This document shows positions 1 to 64,000 of a DNA stretch of 64,000 nt, piece by piece (the first letter of the stretch is position 1; every line of letters begins with the position of its first letter). This DNA comes from a virus, in IMG/VR virus record IMGVR_UViG_3300031857_000005, positions 124,001 through 188,000 of that record; one strand, written 5' to 3'. The translations under genes and the position numbers were made by a program. The notes beneath the pieces were generated by a model. That model was not told where the DNA came from. It was given only the letters and a program-made list of their open reading frames with translations, and did no database searches.

Positions 1-612
1 TTCTTTGGTTGATGGATCAACAATAATTTTTTGGAATCTTCTTTCCAATGCACCATCCTTCTCAAAGTTCTTACGGTACTCATCTAATGTTGTTGCTCCA
101 ACACATTGGATTTCTCCTCTTGCCAATGCGGGTTTGAAGATATTTGATGCGTCTAATGAACCTGAAGAACTACCAGCACCAACTATTGTGTGAATCTCAT
201 CAATGAAAACAATGATATTGGGGTTATTCTGAAGTTCTTCAATAATAACCTTCATTCTTTCTTCAAATTGTCCTCTATATTTGGTACCTGCAACAATGGA
301 ATTCATATCTAAAGATACAATCCTTTTATCTGTTAAATTCTTTGGACAATCTCCCTCAAATATCTTCATTGCCAATCCTTCTACAATTGCGGTTTTACCA
401 CAACCTGGTTCACCAACAATAATTGGATTATTTTTCTTTCTCCTTGAAAGGACTTGTGCGATACGCATAATTTCTTTTTCCCTACCAACAACAGGATCTA
501 ATTTACCTTCACTTGCGAGTTTATTTAAATCCTTACTAAAGTTATCCAACACAGGAGTTCCTTTGTCAGAAGGCTTTTTATTTTTGTCATCGTTATCCAT
601 ATATTCAATCAT
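1..612 (-). CDS. Clp-type AAA+ unfoldase/disaggregase lacking the N-domain (partial)
   Basis: Read on the complement from the ATG at 612, 204 codons are visible before the window edge cuts the gene. A linker of about 35 residues leads straight into a first AAA+ module: Walker A GEPGCGKT (67-74), pore-loop segment KYRGQFEER (111-119) and Walker B VFIDEIH (135-141). This is the D1 module of ClpA/ClpB/ClpC ATP-dependent unfoldases. The paired Clp_N repeats (about 150 residues) that normally precede D1 are absent, so substrate or adaptor selection must differ from host Clp. The gene diverges from the Hsp20 gene, which suggests a phage-encoded holdase plus unfoldase pair. Whether a ClpP-docking loop or a ClpB middle domain follows cannot be seen. 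An in-frame ATG at 600 is an alternative start. Confidence 0.9.
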
Positions 613-692
613 TTTTTAACTTTTTAAAAATGTAATTTAAAAAAAACAAAAAGTATATTATTTTGTCAACCTGTCATTCATTTTTTTTATAT

Positions 693-709
693 ACTGACAT
701 TTTGTCAGT
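693..709. promoter_or_regulatory. Perfect 7-bp inverted repeat, candidate operator
   Basis: ACTGACA-TTT-TGTCAGT is a perfect palindrome with a 3-nt spacer between the divergent Clp and Hsp20 genes. Further TGTCA half-sites lie just upstream (664-676). It sits 9 nt before a sigma-54-like element, so it could bind a regulator of either gene. It does not match CIRCE. Confidence 0.45.
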
Positions 710-718
710 TTTATGATT

Positions 719-735
719 TTGGCACGCATTTAGTA
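719..735 (+). promoter_or_regulatory. Sigma-54-like promoter ahead of hsp20
   Basis: TTGGCACG at 719-726 followed by CATT and TAGTA places a GG, ten bases, then G, close to the general sigma-54 consensus TGGCACG-N4-TTGCW; the -12 half has two mismatches. It ends 40 nt before the hsp20 start. No TATTTAT late motif is present here, so this unit probably answers to a host sigma factor. Confidence 0.4.
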
Positions 736-775
736 AAATGAGGGACAAAAATAAACCAATAAAAAAAATAAAAAA

Positions 776-1123
776 ATGTTTAACACAATTTTTGATGAAT
801 TTTACACATTAACAAAACCAACTAACTTATTACAAACTTATCAGACAGATGAATCCACTGTATGTATTATGGATTTACCAGGGTATAATAAAGACAATTT
901 AAAGGTTGAATTAAAAGATGGGACATTACACATTGAGGGAAAACGATCAATTATTATTAACGGTTTGAAGTCCCCAATAAAAAACCACTCAATTTCAAGA
1001 ACATATACCATTGGTAATAAGTACGATGATGAAAAGGTAACTGCGGAGGTAAAAGATGGAATTCTGACAATAACTCTCCCGTTTAAAGATGAAAAGAAAA
1101 ATAAAGTGATTAGTTTGTTGTAA
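776..1123 (+). CDS. Small heat-shock protein, Hsp20/alpha-crystallin family
   Basis: A 115-residue ATP-independent holdase. The alpha-crystallin domain starts around residue 25 and shows the pattern MDLPGYNKDNLKVELKDGTL, then a second conserved half ending EVKDGILTITLP, and a C-terminal VISLL segment that serves as the IxI-type oligomerisation tail. The length is at the short end for bacterial Hsp20, with a reduced N-terminal arm. The gene diverges from a Clp ATPase and is followed at once by a strong terminator, so it is monocistronic. Hsp20 genes are known from T4-like cyanophages and other marine myoviruses. A role in folding virion proteins or protecting the infected cell is inferred. Confidence 0.93.
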   Translation: MFNTIFDEFYTLTKPTNLLQTYQTDESTVCIMDLPGYNKDNLKVELKDGTLHIEGKRSIIINGLKSPIKNHSISRTYTIGNKYDDEKVTAEVKDGILTITLPFKDEKKNKVISLL

Positions 1124-1126
1124 AAA

Positions 1127-1154
1127 AAGGTCCACTTCGGTGGACTTTTTTTTT
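1127..1154 (+). terminator. Rho-independent terminator after hsp20
   Basis: Stem GTCCAC / GTGGAC closed by a TTCG tetraloop (1136-1139) and followed by nine T. The flanking A tract extends the stem. It starts a few bases after the hsp20 stop. Confidence 0.9.
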
Positions 1155-1158
1155 ACCA

Positions 1159-1165
1159 TATTTAT
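1159..1165 (+). promoter_or_regulatory. TATTTAT late-promoter-like motif
   Basis: TATTTAT lies 18 nt before the KTSC gene and directly after the hsp20 terminator. It is one of many copies found at the heads of transcription units in this window (see findings). Confidence 0.55.
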
Positions 1166-1183
1166 TTTTAAATAAAAAAAGTT

Positions 1184-1426
1184 ATGGCAATTACAAAAGA
1201 AGAAATTTCAGGAACAACAATCATAAATGAAATACAATCAAGTAATATCAAAAAGACAGTTTATGATACAATCACTAAAAAATTAATGGTGGAGTTTAAT
1301 AATGGAACACAATATGAATATGATGAGGTACCACATCAAACTTATACTCAATTTAGAATGTCAGAATCACAAGGTAAGTTCTTTAGTTCAAAAATAGCAA
1401 AAACTTTCAAATATAAGAAAGTTTAA
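1184..1426 (+). CDS. KTSC-domain protein
   Basis: An 80-residue protein made almost entirely of a KTSC domain: SSNIKKTVYD near residue 19, then LMVEFNNGTQYEYDEVP and a C-terminal GKFFSSKIAKTFKYKKV. The domain is small, common in phages and bacteria, and of unproven function; it is often proposed to bind nucleic acid. It lies first in the plus-strand head region, preceded by its own late-type promoter and followed by the nucleotidyltransferase gene. The family call is good; no function can be assigned. Confidence 0.85.
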   Translation: MAITKEEISGTTIINEIQSSNIKKTVYDTITKKLMVEFNNGTQYEYDEVPHQTYTQFRMSESQGKFFSSKIAKTFKYKKV

Positions 1427-1445
1427 ATAAATTAATTAATCATTG

Positions 1446-1452
1446 TATTTAT
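1446..1452 (+). promoter_or_regulatory. TATTTAT motif, close to start codon
   Basis: The motif ends only 5 nt before the ATG of the nucleotidyltransferase gene. If it is a -10 element, the transcript would be nearly leaderless. A similar close spacing is seen at 28638. Confidence 0.5.
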
Positions 1453-1457
1453 TATAG

Positions 1458-2192
1458 ATGGATAAACACGATGATATTCTTTCAAGTTTTAAAGTTCAAA
1501 AAGAACTAAACCCTAAAATTTGGGATGGTAAGGGTAGTAACTCTAAAATGAAACCTGATATTAGAGAAAGGTTACTTGAGATTGCGTATGAATTTATTGA
1601 TTTTTTAGGTGTTGATATTGTTGTTACAGATGTGATAATGACAGGTTCTCTTTCTAATTATAATTGGTCAAAATATTCAGATGTTGACTTACATATTGTT
1701 GCGAATTTTAACCAATTCCCAACCAATCAAATTGATTTATATAAAGAATTTTTCAACCTTAAAAAAATTCTTTTCAATGATAATCACGATATAACAATAT
1801 ATGGATATGATGTAGAACTTTATCTTCAGGACGAAGAAGAAACTCATTTTAGTAGTGGAGTATATTCAGTATTGTTTGATGAGTGGGCTAATAATCCTAA
1901 AAAAGAATCTGTTAGTATTGATAAAGAACAAATTAAAAATAAAGCAAAACAATGGATGGATATTATTGATGGTGTTATTAATAATATGAAAGATGAGGAT
2001 ATTGATACTGCAAAAGAATTAATAAAGAAATACAAAGATAAGTTAAAAAAATACAGAACCTGTGGACTGGAAAAAGACGGAGAATACTCAAACGAGAATT
2101 TGGTGTTTAAGATGTTAAGAAGAAATGGGTACATTGAAAAGTTATATAACTTTGGTAATGAATTTTTAGATAAAAAGTTATCTATTAACTAA
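1458..2192 (+). CDS. Nucleotidyltransferase-fold protein (MNT-like)
   Basis: A 244-residue protein with the signature of the polymerase-beta/MNT nucleotidyltransferase fold: GS at 63-64, then SDVDLH (74-79) supplying the two metal-binding Asp, and a candidate third acid in YDVELYL (D118/E120). The C-terminal 100 residues are helical and charged. Such enzymes move an NMP to a protein, RNA or small molecule; the target here is unknown. Stand-alone versions are frequent beside structural genes of large phages. No MntA/HepT-like partner is adjacent, so a toxin-antitoxin role is not supported. Confidence 0.75.
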   Translation: MDKHDDILSSFKVQKELNPKIWDGKGSNSKMKPDIRERLLEIAYEFIDFLGVDIVVTDVIMTGSLSNYNWSKYSDVDLHIVANFNQFPTNQIDLYKEFFNLKKILFNDNHDITIYGYDVELYLQDEEETHFSSGVYSVLFDEWANNPKKESVSIDKEQIKNKAKQWMDIIDGVINNMKDEDIDTAKELIKKYKDKLKKYRTCGLEKDGEYSNENLVFKMLRRNGYIEKLYNFGNEFLDKKLSIN

Positions 2193-2241
2193 AAAAAAAT
2201 CTCATATTTAATCGTAATGTTAATAAACGATGATTATGATA

Positions 2242-2248
2242 TATTTAT
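2242..2248 (+). promoter_or_regulatory. TATTTAT late-promoter-like motif
   Basis: TATTTAT within GATATATTTATATAAAA, 31 nt upstream of the ATG at 2280; the intervening leader is almost all A and T. This is the longest spacing among the clearer copies. Confidence 0.5.
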
Positions 2249-2279
2249 ATAAAAAAATAATTTTATAAAAAAAAACAAA

Positions 2280-3761
2280 ATGGGAAGTTTAAGACCGATA
2301 GGTAGTGAAAAACTACAAGGAATGGATAAAATTAAGAGAATTATAGAAATTTCTCGTTATAACGAACATATGCCAAATCCTGTTAATGAAAACGAATCAA
2401 AAGAATATTCTCGTTTTCTTGCTGATGGTAATAGATATGAAATAATTAAAGAAAAATCAGGTTACATTATTAAACACCAAATTTCTGAGGGTGTTTCTGA
2501 CTATATTGAACCTATGAAAAATAGAAAATATTATTCATCTTATTCTCAGGCTTTAAAAAGACTGAATTTAATGGCTAAAGAATTAAATACTCTTCACGAA
2601 AATAAAGAAGAGGTTTCATTATTTGGTGAAGAAAAGAAATTTTACCTTAAGAAGAATATGTCAGAAAAATTAAATATGGATCCAAACAGTATGGATGAAC
2701 TTGATGAACAAGCACCTGCACCCGCAGCACCCGCTCCGGCACCTGCAGCACCCGCTCCGGCACCTGTTCCCGCACCTGAAGATGTTCCTGTAGAACCTGA
2801 AGGAGAACTTCCTCCACCATCAGAAGAAGGAATGGAAGATGAGGGCATGGAAGATACTGAAGAAAATGAAGAAGAAGTAACATTCAAATCAATACAAAAA
2901 TTAACAGGAAAATTAGCACAAAAAATTCGTGACTTTGAATCAAATGGAGAAGAAGATGAAGAAGGTATGGATGGGAATGATGTTAAATATGTTATTAACT
3001 CAATATTGTCGTCATTAGACTTAACAACATTAGATGAAGATGATGTTGATGAAATTGTTGCTCGTTTTGAGGGTGATGAAGAAGGAATGCCTGAGGAAGG
3101 TGGTATGGAAACTGAAGAACCTATGGAACCATCACCTGAAGGAGAAGAAGGTGAAGAATTACCTCCACCACCAGCTGAAGGAGAAATGGCTGAAATGCAA
3201 AATTTAGGTGATAAGTTTATGAATAAACTTAAAGGGGCCTATTCGTCATCATTAGGTAAAAAATTACCTGGTATGGATGAAATGTTCGGTGATGGTGATG
3301 ATGAAGAGTTGGGAACTATGAGAGGTCGTTATTTCGGTGACGAAGAAGAAGAGGATGAGTTTGGATTTGATGACGAAATGGGTTTTGAAGATGAAGAAGA
3401 TGATTATACAATGAGAGGTGCAAGAAAACATAGAAGAATGTATGATGATGAAAATCATTTCTCACACGGAACATTTGGAGAATCCAAAGTAGATAATATT
3501 ATTAAAAAATACTTTGAAATTGACAATAAGGAAAAACAATTAAATGAAGAAAAAAGAAGAAGAGAATTAAGAAACCATATTCTTGAAACTAAATCTGAAA
3601 TTAAAAGATTGTCTGAAACAGTTCGTCAAGAAAGAATGGCGGTTAAATTTTTGAGTGAAAATAAAAAAGCAAGTTTAATTGGAATTACAAATAAGAAAAA
3701 TTTGATATTCAAAGTAAACGAAAATCAATTTAGAATTTCACCAAACGGAACGATTATATGA
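2280..3761 (+). CDS. Acidic, Ala/Pro-linker phage protein, probably head-associated
   Basis: 493 residues, no family recognised. The N-terminus carries KIKRIIEISRYNE, loosely like the targeting helices of other head proteins here. Residues about 144-167 form an Ala-Pro repeat linker encoded by near-identical DNA repeats. Residues about 170-400 are very rich in Glu and Asp with Gly-Met repeats, and the last 90 residues are a basic, probably coiled-coil segment. Composition and position just upstream of the packaging genes suggest an internal head or scaffold-like protein, but this is inference. The stop overlaps the next start (ATGA at 3758), so the two are translationally coupled. Confidence 0.7.
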   Translation: MGSLRPIGSEKLQGMDKIKRIIEISRYNEHMPNPVNENESKEYSRFLADGNRYEIIKEKSGYIIKHQISEGVSDYIEPMKNRKYYSSYSQALKRLNLMAKELNTLHENKEEVSLFGEEKKFYLKKNMSEKLNMDPNSMDELDEQAPAPAAPAPAPAAPAPAPVPAPEDVPVEPEGELPPPSEEGMEDEGMEDTEENEEEVTFKSIQKLTGKLAQKIRDFESNGEEDEEGMDGNDVKYVINSILSSLDLTTLDEDDVDEIVARFEGDEEGMPEEGGMETEEPMEPSPEGEEGEELPPPPAEGEMAEMQNLGDKFMNKLKGAYSSSLGKKLPGMDEMFGDGDDEELGTMRGRYFGDEEEEDEFGFDDEMGFEDEEDDYTMRGARKHRRMYDDENHFSHGTFGESKVDNIIKKYFEIDNKEKQLNEEKRRRELRNHILETKSEIKRLSETVRQERMAVKFLSENKKASLIGITNKKNLIFKVNENQFRISPNGTII

Positions 3762-4165
3762 ATAAATTAATATACATCAATGGTTTGGGACCAAACTACA
3801 AAGGTGATAATATTTATGAATTTATATTTTCAGATACCTTAGAAGTTTGGGGTGAAAATTGGGAATCAAAACCTGCAAATGGTTACCCACTTCCTCCAGA
3901 TATTGAGTATGTTAAAAAAGTTGGTGTATTAAGGAACGGAGAAATAACATTGGAATTAATTCAGGATTCCGATGTTTTTTCACTTATAGACGCGACTGAC
4001 GATGTTATTGCGTTAGGTTGGGAAAAAGAAACTGAAGAGTTAGATTTCTCAGTAACAAAAAGGTTAGTCTTCAAATTTGGACAAACCGAAGAAGAAGTAA
4101 AAAATAAATTATATGAACGAGATATCGTTCTTGAGTTTGAAAAAAAAGTGGTATATGAGAACTAA
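3758..4165 (+). CDS. Conserved-looking phage protein, unknown function
   Basis: 135 residues; start overlaps the upstream stop by 4 nt. The sequence is rich in beta-type segments (YINGLGPNYKG, YEFIFSDTLEVWGENWESKP) with no membrane segment or known catalytic motif. Its end overlaps the start of the next gene by 11 nt. Tight coupling with the neighbours implies a joint role in head assembly. I do not recognise the family. Confidence 0.75.
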   Translation: MNKLIYINGLGPNYKGDNIYEFIFSDTLEVWGENWESKPANGYPLPPDIEYVKKVGVLRNGEITLELIQDSDVFSLIDATDDVIALGWEKETEELDFSVTKRLVFKFGQTEEEVKNKLYERDIVLEFEKKVVYEN

Positions 4166-4991
4166 AAACCCTATTACTGTATTGTTGGAAAATGGAATTC
4201 ATTTTTCCACTTTAACAAATATGTCGGAAAAACAAATTAAAGTTTTAGCGGAAAGATTTAAAAAAGAAGAATCTAAAGAGGCGGTAACTAAAACCGTATA
4301 TCAACCATTAAAAAACCCTAAAGATATGGAAGCGGTTCAAAATATGGTAACTAAATCAGATCCTAACGCATCTGTTGAATTGGAAGAAAAATTTGAGTCC
4401 AAAGCACAACAAGGATTATTTTGGGCTAAATGTAATAAATCTAAAGGTAAGGAAAAAAAGAAATGGTGTGATATGGCGAAAGAATTTTCGGACGACACAA
4501 CAAAAAAAGACTATGGAAAAAACCCAAAAAAGAAACATCCTGAAAAAACGGTTGATTATAAAAAGAAGGCTCAAAAAGAAAGTTATGAAAAATTTCTTGA
4601 GGATAGAATCGTTGAGATGGTTTATAACCATGTCAACCCTAAATTAACTAAAGGTGAAATCAAAAAAACAATTCAAGAAAGATCTGAAAGCATGATCTTG
4701 AGGAATCCAAAAAAAATGTCTATGTTCTCTGATGAATCAGGAATAGAAATGAAAAAAATGGATAAACCAATCGGTAAAGTATTTTCAGTGGGTAAATCAC
4801 CAATGGACGAACAAGGAACAAAAGAGAAAGAAAGAACAAAAGAAAAAGAACCTGGAACAAAGAATCCACCAAAAAGAAGAGGTAACCCTTTTAAAAACCC
4901 AAATCCTGGTGTAAAAGAAAGTCCAAGAGGTGGTAATAAAGAGGATGTTAAAATGACTTTTATGGGTCAGATAAAACAAGCGTTAAAATAA
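4155..4991 (+). CDS. Phage protein with SKAQ-FWAKC motif, probable internal head protein
   Basis: 278 residues from the ATG at 4155; a longer reading from 4113 would overlap the upstream gene by 53 nt and adds no recognisable sequence. Around residues 81-115 is a motif I know from many phage proteins, SKAQQGLFWAKC ... KKWCDMAKEFSDDT, with two Cys that may bind metal. The rest is strongly basic (Lys, Pro), ending in an Arg/Pro/Gly-rich tail, as expected of a DNA-contacting head protein. Function unknown. Confidence 0.75.
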   Translation: MRTKNPITVLLENGIHFSTLTNMSEKQIKVLAERFKKEESKEAVTKTVYQPLKNPKDMEAVQNMVTKSDPNASVELEEKFESKAQQGLFWAKCNKSKGKEKKKWCDMAKEFSDDTTKKDYGKNPKKKHPEKTVDYKKKAQKESYEKFLEDRIVEMVYNHVNPKLTKGEIKKTIQERSESMILRNPKKMSMFSDESGIEMKKMDKPIGKVFSVGKSPMDEQGTKEKERTKEKEPGTKNPPKRRGNPFKNPNPGVKESPRGGNKEDVKMTFMGQIKQALK

Positions 4992-4995
4992 TAAG

Positions 4996-6345
4996 ATGGT
5001 AGATAAAGACTTAGAAAGATTAATCAGGAAAATAATTAAAGAAGCACCAATTGATTATGGTGATTATCCTGAAAGAATGGATCCAAAAACTCAAAGAAGA
5101 ATTGAAGATCCTGAGAACATTTACGCTAAGAACAGAGCTTTTAAAGGTGGTGTTTCTGATGTTGAGAAAATTGCAGGGACAAGATTTAAAGAGATTGTTG
5201 ATTATGTAAAAAGATATTTTAGTACTCAAGAAAACATAACTGACCCTCATGTGATGAGATCTATTATGATGGAACAAATGAGAGCGGTTCAACAATCAAT
5301 GGTTATAGAGTCATCGCATAAAGATGAGTTAAAAGATTTGGCGGTAGAAATTGCGGCGAAAGAAGAAGGATGGATGGATTATTCATTAACTATAAATGAA
5401 GCGATAGAAAATGGTGACATCAGTAAGTCACCAATCCAAGGTGCAGGAACTAGATACGGATTTGAGTTTATTAATGTTGACGCATTTTTAAATGAGAAAA
5501 AAATTAACCCAAGTCAATTCCAAATGAAGGAAAAGGATTTACCTAAATTACAAATTCCTTCAGATTTTTCATTTGATATTGACGAGTTGACACCGGAAGA
5601 ACAAAGACAACTTGAAATTGAAAAGAGGCATGTTATTAACGCATTGATTCAAGGTAAAGGTAAAAGAGGACAATTTTCGTATCAAGCATTTAAAAATAGG
5701 TTAGACGAGATTGATCCAAGATTATATTCATTATACAATAAGATTATGTCTGCAAATGACTTAATGTATTTTACTCAAGAAGATTTGATTGAGATGATGG
5801 GAGGAAATGCCGCTGGTTCATCTGGTGTTGAGAGTGAAGACGAAGATGATGAAGGTGGTGAAGAAGGTGAAGGTATGGATGTTGTAGTAGCAAACGGTAT
5901 AATATTCCCAATTTTATTACACGAATTAATTAAAGGTTTTGGTTCTGTTGCATCAAGAGAACAATGGAGAGGTATGGATCCAGGAATGGCTCAAGATATT
6001 ATGGGTAAGACAGATGTATTTTCTAATGAACCAATGCAATTTAGAGTTGGTGCAGAACTTGTTAGAAAATTAAGAACTTTATTACCTGATGAATTAGTCT
6101 TAGATGAAAGAAGTAAAATTTATATTCCTTTCTTTGAGAGAATTCTTTATGGTATTCCTGCAGATAGATTCTTAAAAGAAATTATGTCAAATGTTGTTTC
6201 TGAAAGAGAAGAAGATAATAATAAAGTAAAACGAACTTTTGAGGACATCCTTAGAAGGGCAAAATCGGACTATCAGAAATATAAAGGTGGTGATAACGAA
6301 GAAGATGAGGAGGATGACGATGCCTTATCAAAATTAGGTTTATAA
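4996..6345 (+). CDS. Phage head-associated protein with capsid-targeting-like N-terminus
   Basis: 449 residues. It starts MVDKDLERLIRKIIKEAP, a basic amphipathic helix ending in I-K-E/A, which fits the (I/L)xE-small consensus of T4 gp21 prohead protease sites. The middle is mixed alpha/beta; residues about 280-305 are an acidic linker, and the C-terminus is acidic too. No enzymatic motif is seen. It is followed by a hairpin terminator and then the terminase promoter. It is most likely an internal head protein packaged with the core. Confidence 0.7.
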   Translation: MVDKDLERLIRKIIKEAPIDYGDYPERMDPKTQRRIEDPENIYAKNRAFKGGVSDVEKIAGTRFKEIVDYVKRYFSTQENITDPHVMRSIMMEQMRAVQQSMVIESSHKDELKDLAVEIAAKEEGWMDYSLTINEAIENGDISKSPIQGAGTRYGFEFINVDAFLNEKKINPSQFQMKEKDLPKLQIPSDFSFDIDELTPEEQRQLEIEKRHVINALIQGKGKRGQFSYQAFKNRLDEIDPRLYSLYNKIMSANDLMYFTQEDLIEMMGGNAAGSSGVESEDEDDEGGEEGEGMDVVVANGIIFPILLHELIKGFGSVASREQWRGMDPGMAQDIMGKTDVFSNEPMQFRVGAELVRKLRTLLPDELVLDERSKIYIPFFERILYGIPADRFLKEIMSNVVSEREEDNNKVKRTFEDILRRAKSDYQKYKGGDNEEDEEDDDALSKLGL

Positions 6346-6363
6346 TCTACTTAAATTATTAAT

Positions 6364-6397
6364 AAAACCCCCTTTTATGTAAATAACTGGGGGTTTT
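6364..6397 (+). terminator. Rho-independent terminator before terminase
   Basis: AAAACCCCC (6364-6372) pairs with GGGGGTTTT (6389-6397) around a 16-nt loop. It separates the upstream head genes from the terminase gene. Confidence 0.75.
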
Positions 6398-6399
6398 GA

Positions 6400-6406
6400 T
6401 ATTTAT
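6400..6406 (+). promoter_or_regulatory. TATTTAT late-promoter-like motif of terminase
   Basis: TATTTAT sits just after the terminator and 14 nt before the ATG at 6421. It overlaps the TTG at 6406, which argues against that upstream start. Confidence 0.6.
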
Positions 6407-6420
6407 TGCTAAATGGTTTT

Positions 6421-8184
6421 ATGAGTTTAACTAAAGAACAGGTAATGTTGGAGTATGTAAAATGTATGAAGGATACTCCATACGCATTAAAAACATATTT
6501 ACAAACTTACGACAATACGGTATCACAATATGTCCCATTACAATTATTCCCCGATCAAGTTTCATTATTAAATGATTACGAAAGTTTTAACGAAAATATT
6601 GCATTAAAATATCGTCAAGCGGGTGTATCCACCGTAACTGCGGCATGGGTATCAAAAAAATTAGCGTTCGCAAAGAAAAATAAACCTGAAAAAATTCTAA
6701 TTATTGCCAACAAATTGGACACCTCTTTAGAGATGGCGAATAAGATTAGAGGGTTTGTTGGACAATGGCCGAAATGGGTTGGGATTGATTTTGCCGCAGA
6801 AAAAAATTCACAAAAACACTACAAATTAAATAACGGATGTGAAGTTAAAGCGGTTGCAACATCAAAGGATGCCCTTCGTGGATTTACCCCTACGGTTCTT
6901 ATATTTGATGAGGCGGCGTTTATTGAGGCGGATAGTGATTTTTGGGCGGCTTGTATGGCATCCCTATCTACAGGGGGTAAAGTAATCGTGGTATCAACAC
7001 CGAATGGTTATGATCCAATTTACTATGAAATATATGATCAGGCATTAAGAAATATGAACGACTTTAAAATTACAGAAATGTATTGGTTTAGAGATCCTCG
7101 TTACACAAAAGATTTATACTTGGTTAAAACTGAAGATATTATCCATTATTTGTTAAATAAAGAAGAATATCCTGAAGATAAAATATTAAGTTGGGAAGGT
7201 ATCCCATTTGAAACAAGAAATTATGATGATCTTAAAACAATAATGGATTCAGGTTACAAACCTTGTTCAGATTGGTTTGAAAGAATGGTTAAGAAACTTA
7301 AATATGATAAACGAAAAGTTTCTCAGGAGTTGGAATGTAACTTCCTTGGATCAGGAGATAATGTGTTTGATTCAAAGATGTTACAGACTATTCGTGAAAA
7401 TATGGTTAAAGACCCCCAAAATAAAATGATGGGAAATTCACTATGGATATGGAAGGAACCTATTGTTGGGCACAAATATATTATGGGGGTTGATGTTTCT
7501 CGTGGTGATAGTGAGGATTTTAGTACAATACAAATCATTGATTTTGATGAAAGAGAACAAGTATTGGAATACATTGGAAAAATTCCACCTGATGTATTGG
7601 CAGAAATTGCATATAAATGGGGAAATATGTATTCAGCATATATTGTAATTGATATCACTGGTGGTATGGGAATTGCAACATCAAGAAAATTACAAGAACT
7701 TGGATATAAAAATATGTATGTTGATGGTATTGATTTAAATAATACTTGGAAATACAATCCAAAAGCCCTTGATAAAATTCCTGGCATCAACTTTAATAAC
7801 AAAAGAGTTCAAATAATTGCCGCTTTTGAGGAAGGAATGAGACATAAGTTTAGGATATATAGTTCAAGGTTATATAATGAAATGAATACATTCGTATATG
7901 TGAATGGTAGACCGGATCACCAAAAAGGACATCACGATGATTTAATTATGTCCATATCAATGGCATTATATGTTGGGGAGTCCTCATTCTCAAGTTTAGA
8001 GAAAGTAACTGAACAAACTAAAGCAATGTTAGAATCTTGGACGGTAAATAATAATGAATCAGTTAAAAATGTAATTGATTTTAATCCCGTAATTCCACAT
8101 ATGAATCAAGATAGATTTAGAGATAATTCAAGTATTAGTAGAAAGGATTATGAAAACTATGGTTGGTTATTTGGTATTAGATAA
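6421..8184 (+). CDS. terL: Terminase large subunit (T4 gp17-like)
   Basis: 587 residues; the packaging ATPase and headful nuclease. The ATPase domain has a deviant P-loop, YRQAGVST (64-71), in which the usual GK(S/T) Lys is replaced by Val while a Lys precedes the loop (K63), and Walker B IFDEAAF with D163/E164. The RNase H-like nuclease domain has GVDVSRGDSEDFS near 356, IVIDITGGMG, and the terminal acidic site HHDDLIMS near 503. Length matches the T4 family (about 600). The ATG at 6421 is preferred over TTG 6406 because the promoter motif covers the latter. A late-type promoter precedes it and a small ORF plus the portal gene follow. Confidence 0.96.
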   Translation: MSLTKEQVMLEYVKCMKDTPYALKTYLQTYDNTVSQYVPLQLFPDQVSLLNDYESFNENIALKYRQAGVSTVTAAWVSKKLAFAKKNKPEKILIIANKLDTSLEMANKIRGFVGQWPKWVGIDFAAEKNSQKHYKLNNGCEVKAVATSKDALRGFTPTVLIFDEAAFIEADSDFWAACMASLSTGGKVIVVSTPNGYDPIYYEIYDQALRNMNDFKITEMYWFRDPRYTKDLYLVKTEDIIHYLLNKEEYPEDKILSWEGIPFETRNYDDLKTIMDSGYKPCSDWFERMVKKLKYDKRKVSQELECNFLGSGDNVFDSKMLQTIRENMVKDPQNKMMGNSLWIWKEPIVGHKYIMGVDVSRGDSEDFSTIQIIDFDEREQVLEYIGKIPPDVLAEIAYKWGNMYSAYIVIDITGGMGIATSRKLQELGYKNMYVDGIDLNNTWKYNPKALDKIPGINFNNKRVQIIAAFEEGMRHKFRIYSSRLYNEMNTFVYVNGRPDHQKGHHDDLIMSISMALYVGESSFSSLEKVTEQTKAMLESWTVNNNESVKNVIDFNPVIPHMNQDRFRDNSSISRKDYENYGWLFGIR

Positions 8185-8191
8185 TATTTAT
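8185..8191 (+). promoter_or_regulatory. TATTTAT late-promoter-like motif
   Basis: Immediately after the terL stop and 13 nt before the ATG of the 59-residue ORF at 8205. Its presence supports that short ORF being a real gene. Confidence 0.55.
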
Positions 8192-8204
8192 AATAAAATA
8201 TAGT

Positions 8205-8384
8205 ATGGGATTATCAAGTAGAAAAAAATCAGGTAAACTTATTGCTGGCAGTACGATGATAGTACCTGGGCAACCTATTTTGAGTGCAAAAAAATTCGTT
8301 ATAACATTCTCAAATAAAAAAGGTTCTTTACCTGAGACATATAATGAACAATCAACAAGTTCAGGAACCACATCTAACAGTTAA
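8205..8384 (+). CDS. Small 59-residue protein between terminase and portal
   Basis: The ORF reads MGLSSRKKSGKLIAGSTMIV ... and ends in a Ser/Thr-rich tail, GTTSNS. It has a basic N-terminus, no membrane span and no recognised family. It fills an otherwise empty 258-nt gap between terL and portal, starts 13 nt after a TATTTAT motif, and has codon use like its neighbours. In T4 small head proteins also lie near this spot, but no homology is claimed. Confidence 0.65.
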   Translation: MGLSSRKKSGKLIAGSTMIVPGQPILSAKKFVITFSNKKGSLPETYNEQSTSSGTTSNS

Positions 8385-8417
8385 TTCTATACTTATAGAT
8401 AAAAGTGATTAAAATTA

Positions 8418-8425
8418 TATAAATA
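8418..8425 (+). promoter_or_regulatory. TATAAATA, T4-type late promoter match
   Basis: TATAAATA, the classic T4 late -10 box, lies 16 nt before the portal ATG. This unit has TATAAATA instead of the TATTTAT orientation seen elsewhere. Confidence 0.5.
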
Positions 8426-8441
8426 AAATTAAATAGTCAAT

Positions 8442-10268
8442 ATGGAACAAAATCAAAATAATCTAACTATTTGGCAAAGATTATCTCAAGCATTTGGTCC
8501 GAATTCTTTATTAGGTCAAGATTTACCAACATACAAACTTGATAAGACAGAGTTATTAAGAACTACAGATAAGAAAGAATACGAACTTGAAAAACTACAA
8601 ACTCAACAATCATTGTACCTATCAGGACAATGGGCAAAAATTGAGAATAATCTATATACACAAGCGATTTATTATGAACCAACAAGATTGGCTTCATTTT
8701 ATGATTATGAATCTATGGAATTTACACCTGAGATTTCTACCGCTTTGGATATCTATTCTGAGGAATCGACAACCGCAGATCAAAACGGGTATATACTCCA
8801 AATATATTCTGAATCAAAAAGAATAAAAGGAATATTAGCAGATTTGTTTAATAATGTATTGGATATTAATACCAATCTTGCAATGTGGACAAGAAACACT
8901 TGTAAGTATGGTGATAATTTTGTTTATCTAAAACTTGATCCTGAAAAAGGAATTGTTGGTTGTATGCAATTACCTAACATTGAAATCGAAAGATTGGAGC
9001 GAGGTATGGCAGCTAAATCAACAAATGCTGAAGTTGATCCCAAATCTAAAGGTTTAAGATTTCATTGGAAGGTTAAAGATATGGAATTTAATTCTTGGGA
9101 GGTTGCTCACTTTAGATTATTGGGTGACGATAGAAAACTTCCTTATGGAACATCTATGCTTGAGAAGGCAAGAAGAATTTGGAAACAGTTAATGTTGTCT
9201 GAAGATGCGATGTTAATATATAGAACATCAAGAGCACCTGAAAGAAGGGTGTTTAAAGTGTTTGTTGGAAACATGGACGATAAGGATGTTGAACCATATG
9301 TACAAAGGGTTGCAAATAAGTTTAAACGAGATCAAGTGGTTGACTCAAAAACAGGAAATGTTGATTTAAGATTTAACCAAATGGCGGTGGATCAAGATTA
9401 TTTTGTACCTGTTAGAGATGCTACACAAACAATGCCGATTGAGACATTACCAGGAGCTCAAAACTTATCTGAAATTGCGGATATTGAATATATCCAAAAG
9501 AAATTGGTAACCGCATTGAGAGTTCCAAAGGCATATTTAGGATTTGAAGAGGTAGTTGGTGACGGTAAAAATCTATCATTACAAGATATTCGTTTTGCAA
9601 GGACTATTAATAAAATTCAAAAAAGTATGATTGCAGAAATGAATAAAATTGCAATCATTCACTTGTTCTTATTAGGTTTTGAAGACGAGTTACAAAACTT
9701 TACATTAGGACTTACTAACCCATCAAAACAAGCCGATTTGTTAATGGTTGATGTATGGAAAGAAAAAGTTCTTTTATATAAAGATTTGGTTACTGAGATA
9801 CCAAACACAATTCAACCAACATCAGCAACTTGGGCTAAGAAACATATATTCGGTTTCTCTGATGAGGATATTAAATTAGATGTACAACAAATTAGATTAG
9901 AGAGAGCAGTTGCTGCCGAACTTACAAATACACCAACAATTATTACACATACAGGAATGTTTGATACTGTTGATAAATTATACAAAACTAAATCAGGATC
10001 AACTCAAACTGCAGGTGCGGCACCAGCAGAAGGAGGAGGGGAACCACCTATGGGTGGAGGAATGCCACCGATGGGTCCTGAGCCAGGTGGAGGAGCGGAA
10101 CCACCACTACCAGGAGGAGAAACATTACCTGAAAATAAAGAAAAAAATAATTTAAATATTTTATTAGAAAGTGATGATATTCATGGTGATTCGTACATTG
10201 ACTTAAGTAGAGCGAGAAATTCTTTAGGTTCAATTGAGGATGAATTGAGCAAATTGTTAAGAGATTGA
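8442..10268 (+). CDS. Portal vertex protein (T4 gp20-like)
   Basis: 608 residues. The dodecameric portal through which DNA enters and leaves the head and to which the terminase docks. T4-family hallmarks are visible: ASFYDYESMEFTPEISTALD near 85-105, the helical core with YRTSRAPERRVFKV near 260, and FVPVRDATQTMPIETLPG followed by the long stem helix region. The C-terminus adds a Gly/Pro/Ala-rich tail (about residues 525-560) and ends near GSIEDELSKLLRD. T4 gp20 is 524 residues, so the extra length is mostly that low-complexity tail. It is transcribed from its own TATAAATA element and followed by a further late motif. Confidence 0.95.
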   Translation: MEQNQNNLTIWQRLSQAFGPNSLLGQDLPTYKLDKTELLRTTDKKEYELEKLQTQQSLYLSGQWAKIENNLYTQAIYYEPTRLASFYDYESMEFTPEISTALDIYSEESTTADQNGYILQIYSESKRIKGILADLFNNVLDINTNLAMWTRNTCKYGDNFVYLKLDPEKGIVGCMQLPNIEIERLERGMAAKSTNAEVDPKSKGLRFHWKVKDMEFNSWEVAHFRLLGDDRKLPYGTSMLEKARRIWKQLMLSEDAMLIYRTSRAPERRVFKVFVGNMDDKDVEPYVQRVANKFKRDQVVDSKTGNVDLRFNQMAVDQDYFVPVRDATQTMPIETLPGAQNLSEIADIEYIQKKLVTALRVPKAYLGFEEVVGDGKNLSLQDIRFARTINKIQKSMIAEMNKIAIIHLFLLGFEDELQNFTLGLTNPSKQADLLMVDVWKEKVLLYKDLVTEIPNTIQPTSATWAKKHIFGFSDEDIKLDVQQIRLERAVAAELTNTPTIITHTGMFDTVDKLYKTKSGSTQTAGAAPAEGGGEPPMGGGMPPMGPEPGGGAEPPLPGGETLPENKEKNNLNILLESDDIHGDSYIDLSRARNSLGSIEDELSKLLRD

Positions 10269-10275
10269 TATTTAT
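10269..10275 (+). promoter_or_regulatory. TATTTAT/TATAAATA palindromic late motif
   Basis: GATATTTATAAATAAAA contains both orientations of the motif, beginning at the portal stop and ending 14 nt before the ATG at 10290. The same composite sequence precedes the minus-strand gene at 21021. Confidence 0.6.
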
Positions 10276-10289
10276 AAATAAAAAAGATT

Positions 10290-11006
10290 ATGAAATTTGG
10301 TTTATTAAAATCACAGATAGAAAATATATTGATTGAGTCATATAAGAACGAATCAATAAAAGATAATATGTTTATCTTTAAAGAGTTGGTACTTAAAAAC
10401 AAAAACATTAGTAGAATGTTTTATTTATATGACGAGTTAAATTCTAATAAAGGACTTAATGAGTCCATTGCTAGTGAATATATAAATCAAAGTATTATTG
10501 TTTATGAAAATTTAACCAATAAAATTAACCCTAACCAATTGAGAGAAATTCAATCGTGGGTGGGACACATACAATGTGAAAATAACTACACATTGGTGGA
10601 TGATTTGTTTTCTAACAATGTTACAAATTTAGAATCTAAAATTAAAAGTAAAAATACAATTTTAGAGAATCTAAAGAAAGAACCAAAAAAAGAAAAAGAG
10701 ATTATTAATGTCCCAATAAAAACTATGGTTAGTGTTGCAAACAAAACGGCATCAAACTATATTGAAAGTTTAAACGAATCAGATAAAACTGAACTGAAAA
10801 AACTTTTGTCATCTGATGATGAAACTATAAAGGAGTCTTACTTAATCCTTAAAGGAAAAGTAATTTCTAAATTAGAAAGACTACAAGAAAGCGAGCAAGA
10901 TAATGATGTAACTTCTAAAATAGACGAAACAATACAGAAAATTCAAAATGAATCTTTTGATAAGGTTGGTTATTTTAAGTTACAAAAATTGAATGAAAAT
11001 CTTTAA
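10290..11006 (+). CDS. Phage head-associated protein with targeting-like N-terminus
   Basis: 238 residues, mainly charged alpha-helix with a likely coiled coil. It begins MKFGLLKSQIENILIESYKN; L-I-E/S matches the gp21-type cleavage consensus, so this may be an internal core protein removed or trimmed during maturation. It lies where T4 carries small core genes (67/68) between portal and protease, but sequence identity with them is not claimed. The 3' end overlaps the convergent bS21 gene by 4 nt. Confidence 0.7.
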   Translation: MKFGLLKSQIENILIESYKNESIKDNMFIFKELVLKNKNISRMFYLYDELNSNKGLNESIASEYINQSIIVYENLTNKINPNQLREIQSWVGHIQCENNYTLVDDLFSNNVTNLESKIKSKNTILENLKKEPKKEKEIINVPIKTMVSVANKTASNYIESLNESDKTELKKLLSSDDETIKESYLILKGKVISKLERLQESEQDNDVTSKIDETIQKIQNESFDKVGYFKLQKLNENL

Positions 11007-11188
11007 TCGTTCATAAATTTTTGACGATAAATAGCTCTGTTCTTAATTTCTCGTTTTGAGATTGACTTCTTTTTAAATTCTTTTCTACCATTGAGTAGAG
11101 AATTTTGACGAGTCCTAATAACTTTACTTTTTAGTTCTTTAAGGGCTTTCTCTATATCCCCATTTTTATTCACTCTAACTATTAACAT
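11003..11188 (-). CDS. rpsU: Ribosomal protein bS21 homolog
   Basis: 61 residues beginning MLIVRVNKNGDIEKALKELK, the standard start of bS21 (beta strand, then helix), followed by a basic helical tail, RKEFKKKSISKREIKNRA, and ending FMND. bS21 sits on the 30S platform beside the 16S 3' end. In Flavobacterium ribosomes bS21 helps occlude the anti-Shine-Dalgarno sequence, so a phage copy exchanged into host ribosomes could alter start-site choice. The gene is antisense to the flanking head genes, lacks the TATTTAT motif upstream, and has no Shine-Dalgarno sequence in its AT leader, so it may be expressed early or by host polymerase. Phage-borne bS21 is known from other marine phages. Confidence 0.85.
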   Translation of the reverse strand: MLIVRVNKNGDIEKALKELKSKVIRTRQNSLLNGRKEFKKKSISKREIKNRAIYRQKFMND

Positions 11189-11279
11189 TATAATTTTTTA
11201 TTGGTTTATTGGTATTTGATATATATCACAAAAATACTTATTTTTTTGGAAAATAAACGCGATAGTATGAGAAACATCT

Positions 11280-11747
11280 ATGAAAAAAGGAAAAACCGCC
11301 AAAATTAATGGTTTTAGAACATCAAAGGTAGTCTATGGGACGGTAGACTCAAAAGAATTTAAATCACTTTATCTTAATTTACAAACTTGGGTGGAACCAA
11401 AAGAAGACTATGAGAATTGGGTAAGAATTACACAAAATATGTGCCGATCAATTAAACATTCAGTCTATGACAATATAGATAAATCATTATTTGATGATAA
11501 ATTTATTGTGGACATGGATTTAAGAACAAGTGGTTTACATATAAAGAAAAAATCATTCTTAAATCTTGAGATAAACTTATTTTTAATAGATGAGGTAGAT
11601 TTCAAGGACATGAAACTAAAAAGAAAATTAAAAAGTATTATTAAAGGAGTTTATGATGATGTATTAAATAAGAACGAACATTTTAAATTTTATTTGACAA
11701 AAAACGGGAATATAAAAAAACCAAAGGTAAAAATGGAGAAAGTTTAA
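11280..11747 (+). CDS. Phage protein, unknown function
   Basis: 155 residues, basic. Visible segments are WVEPKEDYENWVRITQNMC, DMDLRTSGLHIKKKSFLNLEINLFL and a Lys-rich C-terminus. No known motif. Its position between the portal region and the prohead protease, in the same direction, suggests a head-related role. There is no TATTTAT motif in the 90 nt upstream; a different AT-rich promoter or read-through may serve it. Confidence 0.65.
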   Translation: MKKGKTAKINGFRTSKVVYGTVDSKEFKSLYLNLQTWVEPKEDYENWVRITQNMCRSIKHSVYDNIDKSLFDDKFIVDMDLRTSGLHIKKKSFLNLEINLFLIDEVDFKDMKLKRKLKSIIKGVYDDVLNKNEHFKFYLTKNGNIKKPKVKMEKV

Positions 11748-11754
11748 TATTTAT
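11748..11754 (+). promoter_or_regulatory. TATTTAT late-promoter-like motif of the protease
   Basis: TATTTAT begins right after the upstream stop codon and ends 16 nt before the protease ATG at 11771. Confidence 0.6.
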
Positions 11755-11770
11755 ATAGAAAACTTTTGAT

Positions 11771-12499
11771 ATGAACCAAAACAGAATATTAGGACCGAAT
11801 GAAACCGGCAGAGGAATTCTTATTGAATACGATGCCGGTTATATTGATCCTTCAGACAAATATAATTCAGATATAATTAAAGAATCTAAAAACTTTTTAG
11901 ATCACTCAAAACCATTTGAGTTCTATGCGGTGTTACAAAAATACAATACCCCAAATAGAAATGGTAGAGTATATCCTGAGAAAGTATTAAAGCGTGAAGC
12001 AGAAAATTATAAGAAGATGATTGAGAAGGGAACTGCATTGTCAGAACTTAATCACCCTGAATCTTCATTAATTGATTTAGACAGAGTTTCCCATTTAATT
12101 ACTGAAGTATGGTGGGATGGACCTGTATTGTTAGGTAAGTTAAAATTATTAACAAGTCCAGGATTTCACGAAAGTGGTATCTGTTCTACTAAAGGAGATT
12201 TAGCGGCGAACTATTTAAGACAAGGAGTTACTTTAGGTATTTCTTCTCGTGGTGTTGGTTCACTTAAAAAAGTGGGAGAACAAAATGAGGTACAGGATGA
12301 TTTTGAATTAATTTGTTTTGACTTAGTATCATCACCATCTACTCCTGGTGCATATCTTTTCTTAGATAAAAACGACAGAATGAAGTTTGACGAGAATCTT
12401 GAGGAAGATAAAAAAATGGCAGTGGAAAGAAATGTTGGTAGTACGGGAAACAAATCACTTGACTTAATGAAGCGTTTATCCGATTATTTGGATAAATAA
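11771..12499 (+). CDS. Prohead core protease (T4 gp21-like)
   Basis: 242 residues, a Ser protease of the herpesvirus-assemblin-like fold used by T4 to mature the prohead. Recognisable landmarks are YNTPNRNGRVYP (59-69), the catalytic-His segment LNHPE with H95, and GISSRGVGS with the candidate nucleophile at S158 or S159; D184 in CFDLVSSPS is a possible third residue. T4 gp21 is 212 residues, so the length fits. Likely substrates are the capsid, scaffold and core proteins carrying (I/L)xE-small sites in this window. It is followed 6 nt later by a small gene. Confidence 0.93.
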   Translation: MNQNRILGPNETGRGILIEYDAGYIDPSDKYNSDIIKESKNFLDHSKPFEFYAVLQKYNTPNRNGRVYPEKVLKREAENYKKMIEKGTALSELNHPESSLIDLDRVSHLITEVWWDGPVLLGKLKLLTSPGFHESGICSTKGDLAANYLRQGVTLGISSRGVGSLKKVGEQNEVQDDFELICFDLVSSPSTPGAYLFLDKNDRMKFDENLEEDKKMAVERNVGSTGNKSLDLMKRLSDYLDK

Positions 12500-12505
12500 A
12501 AATTT

Positions 12506-12721
12506 ATGGAACAAGGAGAAAAATATTTTGTGGCAAAGATCACTTCTGATTTGTTAGATACAGAATCGGGTAAAGTTAAAAAAGTAAGAGAAGAAAAATT
12601 AGTTTTGGGATATTCCCCAACTGATGTGGAAGCTAAAGTTACTAAAGTATATGAAAACTATACAATGGATTGGAGAATCACTTCAATTACAGAGAGTAAA
12701 ATTGATGAAGTAATTGAATAA
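12506..12721 (+). CDS. DUF4494-like small protein
   Basis: 71 residues: YFVAKITSDLLDTESGKVKK, then EEKLVLGYSPTDVEAKVTKVYE and a final ITSITESKIDEVIE. The pattern resembles DUF4494, a Bacteroidetes family in which modified versions of this motif are common; this copy is shorter than the usual 150 or so residues. It lies 6 nt after the protease and before a terminator, so it is expressed with the protease. Function unknown. Confidence 0.65.
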   Translation: MEQGEKYFVAKITSDLLDTESGKVKKVREEKLVLGYSPTDVEAKVTKVYENYTMDWRITSITESKIDEVIE

Positions 12722-12741
12722 ATTACTAAAGATTAAATTAT

Positions 12742-12771
12742 AAGGATGGACAAATGTTCATCCTTTTTTTA
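12742..12771 (+). terminator. Rho-independent terminator
   Basis: AAGGATG pairs with CATCCTT around a short loop, with inner AC/GT pairing, followed by a T run. It separates the protease unit from the scaffold/capsid unit. Confidence 0.75.
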
Positions 12772-12835
12772 TGCTCAAAATTTAATTTTTTTTATCTAAA
12801 AATAGTATTAAACTGATTTTTTTGAAAATGTCAAG

Positions 12836-12842
12836 TATTTAT
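12836..12842 (+). promoter_or_regulatory. TATTTAT late-promoter-like motif of scaffold and capsid
   Basis: TATTTAT 22 nt before the scaffold ATG at 12865. No similar motif precedes the capsid gene, so scaffold and major capsid are probably one transcript. Confidence 0.6.
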
Positions 12843-12864
12843 CTGTAAAACTATTCAAAAAATA

Positions 12865-14265
12865 ATGAGCAAAAAAGAATCATTAGTAGAAGATACATTT
12901 ATCCAATTAAAGAATTTGGAGGATGTTATCGCGGAAAACGCACAAGGAATACTTGCATCAACAATGAAGCAAGAAATCAAAGAATTAGTAAAAGAATCTC
13001 TGAACGAACAAGAAGAGGAAGATGAGATTGATTTAGATGCTGAGGTTGATACCGACGCTGATAACGACGAAATGGAAATGGATATGGATTTCGACGATGA
13101 AGACATGGAAGTGAATACTGATATGGATTTCGACGATGAAGATATGGATATGGACATGGATGTCGAAGATGATACCATTGATTTAACAGGAGCCTCAGAT
13201 GAAGAAATTCTTCGTGTATTTAAGGCAATGGGAGATGAAGATGGAATCATTGTAAAAAAAGATGATGAAATGATACATTTATCTGATGATAATGAAGATG
13301 TAGAATACATCATCCAACTTGGAGAATCTGACGAAGACGAAATGGAATTGGACGAAATGTACGATGACGAAATGGATTTTGAAGACGAAGACGAAATGGG
13401 CTTTGAAGACGAAATGGATTTTGGAGACGAAGAAACTGAAGGAGTTATTTATGAGTTAGAACTTGACGACATGGGTAACGAAGAAGAAGAACTTGACATG
13501 GATGACATGGAATCTATTGAAGATGATTATTTCGACATGGAAGAAGAGTATGTTATGGAATCCTCAAAATTCAAATCTAAAGGAGTTGGAATGGGTAACG
13601 CATCAAAATTCAAATACGGTAAAAAACCTAACCAAGAAGGTGGTTTCGATGTTAAGAAAAAACAAGGAACTAGAGGTGTTGGAATGGGTAAAGCTAAATT
13701 TGAATATAAAGAGGAAGTTAACACTGGTAAAGAACCTAAAAAATCTACAACAATTAAAAAGGTAGAGACTAAAGAGGCTTCAAGAACATTAGGTTCAGGT
13801 AAAAGATTTGGTAGAAAAGGTTTAGACAAACCTAAAGCAGCACCAAGACATTTACGAGTTGAATCTACTGACGGTGAATTAAACTTACTTAGAGAAAAAA
13901 ATGAAGAGTATAGAAAGGCACTTAACCTTTTCAGAACAAAGTTAAATGAAGTTGCGGTATTCAATTCAAACTTAGCTTACGCTACGAGATTGTTTACAGA
14001 ACATTCTACAACTAAACAAGAAAAGATTAACATCTTAAGAAGATTTGACAGTGTAGATACTCTTAAAGAATCAAAAAATCTTTACAAATCTATTAAAAAC
14101 GAACTTTCAAACACAAGTACTACGGATAACACAATCACAGAATCAATTGAAAGAAATGTTGTTAAGACTCCATCAAGTGGATCGGCAGTAAATCTAATTG
14201 AATCTAAGACTTATGAAAATCCACAATTCTTGAGAATGAAAGATTTAATGGGAAAATTAAAATAA
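12865..14265 (+). CDS. Prohead core scaffold protein (gp22-like role)
   Basis: 466 residues. The N-terminal 45 residues are helical, followed by a very acidic stretch (about 50-230) of Asp/Met/Glu repeats such as MDMDFDDEDM. A Lys/Gly-rich middle with two GVGMG motifs follows, and then a helical C-terminus with KLNEVAVFNSNLAYATRLFTE and EKINILRRFD. The C-terminal pattern is typical of T4-like core scaffold proteins, and the gene sits directly before the major capsid gene as in T4. The acidic repeat is an unusual insertion. It is probably degraded by the protease during maturation. The function call rests on position and C-terminal pattern. Confidence 0.8.
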   Translation: MSKKESLVEDTFIQLKNLEDVIAENAQGILASTMKQEIKELVKESLNEQEEEDEIDLDAEVDTDADNDEMEMDMDFDDEDMEVNTDMDFDDEDMDMDMDVEDDTIDLTGASDEEILRVFKAMGDEDGIIVKKDDEMIHLSDDNEDVEYIIQLGESDEDEMELDEMYDDEMDFEDEDEMGFEDEMDFGDEETEGVIYELELDDMGNEEEELDMDDMESIEDDYFDMEEEYVMESSKFKSKGVGMGNASKFKYGKKPNQEGGFDVKKKQGTRGVGMGKAKFEYKEEVNTGKEPKKSTTIKKVETKEASRTLGSGKRFGRKGLDKPKAAPRHLRVESTDGELNLLREKNEEYRKALNLFRTKLNEVAVFNSNLAYATRLFTEHSTTKQEKINILRRFDSVDTLKESKNLYKSIKNELSNTSTTDNTITESIERNVVKTPSSGSAVNLIESKTYENPQFLRMKDLMGKLK

Positions 14266-14299
14266 AAATAAACTAAAAACAAATAAAAAACCAAAAAAA

Positions 14300-16177
14300 A
14301 TGGGAGCATTATTAGAATCAGGTCTTGTTGGTAATATTGGGTTAAAGCACCTTAAAGTTATCAAAGAAGATACTATTAACAAATGGGACAAATTAGGGTT
14401 CCTTGATGGACTTAAAGGACATCTAAAAGAAAATGTAGCACAGTTGTATGAAAACCAAGCTTCTTTCTTAATTAACGAAGCAACTTCTGAAGGTTCTAAC
14501 GGAGCGTTCGAAACAGTTGTTTTCCCTATCGTAAGAAGAGTTTTCTCTAAATTGTTGGCTAACGATATCGTATCAGTACAAGCAATGAACTTACCTATCG
14601 GTAAATTGTTCTACTTCGTACCTCGTATCCAAGGTTATGAAACAGGAACTGAACAAACTGCAGCAAATAACTATGTTGGTGGTGGTTCACACTACGCACC
14701 TGTAGGAGCACCTAATAACAACGGTGGATCAGTTGATTCATCAGTAATTGGAGCTGGATACCCTGACAATGCAAATGCATATAAGAAAAATCTTTATGAT
14801 TTATTCTACGAAGGTGCTGAAGGACAATTAGATCCTCCAGGATTGTTTGATTACTCAAAAGGAAAATGGTCAGCGGTAACTGCTGAAACTAGCGTACAAG
14901 CATGGAGTAATGGTGATTTGGATAATTATGTTTACTCATCAGGTTCTCAAGTAAGAAAAGTTATTGTTAAACTTTGTGGATGGAATCAAATTGAAGGTTA
15001 CGGAAAATTAATAGGTCCTGATGGAAATGAGGTTGATTCTGAAACTTTCCTTTCTGACTTAAGAATTTTTGCACCTAGAGGAAATGCTGCTTTAACAGGT
15101 ACAACACCTTGTAATGTTGTTTATAACGCTGAAGGTAATCCAAATTCACTATTGTTTAGAGTTGTTACTCAACAATATGGTAAAGGAATCGTTAAATATG
15201 GTTCTAACCGAGGAACTACATTCCCTGAAACAGGTAATGGTGGTTCTTACTACAACATCTGTGATGGTAATGGTTGTATCTATTTAGAAGTAGATTTATC
15301 TTGTCCAGCATGTGCTGACTGTGGTGACACTTCATTAGATGGTTACACAGGAACTACATTGACGGCTAACTTGGCGTCAGGTACTTCATTCTACGCGGCT
15401 TGGAGAACTTATGAGAACCTTGAGTTCCAAGATCAAATTGGTGAGGTTTCTTTTGATTTAGAATCTGTTACAGTTTCTGTATCTGAAAGAAAACTAAGAG
15501 CACAATGGTCACCTGAAATGGCTCAAGATGTTGCGGCATTCCACAATATCGATGCAGAGGCTGAATTGACAGCGTTGTTGTCAGAACAAGTAGCAGCTGA
15601 AATCGACCGTGAAATTCTTCGTGACTTGAGAAAAGGAGCGGCTTGGAATCTTCGTTGGGATTACAACGGATGGAGAAGAATCCAACAAACTACATCTTAC
15701 ACTCAGAAAGATTGGAACCAAACTTTGATTACTGCGATTAACCAATTGTCAGCACAAATCCACAAATCAACATTGAGAGGTGGGGCTAACTGGATCGTTG
15801 TATCTTCTGAGGTTTCTGCAATCTTCGATGATTTAGAATACTTCCACGTATCTAACGCATCTCCTGAGCAAGATCAGTATAACATGGGTATCGAAAGAGT
15901 TGGTACTTTAGCAGGACGTTACCAAGTGTATCGTGATCCTTACTTCCCACCAAACCAAGTTTTGATTGGACACAAAGGAACATCGTTACTTGACACAGGT
16001 TACATCTACGCACCGTATGTACCTCTACAATTGACACCTACAATGTACAATCCGTTCAACTTCACACCTATCAAAGGTATTATGACAAGATACGCTAAGA
16101 AAATGGTTAATAACCGTTTCTACGGTCGTATCACTGTTGATGGAGTTCGTACATTCGATTTAAGAGAATTGAGATAA
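14300..16177 (+). CDS. Major capsid protein (T4 gp23-like)
   Basis: 625 residues against 521 in T4. The N-terminus shows the usual helix KWDKLGFLDGLKGHLKENVA and QLYENQASFLINE/ATSEG; the L-I-N-E/A junction (E60/A61) matches the gp21 cleavage rule and the position of the T4 cut (E65). The HK97-fold shell segments follow, including a region around FPIVRRVFSKLLANDIVSVQ and the C-terminal NRFYGRITVDGVRTFDLREL. A Gly/Asn-rich insertion around 115-370 includes a Cys cluster, CPACADCGD, probably a surface domain. A strong terminator follows the gene. Confidence 0.95.
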   Translation: MGALLESGLVGNIGLKHLKVIKEDTINKWDKLGFLDGLKGHLKENVAQLYENQASFLINEATSEGSNGAFETVVFPIVRRVFSKLLANDIVSVQAMNLPIGKLFYFVPRIQGYETGTEQTAANNYVGGGSHYAPVGAPNNNGGSVDSSVIGAGYPDNANAYKKNLYDLFYEGAEGQLDPPGLFDYSKGKWSAVTAETSVQAWSNGDLDNYVYSSGSQVRKVIVKLCGWNQIEGYGKLIGPDGNEVDSETFLSDLRIFAPRGNAALTGTTPCNVVYNAEGNPNSLLFRVVTQQYGKGIVKYGSNRGTTFPETGNGGSYYNICDGNGCIYLEVDLSCPACADCGDTSLDGYTGTTLTANLASGTSFYAAWRTYENLEFQDQIGEVSFDLESVTVSVSERKLRAQWSPEMAQDVAAFHNIDAEAELTALLSEQVAAEIDREILRDLRKGAAWNLRWDYNGWRRIQQTTSYTQKDWNQTLITAINQLSAQIHKSTLRGGANWIVVSSEVSAIFDDLEYFHVSNASPEQDQYNMGIERVGTLAGRYQVYRDPYFPPNQVLIGHKGTSLLDTGYIYAPYVPLQLTPTMYNPFNFTPIKGIMTRYAKKMVNNRFYGRITVDGVRTFDLRELR

Positions 16178-16199
16178 TCAATAACTTAAAATAATCCTC

Positions 16200-16229
16200 A
16201 AAGGAGACAAGAAATTGTCTCCTTTTTTT
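16200..16229 (+). terminator. Strong terminator after major capsid gene
   Basis: Perfect 11-bp stem AAAGGAGACAA / TTGTCTCCTTT closed by a GAAA tetraloop (16211-16214) and followed by T residues. It is the strongest hairpin in the window. Confidence 0.95.
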
Positions 16230-16254
16230 ATTTATGATAATTTATAATGAGTTA

Positions 16255-16261
16255 TATTTAT
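16255..16261 (+). promoter_or_regulatory. TATTTAT late-promoter-like motif of the secreted protein gene
   Basis: TATTTAT ends 12 nt before the ATG at 16274. The following leader, ATAAAAAAGATT, is nearly identical to that of the gene at 10290, which supports this start over the upstream ATG at 16247. Confidence 0.6.
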
Positions 16262-16273
16262 ATAAAAAAGATT

Positions 16274-17392
16274 ATGAAAAAAATATTACTATTTTTAATG
16301 TTATTAATAAGTTCCGTAATAAACGGACAAACAGTATTATATAATGATAATTGTGAAGTATCTGGGTATAACTGGTTTGGGTTTTCAACGAACCCTCAGT
16401 TCCCAAACATATTTTCAACATATTTAGGTGGGACAACATCAATTTCAGATGGACCATCAAATAAACCTCTATATGTTAGTAATAGTAGTTCATTTGGTTT
16501 ATTTGGTCTTGGGGGGTCAGGTTCAGGAAGTGAATATGAAAGATATCAATTACCTAACATAACTGGATTGAATCCTAATAAACTATATAGATTTACTTTT
16601 AAACTTATGGCGTACGCTGAAAATATTACAGGGTTTTCAGGAAGTGGTTTAGACGTTACCGATTCTGTAACGGTAAGAGTTTCGGTAAATAACGGACCAT
16701 ATCAAATTGAGTCTATAATTAAAGGGTGGTCAAACTCATACTGGAGTTTTGATGCAACTGGAATTATTAATGAAACTGCCAATGGATTACCAAATACATA
16801 TAGACCAATATCTGCGGGTAATCAAGAAAATACCGGATTTGGGTATTCTACATATAACTTATTATTAACAAATATTAGTCAAATACAAATTAGAATAGAT
16901 ATGAGATCAAATTATGGTGGTTCTAATTATGGTGAATGGTGGGTAATTGATGATATGGAATTAATAGATGAGGATCCCCTACCTGTTGAGTTGATGTCAT
17001 TTGATGGTATGTCAACTGAGGAAGGTAACCTTTTATTATGGAAAACTGCATCAGAGCACAATTCAGATTATTTTTTAATTCAATCCACAATTGATGGTGA
17101 AAAATACACTACAGTTGATAAAGTTGGTGCTGCGGGTAATAGTAATCAAGTAATGGAATATAGTTTATTAGACACAAAGTATGGTAATAATTTAACCTAT
17201 TATAGATTGTTACAATATGACTTTGACGGTAAATATACTATATACGGTCCAATATTAATTAATAACCAAGTTAAAGAAAAGAAAGTTATTAAAATCATTG
17301 ATTTAATGGGGAAAGAAGTTACAGAATTTTCTTCAAATGGTATATATATTGAGGTATATGAAGATGGTACAATGAGTAAAGTGTGGAGATAA
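16274..17392 (+). CDS. Secreted protein with T9SS-like C-terminal sorting segment
   Basis: 372 residues from the ATG at 16274. Residues 1-19 are a Sec signal peptide (MKKILLFLMLLISSVINGQ) with the Gln start common in Bacteroidetes exported proteins. The middle is a beta-rich Gly/Ser/Asn domain. From about residue 235, PLPVELMSFDG followed by YYRLLQYDFDGKYTIYGP is the fibronectin-like pre-sorting domain typical of Bacteroidetes surface proteins. The last 37 residues, with KIIDLMGKEV, SNGIYIEVYEDG and terminal SKVWR, match the second half of a type A T9SS sorting signal; the usual PNP half is missing. It was probably host-derived and is now under a late-type phage promoter beside the capsid gene. 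Surface display, cell-surface modification or superinfection exclusion are possible roles. Confidence 0.82.
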   Translation: MKKILLFLMLLISSVINGQTVLYNDNCEVSGYNWFGFSTNPQFPNIFSTYLGGTTSISDGPSNKPLYVSNSSSFGLFGLGGSGSGSEYERYQLPNITGLNPNKLYRFTFKLMAYAENITGFSGSGLDVTDSVTVRVSVNNGPYQIESIIKGWSNSYWSFDATGIINETANGLPNTYRPISAGNQENTGFGYSTYNLLLTNISQIQIRIDMRSNYGGSNYGEWWVIDDMELIDEDPLPVELMSFDGMSTEEGNLLLWKTASEHNSDYFLIQSTIDGEKYTTVDKVGAAGNSNQVMEYSLLDTKYGNNLTYYRLLQYDFDGKYTIYGPILINNQVKEKKVIKIIDLMGKEVTEFSSNGIYIEVYEDGTMSKVWR

Positions 17393-17404
17393 GAAATTAT
17401 CTCC
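17385..17404. terminator. GAAA-loop hairpin between convergent genes
   Basis: GGAGATAA (17385-17392) pairs perfectly with TTATCTCC (17397-17404) around GAAA. The left arm contains the stop codon of the secreted protein gene, and the minus-strand gene ends 4 nt away, so it may act in both directions. The T tract is weak. Confidence 0.6.
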
Positions 17405-17407
17405 AAT

Positions 17408-17632
17408 TTACTGATTCTTTGTTAGAACCCTAATTGATTTAGATATTACCTCAGACTCCCCAATTGTGAACGCACCTCTACTATGAGCAGCCTTAACTGC
17501 CTCAACTAGATAGTAAATGGAATGATTACTATCTATTGTTGATAAAATCATATCTAAATGTTCTTCAGTTAAAAGATTTATTGTCCCAAATAGATTACCA
17601 TAAATTTCCGATTGTTCTTCACTCATTTCCAT
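17408..17632 (-). CDS. Small helical phage protein, unknown function
   Basis: 74 residues, MEMSEEQSEIYGNLFGTINLL then YYLVEAVKAAHSRGAFTIGE and SKSIRVLTKNQ. It is predicted to be all helix, acidic at the start. No known family. It is convergent with the secreted protein gene and divergent from 17671, sharing the short region at 17633-17670, where TATAAATA reads toward this gene on the complement. Codon use matches the phage. Confidence 0.6.
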   Translation of the reverse strand: MEMSEEQSEIYGNLFGTINLLTEEHLDMILSTIDSNHSIYYLVEAVKAAHSRGAFTIGESEVISKSIRVLTKNQ

Positions 17633-17641
17633 ATTGTTTGA

Positions 17642-17648
17642 TATTTAT
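17642..17648. promoter_or_regulatory. Late motif shared by divergent genes
   Basis: On the plus strand, TATTTATAATA lies 22 nt before the ATG at 17671; on the complement the same bases read TATTATAAATATC 9 nt before the ATG at 17632. A single near-palindromic element may serve both genes. Confidence 0.5.
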
Positions 17649-17670
17649 AATAATAGACAAGTTTGTTAAA

Positions 17671-18969
17671 ATGTTAAATGATATTATAAAAAAAATTTTA
17701 AGGGAGGCAACTTCAGATAGTAGTGGATCTAGAGGTTCATTTGTTGTACCATTAAGACCTGGTTTAAAAAAATTTGATAAAACACAGTTAGCTCCATTTA
17801 CAGAAAAGGTTTCTAACTATGATAGTCCATTATTAGATTATGATAGTTACGACGGTAAAATGAGTGAAACCAAGAAACAAATTAAAAAAATTGAGGGTAA
17901 GGCTGAGAAATCTACAAAGTATCTCAAAAATCACCCAATTCAAAATGATGATGATGGGGATATTATAAACCCAACACCAGGAAAAGGAAAAAAATTTGTT
18001 CCCATTAAAGAAAGTTCAACATCAATATCTGCGGGAGAATATTCCGGACCAATAGAACTTGGACTTAAAAAATGGAAACCTCAATTGTTGGCTCCATTCA
18101 CAGAATTTGTTGATACTGAAATTAATCATAAGAAAAAACAAAAAACCATGAAAAACAACATCAAAAAACAAGTTGGCGTTTGGGAAAAAAATCCTGACGG
18201 GACTTACAAACAAGATGATCATGATGTTCACACTATTAAAGAGGATTTAGCGGTATGGTTTGGTACAAAGAAAAAACCAAAAGGATCTAAACAACCAAAA
18301 GGTCCATGGGTTGATATTTGTCGTAAGGTAAATGGAAAACATCCACCTTGTGGAAGAAGTGATTCCGACAGTGGTGCATATCCTAAATGTCGTGCAGTAG
18401 GTGTTGCGGGTAAAATGAGTGACTCAGCAAAAAAAGCGGCTTGTCAACAAAAAAGAAAAGCCGAGAAAAAAGACACTCAAACAGGTAAAGGACAAAAACC
18501 AATTATGACATCTTATAAACCAAGAAAAAAAACAAATGAAAATATGAAAACAATTAGATTGACAGAATCTGAATTAGTTAGAATTGTAAAAAAAATTCTT
18601 AACGAAGAAACCTCAATGGGATTAAAAAAGGAAACTCCTCAGATGTTTATGGTAGATAAATTGTGGGATAGAAAAATGATTACCCCAATAGATAACACCA
18701 ATATTAGTGTACAAAAAGGATATGAGGTTTGGTATGGTTATGATAATGTTGGTAGAAAAATTGTTGAATCTTCAAAAGTAATGAGTACTTTTGGTAGGGT
18801 AGAATTAAATTGTAATACAAAAATGGTTGATTATGATACGATGGCAACTAAAAAATATGAGGAGTACTCTATTGACATTGAAAGACAAAAACAATCTGAT
18901 TTTGATTTCTTAAACCCATATTGCTCAATGATTGACTGGAAATATGGTGACAAACCTAAAAAAAGGTAG
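17671..18969 (+). CDS. Composite head-associated protein with two targeting-like motifs
   Basis: 432 residues from the ATG at 17671; an upstream extension to 17536 would cover the promoter and the divergent gene. It begins MLNDIIKKILREATSD, whose L-R-E/A fits the prohead protease consensus. Two imperfect repeats follow (RPGLKKFDKTQLAPFTE and LGLKKWKPQLLAPFTE). Residues about 190-270 contain WVDICRKVNGKHPPCGR and AYPKCRAVG, resembling the Cys-containing DUF5872-type domain of phages and large viruses. At residue 292 (ATG at 18544) a second N-terminus-like motif begins, MKTIRLTESELVRIVKKILN, as if a second gene were fused in frame; an internal start there would give 141 residues. Probably an internal virion protein. 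Confidence 0.72.
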   Translation: MLNDIIKKILREATSDSSGSRGSFVVPLRPGLKKFDKTQLAPFTEKVSNYDSPLLDYDSYDGKMSETKKQIKKIEGKAEKSTKYLKNHPIQNDDDGDIINPTPGKGKKFVPIKESSTSISAGEYSGPIELGLKKWKPQLLAPFTEFVDTEINHKKKQKTMKNNIKKQVGVWEKNPDGTYKQDDHDVHTIKEDLAVWFGTKKKPKGSKQPKGPWVDICRKVNGKHPPCGRSDSDSGAYPKCRAVGVAGKMSDSAKKAACQQKRKAEKKDTQTGKGQKPIMTSYKPRKKTNENMKTIRLTESELVRIVKKILNEETSMGLKKETPQMFMVDKLWDRKMITPIDNTNISVQKGYEVWYGYDNVGRKIVESSKVMSTFGRVELNCNTKMVDYDTMATKKYEEYSIDIERQKQSDFDFLNPYCSMIDWKYGDKPKKR

Positions 18970-18986
18970 TTATAACACTACCTTTT
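18961..18986. terminator. Bidirectional terminator between convergent genes
   Basis: AAAAGGTAGT (18961-18970) pairs with ACTACCTTTT (18977-18986) around a 6-nt loop, with A and T tracts outside. The stop codons of both convergent genes lie within it. Confidence 0.85.
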
Positions 18987-19377
18987 TTTGTTTTTCTATC
19001 TCAATCTTATATTTTGAGCAGACAATATAATCTTTTTTATTTTTAGTGACTACAAAATCAAATCCTTCTTTAACAGGTATTGAGAATACATATTTGGTTT
19101 TAAACAAATTATCCTTAATTGCTACAATAATCACACAGTTACCATCAAATGATTTTTCTACTATAGTATATGGTTTTTCATTTGAAAATAGTTTATATGG
19201 GTGTACCATATCTGCCATCATATGAAATAGATAATTATATTTTGGAGTTTTTTCTTTTCCATTTTTATAAATTACTAATGGTTCCACATCAATGTAGTGA
19301 ATACTATCACAGTTAAATTGTGAGAAACTATAAAAAGACATTAAAAAAGATACGATTAATAAAAATAGATTTTTCAT
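18970..19377 (-). CDS. Exported small protein, unknown function
   Basis: 135 residues with a clear Sec signal peptide, MKNLFLLIVSFLMSFYSFSQ, then a basic mature part of about 115 residues with two Cys pairs' worth of Cys (C23, and Cys in NCVIIV and YIVCSKYKI). No lipobox. No family recognised. It is the second exported protein encoded here and ends at the shared terminator. Action in the periplasm or at the cell surface is inferred; candidates include an envelope-modifying or exclusion factor. Confidence 0.7.
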   Translation of the reverse strand: MKNLFLLIVSFLMSFYSFSQFNCDSIHYIDVEPLVIYKNGKEKTPKYNYLFHMMADMVHPYKLFSNEKPYTIVEKSFDGNCVIIVAIKDNLFKTKYVFSIPVKEGFDFVVTKNKKDYIVCSKYKIEIEKQKKVVL

Positions 19378-19430
19378 GTTTATTTGTTTTTATATTTACA
19401 AAACTAATATTTTTTTTCTAAAAAACAAAA

Positions 19431-19853
19431 TTAAAGATTAGAAATTTTTTCTAATACATTGTGTAGAGAATTTTTAATCTGAGAATTAATTTTTTCCTCG
19501 TAATTTAATCTTCTTTTCTCCGCTTCATTATCAAAAATTTGGGTAACCCTTTCCCAATCTCTATGAGTTAATTTAACGCTATAGTGATATACATGGTTAG
19601 TTAAATCTACCCTACCATAATCCATAGTGATAAAAATATCCATATCTTTATTCTCAATGTACCGTTTGTTAGACATTGGTGCAATGTCAAATTTGGTTGT
19701 TGGGTGTTTGATTGTTTTTAAACAAATCTTAAAACAAGTTTTTTCGTATGATACCTCTTCATCTTCGTGGGATGGTATGAATGAACTTCTTTTTGCCCAT
19801 AAATACATTCGTAGTTTTAACCTAGTAAAAAATCTAATTATTCTTTTTTTCAT
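19431..19853 (-). CDS. Basic phage protein, unknown function
   Basis: 140 residues with a strongly basic, amphipathic N-terminus (MKKRIIRFFTRLKLRMYLW) and a charged helical C-terminus. The middle carries YIENKDMDIFITMDYGRVDL. It might associate with a membrane through the first helix, but no true transmembrane span is seen. It lies between two small minus-strand genes with AT-only spacers. No family recognised. Confidence 0.6.
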   Translation of the reverse strand: MKKRIIRFFTRLKLRMYLWAKRSSFIPSHEDEEVSYEKTCFKICLKTIKHPTTKFDIAPMSNKRYIENKDMDIFITMDYGRVDLTNHVYHYSVKLTHRDWERVTQIFDNEAEKRRLNYEEKINSQIKNSLHNVLEKISNL

Positions 19854-19911
19854 ATTATTAATTTATACGATTAAAATATATGAAAAAAATTTGGTTAAGA
19901 CAAATGTTAAA

Positions 19912-20379
19912 TTAACAATATGAACCTGAACAATGTTTTTTACCGTCTAATCCTGGTTTTGTACCTTTACATACTTGTACCGCATAACCATTAGCATATG
20001 CCGAAGGGTAAACCTCAAATTTAGATTTTGCTGCCGCTTTACCACGAGCACATAATTTAGTTCCTGTTTTCTTACGTCCTTCCATCATCATATCATCATC
20101 ATCAATATTCATTGACATTTGCATTCCGTGTTTTTTGGTTTCATTCATTAAAAAATCAAAAACTTGATCCATATTGTTTTTCGCTTCAGAAATATGATCT
20201 TGAGCCCAATCGTGACCATTCTCAAGAATTTCTTCAATCATAGAGTGATCCATATCCAACAACATATCACATTGTCTTCTCATTTGTTGAAGGTTTGAAA
20301 AGAACATATATCTATTACTTTCTTCGTGAGTCTCTCTAAGAACTCTTTTTACTACTCTACTTACTAAATCCGTTTTCAT
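19912..20379 (-). CDS. Head-associated protein with targeting-like N-terminus and ARGKAAAK domain
   Basis: 155 residues beginning MKTDLVSRVVKRVLRETHEE, another basic helix ending L-R-E followed by a small residue. The middle is Met/Asp-rich. The C-terminal third has the motif KLCARGKAAAKSKFEVYPSA followed by YANGYAVQVCKG, which I know from proteins of marine phages and large viruses; two Cys bracket it. It is 6 nt from the upstream Cys-rich gene and probably co-transcribed with it. It may be an internal virion protein with a nucleic-acid-binding tail. Confidence 0.7.
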   Translation of the reverse strand: MKTDLVSRVVKRVLRETHEESNRYMFFSNLQQMRRQCDMLLDMDHSMIEEILENGHDWAQDHISEAKNNMDQVFDFLMNETKKHGMQMSMNIDDDDMMMEGRKKTGTKLCARGKAAAKSKFEVYPSAYANGYAVQVCKGTKPGLDGKKHCSGSYC

Positions 20380-20385
20380 AATACG

Positions 20386-21021
20386 TTAAGAATTTAATCC
20401 ATTACCACCAAGGGTAATCATATTTAATTGTGTCACGGAAGCACCATATCCATCTGTCCATACAGGATGAGGTGGAGACACCTGTGTTATTGTACTTCCA
20501 GTTGCTCCACAATCACAACAAATTACACATACGGTAGATTCGGTGCTTGCACTTCTTGGTGGAGTATCTTTTGGGACACACTCCCAACAATCCCCAAAAG
20601 GTCCTTCATCAGGAATTATATTGGGTTCACCTGGATCTGAAGAATAACCTGTATGTGTTGCACAAAATGATTCATTAGTTGATTGATTAGAAAATTGGAA
20701 GACATCTCCCAAGTTTGGTATATCACCATAAGTAGTACAAAAACCTGATAACTCTATCAAAATTTTATCACCACCACATATATTAAATTCTAATGAAATT
20801 AATTCATCCATTTCTGTTTGGATGCAATCACAACAATCTGTGTATATATGATTACCTCCCGCACCTTCTTGTGTGTCTAATGTTACAGAAATTACTTTTC
20901 CACAATATGGACCTATTTCACCAATATAATAATCAATTATATTATTTGGGTAAAGAGTGGTAGTACTACTAATTATAGATTGTTCACCTGAAGTACAACT
21001 TATTACAATATAATTTGCCAT
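20386..21021 (-). CDS. Cys-rich virion protein with shared C-terminal module
   Basis: 211 residues, about 18 Cys, beta-rich. One Cys-pair domain (YTDCCDCIQTEMDE ... GDCWECVPKD) is followed by a C-terminal module of about 50 residues, CVICCDCGATGSTITQV then PPHPVWTDGYGASVTQLNM and TLGGNGLN. That module is nearly identical to the end of the next gene upstream. The shared tail suggests a common docking site on the virion. It is preceded by a composite late motif. Probably a tail or fibre accessory protein; no enzymatic motif. Confidence 0.7.
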   Translation of the reverse strand: MANYIVISCTSGEQSIISSTTTLYPNNIIDYYIGEIGPYCGKVISVTLDTQEGAGGNHIYTDCCDCIQTEMDELISLEFNICGGDKILIELSGFCTTYGDIPNLGDVFQFSNQSTNESFCATHTGYSSDPGEPNIIPDEGPFGDCWECVPKDTPPRSASTESTVCVICCDCGATGSTITQVSPPHPVWTDGYGASVTQLNMITLGGNGLNS

Positions 21022-21036
21022 TTTTGTTTTTTATTT

Positions 21037-21043
21037 ATAAATA
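21037..21043 (-). promoter_or_regulatory. TATTTAT/TATAAATA composite late motif
   Basis: On the complement, GATATTTATAAATAAAA lies 15 nt before the ATG at 21021. The same string occurs before the gene at 10290 on the other strand. Confidence 0.6.
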
Positions 21044-21053
21044 TCACATTATT

Positions 21054-23090
21054 TTAATTATTCAACCCATTTCCGCCTAATGTAACCATATTCATTTGAG
21101 TTACCTCAGTTCCATATCCATCTGTCCATACAGGATGAGGAGGAGCAACTTGAGTTATTGTACTTCCTGTTGATCCACAATCACAACAAATAACACAAAT
21201 TAGTGTTTCTGTATTTGCACTTCTTGGAAATCTTGTATTATCAAAAGTACATTGAATACAGTTATAATATGTTGAAACAGGAGTTATTGTTGTGTAATTA
21301 GGTTCTAATGGACAAGTGTTTAATAAAATATAACATTGTCCATAATTTTGAGTGACGAATACTAATTGAGAGTCAAAATAAGTCATTATATTCCATATAT
21401 CAATTGGGATATTAACAAACTGTTGTCCTCCACCACCACATTTAACAATAGAGGCACCAATTAATGTTCCACTATTACAAGATGTGCAATCACTAAATGG
21501 TGTTACCGTATTTGAAATATATGATACAATAGCATTATCAGTTACAGGGTTATATGGGGATATTAATTCGTGACATTGAAATTCAGTTGTTCCTCTTACT
21601 ACCTTCACATAATCTCCTGTTGTGAATGAATTTGAATTTAAAACGACGATATTATTTTGACCACTACCACATTCTCTCGTTAACCAAATATAAGAATTAT
21701 CAGCATTTAATTCACATTCTGAACAACTTTCAAAAACATCAAAACTAAGAACAGGATAGAATGAGTCATTAATATCCTGAATACCCGTTATTTCAACACA
21801 ATCATCAAGTTGTGGAACATAAAATGTTTTACCAATTGGGTTTTGAACGTATTGATAAGAAAACACAACACCTGTTGTGACTACATCGGTAATTGTTATT
21901 ATTAAATCTAAACTACCCTCAAATAAATCTTTATTGATAGTTATTGTGTCATCTACAGAATATCTAATCCCATTATTAGATAATGAAACACTAGTGACTA
22001 CTCCGCTCATAATGTCAACGTAAAAACCTGAACCAACCCCATTACCCGTTGTTGTACCTGTGAATGGACCATATGTACCATCACCAAGTAAAGAATTTGG
22101 TGATGTAAATGAAAAATTATTGATTAATCCTGTGTTAGTACAACTTGAATAAGTATAATACAATCCCGTACACTGAATACATTCTTGACAATCAGGTTGT
22201 GGGTTATAATCTAAAAATGTTGAAATAGTAACCGCTGATTCTGTTAAATCACCCACTTCAAAACACCCATCAGATGTAGAGAGATTTGATACTTCATTTC
22301 CTTCATAAAATACAGAACCCCATACAACTTCATCTTCTTGTGTTAAACAATTTGTTATAATTCTTTTTTCATTACTAATTGCTAAACACTCATCACAACT
22401 TACTTCCTCGTTTGTACCTAAAATAGAAATTAATGTCCCTGTAGTTTCAGTGGTTTGAATACTATCAACAGTACCACATTGTATATCACCAAAACTATCA
22501 ATAAAGGTTACAATATAATTAGTGTAATCAAAACCAGAAGGAAATTCAATGTAATAAGATGTAAAGGGATCTAAACAGGTATTGACTTGATATGTTGCAA
22601 AATTATTTATTAAACATTCAGTGCAACCCGTATACGAATCACTTATTGATGTCAAAGAATAAATAAAATCTCCGTCTCTTGGTGTAACAAAACAACTAAT
22701 AGTTACACAACCTAACGATTTAATCTCCCCTTCTATTGAAACTGACAAATAATAAATGTCACCTATTGTTGGTAATGTTGTAAAAGTATTGATATCAATA
22801 AAATATGTTTCACCTCTTACACAATCCACAACACTTACCGCAGTGGTAATTCCACTTAAACATTCTTCACAAGATGTATATGATTCATCAAGTGTTGCGG
22901 TTACTTGAGATGTTGTATCTTTTATTATTAATACTCTATAACAATCGGTAGTTCTTGGTTCAGTTAAAACCGTAAATAAATAGGTATTTCCTGTTGTTAT
23001 TGTACTAATTGGATCGTCAACTATAATATTTGTTGGTCTAGCGTCACCAACACAACATTTTATAACGGTTAAATCTTTAAGAGCTGCCAT
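21054..23090 (-). CDS. Large repetitive Cys-rich virion protein
   Basis: 678 residues built from about seven domains of 70-90 residues, each ending in a Cys-x-x-Cys pair (TSCEECLSG, TGCTECLIN, VSCDECLA, PDCQECIQC, SCSECELN, DCTSCNSG, NCIQCTFDN) and containing patterns like IGDIYYL and GCVTISC. Around nucleotides 21870-22120 sits an inserted domain of the kind also found in the fibre genes at 58 kb and 61 kb (GNGVGSGFYVDIMSG, then VSLSNNGIRYSVDDTITI). The last 50 residues match the C-terminus of the neighbouring 211-residue protein. Likely a tail or fibre structural protein. Confidence 0.75.
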   Translation of the reverse strand: MAALKDLTVIKCCVGDARPTNIIVDDPISTITTGNTYLFTVLTEPRTTDCYRVLIIKDTTSQVTATLDESYTSCEECLSGITTAVSVVDCVRGETYFIDINTFTTLPTIGDIYYLSVSIEGEIKSLGCVTISCFVTPRDGDFIYSLTSISDSYTGCTECLINNFATYQVNTCLDPFTSYYIEFPSGFDYTNYIVTFIDSFGDIQCGTVDSIQTTETTGTLISILGTNEEVSCDECLAISNEKRIITNCLTQEDEVVWGSVFYEGNEVSNLSTSDGCFEVGDLTESAVTISTFLDYNPQPDCQECIQCTGLYYTYSSCTNTGLINNFSFTSPNSLLGDGTYGPFTGTTTGNGVGSGFYVDIMSGVVTSVSLSNNGIRYSVDDTITINKDLFEGSLDLIITITDVVTTGVVFSYQYVQNPIGKTFYVPQLDDCVEITGIQDINDSFYPVLSFDVFESCSECELNADNSYIWLTRECGSGQNNIVVLNSNSFTTGDYVKVVRGTTEFQCHELISPYNPVTDNAIVSYISNTVTPFSDCTSCNSGTLIGASIVKCGGGGQQFVNIPIDIWNIMTYFDSQLVFVTQNYGQCYILLNTCPLEPNYTTITPVSTYYNCIQCTFDNTRFPRSANTETLICVICCDCGSTGSTITQVAPPHPVWTDGYGTEVTQMNMVTLGGNGLNN

Positions 23091-23092
23091 AA

Positions 23093-24562
23093 TTATTTCT
23101 TATTTACTATTTGAAACTTTATTTCTTTTTTATATGTATTAACTTCACCTGACGATAATACTTTAATATCAATAAAGTATTCATTAGGAATTTTGTCCCT
23201 CGTATCAAAAAGAAAATAATATTCATTTGGTGTTCTATTAATTTTAGTCCAATCTTGAACCCTAACTTCTGTTGATCCTTCCTTAACATATATTCTGTAG
23301 TAAGCATCAACATTTGGTTGTAGTTGATTAGTTGTATATGCCTTTTTAATAACAACACCAACTTTTCTTACATCGGTATTAAGTATTTTTTCATCTTGTT
23401 TTATACCATAATAATCAAAACCATATATTGTTGGTTGTTGAGATTCCGTCCCAATCTGAATAGATTTTTTTAGTGGATAAACATTAAATTCATTTACAAC
23501 ATTAGGAAGAGTAAAACCATTCAATACTATATTGGACCAAGTATCCGTAAATGTACAAGGAACCTGATAACCACCAGGAGGTAAAGGAGGTATTACTACC
23601 TCGTAAACTCCTTTAGCTCTTCTACAGGTTTGTAAATTAGTTAACCCAACAATAGGGTTACCATTACCGTCACCAATACTAACTGATGGGTTATTATCTA
23701 AATTTTGAAAATCTCCGTCTTCATAGATATACAAATATAATTTATTAGATTTTCCTAAAGAAAAACTATTTCTATCATCATCAATAATATCATTAAATGA
23801 TGTTTCTAAAAATGGTTCGTAAAAGGTTTGAGTATGTCTTGTAAAGAAACCAACTTCGTAGGTACCAGTTGTCCCTGATAAAAGTTCCACCTGAGGCATA
23901 TATGCAATCCCCCAACCCGCAACATTTGTTAAAAATCCCTGAAGTATGTCGTTTATTTCAGATGTCATATTAAATTCAATATTCTCATCACCAAATTCAA
24001 AATGTTGGGTGTCAACAATATATAAATCATTAAAGGTAAAAACCCCTGAATTTGTATTACTATATATTCCCGCTTGCTCCCAATTAGTCATTCCTGATGA
24101 TGTGTACCAATTTGACGATCTTGTAGAATAATTTTTATCATTAGGTACTTGAGTCATTAAGTCCGCAAAATCATAACCAACACCTTCATCCCAATATTGT
24201 GGTTGATCAGGATCTAAATCTCTGTACGGTATTCTAAATAAAATTAAATCAAATGATGTTGCTCTTAATCTACCGCTTGATGTTGATGTGTTAAGTAACT
24301 CTTTATCAAAAAAAGATGTATTTGTCATCCTTAAAGTGTGAACCATATTAGGATTACAATTTATTGGAGGTATTGTCCCATCTGAATATTTTTCTTTTAA
24401 TAGATTTAAATCTAAATTAAAAATAAATCTACTAAAACCTATTGGATCTACAATACTACCATTACCATAAAATAATTCCATTACAGGATTTCTTCCGGTA
24501 TTTGTTATACTACCTGATATTAATGTATTGTTTCTACTGAAATACGAATTGTTAATTGACAT
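23093..24562 (-). CDS. Phage virion structural protein, tail/baseplate region
   Basis: 489 residues, beta-rich, beginning MSINNSYFSRNNTLISGS and including NPVMELFYGNG and SRFIFNLDLN. It has no catalytic motif. The C-terminal third has Ig-like strands (YYRIYVKEGSTEVRVQDW, then FIDIKVLSSGEVNTYK). It lies between the Cys-rich protein and the baseplate hub/spike protein and has its own late-type promoter. It is probably a baseplate or fibre-attachment component; the exact T4 counterpart is not recognisable. Confidence 0.65.
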   Translation of the reverse strand: MSINNSYFSRNNTLISGSITNTGRNPVMELFYGNGSIVDPIGFSRFIFNLDLNLLKEKYSDGTIPPINCNPNMVHTLRMTNTSFFDKELLNTSTSSGRLRATSFDLILFRIPYRDLDPDQPQYWDEGVGYDFADLMTQVPNDKNYSTRSSNWYTSSGMTNWEQAGIYSNTNSGVFTFNDLYIVDTQHFEFGDENIEFNMTSEINDILQGFLTNVAGWGIAYMPQVELLSGTTGTYEVGFFTRHTQTFYEPFLETSFNDIIDDDRNSFSLGKSNKLYLYIYEDGDFQNLDNNPSVSIGDGNGNPIVGLTNLQTCRRAKGVYEVVIPPLPPGGYQVPCTFTDTWSNIVLNGFTLPNVVNEFNVYPLKKSIQIGTESQQPTIYGFDYYGIKQDEKILNTDVRKVGVVIKKAYTTNQLQPNVDAYYRIYVKEGSTEVRVQDWTKINRTPNEYYFLFDTRDKIPNEYFIDIKVLSSGEVNTYKKEIKFQIVNKK

Positions 24563-24576
24563 TTATACTTTTTAAT

Positions 24577-24583
24577 ATAAATA
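24577..24583 (-). promoter_or_regulatory. TATTTAT late-promoter-like motif
   Basis: On the complement, GATATTTATATTAAAAAG lies 14 nt before the ATG at 24562. It sits in the gap after the hub gene, whose stop is a few bases away. Confidence 0.6.
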
Positions 24584-26134
24584 TCAATTAATCCTAATAT
24601 TTTTGTTTAAAATGATATTATCTGCAGTTGCTAGTTTTTGGAGTATTTCACTTGCTAAAGTACCGTCACTTGCGGTTGGTACTGGAGGTACTCCAGGAAA
24701 TGGATGAACATGAAATAAAACGAATCTTGTTAATAGGGTTAAGAAACTTATTAACTCTTCACCTCTAACCATTGAATTAGTGTTATCGTATATTTGATTC
24801 GCTAACATTGGTTGTGGGATTCCATATAATGTATCTTTTAAATTAATTGCAAATTTATCTGTTGATCTATGTGTTAACAAATATAACTTATCACCTCCCA
24901 TAACTGAATAAGTAATAGGGTTTGAAATATAATCTCTTTTATTAACTTCTTCTCTAACAATGTTTTTTAAGATACCTAATTTTGGTGGTGTTTTTTGCCA
25001 TACCAAACCAGAACCTCTTTCTGTATAACCCTTACTTAAAGTTATTTTATTATATAATAATTTAACTTTTAGACAATGTTGGAAATCGTTTATTACATCA
25101 CTGATATCATTAAAATATTGGTATGTTTGGTAACTAGGTCCATAAAAAAATGGGAATTGATCGGATATAGATTCTCCGTCACCCGCAGGATAATTAATGT
25201 ACCCATCAACTTGTATTTTACCTTCATTAACTCCATTAATAAAGTCGTTAACAATTTCGGCAGCATCATTTAAAGACTTACCCGTAAACGTTAAAGTATA
25301 TAATGGTTTTATTGTTGTACCATCCAATATATCAACTGACTCGTTTATTTGAGAAACTTTTGTGTTTTCATTGTCTTTTGGTAATGAATATAATTTGACT
25401 TTACCGTTATATGTTAGTGCGGTTGGAGATAAGTTATCTAACGACCATTCAACATAATATTTAGTTTGGATGTCCTCATATGTCTCCCTTTCAACAACAT
25501 CAGTACCCGCCTCAACATTTTCTAACTGATAACTTGACAATTGTAAGAAAGATCTTCCATCGTTTTTTACCACAGGTATATTATCATTACCTGAAGGTAG
25601 GTATTTACCTGATCTTAATAATGCACTTGATGAACCATCATTAGGGTTCTCAACCATAACTAAATCACTACTACCCCTACCTAAAAATGCATTATCACCA
25701 GGTTTTGGGAAAACTCCCTCAAGAGTCACCCTAACTTTACCTGTTTGAGCATCAATAATTGATTCGGACTGTTTTAATTTTTCACCACTTGCTAATACGG
25801 ACTGAGAGTTGTTGTAGTTTTCAAATTTAGTATTCCAAGGTCGTGATAATGGTCCTTGAATATAAAATTTATTACCATCATACCTTTCTTCGTTATTGGC
25901 ATATATGATATTAACATATTCACCAACTTTTGGTATTTGGGAAATATACATAGGTAATAAAGGTAAAAAAACCAACGGATCCTTTATCGTCCACTTATCA
26001 ATATTAGGATTCCAATCTACAGGATAAATGTATTTAATTAATTCAATTTTAGGTTCAACACGAATTCGACCAATCCCTTTAGGATCGTCAATATCTTTAA
26101 CCTCACCATAAAATATATTTTTATTACTTAGCAT
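24584..26134 (-). CDS. Baseplate hub/central spike OB-fold protein (gp5-like)
   Basis: 516 residues. The N-terminus, FYGEVKDIDDPKGIGRIRV followed by PKVGEYVNIIYAN, is the OB-fold pattern of the gp5/gpV family that attaches the membrane-piercing spike to the baseplate hub. The C-terminal region carries LTRFVLFHVHPFPGVPPVP, a motif common in such phage spike proteins. No lysozyme domain like that of T4 gp5 is present, so cell-wall digestion must be done by another protein. It overlaps the next upstream small gene by 11 nt, indicating coupled translation. Confidence 0.78.
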   Translation of the reverse strand: MLSNKNIFYGEVKDIDDPKGIGRIRVEPKIELIKYIYPVDWNPNIDKWTIKDPLVFLPLLPMYISQIPKVGEYVNIIYANNEERYDGNKFYIQGPLSRPWNTKFENYNNSQSVLASGEKLKQSESIIDAQTGKVRVTLEGVFPKPGDNAFLGRGSSDLVMVENPNDGSSSALLRSGKYLPSGNDNIPVVKNDGRSFLQLSSYQLENVEAGTDVVERETYEDIQTKYYVEWSLDNLSPTALTYNGKVKLYSLPKDNENTKVSQINESVDILDGTTIKPLYTLTFTGKSLNDAAEIVNDFINGVNEGKIQVDGYINYPAGDGESISDQFPFFYGPSYQTYQYFNDISDVINDFQHCLKVKLLYNKITLSKGYTERGSGLVWQKTPPKLGILKNIVREEVNKRDYISNPITYSVMGGDKLYLLTHRSTDKFAINLKDTLYGIPQPMLANQIYDNTNSMVRGEELISFLTLLTRFVLFHVHPFPGVPPVPTASDGTLASEILQKLATADNIILNKNIRIN

Positions 26135-26336
26135 TTCTTGATTGGTATTCTTTTAATAAAGTATTATAACTTAATTCTAATTTATCTAAATGATTTGTCA
26201 ACTTTATTACAGTATCTTTAGTTAACTCAAAATCTTTCTGAATAAAATCCATTGCCAATTTTAAATCTTGGTTAGTACTACTTTTGTATTCTTTTATTAT
26301 CTCAACAATTTTAGTTGATTCTATTTTATTTTCCAT
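26124..26336 (-). CDS. Small coiled-coil protein in baseplate operon
   Basis: 70 residues, all charged helix (MENKIESTKIVEIIKEYKSS ... HLDKLELSYNTLLKEYQS), a probable coiled coil. It overlaps the hub gene by 11 nt and lies 4 nt after the 640-residue gene. Probably a small baseplate assembly factor or chaperone. No family recognised. Confidence 0.65.
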   Translation of the reverse strand: MENKIESTKIVEIIKEYKSSTNQDLKLAMDFIQKDFELTKDTVIKLTNHLDKLELSYNTLLKEYQSRNAK

Positions 26337-26340
26337 AATA

Positions 26341-28263
26341 TTAAACTATTACTCCATACGCCGAGTTAGGTATTGTTTGGAATGCCGGTGTCACACTTAG
26401 TGCGGGTATACCAATATCTGCTCTACCGTTTTCGTTAAACTCATCATCAATACCATTTATTATTCCTTTAACTGCCGCTAACATTAGATTCGGACTACCA
26501 TCTGGCATAGGTCCTGTTGGTAATCCTAATTCCTCAAACTCAGTTATCACTCTTAAAAATGCGCTTGTTTTTGAAAATCCTTTTCTCATTTTAGATGCCA
26601 ATAAAAGTGGTAACGGTAATGAATTAGTTTGGGTTTGTATATTAGATAATAATCCCAATAATTGATTAATTATTGATTTACATTCTCTTAAATCTTTAAT
26701 TATGTTTGCAATTTGTACTAATATTGCAGTTAAAGACAAAATCATATCTGTGTATTTTTTTGTTTTTTCTTTTGCAATGTTTTGGATTATTCCTCTAATT
26801 AAATTCTTTATATCTTTTTTAACTATATCAAAAATTATTTTAACAAAAAGTACTGTGACTCTAGAAACAAACTCAACAAAAAAGGTTCTTAATTTTTTTG
26901 CAAAATCCATATATGAATTAATTTCATCAACAAATGTTTTACCTAACGATTTCGCTATAACCATTATTGGTAAAACAATCTTTGGTGATAGTATTGCCAT
27001 AACAATTGCTTTAGGGAATTCTTTTAAAAAACTCAAATCAATGTTAATTTTAAATGGAAAAAATTTATCAGTAACTACATTTGTTAAATCCGCTGCCGCA
27101 TTTATTTGATTGTTATTATTACTACCCTCAATATAATTTAATGTGGCAATTGCGTCTATAATTGACTCTGGATCCACAGGTAATTTAACTGTTTCACATT
27201 CCTCAAACTCAACAACACCATTTTTTATATCAGAAACTTTTTGATCAATAATTCGTAAATCTATTTCACTAAATTCAAAAAACCCATCATCAATGTTATC
27301 AAATTGAGAAACTTTTGATGCTCCCGTGACATCAATCTCCTTGTTTGAATCAAAACATAATCCTAATATTCTTTTAAGAATTAATAATACTTTATTTAAG
27401 TCTATTAATTGGAAATCTCCGTCACCTTTTTTAATTGATAATGCACCAACCAATTGATTCATTAATTGAGCAAAAATATTTTTAAAATCAACAATATTAA
27501 CTGTCTTATAGTAGTCTTCAATAAACTCAGTTACTTTATTACTTTGTCTTGGTTTTAAATCTACTTTATAAAAATTACCAACAACAGTTTGTTGTTGGTT
27601 ATTAACATATGACTCAACATAAGTAATATCAAATAAATTTTGTGTTGATTTACCAAGGTAGTCATTACCAGCAGGTACGGAATATGGTTGGTTAATATTT
27701 TGTATTCTATTATATAACTCCTTATTCATTGAAAATGGGAAACTATTATATACTGGGTTAGTTCTTTCGTATATAATTTTACCGACAGGGCTTGTGGGAT
27801 CTTCCTTTAAGGTGTCCATTAAATCTATTGATTTAACTTTAATATAAACCGATGAGTTTGGCGCATATTCCTGATCTTCTGAACACCCAATTGCCTTAAC
27901 GGATAATTCGTTTAAGATACCTTCTAATTTAGGTTGTATTTCTTTTATTGCCGTAACAAATATTTTTTTTAAATACTTAACAGTTTTAGTGTCACCACTT
28001 TTTTCACCACTATTTGACAATATTTTTGTTAAATCTAATAATTGATCTAATTGATTTTTTTTGTCTCTAATAGTGTTTTCAAACTTATCAACTTTCTTTT
28101 TCGCACTTGATAATTGTTCAGATACTTCTTTTTTATAAATTTCTAAAGATTCTCCTTTTTTCTTTTTTAAGTCTTGAATATCTTTATCTACCTGTTGATA
28201 TTTTTGGGTTGCGGAAATCTTTTTTTGTACAGTTTTATAACCATCACTAATATCTAAAGCCAT
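26341..28263 (-). CDS. Large helical tail/baseplate protein, possible tape-measure-type
   Basis: 640 residues. The first 115 are a strongly charged coiled coil. A mixed middle follows (DITYVESYVNNQQQTVVGNF, DFKNIFAQLMNQLVGAL), and the last 230 residues are long hydrophobic and amphipathic helices (FPKAIVMAILSPKIVLPIMV, then RVTVLFVKIIFDIVKKDI). Such composition and position beside the hub protein would fit a hub/tape-measure protein such as T4 gp29 (590 residues), but no motif proves it. An alternative is a baseplate wedge component. Confidence 0.6.
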   Translation of the reverse strand: MALDISDGYKTVQKKISATQKYQQVDKDIQDLKKKKGESLEIYKKEVSEQLSSAKKKVDKFENTIRDKKNQLDQLLDLTKILSNSGEKSGDTKTVKYLKKIFVTAIKEIQPKLEGILNELSVKAIGCSEDQEYAPNSSVYIKVKSIDLMDTLKEDPTSPVGKIIYERTNPVYNSFPFSMNKELYNRIQNINQPYSVPAGNDYLGKSTQNLFDITYVESYVNNQQQTVVGNFYKVDLKPRQSNKVTEFIEDYYKTVNIVDFKNIFAQLMNQLVGALSIKKGDGDFQLIDLNKVLLILKRILGLCFDSNKEIDVTGASKVSQFDNIDDGFFEFSEIDLRIIDQKVSDIKNGVVEFEECETVKLPVDPESIIDAIATLNYIEGSNNNNQINAAADLTNVVTDKFFPFKINIDLSFLKEFPKAIVMAILSPKIVLPIMVIAKSLGKTFVDEINSYMDFAKKLRTFFVEFVSRVTVLFVKIIFDIVKKDIKNLIRGIIQNIAKEKTKKYTDMILSLTAILVQIANIIKDLRECKSIINQLLGLLSNIQTQTNSLPLPLLLASKMRKGFSKTSAFLRVITEFEELGLPTGPMPDGSPNLMLAAVKGIINGIDDEFNENGRADIGIPALSVTPAFQTIPNSAYGVIV

Positions 28264-28264
28264 A

Positions 28265-28633
28265 TTATTTTAATTTATAATTTTTATCGTCAGATATGTC
28301 TTTCTCAATTAAATTTTTGATTATATCGTCATCTAAATCAATATCAGATAAAGTAAAGTCGTCTTGTTTTTCTGTTGATTTTTGCCACATTTGAGACTGT
28401 AGTTTTGAAAGAGTTAACTTTTTCTCAACACAGTCATTTATAATTTTTTGTTGTTTTTCAATGACAGGACCAATAAGTTGCATATCTTCAGGTTCCTTCA
28501 TCATTGTTAACATCTTATTTTGAATTCTTATTGCGGTATTCCTTTGCTCAACAAGTTCGTTATATATCTCTTGCATTAGAGATAACATTGATTCTTTTGT
28601 TAAATTGATTTGTTTTTTTTGAGGTCTTGCCAT
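28265..28633 (-). CDS. Small helical phage protein, unknown function
   Basis: 122 residues, MARPQKKQINLTKESMLSL then charged helices with Met and Gln and an acidic C-terminus (LSDIDLDDDIIKNLIEKD). No family recognised. It is first in the baseplate unit, with a TATTTAT motif only 4 nt before its start, and ends 2 nt before the 640-residue gene. It may be an assembly chaperone for that protein (position only). Confidence 0.6.
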   Translation of the reverse strand: MARPQKKQINLTKESMLSLMQEIYNELVEQRNTAIRIQNKMLTMMKEPEDMQLIGPVIEKQQKIINDCVEKKLTLSKLQSQMWQKSTEKQDDFTLSDIDLDDDIIKNLIEKDISDDKNYKLK

Positions 28634-28637
28634 AACA

Positions 28638-28644
28638 ATAAATA
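28638..28644 (-). promoter_or_regulatory. TATTTAT motif, near-leaderless arrangement
   Basis: On the complement, GTATTTATTGTT runs directly into the ATG at 28633, with only 4 nt between motif and start. It lies in the gap after the late sigma gene. Confidence 0.55.
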
Positions 28645-28653
28645 CTTAAATTT

Positions 28654-29400
28654 TTATTTTAACATTTCTTGAATTAATTGAAAATAGATTTTGCGGTATC
28701 TTTTAATTGATGATCTAATTTCTTTAGTTGTCAAATTTGTCATCTCCCTCAATTCAAATAAGATAACATTTTTATTAAATTTATTGTTTGATGTATCAAG
28801 AAATATGTCATTATAATTTTCAAACATATCGTATAACGCTTGTCCTAATTTTAATTCTTGTTCGGACATTTGTTTATCAGATAAAGTATCTAATAATTTA
28901 TCTAAAAATTTTTTAATAATATCTTCAGTGGTTATACTATAATCATCAATATGATATATCATATCTGGACTATGTTGTAAATCAGATGAAATATCTTCGT
29001 AAGAAATTTTTCTATTCATTTCTTTTTGGTCTTTCATGATTTGTCCCATCAAGTAATTTTTACATATGGTACCAAAATATGAATACGCCTTTTTTTCTTT
29101 TGATGGTTTAAATTTATCAATTTTAGTCATCAAAAATGAATGAGTATCTATATGGACTTCCTCAAAGTTCATATCTTTTCTGTACAATTTATATCTTCTA
29201 ATGATTGAAGATATCATCTTGTCTAAAGGAAGTTTTAAAAACTCATTATATATTTTATTTTTTTCTTCGAAAGTGTCTGCGGTTAGATACATTCTAACCG
29301 CATTTTCCTCTCTTTCGTCAAAATAATTATTAAGTTTTGGTTTTCTACCTTTCTTTTTTACTTCATCTAATGTGTTTGAATTTTTTTCATTATCATTCAT
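28654..29400 (-). CDS. Late-transcription sigma factor (T4 gp55-like)
   Basis: 248 residues. Residues 95-125 read KFKPSKEKKAYSYFGTICKN then YLMGQIMKDQKE, the sigma region 2-like signature shared by gp55 and other phage sigma factors (aromatic cluster for -10 melting). The C-terminal part has TTKEIRSSIKRYRKIYFQLI, a possible helix-turn-helix or core-binding helix. gp55-family proteins direct RNA polymerase to a simple -10 box without a -35 element. This is the obvious candidate to read the recurrent TATTTAT/TATAAATA motif. T4 gp55 is 185 residues; this one has a longer basic N-terminus. It overlaps the upstream glycosyltransferase by 1 nt. Confidence 0.8.
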   Translation of the reverse strand: MNDNEKNSNTLDEVKKKGRKPKLNNYFDEREENAVRMYLTADTFEEKNKIYNEFLKLPLDKMISSIIRRYKLYRKDMNFEEVHIDTHSFLMTKIDKFKPSKEKKAYSYFGTICKNYLMGQIMKDQKEMNRKISYEDISSDLQHSPDMIYHIDDYSITTEDIIKKFLDKLLDTLSDKQMSEQELKLGQALYDMFENYNDIFLDTSNNKFNKNVILFELREMTNLTTKEIRSSIKRYRKIYFQLIQEMLK

Positions 29401-30203
29401 TAAACTTCTTGGGGTTCGTATTTTATTTCCCTCTGATTGATGTACATATACTCTTTCTTCGCGGAGTCAATCCAAAATCTAACCTCATCTTCGGTTAATC
29501 TATCATCACCGTTTTTATAATTCCAAAAAATAGATCCTTCTCTTAAGTTTGTATGTTTATAACCAATTCTTGGAATTGACATAAATCTTACTGAGTTATG
29601 TGTCATTCTTAAAAGAAACTCATAACCAAAAGTTAATTTAAATGTTGTTTTTAACATTCCATAATCAACAAACGATTCTTTTTTAATAGCCAATCCTGAT
29701 AATTGGAAGTTTTGATATGACAACAATGTTTCGTTAGTTAAAATACCCATCTCACTTGAGAAGTTTGCCGCAAATGTTGCCTCATTAGTAAACCCAACAA
29801 ATACTCCTTTTTCATCAACATCAACCACGATAGGTAAAAATGCGTCAACATTAGGATAAATGTTTGCATACTCTTTAAAGTTTTTAACCCATATATTTGA
29901 GAATTCATCATCAAACTCAAATATTGTTACCCATTTAGATGTTGCCACCTTAACCCCATGATTAACCTGAGAACAAAAATTAGGTTCTTTAGTCCACTCC
30001 TCAAATTTAACATTTAAATCCCCAAAATCGTATGACTTCAAATGATCACTTAAAAATGTATCATTAGTGTGTACAATAACAATCTCATCAAATTGTTCTT
30101 TTTGTAATTTTAATGAAGTAATTGCCTTATCAAGGTACTCCTCAAAAAATCCTGTTTTACCTGTTCTAATCGGTAATATAACCGAAATTGTATTCTTTTC
30201 CAT
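29400..30203 (-). CDS. Glycosyltransferase, family 2-like (GT-A)
   Basis: 267 residues from the ATG at 30203, which lies 1 nt from the upstream stop; a longer frame would add 13 residues overlapping it. It opens with the GT2 strand NTISVILPIRTGKTG and EYLDKAITSL, and has an acidic metal-site segment TIFEFDDEFS in the DxD position, then YEFLLRMTHNSVRFMSI. It transfers a sugar from a nucleotide donor; neither donor nor acceptor can be read. It is the last glycan gene of the long minus-strand run. Confidence 0.8.
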   Translation of the reverse strand: MEKNTISVILPIRTGKTGFFEEYLDKAITSLKLQKEQFDEIVIVHTNDTFLSDHLKSYDFGDLNVKFEEWTKEPNFCSQVNHGVKVATSKWVTIFEFDDEFSNIWVKNFKEYANIYPNVDAFLPIVVDVDEKGVFVGFTNEATFAANFSSEMGILTNETLLSYQNFQLSGLAIKKESFVDYGMLKTTFKLTFGYEFLLRMTHNSVRFMSIPRIGYKHTNLREGSIFWNYKNGDDRLTEDEVRFWIDSAKKEYMYINQREIKYEPQEV

Positions 30204-30204
30204 A

Positions 30205-31263
30205 TTATTCAATTGTTTCAAATTTAGATAGTTGATCTTCAAACGATTCCAACCTTGTGTTTATCATACTTTCAAATAGATTGTTTACATCAGATTCAAA
30301 TTTTGTTTTATCTGAAAATTCCGATATTGTTTTATCCATTTCTTCAAAAATAATTGGATTAATATTATCCTCTAACCAATTTTGAATAAAGTCGGCAACA
30401 ACATCAACAAACATATTTTGATTGTTAATCCAAATTCCATTATTTTCATTCATCCATTCTGGTTGAAGGTTAGGTACTAATCCGACTACAGGGATTCCCA
30501 TTTTAAATGATTCAAGAGGGAAAGTTCCAAATCCACTCGTAGGGTCAATCCATACTGAACAAAAACTTTCTTTCATAGCATTTGCAAATTCAATTTCTGA
30601 CAATCCTCTCATATCTCTAAATGTAATCCATCTGTATTGTGGAAATTTAGCGTAGAATGCTTTAATCATATTTACAGTATCTCTTTGATCTCTTGAGTGA
30701 ACTGAAATAATTGTTTTTGGTGGAAATTTTTGTTTCTCAAATGATTCAGTAATAAATGGATTAACAACATCAATTGACACACCTCTCATCATTGACTCAA
30801 TCATTTCTTTTTGTCTGTCTGAAGTTGTAATACATTTATAAAAACCTAATTTTGTCCATGTATCCCCTGGATTTAAAGTTTCAAAAACATGATCATATGC
30901 CTGACAAATAACCACTTTACCACAAGGTAAATTTGTAATTTGATCCATAACAAACCCATATATTTCAGGTACAACAATAATATCTTCAGGAGATACCGCC
31001 AAATTAGTACCCTCAATTGCGTTATGAGGTAATTCCATATATTCCTCACCTAACCAACTTGATACTCCGAAATATTCAGGTTTTTCATGTAAGATTATAG
31101 AATTGAATCCATTGTTTTTAAGAGCCATCGCCATTTGATAAATGTATCTAACTGACGCTCTAGCATTACCTTTTGTGTCTTGTACCAAAAAATAAATTCG
31201 GGACGACTTGTCCTTCATGTTTTGGATTGACTTTTCAAGTTTTGATATTTGTTCTTGGTTCAT
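30205..31263 (-). CDS. Glycosyltransferase, GT-B fold (GT4-like)
   Basis: 352 residues. The N-terminal Rossmann half has RIYFLVQDTKGNARASVRYI; the C-terminal half has TIISVHSRDQRDTVNMIKAF and the donor-site pattern FCSVWIDPTSGFGTFPLESF followed by KMGIPVVG. The late Glu (E in PLESFK) is where retaining GT4 enzymes hold the donor ribose. The first 20 residues are a charged coiled extension. It sits between another GT and a small phage gene. Confidence 0.8.
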   Translation of the reverse strand: MNQEQISKLEKSIQNMKDKSSRIYFLVQDTKGNARASVRYIYQMAMALKNNGFNSIILHEKPEYFGVSSWLGEEYMELPHNAIEGTNLAVSPEDIIVVPEIYGFVMDQITNLPCGKVVICQAYDHVFETLNPGDTWTKLGFYKCITTSDRQKEMIESMMRGVSIDVVNPFITESFEKQKFPPKTIISVHSRDQRDTVNMIKAFYAKFPQYRWITFRDMRGLSEIEFANAMKESFCSVWIDPTSGFGTFPLESFKMGIPVVGLVPNLQPEWMNENNGIWINNQNMFVDVVADFIQNWLEDNINPIIFEEMDKTISEFSDKTKFESDVNNLFESMINTRLESFEDQLSKFETIE

Positions 31264-31267
31264 AATA

Positions 31268-31549
31268 TTAAAATTTATTTATTATTTTTTTTGTTAATAG
31301 TGTATTAAATGCGAATCTAAAAGGGACTGATGTTTCGTTTGAACTTAATGCCATTTTTTCATCAATTTCATCATGAGGATCCATTAAAATTTCCAACATA
31401 TATTTAATCATTTCATATTTAACAATATGTACTTTTGTTTGATTGTCAACATCTTCAGTTTCATCTGATTTTTTTTCATCATCAATTCTAGTGAATTCAT
31501 CAATTGCATCTAAATCAATGTAATAGTGCTCTCCAAAAATCTTAAACAT
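31268..31549 (-). CDS. Small phage protein, unknown function
   Basis: 93 residues, MFKIFGEHYYIDLDAIDEFT, an acidic middle, then HIVKYEMIKYMLEILMDP and a C-terminal helix. No known family. It begins 3 nt after the HAD-like gene and ends 4 nt before the GT-B gene, so it is part of the operon. Acidic composition and no export signal suggest a cytoplasmic role. Confidence 0.6.
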   Translation of the reverse strand: MFKIFGEHYYIDLDAIDEFTRIDDEKKSDETEDVDNQTKVHIVKYEMIKYMLEILMDPHDEIDEKMALSSNETSVPFRFAFNTLLTKKIINKF

Positions 31550-31552
31550 AAT

Positions 31553-32224
31553 TTATAAAGTTTTAAATAATTCTGTAAATTCGGATAATGATTTTATCGT
31601 ATATTTAGAATTAATTTGTTTATTGTAGTCAGTTTCAAATTTAATAACAATTTTATTTGACGGATGGTTTAATAATAAGTCAGGATTAGATGTAAGTAAA
31701 ATGTCTATACTATCCCAAACAGTATTTTTTGTTTGATTACTGTAAAAAAATACTTTCTCAATTAAACACCCAAATTTGGATAGGAAAAACAATGAGGATG
31801 GTTTTGATTTACCTATTTCATCTGAAAAAATAATAATATCATTATCTTCTCTTAAATCCAAATATAAATCGTTAAGGTAGTTGAATGACATGGTTTCCGT
31901 TGACGGAGCGTGCCCAAACAATTCCATAGTATAGTCTTCATACATAAACGAATATAATTCTTCTTTAGATTTAAATGAAAAGTGTTTATCTAATTCTAAT
32001 GAATCAACATCACCTAAAATTTCGTATTTAAAATAATTAACATCAGTATTCTCATTCATTTCAACCAACTCATCAGTATCTCCCGAAAAAGTTAATTCAT
32101 AAGTCTTATCTACGGACTCCATTTGAATATCGTTAGATTCAATTAAATGTTTTTCATACAGTTGTTTAAACTTCCCAATAGTATCCCTCAATACACCATT
32201 AATCTCAATCCCTATTTTCTTCAT
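31553..32224 (-). CDS. HAD-fold protein with degenerate catalytic motif
   Basis: 223 residues. The layout is that of a HAD phosphatase/5'-nucleotidase: a first strand KKIGIEINGVLRDTIGKF, a helical cap, IIIFSDEIGKSKPSSLFFLS for motifs II/III, and a later strand followed by LLTSNPDLL and KIVIKFETDYN. In the normal DxDGTL motif both Asp are replaced (E-I-N-G), which should remove the phosphoaspartate nucleophile. It may therefore be a binding or regulatory protein, not a phosphatase. It overlaps the PhoH gene by 20 nt. Confidence 0.65.
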   Translation of the reverse strand: MKKIGIEINGVLRDTIGKFKQLYEKHLIESNDIQMESVDKTYELTFSGDTDELVEMNENTDVNYFKYEILGDVDSLELDKHFSFKSKEELYSFMYEDYTMELFGHAPSTETMSFNYLNDLYLDLREDNDIIIFSDEIGKSKPSSLFFLSKFGCLIEKVFFYSNQTKNTVWDSIDILLTSNPDLLLNHPSNKIVIKFETDYNKQINSKYTIKSLSEFTELFKTL

Positions 32225-32939
32225 ACTTATCCAAAATTTTACTAATTAATGGGTTTCTAACATTTTTAGCATTTCTAAAATCATAAACACCAATGTTATT
32301 AACATTTTTAAATCGTTGTAATGCGTCGTATAGTCCTGATTGTGTTTTATCTTTATATCTGTCTGTTTGTTCTAAATCTCCTGAAATAAAAAACTTACTA
32401 TTAAAACCAATTCTTGTAAGTAATAGTTTCATTTGATTTGGCGTTGAGTTTTGTGATTCTTCAAATATCAAAATTGAATTGTCAATATTCATACCTCTCA
32501 TATAAGCCAAGGCAAATACCTCAATAATGTCTGCCTTTTTTAACTCTTCTCTTGCCTCTTTACCGATGATTTTATTCAAAAGATAGTAAGAAGGGAATAT
32601 ATACGGATCCAATTTTTCCTCAAGATTTCCAGGTAAAGAACCTAACTTTTCTTCCGCTTCAACTGCGGGTCTAACAATAATTAATTTTTCATAACCATTG
32701 TTTGGATCCATTAATAAATCCACCGCCGCTTTCATTGAGATGTAACTTTTACCAACCCCTGCTGGACCTGAACAAATTGTAATTTCATTTTCTTTAAGGA
32801 GGTTATAATACTCTTCCTGATTTGGGGATAAGAATTTATTCTTTTGTTTTCTTTTGATTACTGAATTAATAAATTCTTTTTTTGAGAACGGTTTAGATTC
32901 TTGTTCCTCGTTCTGTTGTAATGGTTTTTTTCTAGTCAT
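32205..32939 (-). CDS. phoH: PhoH-like ATPase
   Basis: 244 residues. ATP-binding P-loop GPAGVGKS at 58-65; RPAVEAEEKLGSLPGNLEEK, the characteristic PhoH segment after the first strand; Walker B ILIFEESQNSTPNQMKLLLT with FEESQN; then ISGDLEQTDR. This matches the PhoH/YbeZ family carried by many T4-like marine phages; proposed roles are in RNA metabolism or phosphate stress, none settled. Its presence amid glycan genes shows that the island is mixed with core phage genes. Confidence 0.93.
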   Translation of the reverse strand: MTRKKPLQQNEEQESKPFSKKEFINSVIKRKQKNKFLSPNQEEYYNLLKENEITICSGPAGVGKSYISMKAAVDLLMDPNNGYEKLIIVRPAVEAEEKLGSLPGNLEEKLDPYIFPSYYLLNKIIGKEAREELKKADIIEVFALAYMRGMNIDNSILIFEESQNSTPNQMKLLLTRIGFNSKFFISGDLEQTDRYKDKTQSGLYDALQRFKNVNNIGVYDFRNAKNVRNPLISKILDKYEENRD

Positions 32940-32944
32940 CTACT

Positions 32945-33856
32945 TTATTTTCTTATAATATTAAAATTATTTTCAAAGAATTCAATAGTTTCTTTTAACC
33001 CTTCATATATTGGTGTAAATTTAAAATCAGGTAAATATTTTTTTATTTTACTATTGTCACTTGGTTTTCTAAATTGTCCGTCAGGTTTTGTGGTGTCCCA
33101 TACTACCTCACCTTTAAAATTCATAAGTTCTATTATCATACCAACAACATCTTTAATTGATATTTCTTCTGATGTTGATAATATTATTGGTTCACTTTCG
33201 TCATATTCTTGTAATACCCATTCAGTTAATTTTGCAACATCTTTACTAAAAATAAATTCTCTTAAAGGATTACCACTACCCCAAATAGTAAATGGTGTTT
33301 TATTTTCTCTTGCTAAATAACATTTATGTATTAATGAAGGAATAACATGACCATTCACAATATTATAATTGTCATTCGGTCCATAAATATTACAGGGTAT
33401 AACTGATTTATAATTTAACCCATATTGTTCTCTGTATGATCTAATTTGTATATCAACCATTCTTTTTGCATATGCATAAGCATCATTTGATGTATGGGGA
33501 GGACCCATATGTATCTTTGATTCAGTAAGAGGGTATTCAACATTATCAGGAAAAATACAAGTAGATAAAAAAGAAACTAAATTTTTTACACCACATAATC
33601 TTGCTCCCTCAATAATGTTTGTATTCATCATAACATTATCATAAAAAAATTCTCCCTTATATCTCATATTGGCTCCAATCCCACCAACCTTTGCCGCACA
33701 ATGTATAACACTATCAAATCCTTTTAAAAGTAATGCATAAGTTTGATTTTTATCAACCAAATTGTAATCTTTAGAAGAAAAATTATAATACTTATCTCCA
33801 ATAAATTCAGAACCAACTAAACCATTTCCTCCTGTAACTAATATTTTATTTTCCAT
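32945..33856 (-). CDS. fcl: GDP-L-fucose synthase
   Basis: 303 residues, an extended SDR epimerase/reductase. NADPH site VTGGNGLVG (7-15), HCAAKVGGI (52-60), catalytic LSTCIFP with S98 and the Y127-xxx-K131 pair in AYAYAKRM. Also IWGSGNPLREFIF, typical of GDP-fucose synthases. It converts GDP-4-keto-6-deoxy-mannose to GDP-L-fucose. It overlaps the next gene, gmd, by 11 nt, so both steps of the pathway are coupled. Together with the local glycosyltransferases it implies fucose in a phage-made glycan. Confidence 0.93.
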   Translation of the reverse strand: MENKILVTGGNGLVGSEFIGDKYYNFSSKDYNLVDKNQTYALLLKGFDSVIHCAAKVGGIGANMRYKGEFFYDNVMMNTNIIEGARLCGVKNLVSFLSTCIFPDNVEYPLTESKIHMGPPHTSNDAYAYAKRMVDIQIRSYREQYGLNYKSVIPCNIYGPNDNYNIVNGHVIPSLIHKCYLARENKTPFTIWGSGNPLREFIFSKDVAKLTEWVLQEYDESEPIILSTSEEISIKDVVGMIIELMNFKGEVVWDTTKPDGQFRKPSDNSKIKKYLPDFKFTPIYEGLKETIEFFENNFNIIRK

Positions 33857-34820
33857 AATAATCTAACCAATATTGAACCATCTCATCTAACATAGACTCA
33901 AAAGTGTATTTAGGGTTCCACCCAAGTTTATTTCTTAGTTTAGAAGAATCTCCTTTTAAATCATGTAATTCTTCAGGTCTAAAATGTTTTTCATCAACAA
34001 CAACATAATCTCTAAAATCTAAATTTAATTTAGAAAAAGTATAATCACATAAATCCTTTACTGAGTGAGATATTCCTGTTGAACACACATAATCATCGGG
34101 ACTATCAGATTGTAACATCAACCACATTGCTTCAACATAATCTTTGGCGTGTCCCCAATCTCTGGTTGCATCAAGATTACCTAAATGTAAATTATCTTGT
34201 AAACCTAATTTAATTCTTACTGCTGCCTTTACGACTTTGTTAGTTACAAAATTTGTTCCTCTTCTTGGTGATTCGTGGTTGAACAGTATACCGTTCCATA
34301 TTTTCATTCCATAAGAGTTTCTGTAATTTCTACAAATATTGTATGAGAATACTTTTGCGCAACCGTATGGTGAAACTGGATTCATAGGGGTTATTTCTCG
34401 TTGATATCCATCCTCATCTATATTATTACCAAACATCTCAGAAGAAGATGCTTGATATATTTTTGAATGGGGGGATACCATTCTCACCGCTTCTAATAAA
34501 TTTAATGTACCTAATCCTGTTGCATTTGCGGTATATATTGGTTGATCAAAAGAAATTCTAACGTGAGATTGTGCAGCTAAATTATACACCTCATCAGGTT
34601 GTACTTTTTGTAAAACTCTAACTAATGATGCCATATCAGTTAGATCAGCATATTCTAAATTTATTTTATTTTCATCTCTTAAATTATTTATTCTTGATGA
34701 TTGTGTTTCAGAAACTGAATTTCTTTTTACTGTACCCCATACTTCATAACCTTTATTAACTAAAAGTTCTGCAAGATAAGATCCGTCCTGACCATTTATA
34801 CCTGTTATTAATGATTTCAT
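33846..34820 (-). CDS. gmd: GDP-mannose 4,6-dehydratase
   Basis: 324 residues. NADP site ITGINGQDGSYL (5-16), NLAAQSHVRISF, catalytic SSSEMFG (125-131) and YGCAK (Y152, K156), then FNHESPRRGTNFVT and LGNLDATRDWGHAKDYVEAM, all diagnostic for Gmd. It makes GDP-4-keto-6-deoxy-mannose, the substrate of the adjacent Fcl. The length is slightly below the bacterial average (about 370). GDP-mannose must come from the host. It starts 3 nt after the upstream methyltransferase gene. Confidence 0.96.
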   Translation of the reverse strand: MKSLITGINGQDGSYLAELLVNKGYEVWGTVKRNSVSETQSSRINNLRDENKINLEYADLTDMASLVRVLQKVQPDEVYNLAAQSHVRISFDQPIYTANATGLGTLNLLEAVRMVSPHSKIYQASSSEMFGNNIDEDGYQREITPMNPVSPYGCAKVFSYNICRNYRNSYGMKIWNGILFNHESPRRGTNFVTNKVVKAAVRIKLGLQDNLHLGNLDATRDWGHAKDYVEAMWLMLQSDSPDDYVCSTGISHSVKDLCDYTFSKLNLDFRDYVVVDEKHFRPEELHDLKGDSSKLRNKLGWNPKYTFESMLDEMVQYWLDYYGK

Positions 34821-34823
34821 TAT

Positions 34824-35762
34824 TTATATAGTATTTTTTATTTGTTTATAAAAATTTTCACTTATCAGTTTTGTTTTAGATCTATTACCAACCTTGAATG
34901 GTTCAATCTCATTTAAACTTTTTGGACAAGATAAAATAAACCCGTCAAATTGAAAACTTTCATTATCAAAGTCACATGAGCAAAGTATTTTGTAATTATT
35001 CTTTTCAAGAAATTCAACACAATCGTAATGTAATTTATTACTGTGAGTTGAAATAAAAAGGTATTTTATTTTTTGACTCTTAAGTAAATCTTCTATTTGA
35101 TGTAACATGACGTATTCTTCTCCCTGAATGTCAGAATGTAATAAATCAACTCCCTCAATGTTTTTAGATTTCAAATAATCATATAAATTTATACCTTCGT
35201 TGGATATGAATCCTTTAGTTATATCATATTCTAAATTATTTAGAATAAAATTTTTTATTCCTAAATCAATGTTACTTTGTATTGGTTCAATACAATATGA
35301 TTTTGAATTTTTAATTTCTTTCATGAACCATATTGAATACATTGACCAATAACTGCCAAGTTCCACCATTATTGAGTTTTCACCTAATACATTCAAAACC
35401 TTTTTGAATGCCCTTTCTTCTGATGGTTCATGAACACCTAAGTTGTAACGTAGAATATTAATGAAATTACCGTAGTATTCTGAGTGTATTTTTAATCCAT
35501 TATGTAGAGTTATCAAATCACCATCAATAAAACCAGCATCTTTATGTCTTTCTATAAAAAGGTTATTTGGATCCGATATGATATCTATAAATCGACCATC
35601 AAAATCGTCAGGGTTACCCAAACCCCCCTTTTCGTTGGTTTCAGTAGTTTTTAAAACTTCAAAAATTTTATCATCATAATATTTGTCACCATAGTTGTTT
35701 TCTAAATTATCGTAACCAAAATTAAATAAATAATCTTTTATTTCTTTATGTGGATTAATCAT
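34824..35762 (-). CDS. FkbM-family methyltransferase
   Basis: 312 residues. SAM-binding region IMVELGSYWSMYSIWFMKEI and, further on, SYCIEPIQSNIDLGIKNF, then LLHSDIQGEEYVML, the DIxGxE signature of FkbM O-methyltransferases, which act on sugar hydroxyls in many glycan clusters. The N-terminal 100 residues are extra compared with the minimal family. It overlaps the next FkbM gene by 4 nt. It is one of four such enzymes in the island. Confidence 0.85.
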   Translation of the reverse strand: MINPHKEIKDYLFNFGYDNLENNYGDKYYDDKIFEVLKTTETNEKGGLGNPDDFDGRFIDIISDPNNLFIERHKDAGFIDGDLITLHNGLKIHSEYYGNFINILRYNLGVHEPSEERAFKKVLNVLGENSIMVELGSYWSMYSIWFMKEIKNSKSYCIEPIQSNIDLGIKNFILNNLEYDITKGFISNEGINLYDYLKSKNIEGVDLLHSDIQGEEYVMLHQIEDLLKSQKIKYLFISTHSNKLHYDCVEFLEKNNYKILCSCDFDNESFQFDGFILSCPKSLNEIEPFKVGNRSKTKLISENFYKQIKNTI

Positions 35763-36388
35763 TTGTGTAGTATTATGTTTACATTATTCTCAAAAAGAAC
35801 TTTGTTTATATTATGACTACCACAATAGTCTATGATTTCATTTTTAATTATGTTATTATGTTCTAAAACTAATAATTCTACCCCCATATTGGTTAAATCT
35901 AATTGTCTTAGAATATCTAAATCAACCCCTTCAATATCAATACTTACAAAATCAAATTTTTTATAAGGTACCGACGTTAAAACGGTATCAATTGTATCAC
36001 ATTCAATTTCAAACTCAGAAAAACTACCCCATGATGATGTTCTTTCATAACTTGATAAATCGATTGTAGATAACAAGTCCATATTATCTCCCGCGGTTGG
36101 GTTATGATGAAAGGTGTTATGATAAAAAGTGGTTTTAAGTTTTTCCTTTGATAGGCATTTTTCCACACATACAACTTTGTTTGAGTTTTCATACAAAGTT
36201 TTTAATTTTTTAAATGTCAGTGGAGACGCTTCAACTAAAACCCCTCCCCATCCATTTTCAATAAGTAATCTTGAGTTACTAAAAGTAATTCCGTCATTAG
36301 CCCCAAGATCTAGTAAATTACCTATTTTACCGTTAAAATAGTCAAACACTATTAAATCCTCCCTGTATTGGGAATATGTTTTTTTCAT
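35759..36388 (-). CDS. FkbM-family methyltransferase
   Basis: 209 residues, a compact FkbM enzyme: NLLDLGANDGITFSNSRLL (SAM motif I), GVLVEASPLTFKKLK, and FVSIDIEGVDLDILRQL (DIEG motif). It begins SQYREDLIVFDYF, common in bacterial and viral homologs. Overlaps the downstream methyltransferase by 4 nt, so they are translated together. Probable sugar O-methylation; target unknown. Confidence 0.88.
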   Translation of the reverse strand: MKKTYSQYREDLIVFDYFNGKIGNLLDLGANDGITFSNSRLLIENGWGGVLVEASPLTFKKLKTLYENSNKVVCVEKCLSKEKLKTTFYHNTFHHNPTAGDNMDLLSTIDLSSYERTSSWGSFSEFEIECDTIDTVLTSVPYKKFDFVSIDIEGVDLDILRQLDLTNMGVELLVLEHNNIIKNEIIDYCGSHNINKVLFENNVNIILHK

Positions 36389-36397
36389 ATATTAATT

Positions 36398-37009
36398 TTA
36401 AATTAAAAATTGTTTATTTTTGAAAATTAAATTTGACCACTTTTCATCTTCTTTGATATGATGACTTAGTTCAAAATTATTTGATTCAAAAAAATCTATA
36501 ATTTTATAACATTTAGCCTCGTTTTCATACAAACTTTGTTCATCTTTGGTTGAAAAGCATTCTAGTTGTATTGATTTGAAATTTTTAATGTAATTACCCA
36601 ATGATTCTACTACGTCTAAGTCACTTCCTTGTGTGTCAATTTTTAAAAAACTTATTACTTTATCTGACAAATTGTTTTCTATTAAAAATGTAGATAGTTT
36701 AGATACTTTTACGTTAATAACATTCATTAGTTGTAACCGTACTTTTTTATCCCATTTATCTTTATAATCGGTAAATGGTTTTAACGAGCTAGTATAGTGG
36801 GGTTCATTAACATAAAACTCCGACATACCGTCATTGTTGTTTATTGCGTAATTAAAAACCTTTATGTTTTTGTGGTTTAATTCTAAAGATTTTAATTTTT
36901 CATATAAATGTGGTACAGGCTCAAAGGCAAAAATCATATTGTTTTCATCATCTAAATATTGACTTAAAAATGATCCTTCATTTGCCCCAACGTCTATTAT
37001 AATATTCAT
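36398..37009 (-). CDS. FkbM-family methyltransferase
   Basis: 203 residues: NIIIDVGANEGSFLSQYL (motif I), MIFAFEPVPHLYEKLKSL, then FLKIDTQGSDLDVVESLG, with the DTQG variant of the family signature. Overlaps the upstream glycosyltransferase by 4 nt. Third of three methyltransferases in a row, which differ enough to suggest different target hydroxyls rather than recent duplication. Confidence 0.88.
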   Translation of the reverse strand: MNIIIDVGANEGSFLSQYLDDENNMIFAFEPVPHLYEKLKSLELNHKNIKVFNYAINNNDGMSEFYVNEPHYTSSLKPFTDYKDKWDKKVRLQLMNVINVKVSKLSTFLIENNLSDKVISFLKIDTQGSDLDVVESLGNYIKNFKSIQLECFSTKDEQSLYENEAKCYKIIDFFESNNFELSHHIKEDEKWSNLIFKNKQFLI

Positions 37010-37782
37010 TTTTTTAAAATTTTTATTTCGTTATTTTCAAATTTTGTGTAATACATACAATTTTTTATGTTTGATAAATTACCATTAATTAATGAGTCGT
37101 TTATTTTTTGTTCATTTTGCCAATATGATGTTTCATATATGTCTGAAAATTTTTTATCAGTATTTGGTCCATAGTTATGTCTGTGATGTATGCAAAAAAT
37201 TGTTTCGGTACAGTCAATTGCTGTGTGTTCTTTTATTGCTTTATTCATTAAAAAATTATCAAACCTCATTCTTGCAATAAAAAATTTTGGAACATCTAAA
37301 AATACGTGCTTTTTAAAAATAAAATAATCTATAGCCCACTCACCATGAACACTTAAATTTTCAAATAAATTAAAATTAGGGATAGTATCTAATAAGGTGT
37401 AGTTGTGCCAATCATATTTTTGACCAACAAGAACAAAATCATTGATAGACTTGTTAACGGTATTTATAGTGTTTAATAAGGTTTCATCAAACATAACATC
37501 AGAATTAACCCAAACAATAACATCACTATTTTCCGCATGTTCAGAAGCAATATTTTTCATACTAACCCATGTAGGTATATCACTATAGCTCGAGTGATCA
37601 TAATCGGAAACAACCTCAACATCCAAATCTTCACACATATCAATCACTGATTGGTTTTTGTTAAAAACAAGAATTTTTTTATCAATAGGTAATCTTGACC
37701 AACTACGAATTGAGTTTTTTTGCATAATAGTTATATCTTCATTATTTAATGGTTTACAAGATGTAATAAAAATTAATTTCAT
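37006..37782 (-). CDS. GT-A-like glycosyltransferase
   Basis: 258 residues. It opens KLIFITSCKPLNNEDI and carries SDVIVWVNSDVMFDETLL, the NSD segment in the DxD metal site position, then GEWAIDYFIFKKHVFLDVP and a final CIHHRHNYG, the pattern of viral and bacterial GT-A proteins. Donor and acceptor are unknown. It overlaps its neighbours by 1 and 4 nt. Confidence 0.72.
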   Translation of the reverse strand: MKLIFITSCKPLNNEDITIMQKNSIRSWSRLPIDKKILVFNKNQSVIDMCEDLDVEVVSDYDHSSYSDIPTWVSMKNIASEHAENSDVIVWVNSDVMFDETLLNTINTVNKSINDFVLVGQKYDWHNYTLLDTIPNFNLFENLSVHGEWAIDYFIFKKHVFLDVPKFFIARMRFDNFLMNKAIKEHTAIDCTETIFCIHHRHNYGPNTDKKFSDIYETSYWQNEQKINDSLINGNLSNIKNCMYYTKFENNEIKILKK

Positions 37783-38558
37783 TAGATGTTTTTAAGTATT
37801 TTATCTTTCCAATAATCATAATCAATAATATCTAAATTGTAATTATTAGAAATGATTTCATTATATTTTTTATCAATTAAATCGTAATCTAATAAATCTT
37901 CTATTTTATCTAAAATAATAATTGGTAAAGTTTCGTAAAGTTTATAAATTCCGTAATTATTAACCTTTACTGTTATAGGGATTCTATTGGAATACAATAC
38001 TTCCCATAATCTATGGGTATCTACTCCGTTACCTACGGGACATAATATCATTTTATAATCAAGCATCCTATTAAAAAAATCATGTAAGGACAGATTACTT
38101 TCCTCCCAATCTATATGTGGACATCCGATTGAAATATTTTTGTATTTTATTCTTTCTGTATAATTTGTATGAATGTTAAAATTAGAATAAATAAATTTTT
38201 CAGGTTCTTTATTTTTTATGTTGTTTAACAGGTTCTCTTTTTCTTGAACCCTTTCAAAATACCCAATACCATGATTGTATCTTAATGATTCTAATTTATT
38301 TTCTATTCCCATAGGAATAGGAATGACTAAATCTGAATTTGACAATGCGTTTTGTGCGTACCATTTTTTAATATTTGAAGGTACATGGGAAACATGATAG
38401 TCGGTTATTGGGTAGTCAGAATTACCTGTGATTAAAATTACATCAGAATCAAGATTTTTTATTGTATTAAATTCCTCAAATAAAAAATCTGTTTTACAAA
38501 AAATTATTTTATTACCATCATGAAGATTAGTGAATTTATTTAATTGTATGAAATTCAT
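37782..38558 (-). CDS. Exostosin-like glycosyltransferase (GT-B)
   Basis: 258 residues. The C-terminal half has MILCPVGNGVDTHRLWEVLY followed by SNRIPITVKV, the donor-binding motif of exostosin-like and related glycosyltransferases (GNGxDTHRxWE). An upstream segment, IYSNFNIHTNYTERIKYKN, is also typical. It abuts the next glycosyltransferase by 1 nt. The sugar cannot be inferred. Small for the family, but the core motif is intact. Confidence 0.78.
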   Translation of the reverse strand: MNFIQLNKFTNLHDGNKIIFCKTDFLFEEFNTIKNLDSDVILITGNSDYPITDYHVSHVPSNIKKWYAQNALSNSDLVIPIPMGIENKLESLRYNHGIGYFERVQEKENLLNNIKNKEPEKFIYSNFNIHTNYTERIKYKNISIGCPHIDWEESNLSLHDFFNRMLDYKMILCPVGNGVDTHRLWEVLYSNRIPITVKVNNYGIYKLYETLPIIILDKIEDLLDYDLIDKKYNEIISNNYNLDIIDYDYWKDKILKNI

Positions 38559-38562
38559 AATT

Positions 38563-38634
38563 TTATTTTTTAATGGTATTCATCAACAATTTTCCTTTTT
38601 CTGTTAATTCTATCATTTGTCTTTGTACTGTCAT
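38563..38634 (-). CDS. Possible 23-residue peptide or gene remnant
   Basis: An ORF MTVQRQMIELTEKGKLLMNT plus three residues starts with an ATGA overlap with the upstream glycosyltransferase stop, the same coupling seen between real genes here. It fills the only sizeable gap in this part of the island. It could be a small gene or the leftover end of a deleted one. Nothing else supports it. Confidence 0.3.
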   Translation of the reverse strand: MTVQRQMIELTEKGKLLMNTIKK

Positions 38635-39311
38635 ATTAAATTGGTTTTTTTAAGTAATTCCATTTCATCAACGTTTATTTGTTGTATGAAAAAATTTTTA
38701 TCTTCTATATTAAAAGGTCTTTTTCTACCATATCCAAAATCAAATTCTTTTATATCATTAGGATATTTTTCATATAAAAAATGATGTTTTAGTTCTGTTA
38801 ATAAATCATAATCGGCACTTGGGATATTAAGCCATTCAATAACAAATGTTAAAATAAAATCATGTTTTACAATAAAAAAACTTTGTTCTACCCAATCACT
38901 ATGTAAAATACTCATTAAAGATTTACATTGTTTATTTTCCAATTGTTCATAAACATTATTTATATCACCAAAAAAAAGACAATCTTGTTCTTTATAAATA
39001 AAATCACAATTGTTATTATAACAAATTAATAATCCTATTAAAATTGAGAGGCTCCACCCACTGAGGTGAAATTTTTTTGTTTTAATTAAATCACCAATGT
39101 GTCCTAAATTGTGTTCTAAATTAATAAATTCCGTGTTATCATATTTTTCCTTCTCAAAGTTTCCGTCAATATTAATCACATAAATTTTATTATTTGTGAA
39201 TTTTCTGGTATTTTTATACCATATATCAAAAAATTTATCTTTGTCAAATCCTGAATACATTTTGTTATTACCCTGAAAATATCCGGTAATAATATTAAAA
39301 TTATTATTCAT
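38631..39311 (-). CDS. Probable GT-A glycosyltransferase
   Basis: 226 residues: NFNIITGYFQGNNKMY, KIYVINIDGNFEKEKYD, and NNNCDFIYKEQDCLFFGDIN, an acidic EQDC in the place of a DxD motif. The C-terminus has KEFDFGYGRKRPFNIEDKNF. Overlaps the next gene by 4 nt. The layout matches phage and viral GT-A proteins, but the metal motif is unusual, so the enzymatic call is tentative. Confidence 0.6.
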   Translation of the reverse strand: MNNNFNIITGYFQGNNKMYSGFDKDKFFDIWYKNTRKFTNNKIYVINIDGNFEKEKYDNTEFINLEHNLGHIGDLIKTKKFHLSGWSLSILIGLLICYNNNCDFIYKEQDCLFFGDINNVYEQLENKQCKSLMSILHSDWVEQSFFIVKHDFILTFVIEWLNIPSADYDLLTELKHHFLYEKYPNDIKEFDFGYGRKRPFNIEDKNFFIQQINVDEMELLKKTNLI

Positions 39312-39997
39312 ATTATTGTAAAATTTAATTTGGATTGTGATTTTGTTGTACTATCTTTAATTTTATTATTTTTAAGGTTTATATGGTAAAATAAATTACT
39401 ATTCCTTAATTGTAATGAATCAAATAATAATTTAAAAGAACTATCTATAAAATGTGATTCACAACTTTTTTCCATTAAATAACAATAATCAAAAATATTA
39501 TTAGATAAACCTTTTTTTGGTGATATTATTGGTAAGTCTTTGTTTATTATTTTCCCTTTATTAATTTCAAAATTTCTATCCAAATCGTCGTGTAAAAAAA
39601 CATAGTTATTCTCCTTAACTTGATATAAATCAAATAATTTTTTTTCTGATTCTATATCACGATTTACAAAAAATTTGTCCCATCTATAATCAAATGGTAA
39701 ATTATTTTGAAGATAAAAACTGTCATCAAATTCTTTAGAATTAGGGTGTCTGTAAAATCCTGCAATTATTAATTCATTTTTATTTATATTATTTTCATTA
39801 ATATAATTTTGAACAAAATCGTCGTCCCCAATTAAAAATGATAAATTATTTAAATCACGATACATAAATGATACACTATCTAAATTATGTGATTTGACAA
39901 ACATTATATATTCTTCATTAGGGTTAATTAAAGAACGAACTAAACCATTACAAATTATGTGATCACCTAAACCTAAATGATGATAGATATATTTCAT
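39308..39997 (-). CDS. Possible GT-B-like sugar-transfer protein
   Basis: 229 residues beginning MKYIYHHLGLGDHIICNGLV, a Gly-rich loop seen at the start of heptosyltransferase-like GT-B proteins in phages. The middle has IIAGFYRHPNSKEFDDSFYL and YVFLHDDLDRNFEINKGK, and the C-terminus CESHFIDSSFKLLFDS resembles the donor-site end of that fold. Length is short for a full GT-B enzyme. Family level call only. Confidence 0.55.
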   Translation of the reverse strand: MKYIYHHLGLGDHIICNGLVRSLINPNEEYIMFVKSHNLDSVSFMYRDLNNLSFLIGDDDFVQNYINENNINKNELIIAGFYRHPNSKEFDDSFYLQNNLPFDYRWDKFFVNRDIESEKKLFDLYQVKENNYVFLHDDLDRNFEINKGKIINKDLPIISPKKGLSNNIFDYCYLMEKSCESHFIDSSFKLLFDSLQLRNSNLFYHINLKNNKIKDSTTKSQSKLNFTII

Positions 39998-40003
39998 GAA
40001 CTT

Positions 40004-40627
40004 TTAATTACAAAAATTATTTAATTCATTCATCTCATTAAAATTTTTTATATGATGAAATGTTATATTATTTTTTATTTCATTTTGATTAATGTTATAT
40101 GATAATGGGGGTTCAGAATGAAACATCTCATCTGTTTTCATTTTTATACCACACTCAATTAAATTTAAACCTAATGTTACATCGGCAAACATCGTATTTT
40201 TATGATGTATTTTTTCACAAAGAACATTTAATACTTCTCTATGTAACAATACCCCACCGCCCCCTGAATGATAAAACAAATCTTTCATTTTAGGCCAACA
40301 ATTAATTAAAAATCCGTACGCTGATTTAGTATCACAACCCACAACAAATTCTTCTAATTTTTTTGTGTTTACAAATGTATCATCATCACAGAAAAAAAAC
40401 CATTCCTTATCTAAAAAATTATTTTTTAGATATTTAAAAATGTTTATATGTTTCTCTTCTAAACTCCAATAGTCGGATTTATCAGTGACTTTAATGGTTT
40501 TTTCATCTTTACCATCATCATCTGAGTAAAAAAATAAATCCTGATTTTTTCCCCATGTTTCAGAAACATTTCTTTGTCTATCCAAGTATATTTTACTTGT
40601 CATTACAAAATAAGTAATTTTTTTCAT
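40004..40627 (-). CDS. Fringe/GT31-like glycosyltransferase
   Basis: 207 residues. The metal site FFFCDDDTFVNTKKLEEF is the DDD of Fringe and core-1 galactosyltransferase-like enzymes. SGGGGVLLHREVLNVL and ADVTLGLNLIECG are the matching acceptor/catalytic motifs, and RNVSETWGK near the start is also typical. GT31/Fringe enzymes are best known from animals, where they add beta-1,3-linked GlcNAc or Gal, in Fringe's case onto fucose. A phage copy next to a GDP-fucose pathway is therefore suggestive, though the linkage is not proven. Confidence 0.82.
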   Translation of the reverse strand: MKKITYFVMTSKIYLDRQRNVSETWGKNQDLFFYSDDDGKDEKTIKVTDKSDYWSLEEKHINIFKYLKNNFLDKEWFFFCDDDTFVNTKKLEEFVVGCDTKSAYGFLINCWPKMKDLFYHSGGGGVLLHREVLNVLCEKIHHKNTMFADVTLGLNLIECGIKMKTDEMFHSEPPLSYNINQNEIKNNITFHHIKNFNEMNELNNFCN

Positions 40628-40633
40628 ATTAAA

Positions 40634-41218
40634 TTAAAACCATTGATGTAGATTAATTCCTAAAGAAGTGATTTGATTTACTAATTCATTTTTAGTTTGT
40701 TCATTTTCTTTTGGCATAAATCTTTCGTGAAACTCAACATAAAGTTCATTAATTTTTTTTATAGAACCTTTCTCCAGTAAGTCTCTAAGAACTGCAAATT
40801 CACTCCCCTCAATATCCATTTTACAAACAATATAATCATCATCATTATACTGTTGGAGAAAGTTACTTAATGAAATTGATTCTACCTCAACCTTTGTTTC
40901 ATATCCTGGATGAATAAATCCAATATTGTCAATTGACGACCCCCAACCATCAACATCTGATTGTCCATCGTGAGGTGAACCTGAACGACTTTTTCTGTGG
41001 TTTTCTTGGTTAAAAAATACTGTTCCATCCTCAATCCACACCGCTTTTTGATGTGGTGTAACATTGTACGGAATTTGTTTTATTCTTTCAATAATGTTAC
41101 AAGCTGGATTAGCTTCAAATGTGTGAATTTCAAAATCTTCAGTTACAATTTTTTTACCTATAAAATCTTTTAACCCCTCACATAAATGTGTTCCGCAATC
41201 TAAAAATACTTTTTTCAT
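40634..41218 (-). CDS. FkbM-family methyltransferase
   Basis: 194 residues: KKVFLDCGTHLCEGLKDFI (motif I), IHTFEANPACNIIERIKQ, and IVCKMDIEGSEFAVLRDLL (DIEG signature). The middle has a Ser/Gly/His-rich loop, RKSRSGSPHDGQSDVDGWGS. Fourth FkbM methyltransferase of the island. A pentanucleotide repeat abuts its start codon. Confidence 0.88.
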   Translation of the reverse strand: MKKVFLDCGTHLCEGLKDFIGKKIVTEDFEIHTFEANPACNIIERIKQIPYNVTPHQKAVWIEDGTVFFNQENHRKSRSGSPHDGQSDVDGWGSSIDNIGFIHPGYETKVEVESISLSNFLQQYNDDDYIVCKMDIEGSEFAVLRDLLEKGSIKKINELYVEFHERFMPKENEQTKNELVNQITSLGINLHQWF

Positions 41219-41241
41219 ATTTTATTTTATTTTATTTTATT
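41219..41241. repeat. Pentanucleotide tandem repeat abutting a start codon
   Basis: Four copies of TTTTA on the plus strand, reading TAAAA on the complement, end 1 nt before the ATG of the FkbM gene at 41218. Changes in copy number would move the upstream translation region, as in phase-variable loci, but no variation is shown. Confidence 0.6.
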
Positions 41242-41250
41242 TAATATTAT

Positions 41251-41898
41251 CTACACTAATTTTGAGTGTTCTGGATAAATCATATCATCGTTCTCATTAA
41301 ATGCTTGACCAACAAATCTATTATTTTCTCTTTTAGATGGAAATGGTTTATTATTAAAAAACTCATCATGAACCACACAATTATCTTTAATTAACGGGTA
41401 AATAATATCTTTAAGAAAAAATTGATCTACTTGCCAAAAATTACCCTTAACATACTCATCAATTTTTGTTTTCATATTATGTATTGTTCCTTTTTTTGAT
41501 CCCCACATTCCACCAAGTATTTCTATGTTATGATACGGGTGATCTTTCATAATATGAAATCCTTTATCAGACTCTAACCATTCATCAACGGCATTTTTTT
41601 CTCTTTCATTTAATCTTGAGTCACAATCTCTAACAATTACAACATCAACATCATCTTCACTTGATGGGTAAAACCTCCAGAACATTCCTGTCCAATCACC
41701 ATCAGTGTCCATTAAAATAATTTCGGTGTTATCAAAACTATTTAATTTTTCTATAATTTCTGTCGGAACACTTTTTCCAACATAATATCTACATATCCAA
41801 TCAGGATAAATAGTTTTAGCAAGTTCAGAATTTTTAATCGCACCAATATTATATATTGGATTTGTTCCCCATAAACTAAAAGATATTATTTTTTTCAT
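41251..41898 (-). CDS. Phage/viral GT-like protein (WRF-RDxDSR family)
   Basis: 215 residues: ISFSLWGTNPIYNIGAI, MFWRFYPSSEDDVDVVIVRD, CDSRLNEREKNAVDEWLE, FHIMKDHPYHN and EILGGMWGSKKG. I know this combination from marine phages and large viruses, where it is annotated as a GT-A-like protein; RDCDSR is the likely metal site (D-x-D). Overlaps the next gene by 4 nt. Sugar and acceptor unknown. Confidence 0.7.
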   Translation of the reverse strand: MKKIISFSLWGTNPIYNIGAIKNSELAKTIYPDWICRYYVGKSVPTEIIEKLNSFDNTEIILMDTDGDWTGMFWRFYPSSEDDVDVVIVRDCDSRLNEREKNAVDEWLESDKGFHIMKDHPYHNIEILGGMWGSKKGTIHNMKTKIDEYVKGNFWQVDQFFLKDIIYPLIKDNCVVHDEFFNNKPFPSKRENNRFVGQAFNENDDMIYPEHSKLV

Positions 41899-42557
41899 AA
41901 ACCAAAATTTTTTTCTTTTCGTTTAATATAAACATTTCTATCAATAGTGTCAAACTTTACATTATCAATATGAACAAAATCTCTTTTACCAAATCCAGCG
42001 TCAGGATGTTCATGTCTAATAATTATATCATTAAAATATGTTTGTTTGTTTAATAAGTTTGCAACATCCATAAATTCATTATCCGCCCATAACGATGTGT
42101 AGTCAGGATGATAAATATAATTAAATCTTTCGTAATATTTTTTACCTAAGATACATAAAGTATTCAACCTATTACCTTGATTTCCATCGTTAAACCATAA
42201 AACCCCGTCAGTGTTAGGATATAGTTCAGTCATTTTATTTCTGATTATATTATCATACCCTTTAACTTTTGGTATCATGTCATCAGAGGCAATTAAAATA
42301 ATATCCCAATCACCAATTGTTATATCTCTATTAACCGCATTTATTTTATTTTTACTAAAACCAAGATTGTACTTTAAATTTTTATAAGTTTTTAATTTTT
42401 CTAAAACATTATGATTGTTCATAGACTCGTCGTCTGTATCTATTGTAATTTGAAACTCAACATTATCAATGTTTTCCGCTAATTGGTAATATATGTCTAA
42501 AACGTTAAAAAATTTATCTCTCCTACCTCTTGTTGGGAATTTAATTAGTATTTTCAT
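41895..42557 (-). CDS. GT-A-like glycosyltransferase
   Basis: 220 residues: ILIKFPTRGRRDKFFNVLDI, VEFQITIDTDDESMNNHNVL, and DWDIILIASDDMIPKVKGYD, with SDD as the metal site. The C-terminus HEHPDAGFGKRDFVH and VKFDTIDRNVY is shared with other phage GT2-like proteins. Its end overlaps the next gene by 17 nt. Tentatively a family 2-type transferase. Confidence 0.7.
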   Translation of the reverse strand: MKILIKFPTRGRRDKFFNVLDIYYQLAENIDNVEFQITIDTDDESMNNHNVLEKLKTYKNLKYNLGFSKNKINAVNRDITIGDWDIILIASDDMIPKVKGYDNIIRNKMTELYPNTDGVLWFNDGNQGNRLNTLCILGKKYYERFNYIYHPDYTSLWADNEFMDVANLLNKQTYFNDIIIRHEHPDAGFGKRDFVHIDNVKFDTIDRNVYIKRKEKNFGL

Positions 42558-43935
42558 TTTTAAAAATATTATTTTTATTCATTATATAATTATATAATTC
42601 TTGTGTGTTTTTATTTGCCTCAGTAGATACGGTACCATCTTTCTCATGGTGAAAATATGTGAATAGAGGTTTTGGTATTCTTTTACCAACAAAACCATTG
42701 TTCATCATTCTAACCCATAAATCATAATCTTCCCATCCTTTCATTTCTTCGTCATATCCTCCACAAATATCAAATGATTCTCTTGTAAACATTGAACAAT
42801 TCACAATGAATGGTCCTTGTATCAATCTTTCTTTTGTCCATTCAGGACGATTCTCAATTCCACTCATTTGTCCAATGTGATTAGTATCGCAATATACGGG
42901 ACTGATATTGTTATCTTTTTTAATAATATTCACACAAGTTTGAATATATTCTGATGAAATCATGTCGTCAGAATCTAAAGGTAAGATATAAACACCGTTT
43001 GAGTTTTTTATTCCGTTATTTCTGGCATTTGCCGGACCTCCATTTTCTTGATTAATAATTTTAATATTTGGATGATTGGATAATGAACTCAATTTATTTA
43101 AGACGTATTCATCCGTGGATCCATCATTAACAATAATCAACTCAAAATTTTTGTATGTGGAATTAAAAACGGACTCAATTGATTTATGAAACATTTTACC
43201 ATAATTATGAACCGGCATAATTACCGAGACTAAAGGTAAATTTTTATTTGGGTTTAATACTGGTAAGTTGTTCTCTAAAATGTTAGGTAGATGAGGTTTG
43301 TAATTTTCAATAAAAACTTTCCTATTTTTATCCCATTGTTCATTTGTCATGCCAATTGATAAATGAGTTATTGGAATATTGGAAACTACCCCAACCTTAA
43401 CACCGTTAATATGGTTCTCAAATGAAAATGTTGTATCATAAAAATGGAAACCTTCAACTGATTCATTAAATGGTTTAACAATTGTTTTTTTATTTATCAT
43501 CATAAATACACCATCAATAATTACGGTGTCGATGATTTTACCCCCAAAAGGTTCATTATAGGATGAAAGCCATTTTTTACCATTATGTTGATGATAAACT
43601 TGTCCTACCATTTCTGAACTAATCTCCCACCACATACCTGACGAAGGGTAGTATCTTGTTCCTGCAACACCCAATATCCCAAATTCAGGTTTCTTGGTAA
43701 AATGTTCTATAACTCTTTTAGCCCAATACCCCTTTTCAAAAATGATATCATCATGACATAAAACAACGATATCATTTAGACTTTCGGATAAAATTTCATT
43801 ATAAACTACTGACAATGATTTTTCACCATTATTAATTTTCTCAATGATTTGTACATCATTAATCCCACAAGTTTCCTTAATATGTTCAATAAACTTTGGT
43901 TTTGTTGATTTTGTACTATACCCAATTGTAATCAT
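42541..43935 (-). CDS. Two-domain glycosyltransferase (GT-A plus GT2)
   Basis: 464 residues with two catalytic units in one chain. Residues 1-225: LSVVYNEILSESLNDIVVLC then HDDIIFEKGYW, an HDD metal site, and GVFMMINKKTIV, as in bacterial GT-A proteins. From about 235: PLVSVIMPVHNYGKMFHKSI, ELIIVNDGSTDEYVLNKL, NNGIKNSNGVYILPLDSDDM and GGYDEEMKGWEDYDLWVRM, a textbook GT2 domain with DSDD metal site and ED base. Tandem GTs of this kind add two sugars in turn. It overlaps dut by 4 nt. Confidence 0.9.
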   Translation of the reverse strand: MITIGYSTKSTKPKFIEHIKETCGINDVQIIEKINNGEKSLSVVYNEILSESLNDIVVLCHDDIIFEKGYWAKRVIEHFTKKPEFGILGVAGTRYYPSSGMWWEISSEMVGQVYHQHNGKKWLSSYNEPFGGKIIDTVIIDGVFMMINKKTIVKPFNESVEGFHFYDTTFSFENHINGVKVGVVSNIPITHLSIGMTNEQWDKNRKVFIENYKPHLPNILENNLPVLNPNKNLPLVSVIMPVHNYGKMFHKSIESVFNSTYKNFELIIVNDGSTDEYVLNKLSSLSNHPNIKIINQENGGPANARNNGIKNSNGVYILPLDSDDMISSEYIQTCVNIIKKDNNISPVYCDTNHIGQMSGIENRPEWTKERLIQGPFIVNCSMFTRESFDICGGYDEEMKGWEDYDLWVRMMNNGFVGKRIPKPLFTYFHHEKDGTVSTEANKNTQELYNYIMNKNNIFKNENTN

Positions 43936-44546
43936 ATCCCCGTACTTCCGAAACCATTTGAGTTTCTATCTTTATTGTTTATATTATCTACTTTGTTAAA
44001 CTTTATCCATTTACCACACGCTACAGGAGAAAAAACGGCTTGAGCAATTTTTTGTCCTTTTTTGATTGTTGTTGGTAAATTATTTGCGTTAAAAATAATA
44101 ACCTGTATTTCTCCCGTGTATCCTTGATCAACAGTTCCTGGCGAGTTCAATACCATAATACCATCTTTAAGTGCTAACCCACTCTTTGATCTTACTTGAA
44201 GTTCGTACTGTTCAGGAATATCAATATGTAATCCTGTTGGCACTAACTTCCTACCAAACGGAGGAACTTCAATCTCCTCAGTTGAGTATAAATCAAAACC
44301 AGAATCTGTAAAATATGCGTATTGAGGATCAACTGAATCGGGACGACTAAAAGAATAATTCACATTAATCTTTTGTTCGTATCTTTCCATATCTCTCTCT
44401 AACTCGGCAATATCAATTCCAAACTCATCAATAATTGCTTGATAATTCGGTTCTTCATCTCCAAATACTTCATCAAGTTCTTGGAGTTGTTTTAATAAAT
44501 CCTCAAGACTTTCCTCATCGTTATTATCACCTAATGTAAAACTCAT
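43932..44546 (-). CDS. dut: dUTPase with acidic N-terminal extension
   Basis: 204 residues, trimeric dUTP pyrophosphatase. Motif 1 DSGFDLYS (81-88), motif 2 RSKSGLALKDG, motif 3 SPGTVDQGYTGEIQV with the catalytic Asp, motif 4 KKGQKIAQAVFSPV and motif 5 NSNGFGSTG near the end. About 65 residues of acidic helix precede the domain, which is not usual for dUTPases (about 150 residues). It prevents uracil incorporation and provides dUMP for dTMP. It is embedded in the glycan island and overlaps both neighbours by 4 nt. Confidence 0.95.
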   Translation of the reverse strand: MSFTLGDNNDEESLEDLLKQLQELDEVFGDEEPNYQAIIDEFGIDIAELERDMERYEQKINVNYSFSRPDSVDPQYAYFTDSGFDLYSTEEIEVPPFGRKLVPTGLHIDIPEQYELQVRSKSGLALKDGIMVLNSPGTVDQGYTGEIQVIIFNANNLPTTIKKGQKIAQAVFSPVACGKWIKFNKVDNINNKDRNSNGFGSTGI

Positions 44547-45244
44547 TTTAATTCTTTTAATTTTTTAATTGCGTCAACTAAAACAACAACATCCTTTTCA
44601 CAATATTCAGATATTTCTTTTAATTTTTGTTCTTCCCAATAAGCACTATGAACTTTATCTCCAGTTACTTCCCCATCTTTTGGTGTTGGTATATCAAGAC
44701 AAGAACACATCAAATCTAATGAACCAATTGATGTATAAGCTCCGTATTGCCAAATTTCTTTGGTATCAATGGCTTTAACTTCCCAAGGTTTTGTATCATA
44801 TGAAGGAAGAAGTTTTGATGGCATAATACCATTAATAATCATTCTTTTTGCCATCATAGGAATATCAAAATTCTTTAAATTATGCCCACAAAGATAAAAA
44901 TCTAATTTTTGACATCTGTCTAAAAGATTTCTTACTTGAAGTAGTAATTCTTTTTCATCGTCTCCTGAAAATGTTTGTTTTTTTATGTCTCCGTTATCCA
45001 TAACAAATGCCATAGACACACAAACAATTTTTGCAAATTCAGGAACAAGAGCTGCTCGTTTTTTAAACACCTCATCCTTAGTTAATCCATTATCTTCAGG
45101 AAACCTTTTTTGAAACCAATCAAAATATTTGTCAAACTGATTTGCAATACTTGGACTAAATCTTTCACAAGATTCATAATCAGGACATCCACCAACCGTT
45201 TCAATATCCAAGAATAAAATTTTTGTAATAGGAATATTAATCAT
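44543..45244 (-). CDS. 3'-5' exonuclease, DnaQ/PolB-type proofreading domain
   Basis: 233 residues. Exo I FLDIETV (D13, E15), Exo II CGHNLKNFDIPMMAKRM with Asp, and Exo III EISEYCEKDVVVLVDAI with the final Asp; the acidic residues of a DEDD(y) nuclease are all present. This matches the stand-alone predicted 3'-5' exonucleases related to the family B polymerase proofreading domain. It overlaps dut by 4 nt. Role in phage DNA metabolism is expected; partner polymerase is not in this window. Confidence 0.88.
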   Translation of the reverse strand: MINIPITKILFLDIETVGGCPDYESCERFSPSIANQFDKYFDWFQKRFPEDNGLTKDEVFKKRAALVPEFAKIVCVSMAFVMDNGDIKKQTFSGDDEKELLLQVRNLLDRCQKLDFYLCGHNLKNFDIPMMAKRMIINGIMPSKLLPSYDTKPWEVKAIDTKEIWQYGAYTSIGSLDLMCSCLDIPTPKDGEVTGDKVHSAYWEEQKLKEISEYCEKDVVVLVDAIKKLKELK

Positions 45245-45247
45245 AAA

Positions 45248-46465
45248 TTATTTAATTAAAGATTTGTAAAATTCTGCTCGTGTTTTTGTTACATTTTTAA
45301 GATCATATCTATCTTTAACAGTTTCATATAATCTTTCACCCATATCAACAACCATATTTGGGTTGTCAACCAATTTTTTAACATATTTTGCCCAATCTCC
45401 ATGATTTCTATTTTTATCCACTAATAAAGCGTTACCATCAGTAAAATTACCATTATTAAGTGAATGTTTTAAATCAATGGTATAAGGTCCAACATTAGAT
45501 GCGATTAATGCTTTTTTATAGAATCCAGCTTCAATAACCTTAAGTTGTGACTTCATTCGGTTAAATACATGATCAACAATTGGTGCCAATGAAATATCAA
45601 ACTTAGAGTAGTTCTTGGCATATGATGTGGTAGGTTTTGTCCAAACCCTTACATAGTTTTCATTTTCCCAACCAAAATATTCTTCATCGTTAAATTTATC
45701 CAAAAATGTTTTATAGTTTGGTGTAATGATTTTATAATTGTTAGTAAATATACTCTCATATTTAACCCAAACAGTTTCTTCAGGTCTAATTGGTCTTCTT
45801 GTCTCTTGTCCTGTCTGTTTGTTTATTTCAGTCACAGTTCCTCTTGTATCAAAACCACAAACATAATATTGTAATTTATCTTGGATTGGTTTTAACTTTG
45901 ACACCATTCCATCTAAAAGTTTTAAATCGTGAAGGTGAGATGATCCCCCTAACCAACCAACTCTAATTTTTTCTGATGGTAATGTTGGTTGATTAAATTG
46001 TTCTTCGTTTGGATTAATTGCATTTGGTAAAACAAGAACATTTTTATTAAATTTTCTTATTTCATCGGCGAATAATTCTGTCGTTGTTGTGACATACGAA
46101 CAAACTTTCATGTTTGCCGTTATCTTTTCGTGTATTTTATTTGTTACAATTAATTGATGTATTGGGTGTTCCTTTGTTGGTAACCAATAATCATCAATAT
46201 CCATAATAACAACAATACCATTTGATTTTAATTTTTCTATTAATGATGGAGTTTCTTCATAGTTATTCCCAATATTTCTATGGAAATGAACAATTTGATA
46301 CTGACCCCAATATTTGTCATCATCAACTTTTGGTTGGAAGTCTATGTCAACATGAAAATCATCAGAATATAAATTTTGTAACATTACATGGGGGTCAACG
46401 GATCTGTACTTACCAACACCTGAACCATCAGATGGGAGTACTAATACTTTAATTTTTTCTTTCAT
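45248..46465 (-). CDS. Glycosyltransferase, GT4-like (GT-B)
   Basis: 405 residues. N-terminal KVLVLPSDGSGVGKYRSVDP, then IVVIMDIDDYWLPTKEHP; the linker strand KIRVGWLGGSSHLHDLKLLD, and a C-terminal donor domain with YSKFDISLAPIVDHVFNRMK and KVIEAGFYKKALIASNVGPY, the Glu-containing motif of GT4 enzymes. It is the first gene of the long minus-strand glycan operon, behind a terminator and a TATTTAT motif. Confidence 0.88.
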   Translation of the reverse strand: MKEKIKVLVLPSDGSGVGKYRSVDPHVMLQNLYSDDFHVDIDFQPKVDDDKYWGQYQIVHFHRNIGNNYEETPSLIEKLKSNGIVVIMDIDDYWLPTKEHPIHQLIVTNKIHEKITANMKVCSYVTTTTELFADEIRKFNKNVLVLPNAINPNEEQFNQPTLPSEKIRVGWLGGSSHLHDLKLLDGMVSKLKPIQDKLQYYVCGFDTRGTVTEINKQTGQETRRPIRPEETVWVKYESIFTNNYKIITPNYKTFLDKFNDEEYFGWENENYVRVWTKPTTSYAKNYSKFDISLAPIVDHVFNRMKSQLKVIEAGFYKKALIASNVGPYTIDLKHSLNNGNFTDGNALLVDKNRNHGDWAKYVKKLVDNPNMVVDMGERLYETVKDRYDLKNVTKTRAEFYKSLIK

Positions 46466-46515
46466 AAATTAGTTATATAATAATCCAATTATAATCATTA
46501 ATTTATGATATATCA

Positions 46516-46522
46516 ATAAATA
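46516..46522 (-). promoter_or_regulatory. TATTTAT motif heading the glycan operon
   Basis: On the complement, TTTTATTTATTGATATATC lies 50 nt before the GT4-like gene at 46465, just past the terminator of the preceding unit. Spacing is longer than usual, so this is a weaker candidate. Confidence 0.4.
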
Positions 46523-46530
46523 AAAAACAA

Positions 46531-46556
46531 AAAACCCCCACTTTTGGTGGAGGTTT
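46531..46556 (-). terminator. Terminator of the small-protein operon
   Basis: On the complement, AAACC-T-CCAC and GTGG-G-GGTTT arms pair with one mismatch around a 5-nt loop, then TTTTTTG. It follows the gene ending at 46589 and precedes the glycan operon. Confidence 0.75.
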
Positions 46557-46588
46557 AGCCGATGTAATAAAATACAAAGGGGTGCGTG

Positions 46589-47185
46589 TTATTCTGATAT
46601 TTTTCTAATTTTAGTTACTCTACCCTCAAAAAGATGTTGACCAACTCTAAATTTAAATTGTTCATTTGATTTTTTTGTTGACTCAACTAACAAACCATTT
46701 TCTTTCAAAACATCCTCAACAGTTTCTCTAACGATAGTTTTAATATCACTTGCGGATATACCAATTGATTGTGGTTGGGGATTACTAACTCTTTGTTTAG
46801 TTTCATTAATTACTTCACCTTTTGCGTTTGTGTTCATTAATCTTGATGCCTTCTCAACTAAATCATTAGATAATGATGGTCCTCCCATATTAGATGGTTG
46901 ATTAATTGGATGTTCCATCATTAATCTTTTAATCTCATCAGGTAATTTTGAATTTGCTATTCTATCTACTGTAGGTACCTCAGTGTTATACGATTTTGGG
47001 ATTGACTCCTCACTTAATAAATTTTGTGGTAAGTTATAACTGGCATTAACAGGTTGAAATTCTTCTACCATTGGAGAGTTAAATGCTTCAGGATTATTAA
47101 TCCCATTACGACCCATTGTGTCGTGTCTCTCCATTATTTTTTTTGATATCATTAATTTATTTATCAAATCTTGTTCTGCTGACAT
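46589..47185 (-). CDS. Phage protein, possible virion component
   Basis: 198 residues. The N-terminal 130 are Asn/Pro/Ser-rich and probably disordered; the C-terminal 60, ISASDIKTIVRETVEDVLKE and FKFRVGQHLFEGRVTKIRKI, form a helix plus a small beta domain that I know from other phage proteins. No function assigned. It is last in the five-gene operon starting at 49326. Confidence 0.65.
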   Translation of the reverse strand: MSAEQDLINKLMISKKIMERHDTMGRNGINNPEAFNSPMVEEFQPVNASYNLPQNLLSEESIPKSYNTEVPTVDRIANSKLPDEIKRLMMEHPINQPSNMGGPSLSNDLVEKASRLMNTNAKGEVINETKQRVSNPQPQSIGISASDIKTIVRETVEDVLKENGLLVESTKKSNEQFKFRVGQHLFEGRVTKIRKISE

Positions 47186-47186
47186 A

Positions 47187-47591
47187 TTATACTAAATTTT
47201 CTTGGTTATTATCAAATACTGCATTTATCACAACGCTTGTCATACTTTTATCACCATTTGGGTTATATCCAGGTTTTGGTTCATTAAATGTTTCTGCCGT
47301 AGGTCTGAATGACACTATCTTGTCAACCCTAAACATTCTCCAACTTGGTAATGGTTTTTTTCCTAAATACGCCTTATGAGACGCCCCCTCTAAATCCCAA
47401 GCTCGTAACACAGGATTTCCTGCCTTACTATACCCAAAACAAACAGGTTCTATTGTTCTTAAACCATTTCCACCTGGTTCATCACCTTGGTAATAAATCA
47501 CAACTTTTTGTCGTTTCTTAATTGCATCAACGATTGACTCAATAGATGCTACCTCAAGAATAAGACTTTTTAATGTGTTGTAAAGTTTCAT
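47187..47591 (-). CDS. Stand-alone WYL-domain protein with targeting-like N-terminus
   Basis: 134 residues. MKLYNTLKSLILEVASIESI begins with a helix ending I-L-E/V, loosely like the other capsid-targeting motifs. Then a WYL domain: IVDAIKKRQKVVIYYQGDEP, RTIEPVCFGYSKAGNPVLRA, WDLEGAS, and SWRMFRVDKIVSF. WYL domains bind ligands, often nucleic acid or nucleotides, and normally sit behind an HTH in regulators of defence systems; here there is no HTH. Overlaps the next gene by 1 nt. It could be a packaged or free ligand-binding protein. Confidence 0.75.
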   Translation of the reverse strand: MKLYNTLKSLILEVASIESIVDAIKKRQKVVIYYQGDEPGGNGLRTIEPVCFGYSKAGNPVLRAWDLEGASHKAYLGKKPLPSWRMFRVDKIVSFRPTAETFNEPKPGYNPNGDKSMTSVVINAVFDNNQENLV

Positions 47592-47878
47592 TAAACTGAT
47601 GGAGTGGTATATGGTTTATCGTATTGATATTCATTAATTTTTATTTCATTTTTTCTTTCTAAAATATCAACTGAAGAACCACCATTAACAGTATCCAAAA
47701 ATGATCCAGTACCTTTACCCAATTCATCCCCATCAGACAACGCATCTTTATTTGTTGCCGAATATTGGTTAACAGGTTTGTAATCGTTTTTTGGGATTAA
47801 CTTTTGTCTTTGTTGTTCACCTACTTGACCTAACTCATTCAGAGGTTGATCAAAATTCAATCTTTCACTAATTGCCAT
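47591..47878 (-). CDS. Small disordered phage protein
   Basis: 95 residues, MAISERLNFDQPLNELGQVG then Gly/Asp/Lys-rich sequence ending KPYTTPSV. No predicted fold, no known family. It abuts the WYL gene by 1 nt and the upstream gene by 1 nt, so it is firmly within the operon. Possibly a virion-associated peptide. Confidence 0.6.
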   Translation of the reverse strand: MAISERLNFDQPLNELGQVGEQQRQKLIPKNDYKPVNQYSATNKDALSDGDELGKGTGSFLDTVNGGSSVDILERKNEIKINEYQYDKPYTTPSV

Positions 47879-47879
47879 T

Positions 47880-48347
47880 TTAAATTATTTTTTTTATTAA
47901 ATCATTTATCCTTTTAAGGTTTTCTGTGATTTTTATATCATCATTATAATCTTTGTGACTTTTTACGTCTCTATTCATATTTGATAACCATCCCATGTCA
48001 TCAATTAATTCGTCAGTAATGTCATCAGGCATTACATCACTTACCGCTTGATTTGTATGAGTTCCGTTTCTCATTCCATCAATTGTTGTTGTTACCCAAT
48101 TATTCATATAATCACCACCATTTAAAATATATGGTGCATCTTCTTTATTACCGTCAAAATATTTAAACCAATTTTGAATTCTTTCTAACTGCTGAAATGT
48201 TACTTGTCCATTATCTCTTAAGAACATATTTCTTTTGTGTCCCTCAACAGTTGCATCAGAATTTGGTACTTGATCAAAACATTGTTGTAAGTACTGTGTA
48301 AGTTCTTTAGGTAATACTACTACCTGTCCGTATAATTCTTTATTCAC
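47880..48347 (-). CDS. Phage protein, unknown function
   Basis: 155 residues: VVVLPKELTQYLQQCFDQVP, VEGHKRNMFLRDNGQVTFQQ, WFKYFDGNKEDAPYILNGGD. Helical with an amphipathic C-terminus (ENLKRINDLIKKII), which resembles the targeting helices but lies at the end of the protein. Overlaps the upstream gene by 8 nt. Family not recognised. Confidence 0.6.
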   Translation of the reverse strand: MNKELYGQVVVLPKELTQYLQQCFDQVPNSDATVEGHKRNMFLRDNGQVTFQQLERIQNWFKYFDGNKEDAPYILNGGDYMNNWVTTTIDGMRNGTHTNQAVSDVMPDDITDELIDDMGWLSNMNRDVKSHKDYNDDIKITENLKRINDLIKKII

Positions 48348-49326
48348 CTGTTTTGAGTATTTTGATTAAATTGTTTATACTTATCCCTTCTTTTTCCGCA
48401 ATCTTTTTAATTGATTGTAAATTCCTTGTTAATATTTTATTAACTGGTGTATCGTCAATTTCGGAATCTTTCTTAACAACATCTCCTGATTTATTTTTTT
48501 TATTAAGAATAATTTCGTCAATCATCCTCACCATTTTTTCTTTTTCAATTTCTGATAATCTTTTTTTAGTAAAACAATTTTTACATTCACCTTGTTTTTT
48601 TTCTCGTTTTAATTGTTTGTCTAAACTCTTATCAAATCCAAATACCTTACATCTTTCATCTCTCTCAAATAAATCTTCAATACCCAACTTTTCCATAGTT
48701 TCCATACATTCTTTATATGTCTTATCATTTTTGGTTTCTTCATCACCAAACGCGCCAGACATATCTATTTCATCAAGTATATTTTCGTCATCATTTTCAA
48801 TTGATTCACCATAATAAACTCTATAACCACGAACAACAGGATTGTTTGTTTGTCTTGTTGTTATCACAGTTTGATCCATTGTTTTTCTTGGATGCATTCC
48901 TTGATCTAACATTGGTATATTTGAACCTGCAAAAGTACCGTCAGAAGCAACAAACTCAGTCATTTCACCATCAGTTTCTTCATCTTTGTTTTCTTTGTAT
49001 TTTTCAGGAATTTTAGTGTTTAATTTCATTCCTAATTTTTGTCCAAGTTTAATAATGAATGGAGTTGCAATTGTACTTCCTGGTATAATTTGTAATGCAA
49101 TTAACGGTATTAATTTTAATAAATCGGCAGATTGATCTTTAATGAATTCCTTTTCATCTTTAGGTAATTCAAAATCTTTATTTTTTAAATATTCTTTTGC
49201 TGAAGACATAAGAATTTTAACAAGGACTCTTGTTTGTTTTGCCTCATTAGATGCAACTTCTTTGTATTTCTTCAAATCAGAATATACTTTGTCTACAGTT
49301 TTATTTTTTGCCTCTTTAAAAGTCAT
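48340..49326 (-). CDS. Phage protein with LETM1-like hydrophobic segment
   Basis: 328 residues. Residues about 65-110 read DQSADLLKLIPLIALQIIPG followed by STIATPFIIKLGQKLGM, the hydrophobic hairpin that resembles LETM1-like domains in other phage and bacterial proteins. The rest is soluble: an Asp/Glu-rich middle, two Cys in GECKNCFTKKRLS and a helical C-terminus EKEGISINNLIKILK. It may associate with the membrane or with ribosomes as LETM1 does; this is weak inference. First gene of the minus operon, divergent from the plus-strand fibre genes. Confidence 0.6.
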   Translation of the reverse strand: MTFKEAKNKTVDKVYSDLKKYKEVASNEAKQTRVLVKILMSSAKEYLKNKDFELPKDEKEFIKDQSADLLKLIPLIALQIIPGSTIATPFIIKLGQKLGMKLNTKIPEKYKENKDEETDGEMTEFVASDGTFAGSNIPMLDQGMHPRKTMDQTVITTRQTNNPVVRGYRVYYGESIENDDENILDEIDMSGAFGDEETKNDKTYKECMETMEKLGIEDLFERDERCKVFGFDKSLDKQLKREKKQGECKNCFTKKRLSEIEKEKMVRMIDEIILNKKNKSGDVVKKDSEIDDTPVNKILTRNLQSIKKIAEKEGISINNLIKILKTGE

Positions 49327-49340
49327 AGGTATTTTTTACA

Positions 49341-49347
49341 ATAAATA
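49341..49347 (-). promoter_or_regulatory. TATTTAT late motif of the five-gene minus operon
   Basis: On the complement, GTATTTATTGTAAAAAATACC lies 14 nt before the ATG at 49326. It is back to back with the plus-strand motif at 49361. Confidence 0.6.
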
Positions 49348-49360
49348 CTTTGATTTGTGG

Positions 49361-49367
49361 TATTTAT
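49361..49367 (+). promoter_or_regulatory. TATTTAT late motif of the fibre region
   Basis: GTATTTATTTAGAAAAAAG lies 11 nt before the ATG at 49379. With the motif at 49341 it makes a symmetric divergent promoter pair only 14 nt apart. Confidence 0.6.
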
Positions 49368-49378
49368 TTAGAAAAAAG

Positions 49379-51598
49379 ATGGCACAACAAAATATTAATC
49401 AATATGTATATTCTAAATTACGACTTAACATCGTAAATGAGTGTCAAGATATGTCTTTGGCGTCTGATGAGGTAAATTACAACCAAGAAGTTGTATTTTC
49501 ACCATTTCTTATTGCCCAAACATATGGAAATAAGTTACCAATAAACATAGATATATCGGATACGGATACCGTTCAAAATTTGAATTTATTCTATAAAGAT
49601 TATAATTTCAATAATATTTTTGTTTCTCAAAATTATTATAACCCTGAAAATAAAGATTTGTTATGTTTTTCATCATCAACAGCTTGTGATATAGGATTAA
49701 CGGGAATTGATAATGGGTTGGTAACATCAATGAATGGTGAAGAAATAAATTTCACAAATGGTTTATACGATAACTCATTAAAATTTGAAAGATTATATTT
49801 TGATAGAAGATTTAAGATGTTTCAAACTACTGGATATACTACTGATAATGTTAGATTTTCAGGTATAACCGACAGAACATTGTATGAAGTTGTTAGTAAG
49901 AATGGTCCAACAGGAAAATATCACGAACTATATGGGGGGTTCTATCAAGGATTTTATAGATTGTTTGGTTATGATTATAATATTTTTCCTGAAAGGATGA
50001 ATAAAGGATGGTCGGTTGAGATGTTGTTAAAACCGAGATTGATAGATGAATATTTTCCAAGTACAGGAGAAACTACTCTTAATGAAATTTATCCTGAAAA
50101 TGCTGAAATATTCTTTTATTTTGGTACAAGAGCTGAAAATAAATTTTATCACCACGCAGATGGTTCCCCAAATTGTTTTCCTGAATATAACAGAGTTACA
50201 AATGGGTTAGAAGAATGTGTGCAGACTTGTGCTTGTTGTAATCAACAAATCACAAATAGTAGATGTATATATGTTTACCCACCAAGATCAGAAAATAATC
50301 AACACGATCCTCATTTAAATTATGGATGTGATTTATGTAATGGAAATAAAGATAAAAAATTAACTTGTGGTTGTGACTGTGGTAAACAAGCTTGTGATTT
50401 GTGTGGGTGGGAATGTTTTACTCATCAGTGTGAAAACATAATTACGCCAACACCAACGCCAACACCTGATCCAACACCGACTCCTGATTGTAATAACCCC
50501 ATACCTGTCTGTACTCCAACTTGTACAACTTGCGATACTTGTGACGAATGTGAGAATTGCCCATCAACAGGATTTACTTCAGTTGAGAACACTTGCGAAT
50601 CTAATCCTTTATTTGACTCAATGTCGAATGCGATAGCAATTAAATTATGTGGTAGTAAAAACAATCCTCAAATTGGTGTTAAAATATTTAGATGGACTGG
50701 TAATTGTGAAACCACAGGAACTTGTGTTACAGGACAAACTTATGTTACGGGTTATACAATAGATGAATATTGTTCTCCTGATGGAATATATGATTATTGT
50801 GAAATAGTTAATCCTTTATATTTGTTAGAGGAACATTGGTTCCAAGTAGATGTTGTATGGGAAAGATATACTTGGTTAGATATATGTGATTTATGGTGGA
50901 GAGGTGGTCTTGGGGACATTACCAAATTTGAATACTTAGATTCGTTGGCTAACGATACTACAAAATTAATTAAACCCCCAATTACTCGTGGAACAGAAAT
51001 TGCGGAGAAAATAGAACTTGTTAATTTGGATCAATCTTGGTTAGATGACACCCAATTAAGAATGGGGAGATTAAAAATTTATGTTAATGGAAAAATATTC
51101 TTCAAAATAGAAAATATTGAGGAGATAATACCAAGAGCATTAAGTACGGATAAAGAAAGACAGTTAGGAGTTCCATTTAATATTTCTTGGGGTGGTGGAA
51201 CACAAGGATTAAGGGAAAATTTAACATTCTCGGCTTGTACTGCACTTGACGGAAAATATATACAAGACCCCGAATGTTTCTCAACAGAGTTATTAAACAC
51301 AACATCTTTAGCAGGATTACAAACAAATATATTATTGGAACAAAATTTTGCGGGGACTTTTGAGGGTGGTATATCACAATTTAGAATGTATGTAGAACCT
51401 TTATCGGCACCTGAAGTAAAACATAACTTCTTATTACTTAAAGATACTTTTGATATGTTAAACCCTGATTGTCCTGATTGTAGTACAATTGTTTGTTTAC
51501 CAAATGATTTCACATATGTTTTAGTTGAGTTGGATTTCTTAGTAACTCAAGATTTTTTCTACATTAGAACACAGAATAATGATTATTTCATAGTCTGA
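49379..51598 (+). CDS. Large virion protein with LamG-like domain and Cys-rich middle
   Basis: 739 residues from the ATG at 49379; a longer frame from 49142 would run through both promoters and the divergent gene. The N-terminal 250 residues are beta-rich (MAQQNINQYVYSKLRLNIVN; GWSVEMLLKPRLIDEYFP). A Cys-rich middle (CACCNQQ, CGCDCGKQACDLCGWEC) and a Thr-Pro linker (PTPTPTPDPTPTPD) follow. Near the end, LKIYVNGKIFFKIENIEE, FNISWGGGTQGL and FEGGISQFRMYVEPLSAPEV fit a concanavalin/LamG-type sugar-binding sandwich. Likely an adhesin or fibre-attachment protein that binds surface glycans. Confidence 0.7.
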   Translation: MAQQNINQYVYSKLRLNIVNECQDMSLASDEVNYNQEVVFSPFLIAQTYGNKLPINIDISDTDTVQNLNLFYKDYNFNNIFVSQNYYNPENKDLLCFSSSTACDIGLTGIDNGLVTSMNGEEINFTNGLYDNSLKFERLYFDRRFKMFQTTGYTTDNVRFSGITDRTLYEVVSKNGPTGKYHELYGGFYQGFYRLFGYDYNIFPERMNKGWSVEMLLKPRLIDEYFPSTGETTLNEIYPENAEIFFYFGTRAENKFYHHADGSPNCFPEYNRVTNGLEECVQTCACCNQQITNSRCIYVYPPRSENNQHDPHLNYGCDLCNGNKDKKLTCGCDCGKQACDLCGWECFTHQCENIITPTPTPTPDPTPTPDCNNPIPVCTPTCTTCDTCDECENCPSTGFTSVENTCESNPLFDSMSNAIAIKLCGSKNNPQIGVKIFRWTGNCETTGTCVTGQTYVTGYTIDEYCSPDGIYDYCEIVNPLYLLEEHWFQVDVVWERYTWLDICDLWWRGGLGDITKFEYLDSLANDTTKLIKPPITRGTEIAEKIELVNLDQSWLDDTQLRMGRLKIYVNGKIFFKIENIEEIIPRALSTDKERQLGVPFNISWGGGTQGLRENLTFSACTALDGKYIQDPECFSTELLNTTSLAGLQTNILLEQNFAGTFEGGISQFRMYVEPLSAPEVKHNFLLLKDTFDMLNPDCPDCSTIVCLPNDFTYVLVELDFLVTQDFFYIRTQNNDYFIV

Positions 51599-51600
51599 AA

Positions 51601-51607
51601 TATTTAT
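51601..51607 (+). promoter_or_regulatory. TATTTAT late motif of the large fibre gene
   Basis: TATTTATAGTAAAAAAAC begins within 3 nt of the upstream stop and ends 11 nt before the ATG at 51619. Confidence 0.6.
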
Positions 51608-51618
51608 AGTAAAAAAAC

Positions 51619-54600
51619 ATGGCAAACATTAGAATTACCGATTTAGATTTAGTCCCATTTTCATCAATAACTGTTGATGACGTTTTTCCATTGGTAGATG
51701 TTAGTGGTAATACCACATATAAAATTAATTTAAATCAATTAAGTAATTATTTATCAGGATTTAATAACCGTTGGTACATTGAATCAGGTGAAACAATAAC
51801 CGTAAGAACAAATACTCAAAGTTTTATATATAACGATTTAATTGTTTATGGTAATTTAGTTTTGGAAAATAACTCAAAACTATTTGTTGTTAATGGGAAC
51901 ATTGAACTTATAAGTGGGGGAACAATTTCAAATGATGGGGGAGATATAATTTTAATTGATTTACCTGAATTTGATACCAAAGTTACTGATTTTACATATA
52001 ATGACAATGAATTTACTATATCAAATAATATTGGTAGTTCATATTCAGTTTCACTTAATGAAGTTACAGGTTTAACTGTAAACGGTAATTTTAGTGCAAC
52101 AACAATAAGTGCGTCTACTATTGATTTGTGTGGTACAAATGGAATATTATTTACCGATACCATATCAGGATGTTCCCCAATTAATATTTTAAGTTTTGCA
52201 ATTTTTCACGAAGGGTTAAGTGCCAATACAATTTCTGCAATAACATATCAAAATTTACCTGACAATGTTACTGGATTTTATTTACCATTAAGTGGAGGGA
52301 CAGTTACTGGATCAACAACATTTACTAATGGATTATTGTCAAGTACAATCTCTGCAACAACAATAAGTGGAGGTACTTTTTATGGTGATGGTAGTAACTT
52401 ACTTGGTAGTATAACTGGTGGAACTAATTTAGGTGACGGATTACCAATTTTTAGTAACACTCAAAATAAAAATTTAGAATTTAACTCAATTACTGGAGAC
52501 ACCCTTGATAAAATTTCAACTACTCTTAATTCAAACAAAATTGAAATTGGGATAAATGAACCTAATTTAGATATTTGGCCTTTAGTGGTAAAAGGAAGTA
52601 AGTTGTTAAATGGTGGTGTTTCATATATAAGCGGTTATACTTTTGAGGTAAGTCCTTTAGAATATATAATTGGAGAAACTATATATTCAATAACATCGTC
52701 ATCAACTGTTGTATTGAATTCGGGAGATAGTACATATGATAGGATTGATGTTATTATATCCGACGTTTTTGGGAATACATCTGTAATTCAAGGAACACCA
52801 TCCTTAAATCCCGAAAAACCAAATATAGATGAATTAACCCAACTTGAAATTACATTTATATTGGTACCAGCAAATAGTATTGAACCTGATATAACCACAC
52901 TAATATTATATAATAATAATTTGGGGACACCAACGGAATGGACATTTGGTTCGGTTGGTTCACAACCAACAAGAATAATTTCATCAGCAACTGAAGAAAC
53001 TTACAGTGGATCAACATCTATTAGAGTTAGTGGTGTTACAGGTGCATTTACAACATCTTTTAGATTAACTGGATTAACTACTGTTGACACAACAAATTAT
53101 TCTTCATTACAATTTGCAATAAGAAATTTATCCGCAAACACAACAACAACACAAATAAGATTCAGATTTTTAACATCCACAGGTACTCAAAATGGTAGTG
53201 CTGTTTTTATGAATGCCGCGGGTTCTTCAAACTTTGTCCAATATAATAATACTAACACATCATCATGGCAAGTAATATCAATACCTTTATGGAGATTTTA
53301 TCTAACTAATAATTTTGCACAAATTTTAGAAGTATCATTCAATAGTCCTAATGCAAGATATTATTTTGATTTAATCGAATTGTTAGAGGGTTATTCATCT
53401 TCCCCTCCTGTTAATTCTTGGACGGCAATAAAAGGTGATGGGACAACCACTATTACCGCACCAAACCCAAATGCTACTTTAACAATTTCAGGTGGAACAA
53501 ATATTAGTTCATCAATATCTGGTTCATCTACTGTTGTTCTAAACTTGGATAATAATATTTCACTTAATAGTGTTAGTGCAACAACTATAAGTGGGGGAAC
53601 ATTTTATGGTGATGGTAGTAATCTTACAGGAATTGGTGGTGGAGATAACTTTTTACCATTAAGTGGTGGTACGGTAACAGGTGATACTATTTTTACACAA
53701 AATATTACTGCGAATACCGTTAATAGTTTAAGGTTAGGTATTGGTGGTGGAAACATAAATTCTAATATTTCGTTGGGAACAAATTCACTCCAATCTAATA
53801 CTACAGGATTTGAAAACATTTCTTTTGGTAATCAATCACTCCAAAACAATACAACAGGTGTTAGAAATATTGCAATTGGTTCAAATACTTTACAAGCTAA
53901 CATAACAGGAAATTACAACGTATCATTGGGTAGATATTCACTCCGATGCAATACAACAGGTAGTAACAACGTATCATTGGGTAGATATTCACTCCGATGG
54001 AATACAACGGGTAGTAACAACGTATCATTGGGTGCGTGTTCACTCCTTTGTAACAGTACAGGTACTGCAAATATTGCGTTGGGTCAAAGTTCACTCCAAC
54101 GTAACACAACAGGTTACCGAAACGTATCATTAGGTAGTTATTCACTCTATTCTAACACAACAGGAACTAACAATGTATCGTTGGGTGCAAATTCACTCAT
54201 ATCCAATATCTCAGGATGTTTAAACGTGAGTATAGGTACAAATTCACTCCTATCTAACACAACAGGAGGTAGTAACATATCGATGGGTTTTCAATCACTC
54301 CGTAACAACACAACAGGAACTAACAACATATCGTTAGGTGGGTGTTCACTTTATTGTAACAGTATAGGATGTAACAACGTATCATTGGGTAGATATTCAC
54401 TCCAACGTAACACAACAGGAAATAATAACGTTGCGTTGGGTTACTCCTCACTCCGATGTAACACAACAGGATTATACAACGTATCGTTGGGTCAAAATTC
54501 ACTCCGATTAAACACAACAGGATGTAACAACGTATCGTTGGGATCAAGCTCACTCCAAAATAATACAACAGGTAATCACAACATATCATTGGGTTCAGGT

Positions 54601-56160
54601 TCACTCCTATCCAATATTTCAGGATGTTACAACGTATCGTTAGGTCAAAGTTCACTACTAAACAACACCACAGGATGTAACAACGTATCGTTGGGTAATT
54701 GCTCACTCCGAGGTAACACAACAGGATGTAACAACGTATCGTTAGGTTTGTGTTCACTCCGAGCAAACACTACAGGTAATGGAAATATTGCGTTAGGACA
54801 AGTTTCATTATTTAGTAATACAACTGGTTATCGTAATATTGGTTTAGGTGTAAGTTTAGTTGCAAATACCACAGGGTCTAATAATATAGCCCTTGGGGAT
54901 AATGCATTAGCCTTTAACACAACAGGAAATGGTAATATTGCATTGGGATCAAGATCTTTAAGAAGTAATACAACAGGGTTTTACAACGTCTCTATTGGTT
55001 GCGGTGCAATGTATTGTAGTACAACTAGTAATTTTAATACCGCAATAGGTTTTAGATCGTTATTTTGTAACACAACAGGTACTCGTAATGTTGGGATTGG
55101 TCAACAAACACTTTACGATAATACTACAGGTAATGATAATGTTGCGTTAGGGTATAGAATTTTAAGACGTAACACAACAGGATGTAACAACGTATCGTTA
55201 GGTTCTCTTTCACTATATGGTAATACAGTAGGAAATTACAACGTAGCGTTAGGACAATCTGCTTTACGTTGTAATACTTCAGGTACAACTAATGTTGGAA
55301 TTGGGAGGTGTTCTTTGTGTTTAAATACAACAGGTTCTTACAACGTAGCGTTGGGTCAAAATTCACTCCGATCAAACACAACAGGATGTCTTAATGTTGC
55401 GTTGGGATCATGTTCACTCCAAAACAACACAACAGGATGTTTTAATGTTGCTTTAGGTTTAAGTTCACTCCGATTAAACACAACAGGATGTAACAACGTA
55501 TCGTTGGGACAACTTTCGCTCTTTTCTAACACAACAGGAGCATACAACGTATCGTTGGGTACAGGTTCACTAAACACTAACACAACAGGATGTAACAACG
55601 TATCGTTGGGTAATCGTTCATTAAACTTTAACACAACAGGTTCTGACAACGTATCGTTGGGTAATCGTTCACTCCAATGTAATATTAATGGTGGATCAAA
55701 TGTATCAATAGGAAGGTATTCATTACAATGTAACACTTCGGGAACTTTAAATGTTTCTATAGGAGAAAGGTCAATGAGAAATAATACAACATCTAATTTT
55801 AACATTGCAATGGGTTATAACTCACTTTTTAGTAATTTATCAGGTAATACTAATATAAGTTTGGGTGTACAATCTTTATTTAGTAATAATGTTGGGGCGT
55901 GTAATATTGCAATAGGATTTAAAAGTGCTTGTATTAATACTTCAGGAAATACAAACGTTGTTATAGGATGTGAAGCACAAACGGGTGATTTTTCTAATTC
56001 GGTAATATTAGGTAATAGTGCCACTGCGGGTAATAATAATGAATTTGTGGTAGGTAGTTCAGGAACTCCTTTAGGAACAATAACAACCGAATCGTGCACA
56101 TCAAGTAAAACATGGCAGATAAGAGTCAATGGTAACTTATATAAATTACTATTGGCTTAA
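51619..56160 (+). CDS. Giant repeat tail-fibre/adhesin protein
   Basis: 1513 residues. N-terminus MANIRITDLDLVPFSSITVD is typical of phage fibre attachment domains. Two copies of ATTISGGTFYGDGSNL mark stalk segments. Residues about 450-600 contain a beta-sandwich resembling a carbohydrate-binding module (TYSGSTSIRVSGV ... RYYFDLIELLEG). Residues 727-1456 are 43 tandem units of 17 residues (one of 16), consensus NTTG-x-x-N-V-S-L-G-x-x-S-L-x-x, like the head repeats of trimeric autotransporter adhesins. The last 57 residues (TWQIRVNGNLYKLLLA) cap the fibre. A trimeric fibre that binds host receptors is inferred. Confidence 0.85.
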   Translation: MANIRITDLDLVPFSSITVDDVFPLVDVSGNTTYKINLNQLSNYLSGFNNRWYIESGETITVRTNTQSFIYNDLIVYGNLVLENNSKLFVVNGNIELISGGTISNDGGDIILIDLPEFDTKVTDFTYNDNEFTISNNIGSSYSVSLNEVTGLTVNGNFSATTISASTIDLCGTNGILFTDTISGCSPINILSFAIFHEGLSANTISAITYQNLPDNVTGFYLPLSGGTVTGSTTFTNGLLSSTISATTISGGTFYGDGSNLLGSITGGTNLGDGLPIFSNTQNKNLEFNSITGDTLDKISTTLNSNKIEIGINEPNLDIWPLVVKGSKLLNGGVSYISGYTFEVSPLEYIIGETIYSITSSSTVVLNSGDSTYDRIDVIISDVFGNTSVIQGTPSLNPEKPNIDELTQLEITFILVPANSIEPDITTLILYNNNLGTPTEWTFGSVGSQPTRIISSATEETYSGSTSIRVSGVTGAFTTSFRLTGLTTVDTTNYSSLQFAIRNLSANTTTTQIRFRFLTSTGTQNGSAVFMNAAGSSNFVQYNNTNTSSWQVISIPLWRFYLTNNFAQILEVSFNSPNARYYFDLIELLEGYSSSPPVNSWTAIKGDGTTTITAPNPNATLTISGGTNISSSISGSSTVVLNLDNNISLNSVSATTISGGTFYGDGSNLTGIGGGDNFLPLSGGTVTGDTIFTQNITANTVNSLRLGIGGGNINSNISLGTNSLQSNTTGFENISFGNQSLQNNTTGVRNIAIGSNTLQANITGNYNVSLGRYSLRCNTTGSNNVSLGRYSLRWNTTGSNNVSLGACSLLCNSTGTANIALGQSSLQRNTTGYRNVSLGSYSLYSNTTGTNNVSLGANSLISNISGCLNVSIGTNSLLSNTTGGSNISMGFQSLRNNTTGTNNISLGGCSLYCNSIGCNNVSLGRYSLQRNTTGNNNVALGYSSLRCNTTGLYNVSLGQNSLRLNTTGCNNVSLGSSSLQNNTTGNHNISLGSGSLLSNISGCYNVSLGQSSLLNNTTGCNNVSLGNCSLRGNTTGCNNVSLGLCSLRANTTGNGNIALGQVSLFSNTTGYRNIGLGVSLVANTTGSNNIALGDNALAFNTTGNGNIALGSRSLRSNTTGFYNVSIGCGAMYCSTTSNFNTAIGFRSLFCNTTGTRNVGIGQQTLYDNTTGNDNVALGYRILRRNTTGCNNVSLGSLSLYGNTVGNYNVALGQSALRCNTSGTTNVGIGRCSLCLNTTGSYNVALGQNSLRSNTTGCLNVALGSCSLQNNTTGCFNVALGLSSLRLNTTGCNNVSLGQLSLFSNTTGAYNVSLGTGSLNTNTTGCNNVSLGNRSLNFNTTGSDNVSLGNRSLQCNINGGSNVSIGRYSLQCNTSGTLNVSIGERSMRNNTTSNFNIAMGYNSLFSNLSGNTNISLGVQSLFSNNVGACNIAIGFKSACINTSGNTNVVIGCEAQTGDFSNSVILGNSATAGNNNEFVVGSSGTPLGTITTESCTSSKTWQIRVNGNLYKLLLA
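53797..55986 (+). repeat. 43-unit tandem repeat array, 51 bp per unit
   Basis: In-frame array inside the fibre gene. DNA strings such as gtaacaacgtatcgttgggt and tcactcc recur in most units. Units 3-19 and 31-37 are highly alike at DNA level, while units 20-30 are more diverged and use different Leu and Ser codons, so homogenisation is patchy. It is a coding repeat, not a CRISPR array. Confidence 0.9.
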
Positions 56161-56201
56161 AATATTTTATGTTTATGTTTTAGTTAAATTAATAATATAA
56201 C

Positions 56202-57023
56202 ATGGTACAAAAAATTTTTTTTAACGCATCACTACCGAGAGCAGGATCAACATTACTGCAAAATATTCTAATGCAAAATCCTGATATTTATTCCACACCA
56301 ACTTCTGGTGTTATAGAATTATTATCAACCGCAAGAACATTATATTCTAATGGAGATGCGTTTAAGGCTCAAGATTCTGAAACTATGAAATCAGGATTTA
56401 AAAATTTTTGTAACAAAGGTTTTTTTGGGTTTTATGATGGTGTTACTAATAGACCTTATGTTATGGAAAAAAGTAGAGGTTGGCTTGGATACCAAGATTT
56501 TGTTGAATTTTTTATGGATGAAAAACCTAAAATAATTTGTATGGTTCGTGATTTGAGATCAATATTTTCATCAATGGAAAAAAATTATAGAAAAAATCCT
56601 GATAAAGATCCAAACATTGTTAATACTGTTGAATTAAAAAATATGACAACAACATCAAGGATAGATCATTACTCAATTTCTCCCCCAATCGGACCATCAT
56701 TAGAATGGTTATCGGAGACATTCCAAAGAAAACAAAATAAAGATATACTTTTTATCCGATTTGAGGATTTAACATCAAATCCTGATACTGAACTTAAAAA
56801 GATTTACAACTATTTAGAATTACCTTACTACCAACATGATTTTAATAATGTACAACAACTTACATTTGAGAATGATATAATCCATGGGATTTTTGGTGAT
56901 CACCAAATTAAATCTCAGGTAAAACCTGTTAAAGATGATTACGTTGATATATTAAGTCAAGAAAATTGTGATAGATTAAGACAACATTATGATTGGTTTT
57001 TTAGGACATTTAACTATTTATAA
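56202..57023 (+). CDS. Sulfotransferase family protein
   Basis: 273 residues. PAPS 5'-phosphosulfate loop ASLPRAGSTLLQN (9-21) and 3'-phosphate motif MVRDLRSIFSSM (114-125) with R116 and S120; then FIRFEDLTSNPDTELKKIYN, all typical of the sulfotransferase fold that moves sulfate from PAPS to sugar or amine hydroxyls. The host must supply PAPS. It sits directly after a giant fibre gene and before a GT9-like gene, so sulfation of the phage glycan or fibre is a reasonable guess. The start is at an ATG 41 nt after the fibre stop. Confidence 0.9.
   Translation: MVQKIFFNASLPRAGSTLLQNILMQNPDIYSTPTSGVIELLSTARTLYSNGDAFKAQDSETMKSGFKNFCNKGFFGFYDGVTNRPYVMEKSRGWLGYQDFVEFFMDEKPKIICMVRDLRSIFSSMEKNYRKNPDKDPNIVNTVELKNMTTTSRIDHYSISPPIGPSLEWLSETFQRKQNKDILFIRFEDLTSNPDTELKKIYNYLELPYYQHDFNNVQQLTFENDIIHGIFGDHQIKSQVKPVKDDYVDILSQENCDRLRQHYDWFFRTFNYL
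57015..57021 (+). promoter_or_regulatory. TATTTAT motif overlapping the sulfotransferase end
   Basis: CTATTTATAATATATAA ends at the sulfotransferase stop and lies 29 nt before the ATG at 57051. It is within coding sequence, so it is a weaker candidate. Confidence 0.35.
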
Positions 57024-57050
57024 TATATAAAAAATTAAAAATATAATAAA

Positions 57051-57293
57051 ATGGAAGAAAATATAACACAAGAGCAAATCCAAAACAGTATCAACGCCGC
57101 GTTTGACTCCGTTAATTTAATAAATCAAATGTTAACGTCAGAAAAAACTGATGAAAACAAAAATACTGTAAAAAGAAATTTTGAACATTTGGAAATAATG
57201 TTATCAAAAGATTGGTTTTTAACAAATTTAACTGAACAACAAAAAACGGATATTGATTCTTCAATTGAAGATGGTAAATTGTTTATTTTGTAA
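57051..57293 (+). CDS. Small acidic helical protein, unknown
   Basis: 80 residues, MEENITQEQIQNSINAAFDS then DENKNTVKRNFEHLEIMLSK and a C-terminal helix. No motif recognised. It lies between the sulfotransferase and the GT9-like gene, in the same direction; a chaperone or accessory role for either is possible by position only. Confidence 0.65.
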   Translation: MEENITQEQIQNSINAAFDSVNLINQMLTSEKTDENKNTVKRNFEHLEIMLSKDWFLTNLTEQQKTDIDSSIEDGKLFIL

Positions 57294-57316
57294 TACTATA
57301 AATTATATTTTTTCTT

Positions 57317-58195
57317 ATGGAAGAAAAATATTTGGTTTGGCACATTGAGGGTGGTTTAGGTAAAAATATTGCGGCAACGGCATTATTAAATTCATTAAAA
57401 GAAAAATACAATGATAGAAAAATTGTTGTAGTTGCATCTTATCCCGAAATATTTTTAAACTTACCATCGGTATATAGGGTATACAAATTAGGTTCTACTC
57501 AGTATTTTTATGATGATTATATTAAAGATAAAGATACTATAGTTTTTAAACATGAACCATATTATGAAACACAACATATATTGAAACAAAAACATTTGAT
57601 TTCAAATTGGTGTAACATAATGGGAATAGATTATAATTTTCAATTACCAACTTTAAATTTTAATTTTGTTCAACAAAGGAATGTACTTTCATGGGAAAGA
57701 AGTAAACCTATTTTGGTGATTCAAACAAATGGAGGACATCTTCAGAGTAATCAATCTTATTCTTGGACAAGAGATTTGCCTTATATGATAACTTCTCAAA
57801 TTGCAGAAAAATATAAAGAGACTCATCACATCATACAAGTATGTAAACCAAATTCAATAAAATTACCAAACGCAGAAATTATTGATTATCAAATTCAATC
57901 AATGGATTTGTTTGGATTACTTATTGCAAGTGATAAAAGAATTCTAATTGATTCTTGTTTGCAACACGCATCCGCCGCACTTAATTTACCATCTACTGTG
58001 TTTTGGATTGGTACGTCACCTAAAAACTTTGGTTATTCATTACATAATAATATTATTGCTAATCAACCAACCGATACCACAAAATTAATTGATGGTTATC
58101 TTTTTGACTATTCTTTTGACGGAATAAGTCACGAATGTCCTTATTATAGTTTGGAAGAAATGTTTGACATACCAAATATCTTGGAAAAGATATAA
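57317..58195 (+). CDS. GT9-like (heptosyltransferase-fold) glycosyltransferase
   Basis: 292 residues. The N-terminal HIEGGLGKNIAATALLNSLK and KIVVVASYPEIFLNLPSVYR match the acceptor half of ADP-heptose-type GT-B enzymes; the C-terminal half has LVIQTNGGHLQS and RILIDSCLQHASAALNLPST followed by VFWIGTSP, which is where family 9 enzymes bind the nucleotide-sugar. It is outside the main island and next to the sulfotransferase, so it may act on the fibres or their receptor glycan. Confidence 0.78.
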   Translation: MEEKYLVWHIEGGLGKNIAATALLNSLKEKYNDRKIVVVASYPEIFLNLPSVYRVYKLGSTQYFYDDYIKDKDTIVFKHEPYYETQHILKQKHLISNWCNIMGIDYNFQLPTLNFNFVQQRNVLSWERSKPILVIQTNGGHLQSNQSYSWTRDLPYMITSQIAEKYKETHHIIQVCKPNSIKLPNAEIIDYQIQSMDLFGLLIASDKRILIDSCLQHASAALNLPSTVFWIGTSPKNFGYSLHNNIIANQPTDTTKLIDGYLFDYSFDGISHECPYYSLEEMFDIPNILEKI

Positions 58196-58271
58196 CCCGT
58201 TAAAAATCATTTTTTTATTTACTTTTTAAAATTAATTTCTGTATCTATCAGACAATTCTCTATTGGATAGA

Positions 58272-58278
58272 TATTTAT
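58272..58278 (+). promoter_or_regulatory. TATTTAT late motif of the second fibre gene
   Basis: GATATTTATTGTAAAAACTAATA lies 14 nt before the ATG at 58293. An 8-bp inverted repeat (58242-58249 with 58266-58273) overlaps its 5' side. Confidence 0.6.
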
Positions 58279-58292
58279 TGTAAAAACTAATA

Positions 58293-61172
58293 ATGGGAAA
58301 AATAATTCTTAAAAGTAATGGTGTTGAGACACAAATAATCAACGTAACCGATTTTACCGCATTAAGTGGAGAATCAAATGTTTACGTTTTAGGTATTAAC
58401 GATAACGGAGATGTTTTAGAACAATTTAATCCTGATGGTTCAGTAATCAAATTTGATAACAGTGGTGATAAAATCACTCAAGGAGTTTATAACGATAATA
58501 CAGGAACTTTAACACTTACCGATTTAACAGGTGGAACTTTAACCGTTACAGGTTTTACAACAGGATCAACTGAAATATACATAACAGGTGGTACATATTC
58601 CGCAAATACTATAACTTTTACAAATAATACGGGAGGAACATTTAATGTTACAGGTATTACATCTGTATATGAAGTAGGTTCAGGAAGTAGTTCCGTCCAA
58701 TTAGTGGGTGTTAGTGGTTCGGCAATTGGGGATTATTCTGTAGTAAGTGGAGGATTTAATAATACAACTTTTGGTGACTGCTCAAGTATTGTCGGGGGTT
58801 CAAATAACCTAATAACTGGACCAACAGGAATTGTGAATTCAACGTATAACGGGATATATAGTGGGAGTACATTTAGTGGTTATTATGGAAGTTATTCACC
58901 ATCATCAACATTATCAGGTTTAGGAACTGGTGCAACATTCTCATTTTATTTTAACCCACCAGGAACATTAAGTAATGTTTATGTTAATAATAACGGTAAG
59001 AATTACATTAATAATGATACTGTAACAGTACTTGGAAATGTCTTTGGCGGAACAATAGGAACAGATAATGTTACATTCCAAATTGGAACAGTTAATGCTC
59101 CGTCTAATAGTTTTATTGGTAGTGGGGAATTTAATACAATTTCAGCATACTACGGTTGTTCTGTAATTGTCGGTGGTGAAAATAATAGAACTTACGATGG
59201 TTATGATTCTGTTAAAAATAACTTTATTGGTGGGGGATGTAATAATACTTCTAGTGGATACTTCTCAACGGTTGTTGCGGGTAGAAACAATTGTTCTTTT
59301 GGTGATTGTGCCTTTGTTGGTGGTGGTTGTGGAAACCGAGCATATAGTAGATCAACAATCGCTGGTGGTAGAAGAAATACCGCAGGTATATCAGGAGGAG
59401 TTAATTCTGTAAATATTTTGGGTTCTTACACAGGTACTGGAGTTTCTCAAGGAACATATAGTGTTTATACAAATAATGTTATAAGTTCAGGAATTGGTTT
59501 AAGTTTATTAATTACTTTTGATAATTCTGGTGTTACTACAAATACCCAAGTTGAAAATAATGGTAACTTATATAACACTTCCGATCAAGTTATTGTTCCA
59601 GGAAATTTATTTAATGGTGGAACATCACCATTAAATGATATTATTTATGAGATTACTGGTACATTTACAAATTCTTACGCATCAATTATTGGTGGTTGTG
59701 GAAACAGATCTATTGGTGAGTATTCAACCATAAGTGGTGGTTATCGTAATACCGCATCAGGATATGTATCAACAATAAGTGGTGGTTATTGTAATACCGC
59801 ATCATCACAATACACGGTAATTGCTGGTGGTTGTTGTAATGAATCAAGAAAAAATTCATCAACAGTAAGTGGTGGTAGAAGTAATACAGTTGATAACGAA
59901 TACGATACAATTGGTGGTGGATATAGAAATACAACATTAGTTAGTGGAAGTGCTTGTGGGGTATCAACAATAAGTGGTGGATACCTTAATACATCTGGAA
60001 ACTATTATACATTTAATGGTGGTGGTTGTAATAATAAAACTTTAGGGGAATACTCATCAATCGTTGGGGGTTGTAATAACCAAATTCTTTCAGGTTTTGT
60101 TGATGGTGTGAATTTTAATGCGGGTGATGCTTCCTCAATACCTAATAACACATACACCGTTAATCCTACAAATATTAGTGGTTATGGTGACGGACTTCAA
60201 ATAAGTTTTGATGTAAATAGTGGTGTAGTAAGTAATATTAGTATATTAAATCCTGGTATAAGATATGAAAGTGGGAATCAAGTTTTAGTTCTTGGGACTA
60301 GTATTGGTGGTTCATCGGCAAACGATTTAACATTTGATATATCAAATGTTAAATCATCAAATCATTCATTTATTGGTGGTGGTAGAGAAAATACAACATT
60401 AAGTGATTGTTCAACCATAAGTGGAGGTTATGAGAACACTGTCAGCGGAAATTACGGATCTATAGGTGGTGGAGCAAACAATACAATATCAACATATTCT
60501 GATTACGCAACAATCGGTGGAGGTGACGACAATACAATATTATCGGGTGAAGCACCAACAATATCAGGTGGTGAAAACAATACAGTTAGTGGTCGTTATT
60601 CAACCGTTGGGGGTGGTAATTACAATGTAATAGAATCAATAACATCAAGTAATTATACTCAATACGCATCAACAATTGGTGGAGGTTCTTGTAATACAAT
60701 TTCATCATATAGTGGGTACTATGATATGTATGGTAATACAATTGCTGGTGGTACTTGTAATACAACGGTATCTTCAGAATACAACGGACAAACCATTAGT
60801 GGGGGATATAGGAATATAACAATGTCTAAATTCTCAACAGTTGGCGGTGGGTGTAACAACACATCAAGTGGTGATTATTCATTTATTGGTGGTGGTAGAA
60901 GTAACACATCAAGTAGTAATTACTCTATGATTCTTGGTGGTAATTCTAACACGACAATTGGTATAAGAAGTGCGGTTGTTGGTGGACAAAACATTATTGC
61001 AACAGATGATGATATGGTTTATATGGCAAATGCCAATATTCAGTCATCCGGATATATTTATTTTGGAGATGTGAACACAGACGGATCTTGGAGAATGAGA
61101 ATATCTGGTACAACATTTATAATAGAAAAAAGAGTTGGTGGTTCTTGGGTAACATCAGGAACATTTGTATAA
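58293..61172 (+). CDS. Repeat fibre protein with GGG-N type repeats
   Basis: 959 residues. The N-terminus MGKIILKSNGVETQIINVTD leads into a Thr/Gly-rich stalk. Most of the chain is repeats of the form STISGGYRNTASGYV, STVSGGRSNTV and TIGGGDDNTI, like the head repeats of trimeric adhesins. Three inserted domains of about 85 residues interrupt the repeats (near 58840-59100, 59415-59670 and 60100-60350) with a pattern GxGxxxSFxV...VxVxNNGxxYxxxD. The C-terminus MRISGTTFIIEKRVGGSWVT ends the fibre. Likely a second receptor-binding fibre; Tyr, Ser and Asn richness fits glycan binding. Confidence 0.78.
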   Translation: MGKIILKSNGVETQIINVTDFTALSGESNVYVLGINDNGDVLEQFNPDGSVIKFDNSGDKITQGVYNDNTGTLTLTDLTGGTLTVTGFTTGSTEIYITGGTYSANTITFTNNTGGTFNVTGITSVYEVGSGSSSVQLVGVSGSAIGDYSVVSGGFNNTTFGDCSSIVGGSNNLITGPTGIVNSTYNGIYSGSTFSGYYGSYSPSSTLSGLGTGATFSFYFNPPGTLSNVYVNNNGKNYINNDTVTVLGNVFGGTIGTDNVTFQIGTVNAPSNSFIGSGEFNTISAYYGCSVIVGGENNRTYDGYDSVKNNFIGGGCNNTSSGYFSTVVAGRNNCSFGDCAFVGGGCGNRAYSRSTIAGGRRNTAGISGGVNSVNILGSYTGTGVSQGTYSVYTNNVISSGIGLSLLITFDNSGVTTNTQVENNGNLYNTSDQVIVPGNLFNGGTSPLNDIIYEITGTFTNSYASIIGGCGNRSIGEYSTISGGYRNTASGYVSTISGGYCNTASSQYTVIAGGCCNESRKNSSTVSGGRSNTVDNEYDTIGGGYRNTTLVSGSACGVSTISGGYLNTSGNYYTFNGGGCNNKTLGEYSSIVGGCNNQILSGFVDGVNFNAGDASSIPNNTYTVNPTNISGYGDGLQISFDVNSGVVSNISILNPGIRYESGNQVLVLGTSIGGSSANDLTFDISNVKSSNHSFIGGGRENTTLSDCSTISGGYENTVSGNYGSIGGGANNTISTYSDYATIGGGDDNTILSGEAPTISGGENNTVSGRYSTVGGGNYNVIESITSSNYTQYASTIGGGSCNTISSYSGYYDMYGNTIAGGTCNTTVSSEYNGQTISGGYRNITMSKFSTVGGGCNNTSSGDYSFIGGGRSNTSSSNYSMILGGNSNTTIGIRSAVVGGQNIIATDDDMVYMANANIQSSGYIYFGDVNTDGSWRMRISGTTFIIEKRVGGSWVTSGTFV

Positions 61173-61194
61173 AAAATTAAAAAAAAAATAAAAT

Positions 61195-64000
61195 ATGGGA
61201 TTTATAAGTGATAGTATATCGGGAACAACAATAAGTGGTGGAACTTTTTATGGTGATGGATCGGGTCTAACTGATGTGTCATTAAACGATATTTTAACAG
61301 CATCAGCGATTCTTGGTGTAAATATAAACACGTCAAGTGATTACTTAGGTATTACAGCTATTGACACATTTGATGATGAATCATCAAATTATATAAGTTG
61401 GACAAATGGATCAAACCAAGGAACTGGTTTTAATCCTTGGGTTATATCAACACAACCAAATACAGGTGTTTTTTTAGGAAATCCGGCTTCAGATGGAATG
61501 GGAACAACTGGTATTGGGACAAACGCATTCGCTTTATTTGCAACTGACGGATCAAACTATGTATCAACATCAAGAACATTTACAACACCTTTAAGTGTCG
61601 GTGAAGTGTTTTCTTTTTATTGGGCAATTAATTTTGATGCAAATGGTGGAAATAAAGGTTTTGATTTAAAAGCTGGTGGTGTAACAATATTTAATGCAAA
61701 TAATAATAATACATCAACAATTACCTCAAATTTATCAGCACCATATAATGTTGTTGATGGTGGTTATGGGACAACACCAATGCTTGTAACATTAACAAGA
61801 GACTCGTCAACACAATATACAATAACAATAACATCAAGAAGTGGTGGTCCAACATATTCAGCACCAATAAATTCTTCATTAGCAATTAATGAATTAAGTT
61901 TTTATTGTGGAGCACAAAGTGATGGATCAGGACAAAGAAATTTATATTTTAATAAATTACAAATAACACAAAATGTAAGTTTAAATAAAGTTTCTGTTGA
62001 TGAATTAAAAATCGCATTAAACGTTGGTGATATATTATATTCGGCAGGAACTGGAACCGACTCAACTGTAAGAGTAGACAATGGAAATTTTGCAAATGGT
62101 AACTGCTCAATTGTTGCTGGAGGAAGTGGAAATATTAGTGATAGTCAATATTCAACAATCGGTGGTGGATGTAATAACACAATAAATAATTTTACAACAA
62201 ATTCTAACTATTATTCGGTAGTTGGGAATTTAATTGGTGGGGGTAATCGTAATACAATTGATTCTAATACGTTAAATGATGCCGATGTTGGTGGATCAGT
62301 AATTGGTGGTGGTTATGTAAATCAATTGATTTCACCTTTTTATGGTTTCAACACGGTTAATGGTGGGGTTTTAAATAGAACATTTTTTGATTATAGTACA
62401 ATTGGTGGTGGAGCAATCAATGTTAACTTAGATTCGTTTACAACAATCGGTGGTGGAGCATTTAATACAAACTCAAGTTATACATCAACAATCGGTGGTG
62501 GTAATAATAATACAATTGGAACTTTATCTTCTTATTATAATGATCCTATTATTGGTCAAACTATAGGTGGTGGATCTTGTAATACAATGTCATCTTATAG
62601 TGCTCAGTATTATAATGGTGGTAGTACAATTAGTGGTGGATATTGTAACACAACAGTTTCTTCATATTATGGAGGGCAAACTATATCAGGAGGGTTTAAT
62701 AATATAACATCAAGTGATTATGCAACAGTTGGTGGAGGGGTTAGAAACACATCAAGTGGTTATTATTCAACTGTAAGTGGTGGGATTAACAATACATCAA
62801 GTTGTGGTGGTTCATTTATTGGTGGTGGTTGTAACAACACATCAAGTTGTAATTATTCTACCGTAAGTGGAGGTTATAGAAATACATCAAGTTGTTGTAA
62901 TTCAACAATAGGTGGTGGTAGAAGTAACACAGTAAGTTCTTGTTATTCAACTGTTAGTGGGGGTCGTAACAACGTATCCGGAATTAGCGGAACTATATCA
63001 GGAATTTATGATCAAACATATAATGGAGGAACATTTAGTGGTTATTATGGGTCATATTCACCAACCTCAACATCTTCAGGGTTTGGTAATGGAGGAACAT
63101 TCTCATTTAATTTTAATACGGGAACATTGTCTAACGTTTATGTTAACACAATTGGTCAAAGTTATGTTCAAGGAGATACGTTATTATTTGACGGTACTTT
63201 ATTTGGTGGATCAAGTGGTACTGATGATGTGACAATTAAAATTAATGTGACATCAAGTGGTAATAATTCTACCGTAAGTGGAGGTTATTGTAATACATCA
63301 ATTGGTAGTAGTTCAACAGTAAGTGGTGGTAAAAGAAACACATCAAGTGGTAGTTATTCAACAATTGGAGGTGGTAATGTTAACACATCAAGTTGTTATT
63401 ACTCAACCGTTGGTGGTGGTAGAAATAACACGTCAAGCGATTATTGTTCAACCATTGGTGGTGGTTTTAATAATAAAATTAATCCAGCATCATCCGATAG
63501 TGGTACTATATACGCATCAACAATAGGAGGAGGATCTTGTAATACAATCGGAACATTATCGGCATATTATGATGTATATGGTGCAACAATAGGTGGGGGA
63601 ACTTGTAATACAGTTGGGACATTATCCTCTTATTGTGGTGTGTATAGCTCAACAATTGGTGGAGGTTCCTTTAATATAATATCATCCTACAGTGGATACT
63701 ATGAAATGTATGGTAATACAATAGCTGGTGGTACTTTTAATACAACGGTATCTTCAGAATACAACGGACAAACAATTGGTGGAGGTCGTGGTAATGTAAC
63801 AAGGTATAATTATTCAACTGTAAGTGGGGGTAGAACTAACACATCAAGTGGTTATTATTCAACAATTGGTGGTGGTATAAATAACACATTAATAAATGGT
63901 TGTTCGGCAATACTTGGAGGAATATGTAATACGTCACAACACGATTGTTCATTTATTGTTGGTAGTGGTATATGTAGTACTGCCGCAAACACAACACACG
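61195..64000 (+). CDS. Third repeat fibre protein (partial, cut at right edge)
   Basis: Open from the ATG at 61195 through the right edge (935 complete codons, no stop). MGFISDSISGTTISGGTFYG and the following Ser/Thr-rich region match the stalk of the 1513-residue fibre. From about residue 300 the chain has GGG-N repeats like the previous gene (STVSGGINNTSS, TIGGGSCNTI) and, near 62990-63255, another copy of the 85-residue inserted domain. A segment near 63680-63780 is almost identical in DNA to one near 60700-60805 in the preceding gene. It is part of a fibre family; the end of the protein is not in view. Confidence 0.85.
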   Translation, partial: MGFISDSISGTTISGGTFYGDGSGLTDVSLNDILTASAILGVNINTSSDYLGITAIDTFDDESSNYISWTNGSNQGTGFNPWVISTQPNTGVFLGNPASDGMGTTGIGTNAFALFATDGSNYVSTSRTFTTPLSVGEVFSFYWAINFDANGGNKGFDLKAGGVTIFNANNNNTSTITSNLSAPYNVVDGGYGTTPMLVTLTRDSSTQYTITITSRSGGPTYSAPINSSLAINELSFYCGAQSDGSGQRNLYFNKLQITQNVSLNKVSVDELKIALNVGDILYSAGTGTDSTVRVDNGNFANGNCSIVAGGSGNISDSQYSTIGGGCNNTINNFTTNSNYYSVVGNLIGGGNRNTIDSNTLNDADVGGSVIGGGYVNQLISPFYGFNTVNGGVLNRTFFDYSTIGGGAINVNLDSFTTIGGGAFNTNSSYTSTIGGGNNNTIGTLSSYYNDPIIGQTIGGGSCNTMSSYSAQYYNGGSTISGGYCNTTVSSYYGGQTISGGFNNITSSDYATVGGGVRNTSSGYYSTVSGGINNTSSCGGSFIGGGCNNTSSCNYSTVSGGYRNTSSCCNSTIGGGRSNTVSSCYSTVSGGRNNVSGISGTISGIYDQTYNGGTFSGYYGSYSPTSTSSGFGNGGTFSFNFNTGTLSNVYVNTIGQSYVQGDTLLFDGTLFGGSSGTDDVTIKINVTSSGNNSTVSGGYCNTSIGSSSTVSGGKRNTSSGSYSTIGGGNVNTSSCYYSTVGGGRNNTSSDYCSTIGGGFNNKINPASSDSGTIYASTIGGGSCNTIGTLSAYYDVYGATIGGGTCNTVGTLSSYCGVYSSTIGGGSFNIISSYSGYYEMYGNTIAGGTFNTTVSSEYNGQTIGGGRGNVTRYNYSTVSGGRTNTSSGYYSTIGGGINNTLINGCSAILGGICNTSQHDCSFIVGSGICSTAANTTH

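Follow-up and report, generated by a model that had tools for sequence, protein, structure and literature searches.

Whether a large phage can send one of its own proteins to the surface of the infected cell through the host type IX secretion system (T9SS) is the question raised by a gene located directly behind the major capsid gene of this virus. The gene lies in a window of 64,000 nucleotides, the whole stretch of DNA analyzed here, which comprises bases 124001–188000 of a 304,365-base virus record. It encodes a 372-aa protein and occupies a position between the capsid gene and a conserved phage gene that is referred to here as the capsid-side slot. The features of the locus, in window coordinates, are as follows.

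6406–8184, terminase in the head gene block (PHROGs match)
8442–10268, portal in the head gene block (PHROGs match)
14300–16177, + strand, major capsid protein, upstream flank of the slot (phrog_138 major head protein, E = 6.5e-68)
16200–16225, + strand, intrinsic terminator in the gap between the capsid and cargo genes (11-bp stem, then a T run)
16254–16261, + strand, promoter-like element ATATTTAT, 20 nt ahead of the start codon at 16274
16274–17392, + strand, predicted T9SS cargo gene, 372 aa (ORF 16247–17392, ATG at 16274)
17674–18969, + strand, conserved phage gene, downstream flank of the slot (homologue at the same place in many phages)
10269–10276, 11748–11755, 16254–16261 and 51601–51608, example copies of the ATATTTAT/TATTTATA element, ~20 nt before start codons

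The phrog_138 match of the upstream gene confirmed that the cargo gene sits directly behind the major capsid gene, an adjacency that is not universal among phages. The terminator in the gap had a fold z-score of −4.5, and its stability was equaled in 0 of 200 shuffles. Of the 59 window genes, 10 have ATATTTAT in the 60 nt that precede them compared to 0.33 expected; most of these copies lie in the structural region. The ATATTTAT/TATTTATA element is probably a promoter class of the structural-region genes of this phage. This recurrence makes a late-type promoter for the cargo gene plausible, and late expression from its own promoter is a plausible reading of the sequence. The late-type promoter put forward in the preliminary description was upheld to the extent that the element recurs in the structural region, whereas the T4 late motif TATAAATA was not enriched in the window (20 seen versus 16.5 expected). 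Downstream, a second and small protein that begins with a Bacteroidota-type signal peptide and matches no family is encoded at 18970–19377 (− strand, 135 aa); it was found solely in this phage and near-identical contigs. Another small gene, at 19912–20379 (− strand), has homologues close to the cargo gene where that gene is capsid-side and also where it is MoxR-side.

The 372-aa protein had no match in Pfam, PHROGs or PDB sequences and no meaningful NCBIfam model. Homologues were present at ~40 viral loci, and Q19, W222, W223, D226, L236, P237 and G346, among other residues, were invariant across 26 that were aligned. The protein can be divided into the following parts.

16274–16327, + strand, Sec signal peptide, residues 1–18, predicted cut before Q19 (invariant, n = 26)
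16328–16978, + strand, N-terminal ectodomain, residues 19–235, jelly-roll or galactose-binding-like (model, Foldseek and weak Pfam matches)
16979–17266, + strand, Ig-like pre-sorting module, residues 236–331 (pLDDT ~90)
17267–17389, + strand, predicted short C-terminal sorting tail, residues 332–372, 41 residues (bacterial-tail HMM, models and terminal position)
17285–17320, + strand, motif B-like VIKIIDLMGKEV, residues 338–349 (hhalign to type A CTD motif B)
17339–17368, + strand, motif D-like GIYIEVYEDG, residues 356–365 (GxY pattern of PMC11969387)
17369–17389, + strand, motif E-like TMSKVWR, basic C-terminus, residues 366–372 (basic end in homologues)

A Q placed after the signal peptide agrees with the Q-rule of Bacteroidetes (PMC5837995). 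Signal peptides were called with a simple heuristic test of hydropathy and charge that required a Q position in range; the count excluded truncated ORFs as well as L121, which has an uncertain ORF start. By this test, all 35 homologues scored and all 50 further viral tail proteins were signal-peptide-like with a Q in range, and the 372-aa protein itself has the Sec signal peptide expected of T9SS cargo, as had been claimed for it.

Homologue pairs had dN/dS values of 0.08–0.20, with the most distant pairs near saturation, and this purifying selection indicates that the gene is maintained. It also argues against a cargo gene derived from the host and carried as passive freight without benefit to the phage, an origin with which the occurrence of the Ig module and tail in Bacteroidota genomes would be compatible. 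Passive freight is further at odds with the occupation of the same slot across divergent phages, with the single tail gene per record in 11 of 11 positive phage records (ten others and this genome) and with the presence of the ectodomain family at some 40 viral loci, and we regard it as extremely improbable.

The pre-sorting domain recognized in the preliminary description corresponds to the Ig-like residues 236–331. In bacteria, a type A-like CTD followed this module in all 30 loci read, mostly directly and in some cases past further domains. The module was detected at E ≤ 1e-8 in 52 of 60 sampled Bacteroidia genomes, with up to 41 copies per genome. In two MAGs, 40 strong canonical CTDs had no such Ig module ahead of them; in a search wider than the two MAGs, the Ig module and CTD were found together.

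Within the tail, Gly346 of motif B was invariant and Gly356 and Gly365 of motif D were nearly invariant among the 26 aligned homologues, and basic residues were present at the C-terminal end in nearly all homologues. Motif D reads GIY in the 372-aa protein, with the Tyr lost in some homologues, and no conserved Tyr was found near the Gly of motif B in the tails compared here. AlphaFold models of the 372-aa protein and one homologue predicted exactly three strands for the tail (residues 338–343, 357–362 and 367–371; pLDDT ~84–91). The YPNP motif is absent from the tail sequence, in line with the missing PNP half pointed out earlier, and the models contain three strands in place of the seven-strand sandwich. 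Neither TIGR04183 nor Pfam gave a match to the tail over the cut-off. Of the two computational tests that had been proposed for a type A domain, the TIGR04183 profile search of the C-terminus thus fails as stated, and the structure prediction returned three strands without a full beta-sandwich. Given this lack of matches to T9SS profiles, it is probable that many proteins of this kind have been annotated as hypothetical.

Homology of the tail to bacterial sequences was seen by two profile comparisons. Alignment of phage tails to bacterial tails by hhalign gave Prob 99.4 and E = 1.3e-21, and a profile built from bacterial short tails alone retrieved this ORF from the 794 window ORFs with E = 1.1e-14 (next best, 0.006), with the limit that the phage model had served to gather the bacterial tails, so that the bacterial and phage profiles are not fully independent. 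When the tail was aligned to canonical CTDs of two Flavobacteriales genomes, motif B alone was aligned (P = 6e-4). The preliminary description had placed the tail with type A cargo; TIGR04183 does not recognize it, and with motifs B, D and E it resembles a short T9SS sorting domain.

The tail was present in 21 of 295 sampled bacterial genomes, and its bacterial matches ended 0–6 residues from the C-terminus in 32 of 32 cases. It is borne by unrelated secreted proteins, for example a PHA depolymerase with a choice-of-anchor J domain, and a signal peptide was judged by eye to start 19 of the 22 untruncated bacterial tail ORFs. More than 120 canonical CTD matches were present in each of two tail-positive genomes counted. 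SprA was encoded in 21 of 21 tail-positive genomes and in 286 of all 295 sampled, so near-universal a distribution that its co-occurrence with the tail is not informative. That the tail belongs to no T9SS CTD family of the searched libraries would suit a protein exported by Sec to the periplasm only, the tail having another use such as outer-membrane anchoring or folding. We consider this very unlikely, as the tail takes the CTD position behind the Ig module and has the motif pattern and predicted three-strand fold of known short CTDs (PMC11969387).

When viral contigs were scanned, the tail was located at 70 loci, and nearly all untruncated viral tail proteins had a signal peptide at the start and the tail at the end. 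The tail was absent from three other huge-phage records. At least one TIGR04183 protein over the cut-off was found in each of the huge phages L008–L011 (462–642 kb); in L009, a full TIGR04183 domain over the cut-off is joined to a similar Ig module. These four phages correspond to LR745206, LR756500, LR756504 and LR756502 and are unannotated.

In many phages, the tail protein gene lies between the capsid gene and a homologue of 17674–18969, and the proteins encoded in this slot range from 352 to 859 aa. Phages with capsid proteins 85–98% identical to that of this phage may nevertheless have slot proteins that share just the Ig module (43–55%) and the tail (46–59%), with at most marginal similarity to the 372-aa protein upstream of the Ig module. 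Ectodomains of other slot proteins include CUB, GEVED, fn3 and a T9SS-associated galactose-binding domain. In the N-domain tree, this phage grouped with L003 (support 100/100); in the C-domain tree, its partner was L025 (100/98). Identities for the N-domain, Ig module and tail were 78, 47 and 43% with L003 and 37, 70 and 55% with L025. The strongly supported tree conflict indicates that the N- and C-terminal parts of the cargo family have different histories. An endonuclease VII-like gene lies between the capsid and cargo genes in the related phages L018 (5210–5890), L003 and L022, at the same place in each, and it may drive exchange at the slot. In other phages, the cargo gene adjoins genes for a MoxR-like ATPase, HNH and GroEL, so that capsid adjacency is one of several contexts. 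In L028:7146–12767, the cargo gene is followed by genes for a MoxR-like ATPase, a large peptidase/CobT-like protein and a phage GroEL. Around the cargo gene of L006:2666–13026, four mutually similar ORFs form a local paralogous family.

Decoration proteins of the T4 Hoc type contain an Ig-like domain and are encoded near the capsid gene. The 372-aa protein resembles them in both respects, and its ectodomain differs between close relatives and its gene is preceded by a promoter-like element common to structural genes, as might be expected if it were a Hoc-like protein with Ig and carbohydrate-binding modules that decorates the phage head. Such a protein should have no export signal, whereas this one has a signal peptide with an invariant Q and, at its other end, a sorting tail common to bacterial secreted enzymes. 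In addition, the cargo gene is parted from the capsid gene by the terminator and lies away from the capsid gene in many phages. Decoration of the virion is therefore unlikely, if somewhat less so than export by Sec only.

The ectodomain that would be displayed by the T9SS route was modeled with low to moderate pLDDT over residues 19–235. Its Foldseek neighbors were the MAM-Ig region of RPTP-mu, the Epf adhesin and glycosidase accessory domains, all with TM-scores so low (~0.2) that they merely hint at jelly-roll and Ig modules. Homologues gave weak Pfam matches to CBM_56, F5_F8_type_C_2 and Endotoxin_C. These weak similarities suggest that the ectodomain may be a binding-type module with a jelly-roll or galactose-binding-like fold.

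Export by the host T9SS, as originally proposed, is the best-supported reading of the sequence. It draws on the invariant Q, the homology of the tail to bacterial tails, the Ig module ahead of type A CTDs and the three-strand models, together with purifying selection, the variable slot and the conflicting N- and C-domain trees. Against it stand the failure of TIGR04183 and Pfam to match the tail and the confinement of canonical CTD similarity to motif B. We infer a route of five steps. The gene would be expressed late from its own promoter (step 1), and the protein would be exported by Sec and cut before Q19, which its sequence strongly indicates (step 2). The SprA translocon and the PorV shuttle of the host would then recognize the tail, with its motifs B, D and E and predicted three-stranded sheet, and the protein would cross the outer membrane, as suggested by the bacterial tail homology and published short CTDs (step 3). 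Cleavage of the tail would leave the protein on the cell surface or release it (step 4). That the 372-aa protein is a T9SS cargo that follows steps 2–4 is, in our judgment, quite probable. In step 5, the least certain and proposed with considerable reservation, the ectodomain, swapped between related phages, would alter the infected-cell surface, most likely through receptor masking or competition, such that other phages are kept out or progeny do not stick to spent cells.

A late-expressed, variable surface-display gene that uses the host T9SS is thus the best reading of the locus, its display part being well supported by sequence features. Domain swapping, the late-type promoter and the binding-type ectodomains together suggest that the protein changes how phages or cells make contact with an infected host cell. 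As the purpose of display, exclusion of competitors is our leading guess, beside masking and adhesion. The wider proposal, that large Bacteroidota phages keep a capsid-side slot where ectodomains are exchanged by recombination while the Ig-plus-short-CTD module stays constant, each phage lineage thereby giving its infected host a coat of its own by way of the T9SS, chiefly to exclude competing phages, is tentative and seems to us possible rather than probable.

The closest known counterparts of the tail are the short CTDs of Prevotella intermedia, of which 48 were described (defining set, 40–51 residues), with motifs B, D and E kept (PMC11969387). They were modeled as one three-stranded sheet, and PorV binding in the manner of long CTDs was predicted for them; in some cases, cleavage and glycosylation were shown by experiment (PMC11969387). 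Compared by published description, the phage tail is similar in its 41-residue length, terminal position, motifs B, D and E and accompanying signal peptide, in the conserved Gly of motifs B and D, the GxY of motif D and the basic motif E, and, by strand count in the models, in its three predicted strands. Unlike the Prevotella CTDs, in which the motif B Tyr is strongly conserved (PMC11969387), its motif B lacks a conserved Tyr, and its range covers phages as well as other Bacteroidia, Flavobacteriales among them. With type A CTDs (TIGR04183/PF18962), the phage tail shares motif B and the place behind the same Ig-like module but lacks the PNP motif, the full beta-sandwich and the profile match. 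The preliminary description had suggested that the missing PNP half could alter export; the short CTDs processed in Prevotella and the Ig module before bacterial CTDs indicate that its loss need not impair export, and that suggestion is not supported. In the HBP35 CTD, the C-terminal 22 residues, which contain motifs D and E, were needed to bring GFP to the surface (PMC3120885), and a review describes them as sufficient for this delivery (PMC10202324). CTDs are not freely exchangeable across species (PMC11285876), so the phage tail is probably tuned to its host. If the proposed function is correct, these tails provide natural short CTDs from outside Prevotella for probing the needs of the translocon and shuttle, and the locus offers a testable route for phage remodeling of the infected-cell surface.

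Among phage proteins, the cargo protein differs from those of the T4 Hoc type in its signal peptide and sorting tail and in not always being encoded near the capsid gene. The Q-rule proteins of Porphyromonas gingivalis phages (PMC10367356) are likewise phage proteins with Bacteroidota-type signal peptides, and the text of that paper makes no mention of T9SS. In the open-licence papers searched, the sole earlier report of phage T9SS cargo was that of Cryophage in 2020 (Bellas et al., PMC7468147), which has three cargo genes with recognized type A domains, encoding an endoglucanase, a GH39 protein and a PA14 protein; the cargo was variable between variants, and superinfection exclusion was suggested (PMC7468147). 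Both systems comprise phage proteins with T9SS sorting domains, predicted in the present case, that vary between otherwise similar phages. In contrast to Cryophage, the phages described here have one such gene per record, often in a conserved capsid-side slot, with a short CTD that is missed by standard profiles and occurs in many large phages. What is new here, as judged from sequence, is a widespread short-tail variant of putative phage T9SS cargo at ~70 viral loci, and, if this reading is correct, T9SS hijacking would go beyond a single report and recur as a trait among large Bacteroidota phages.
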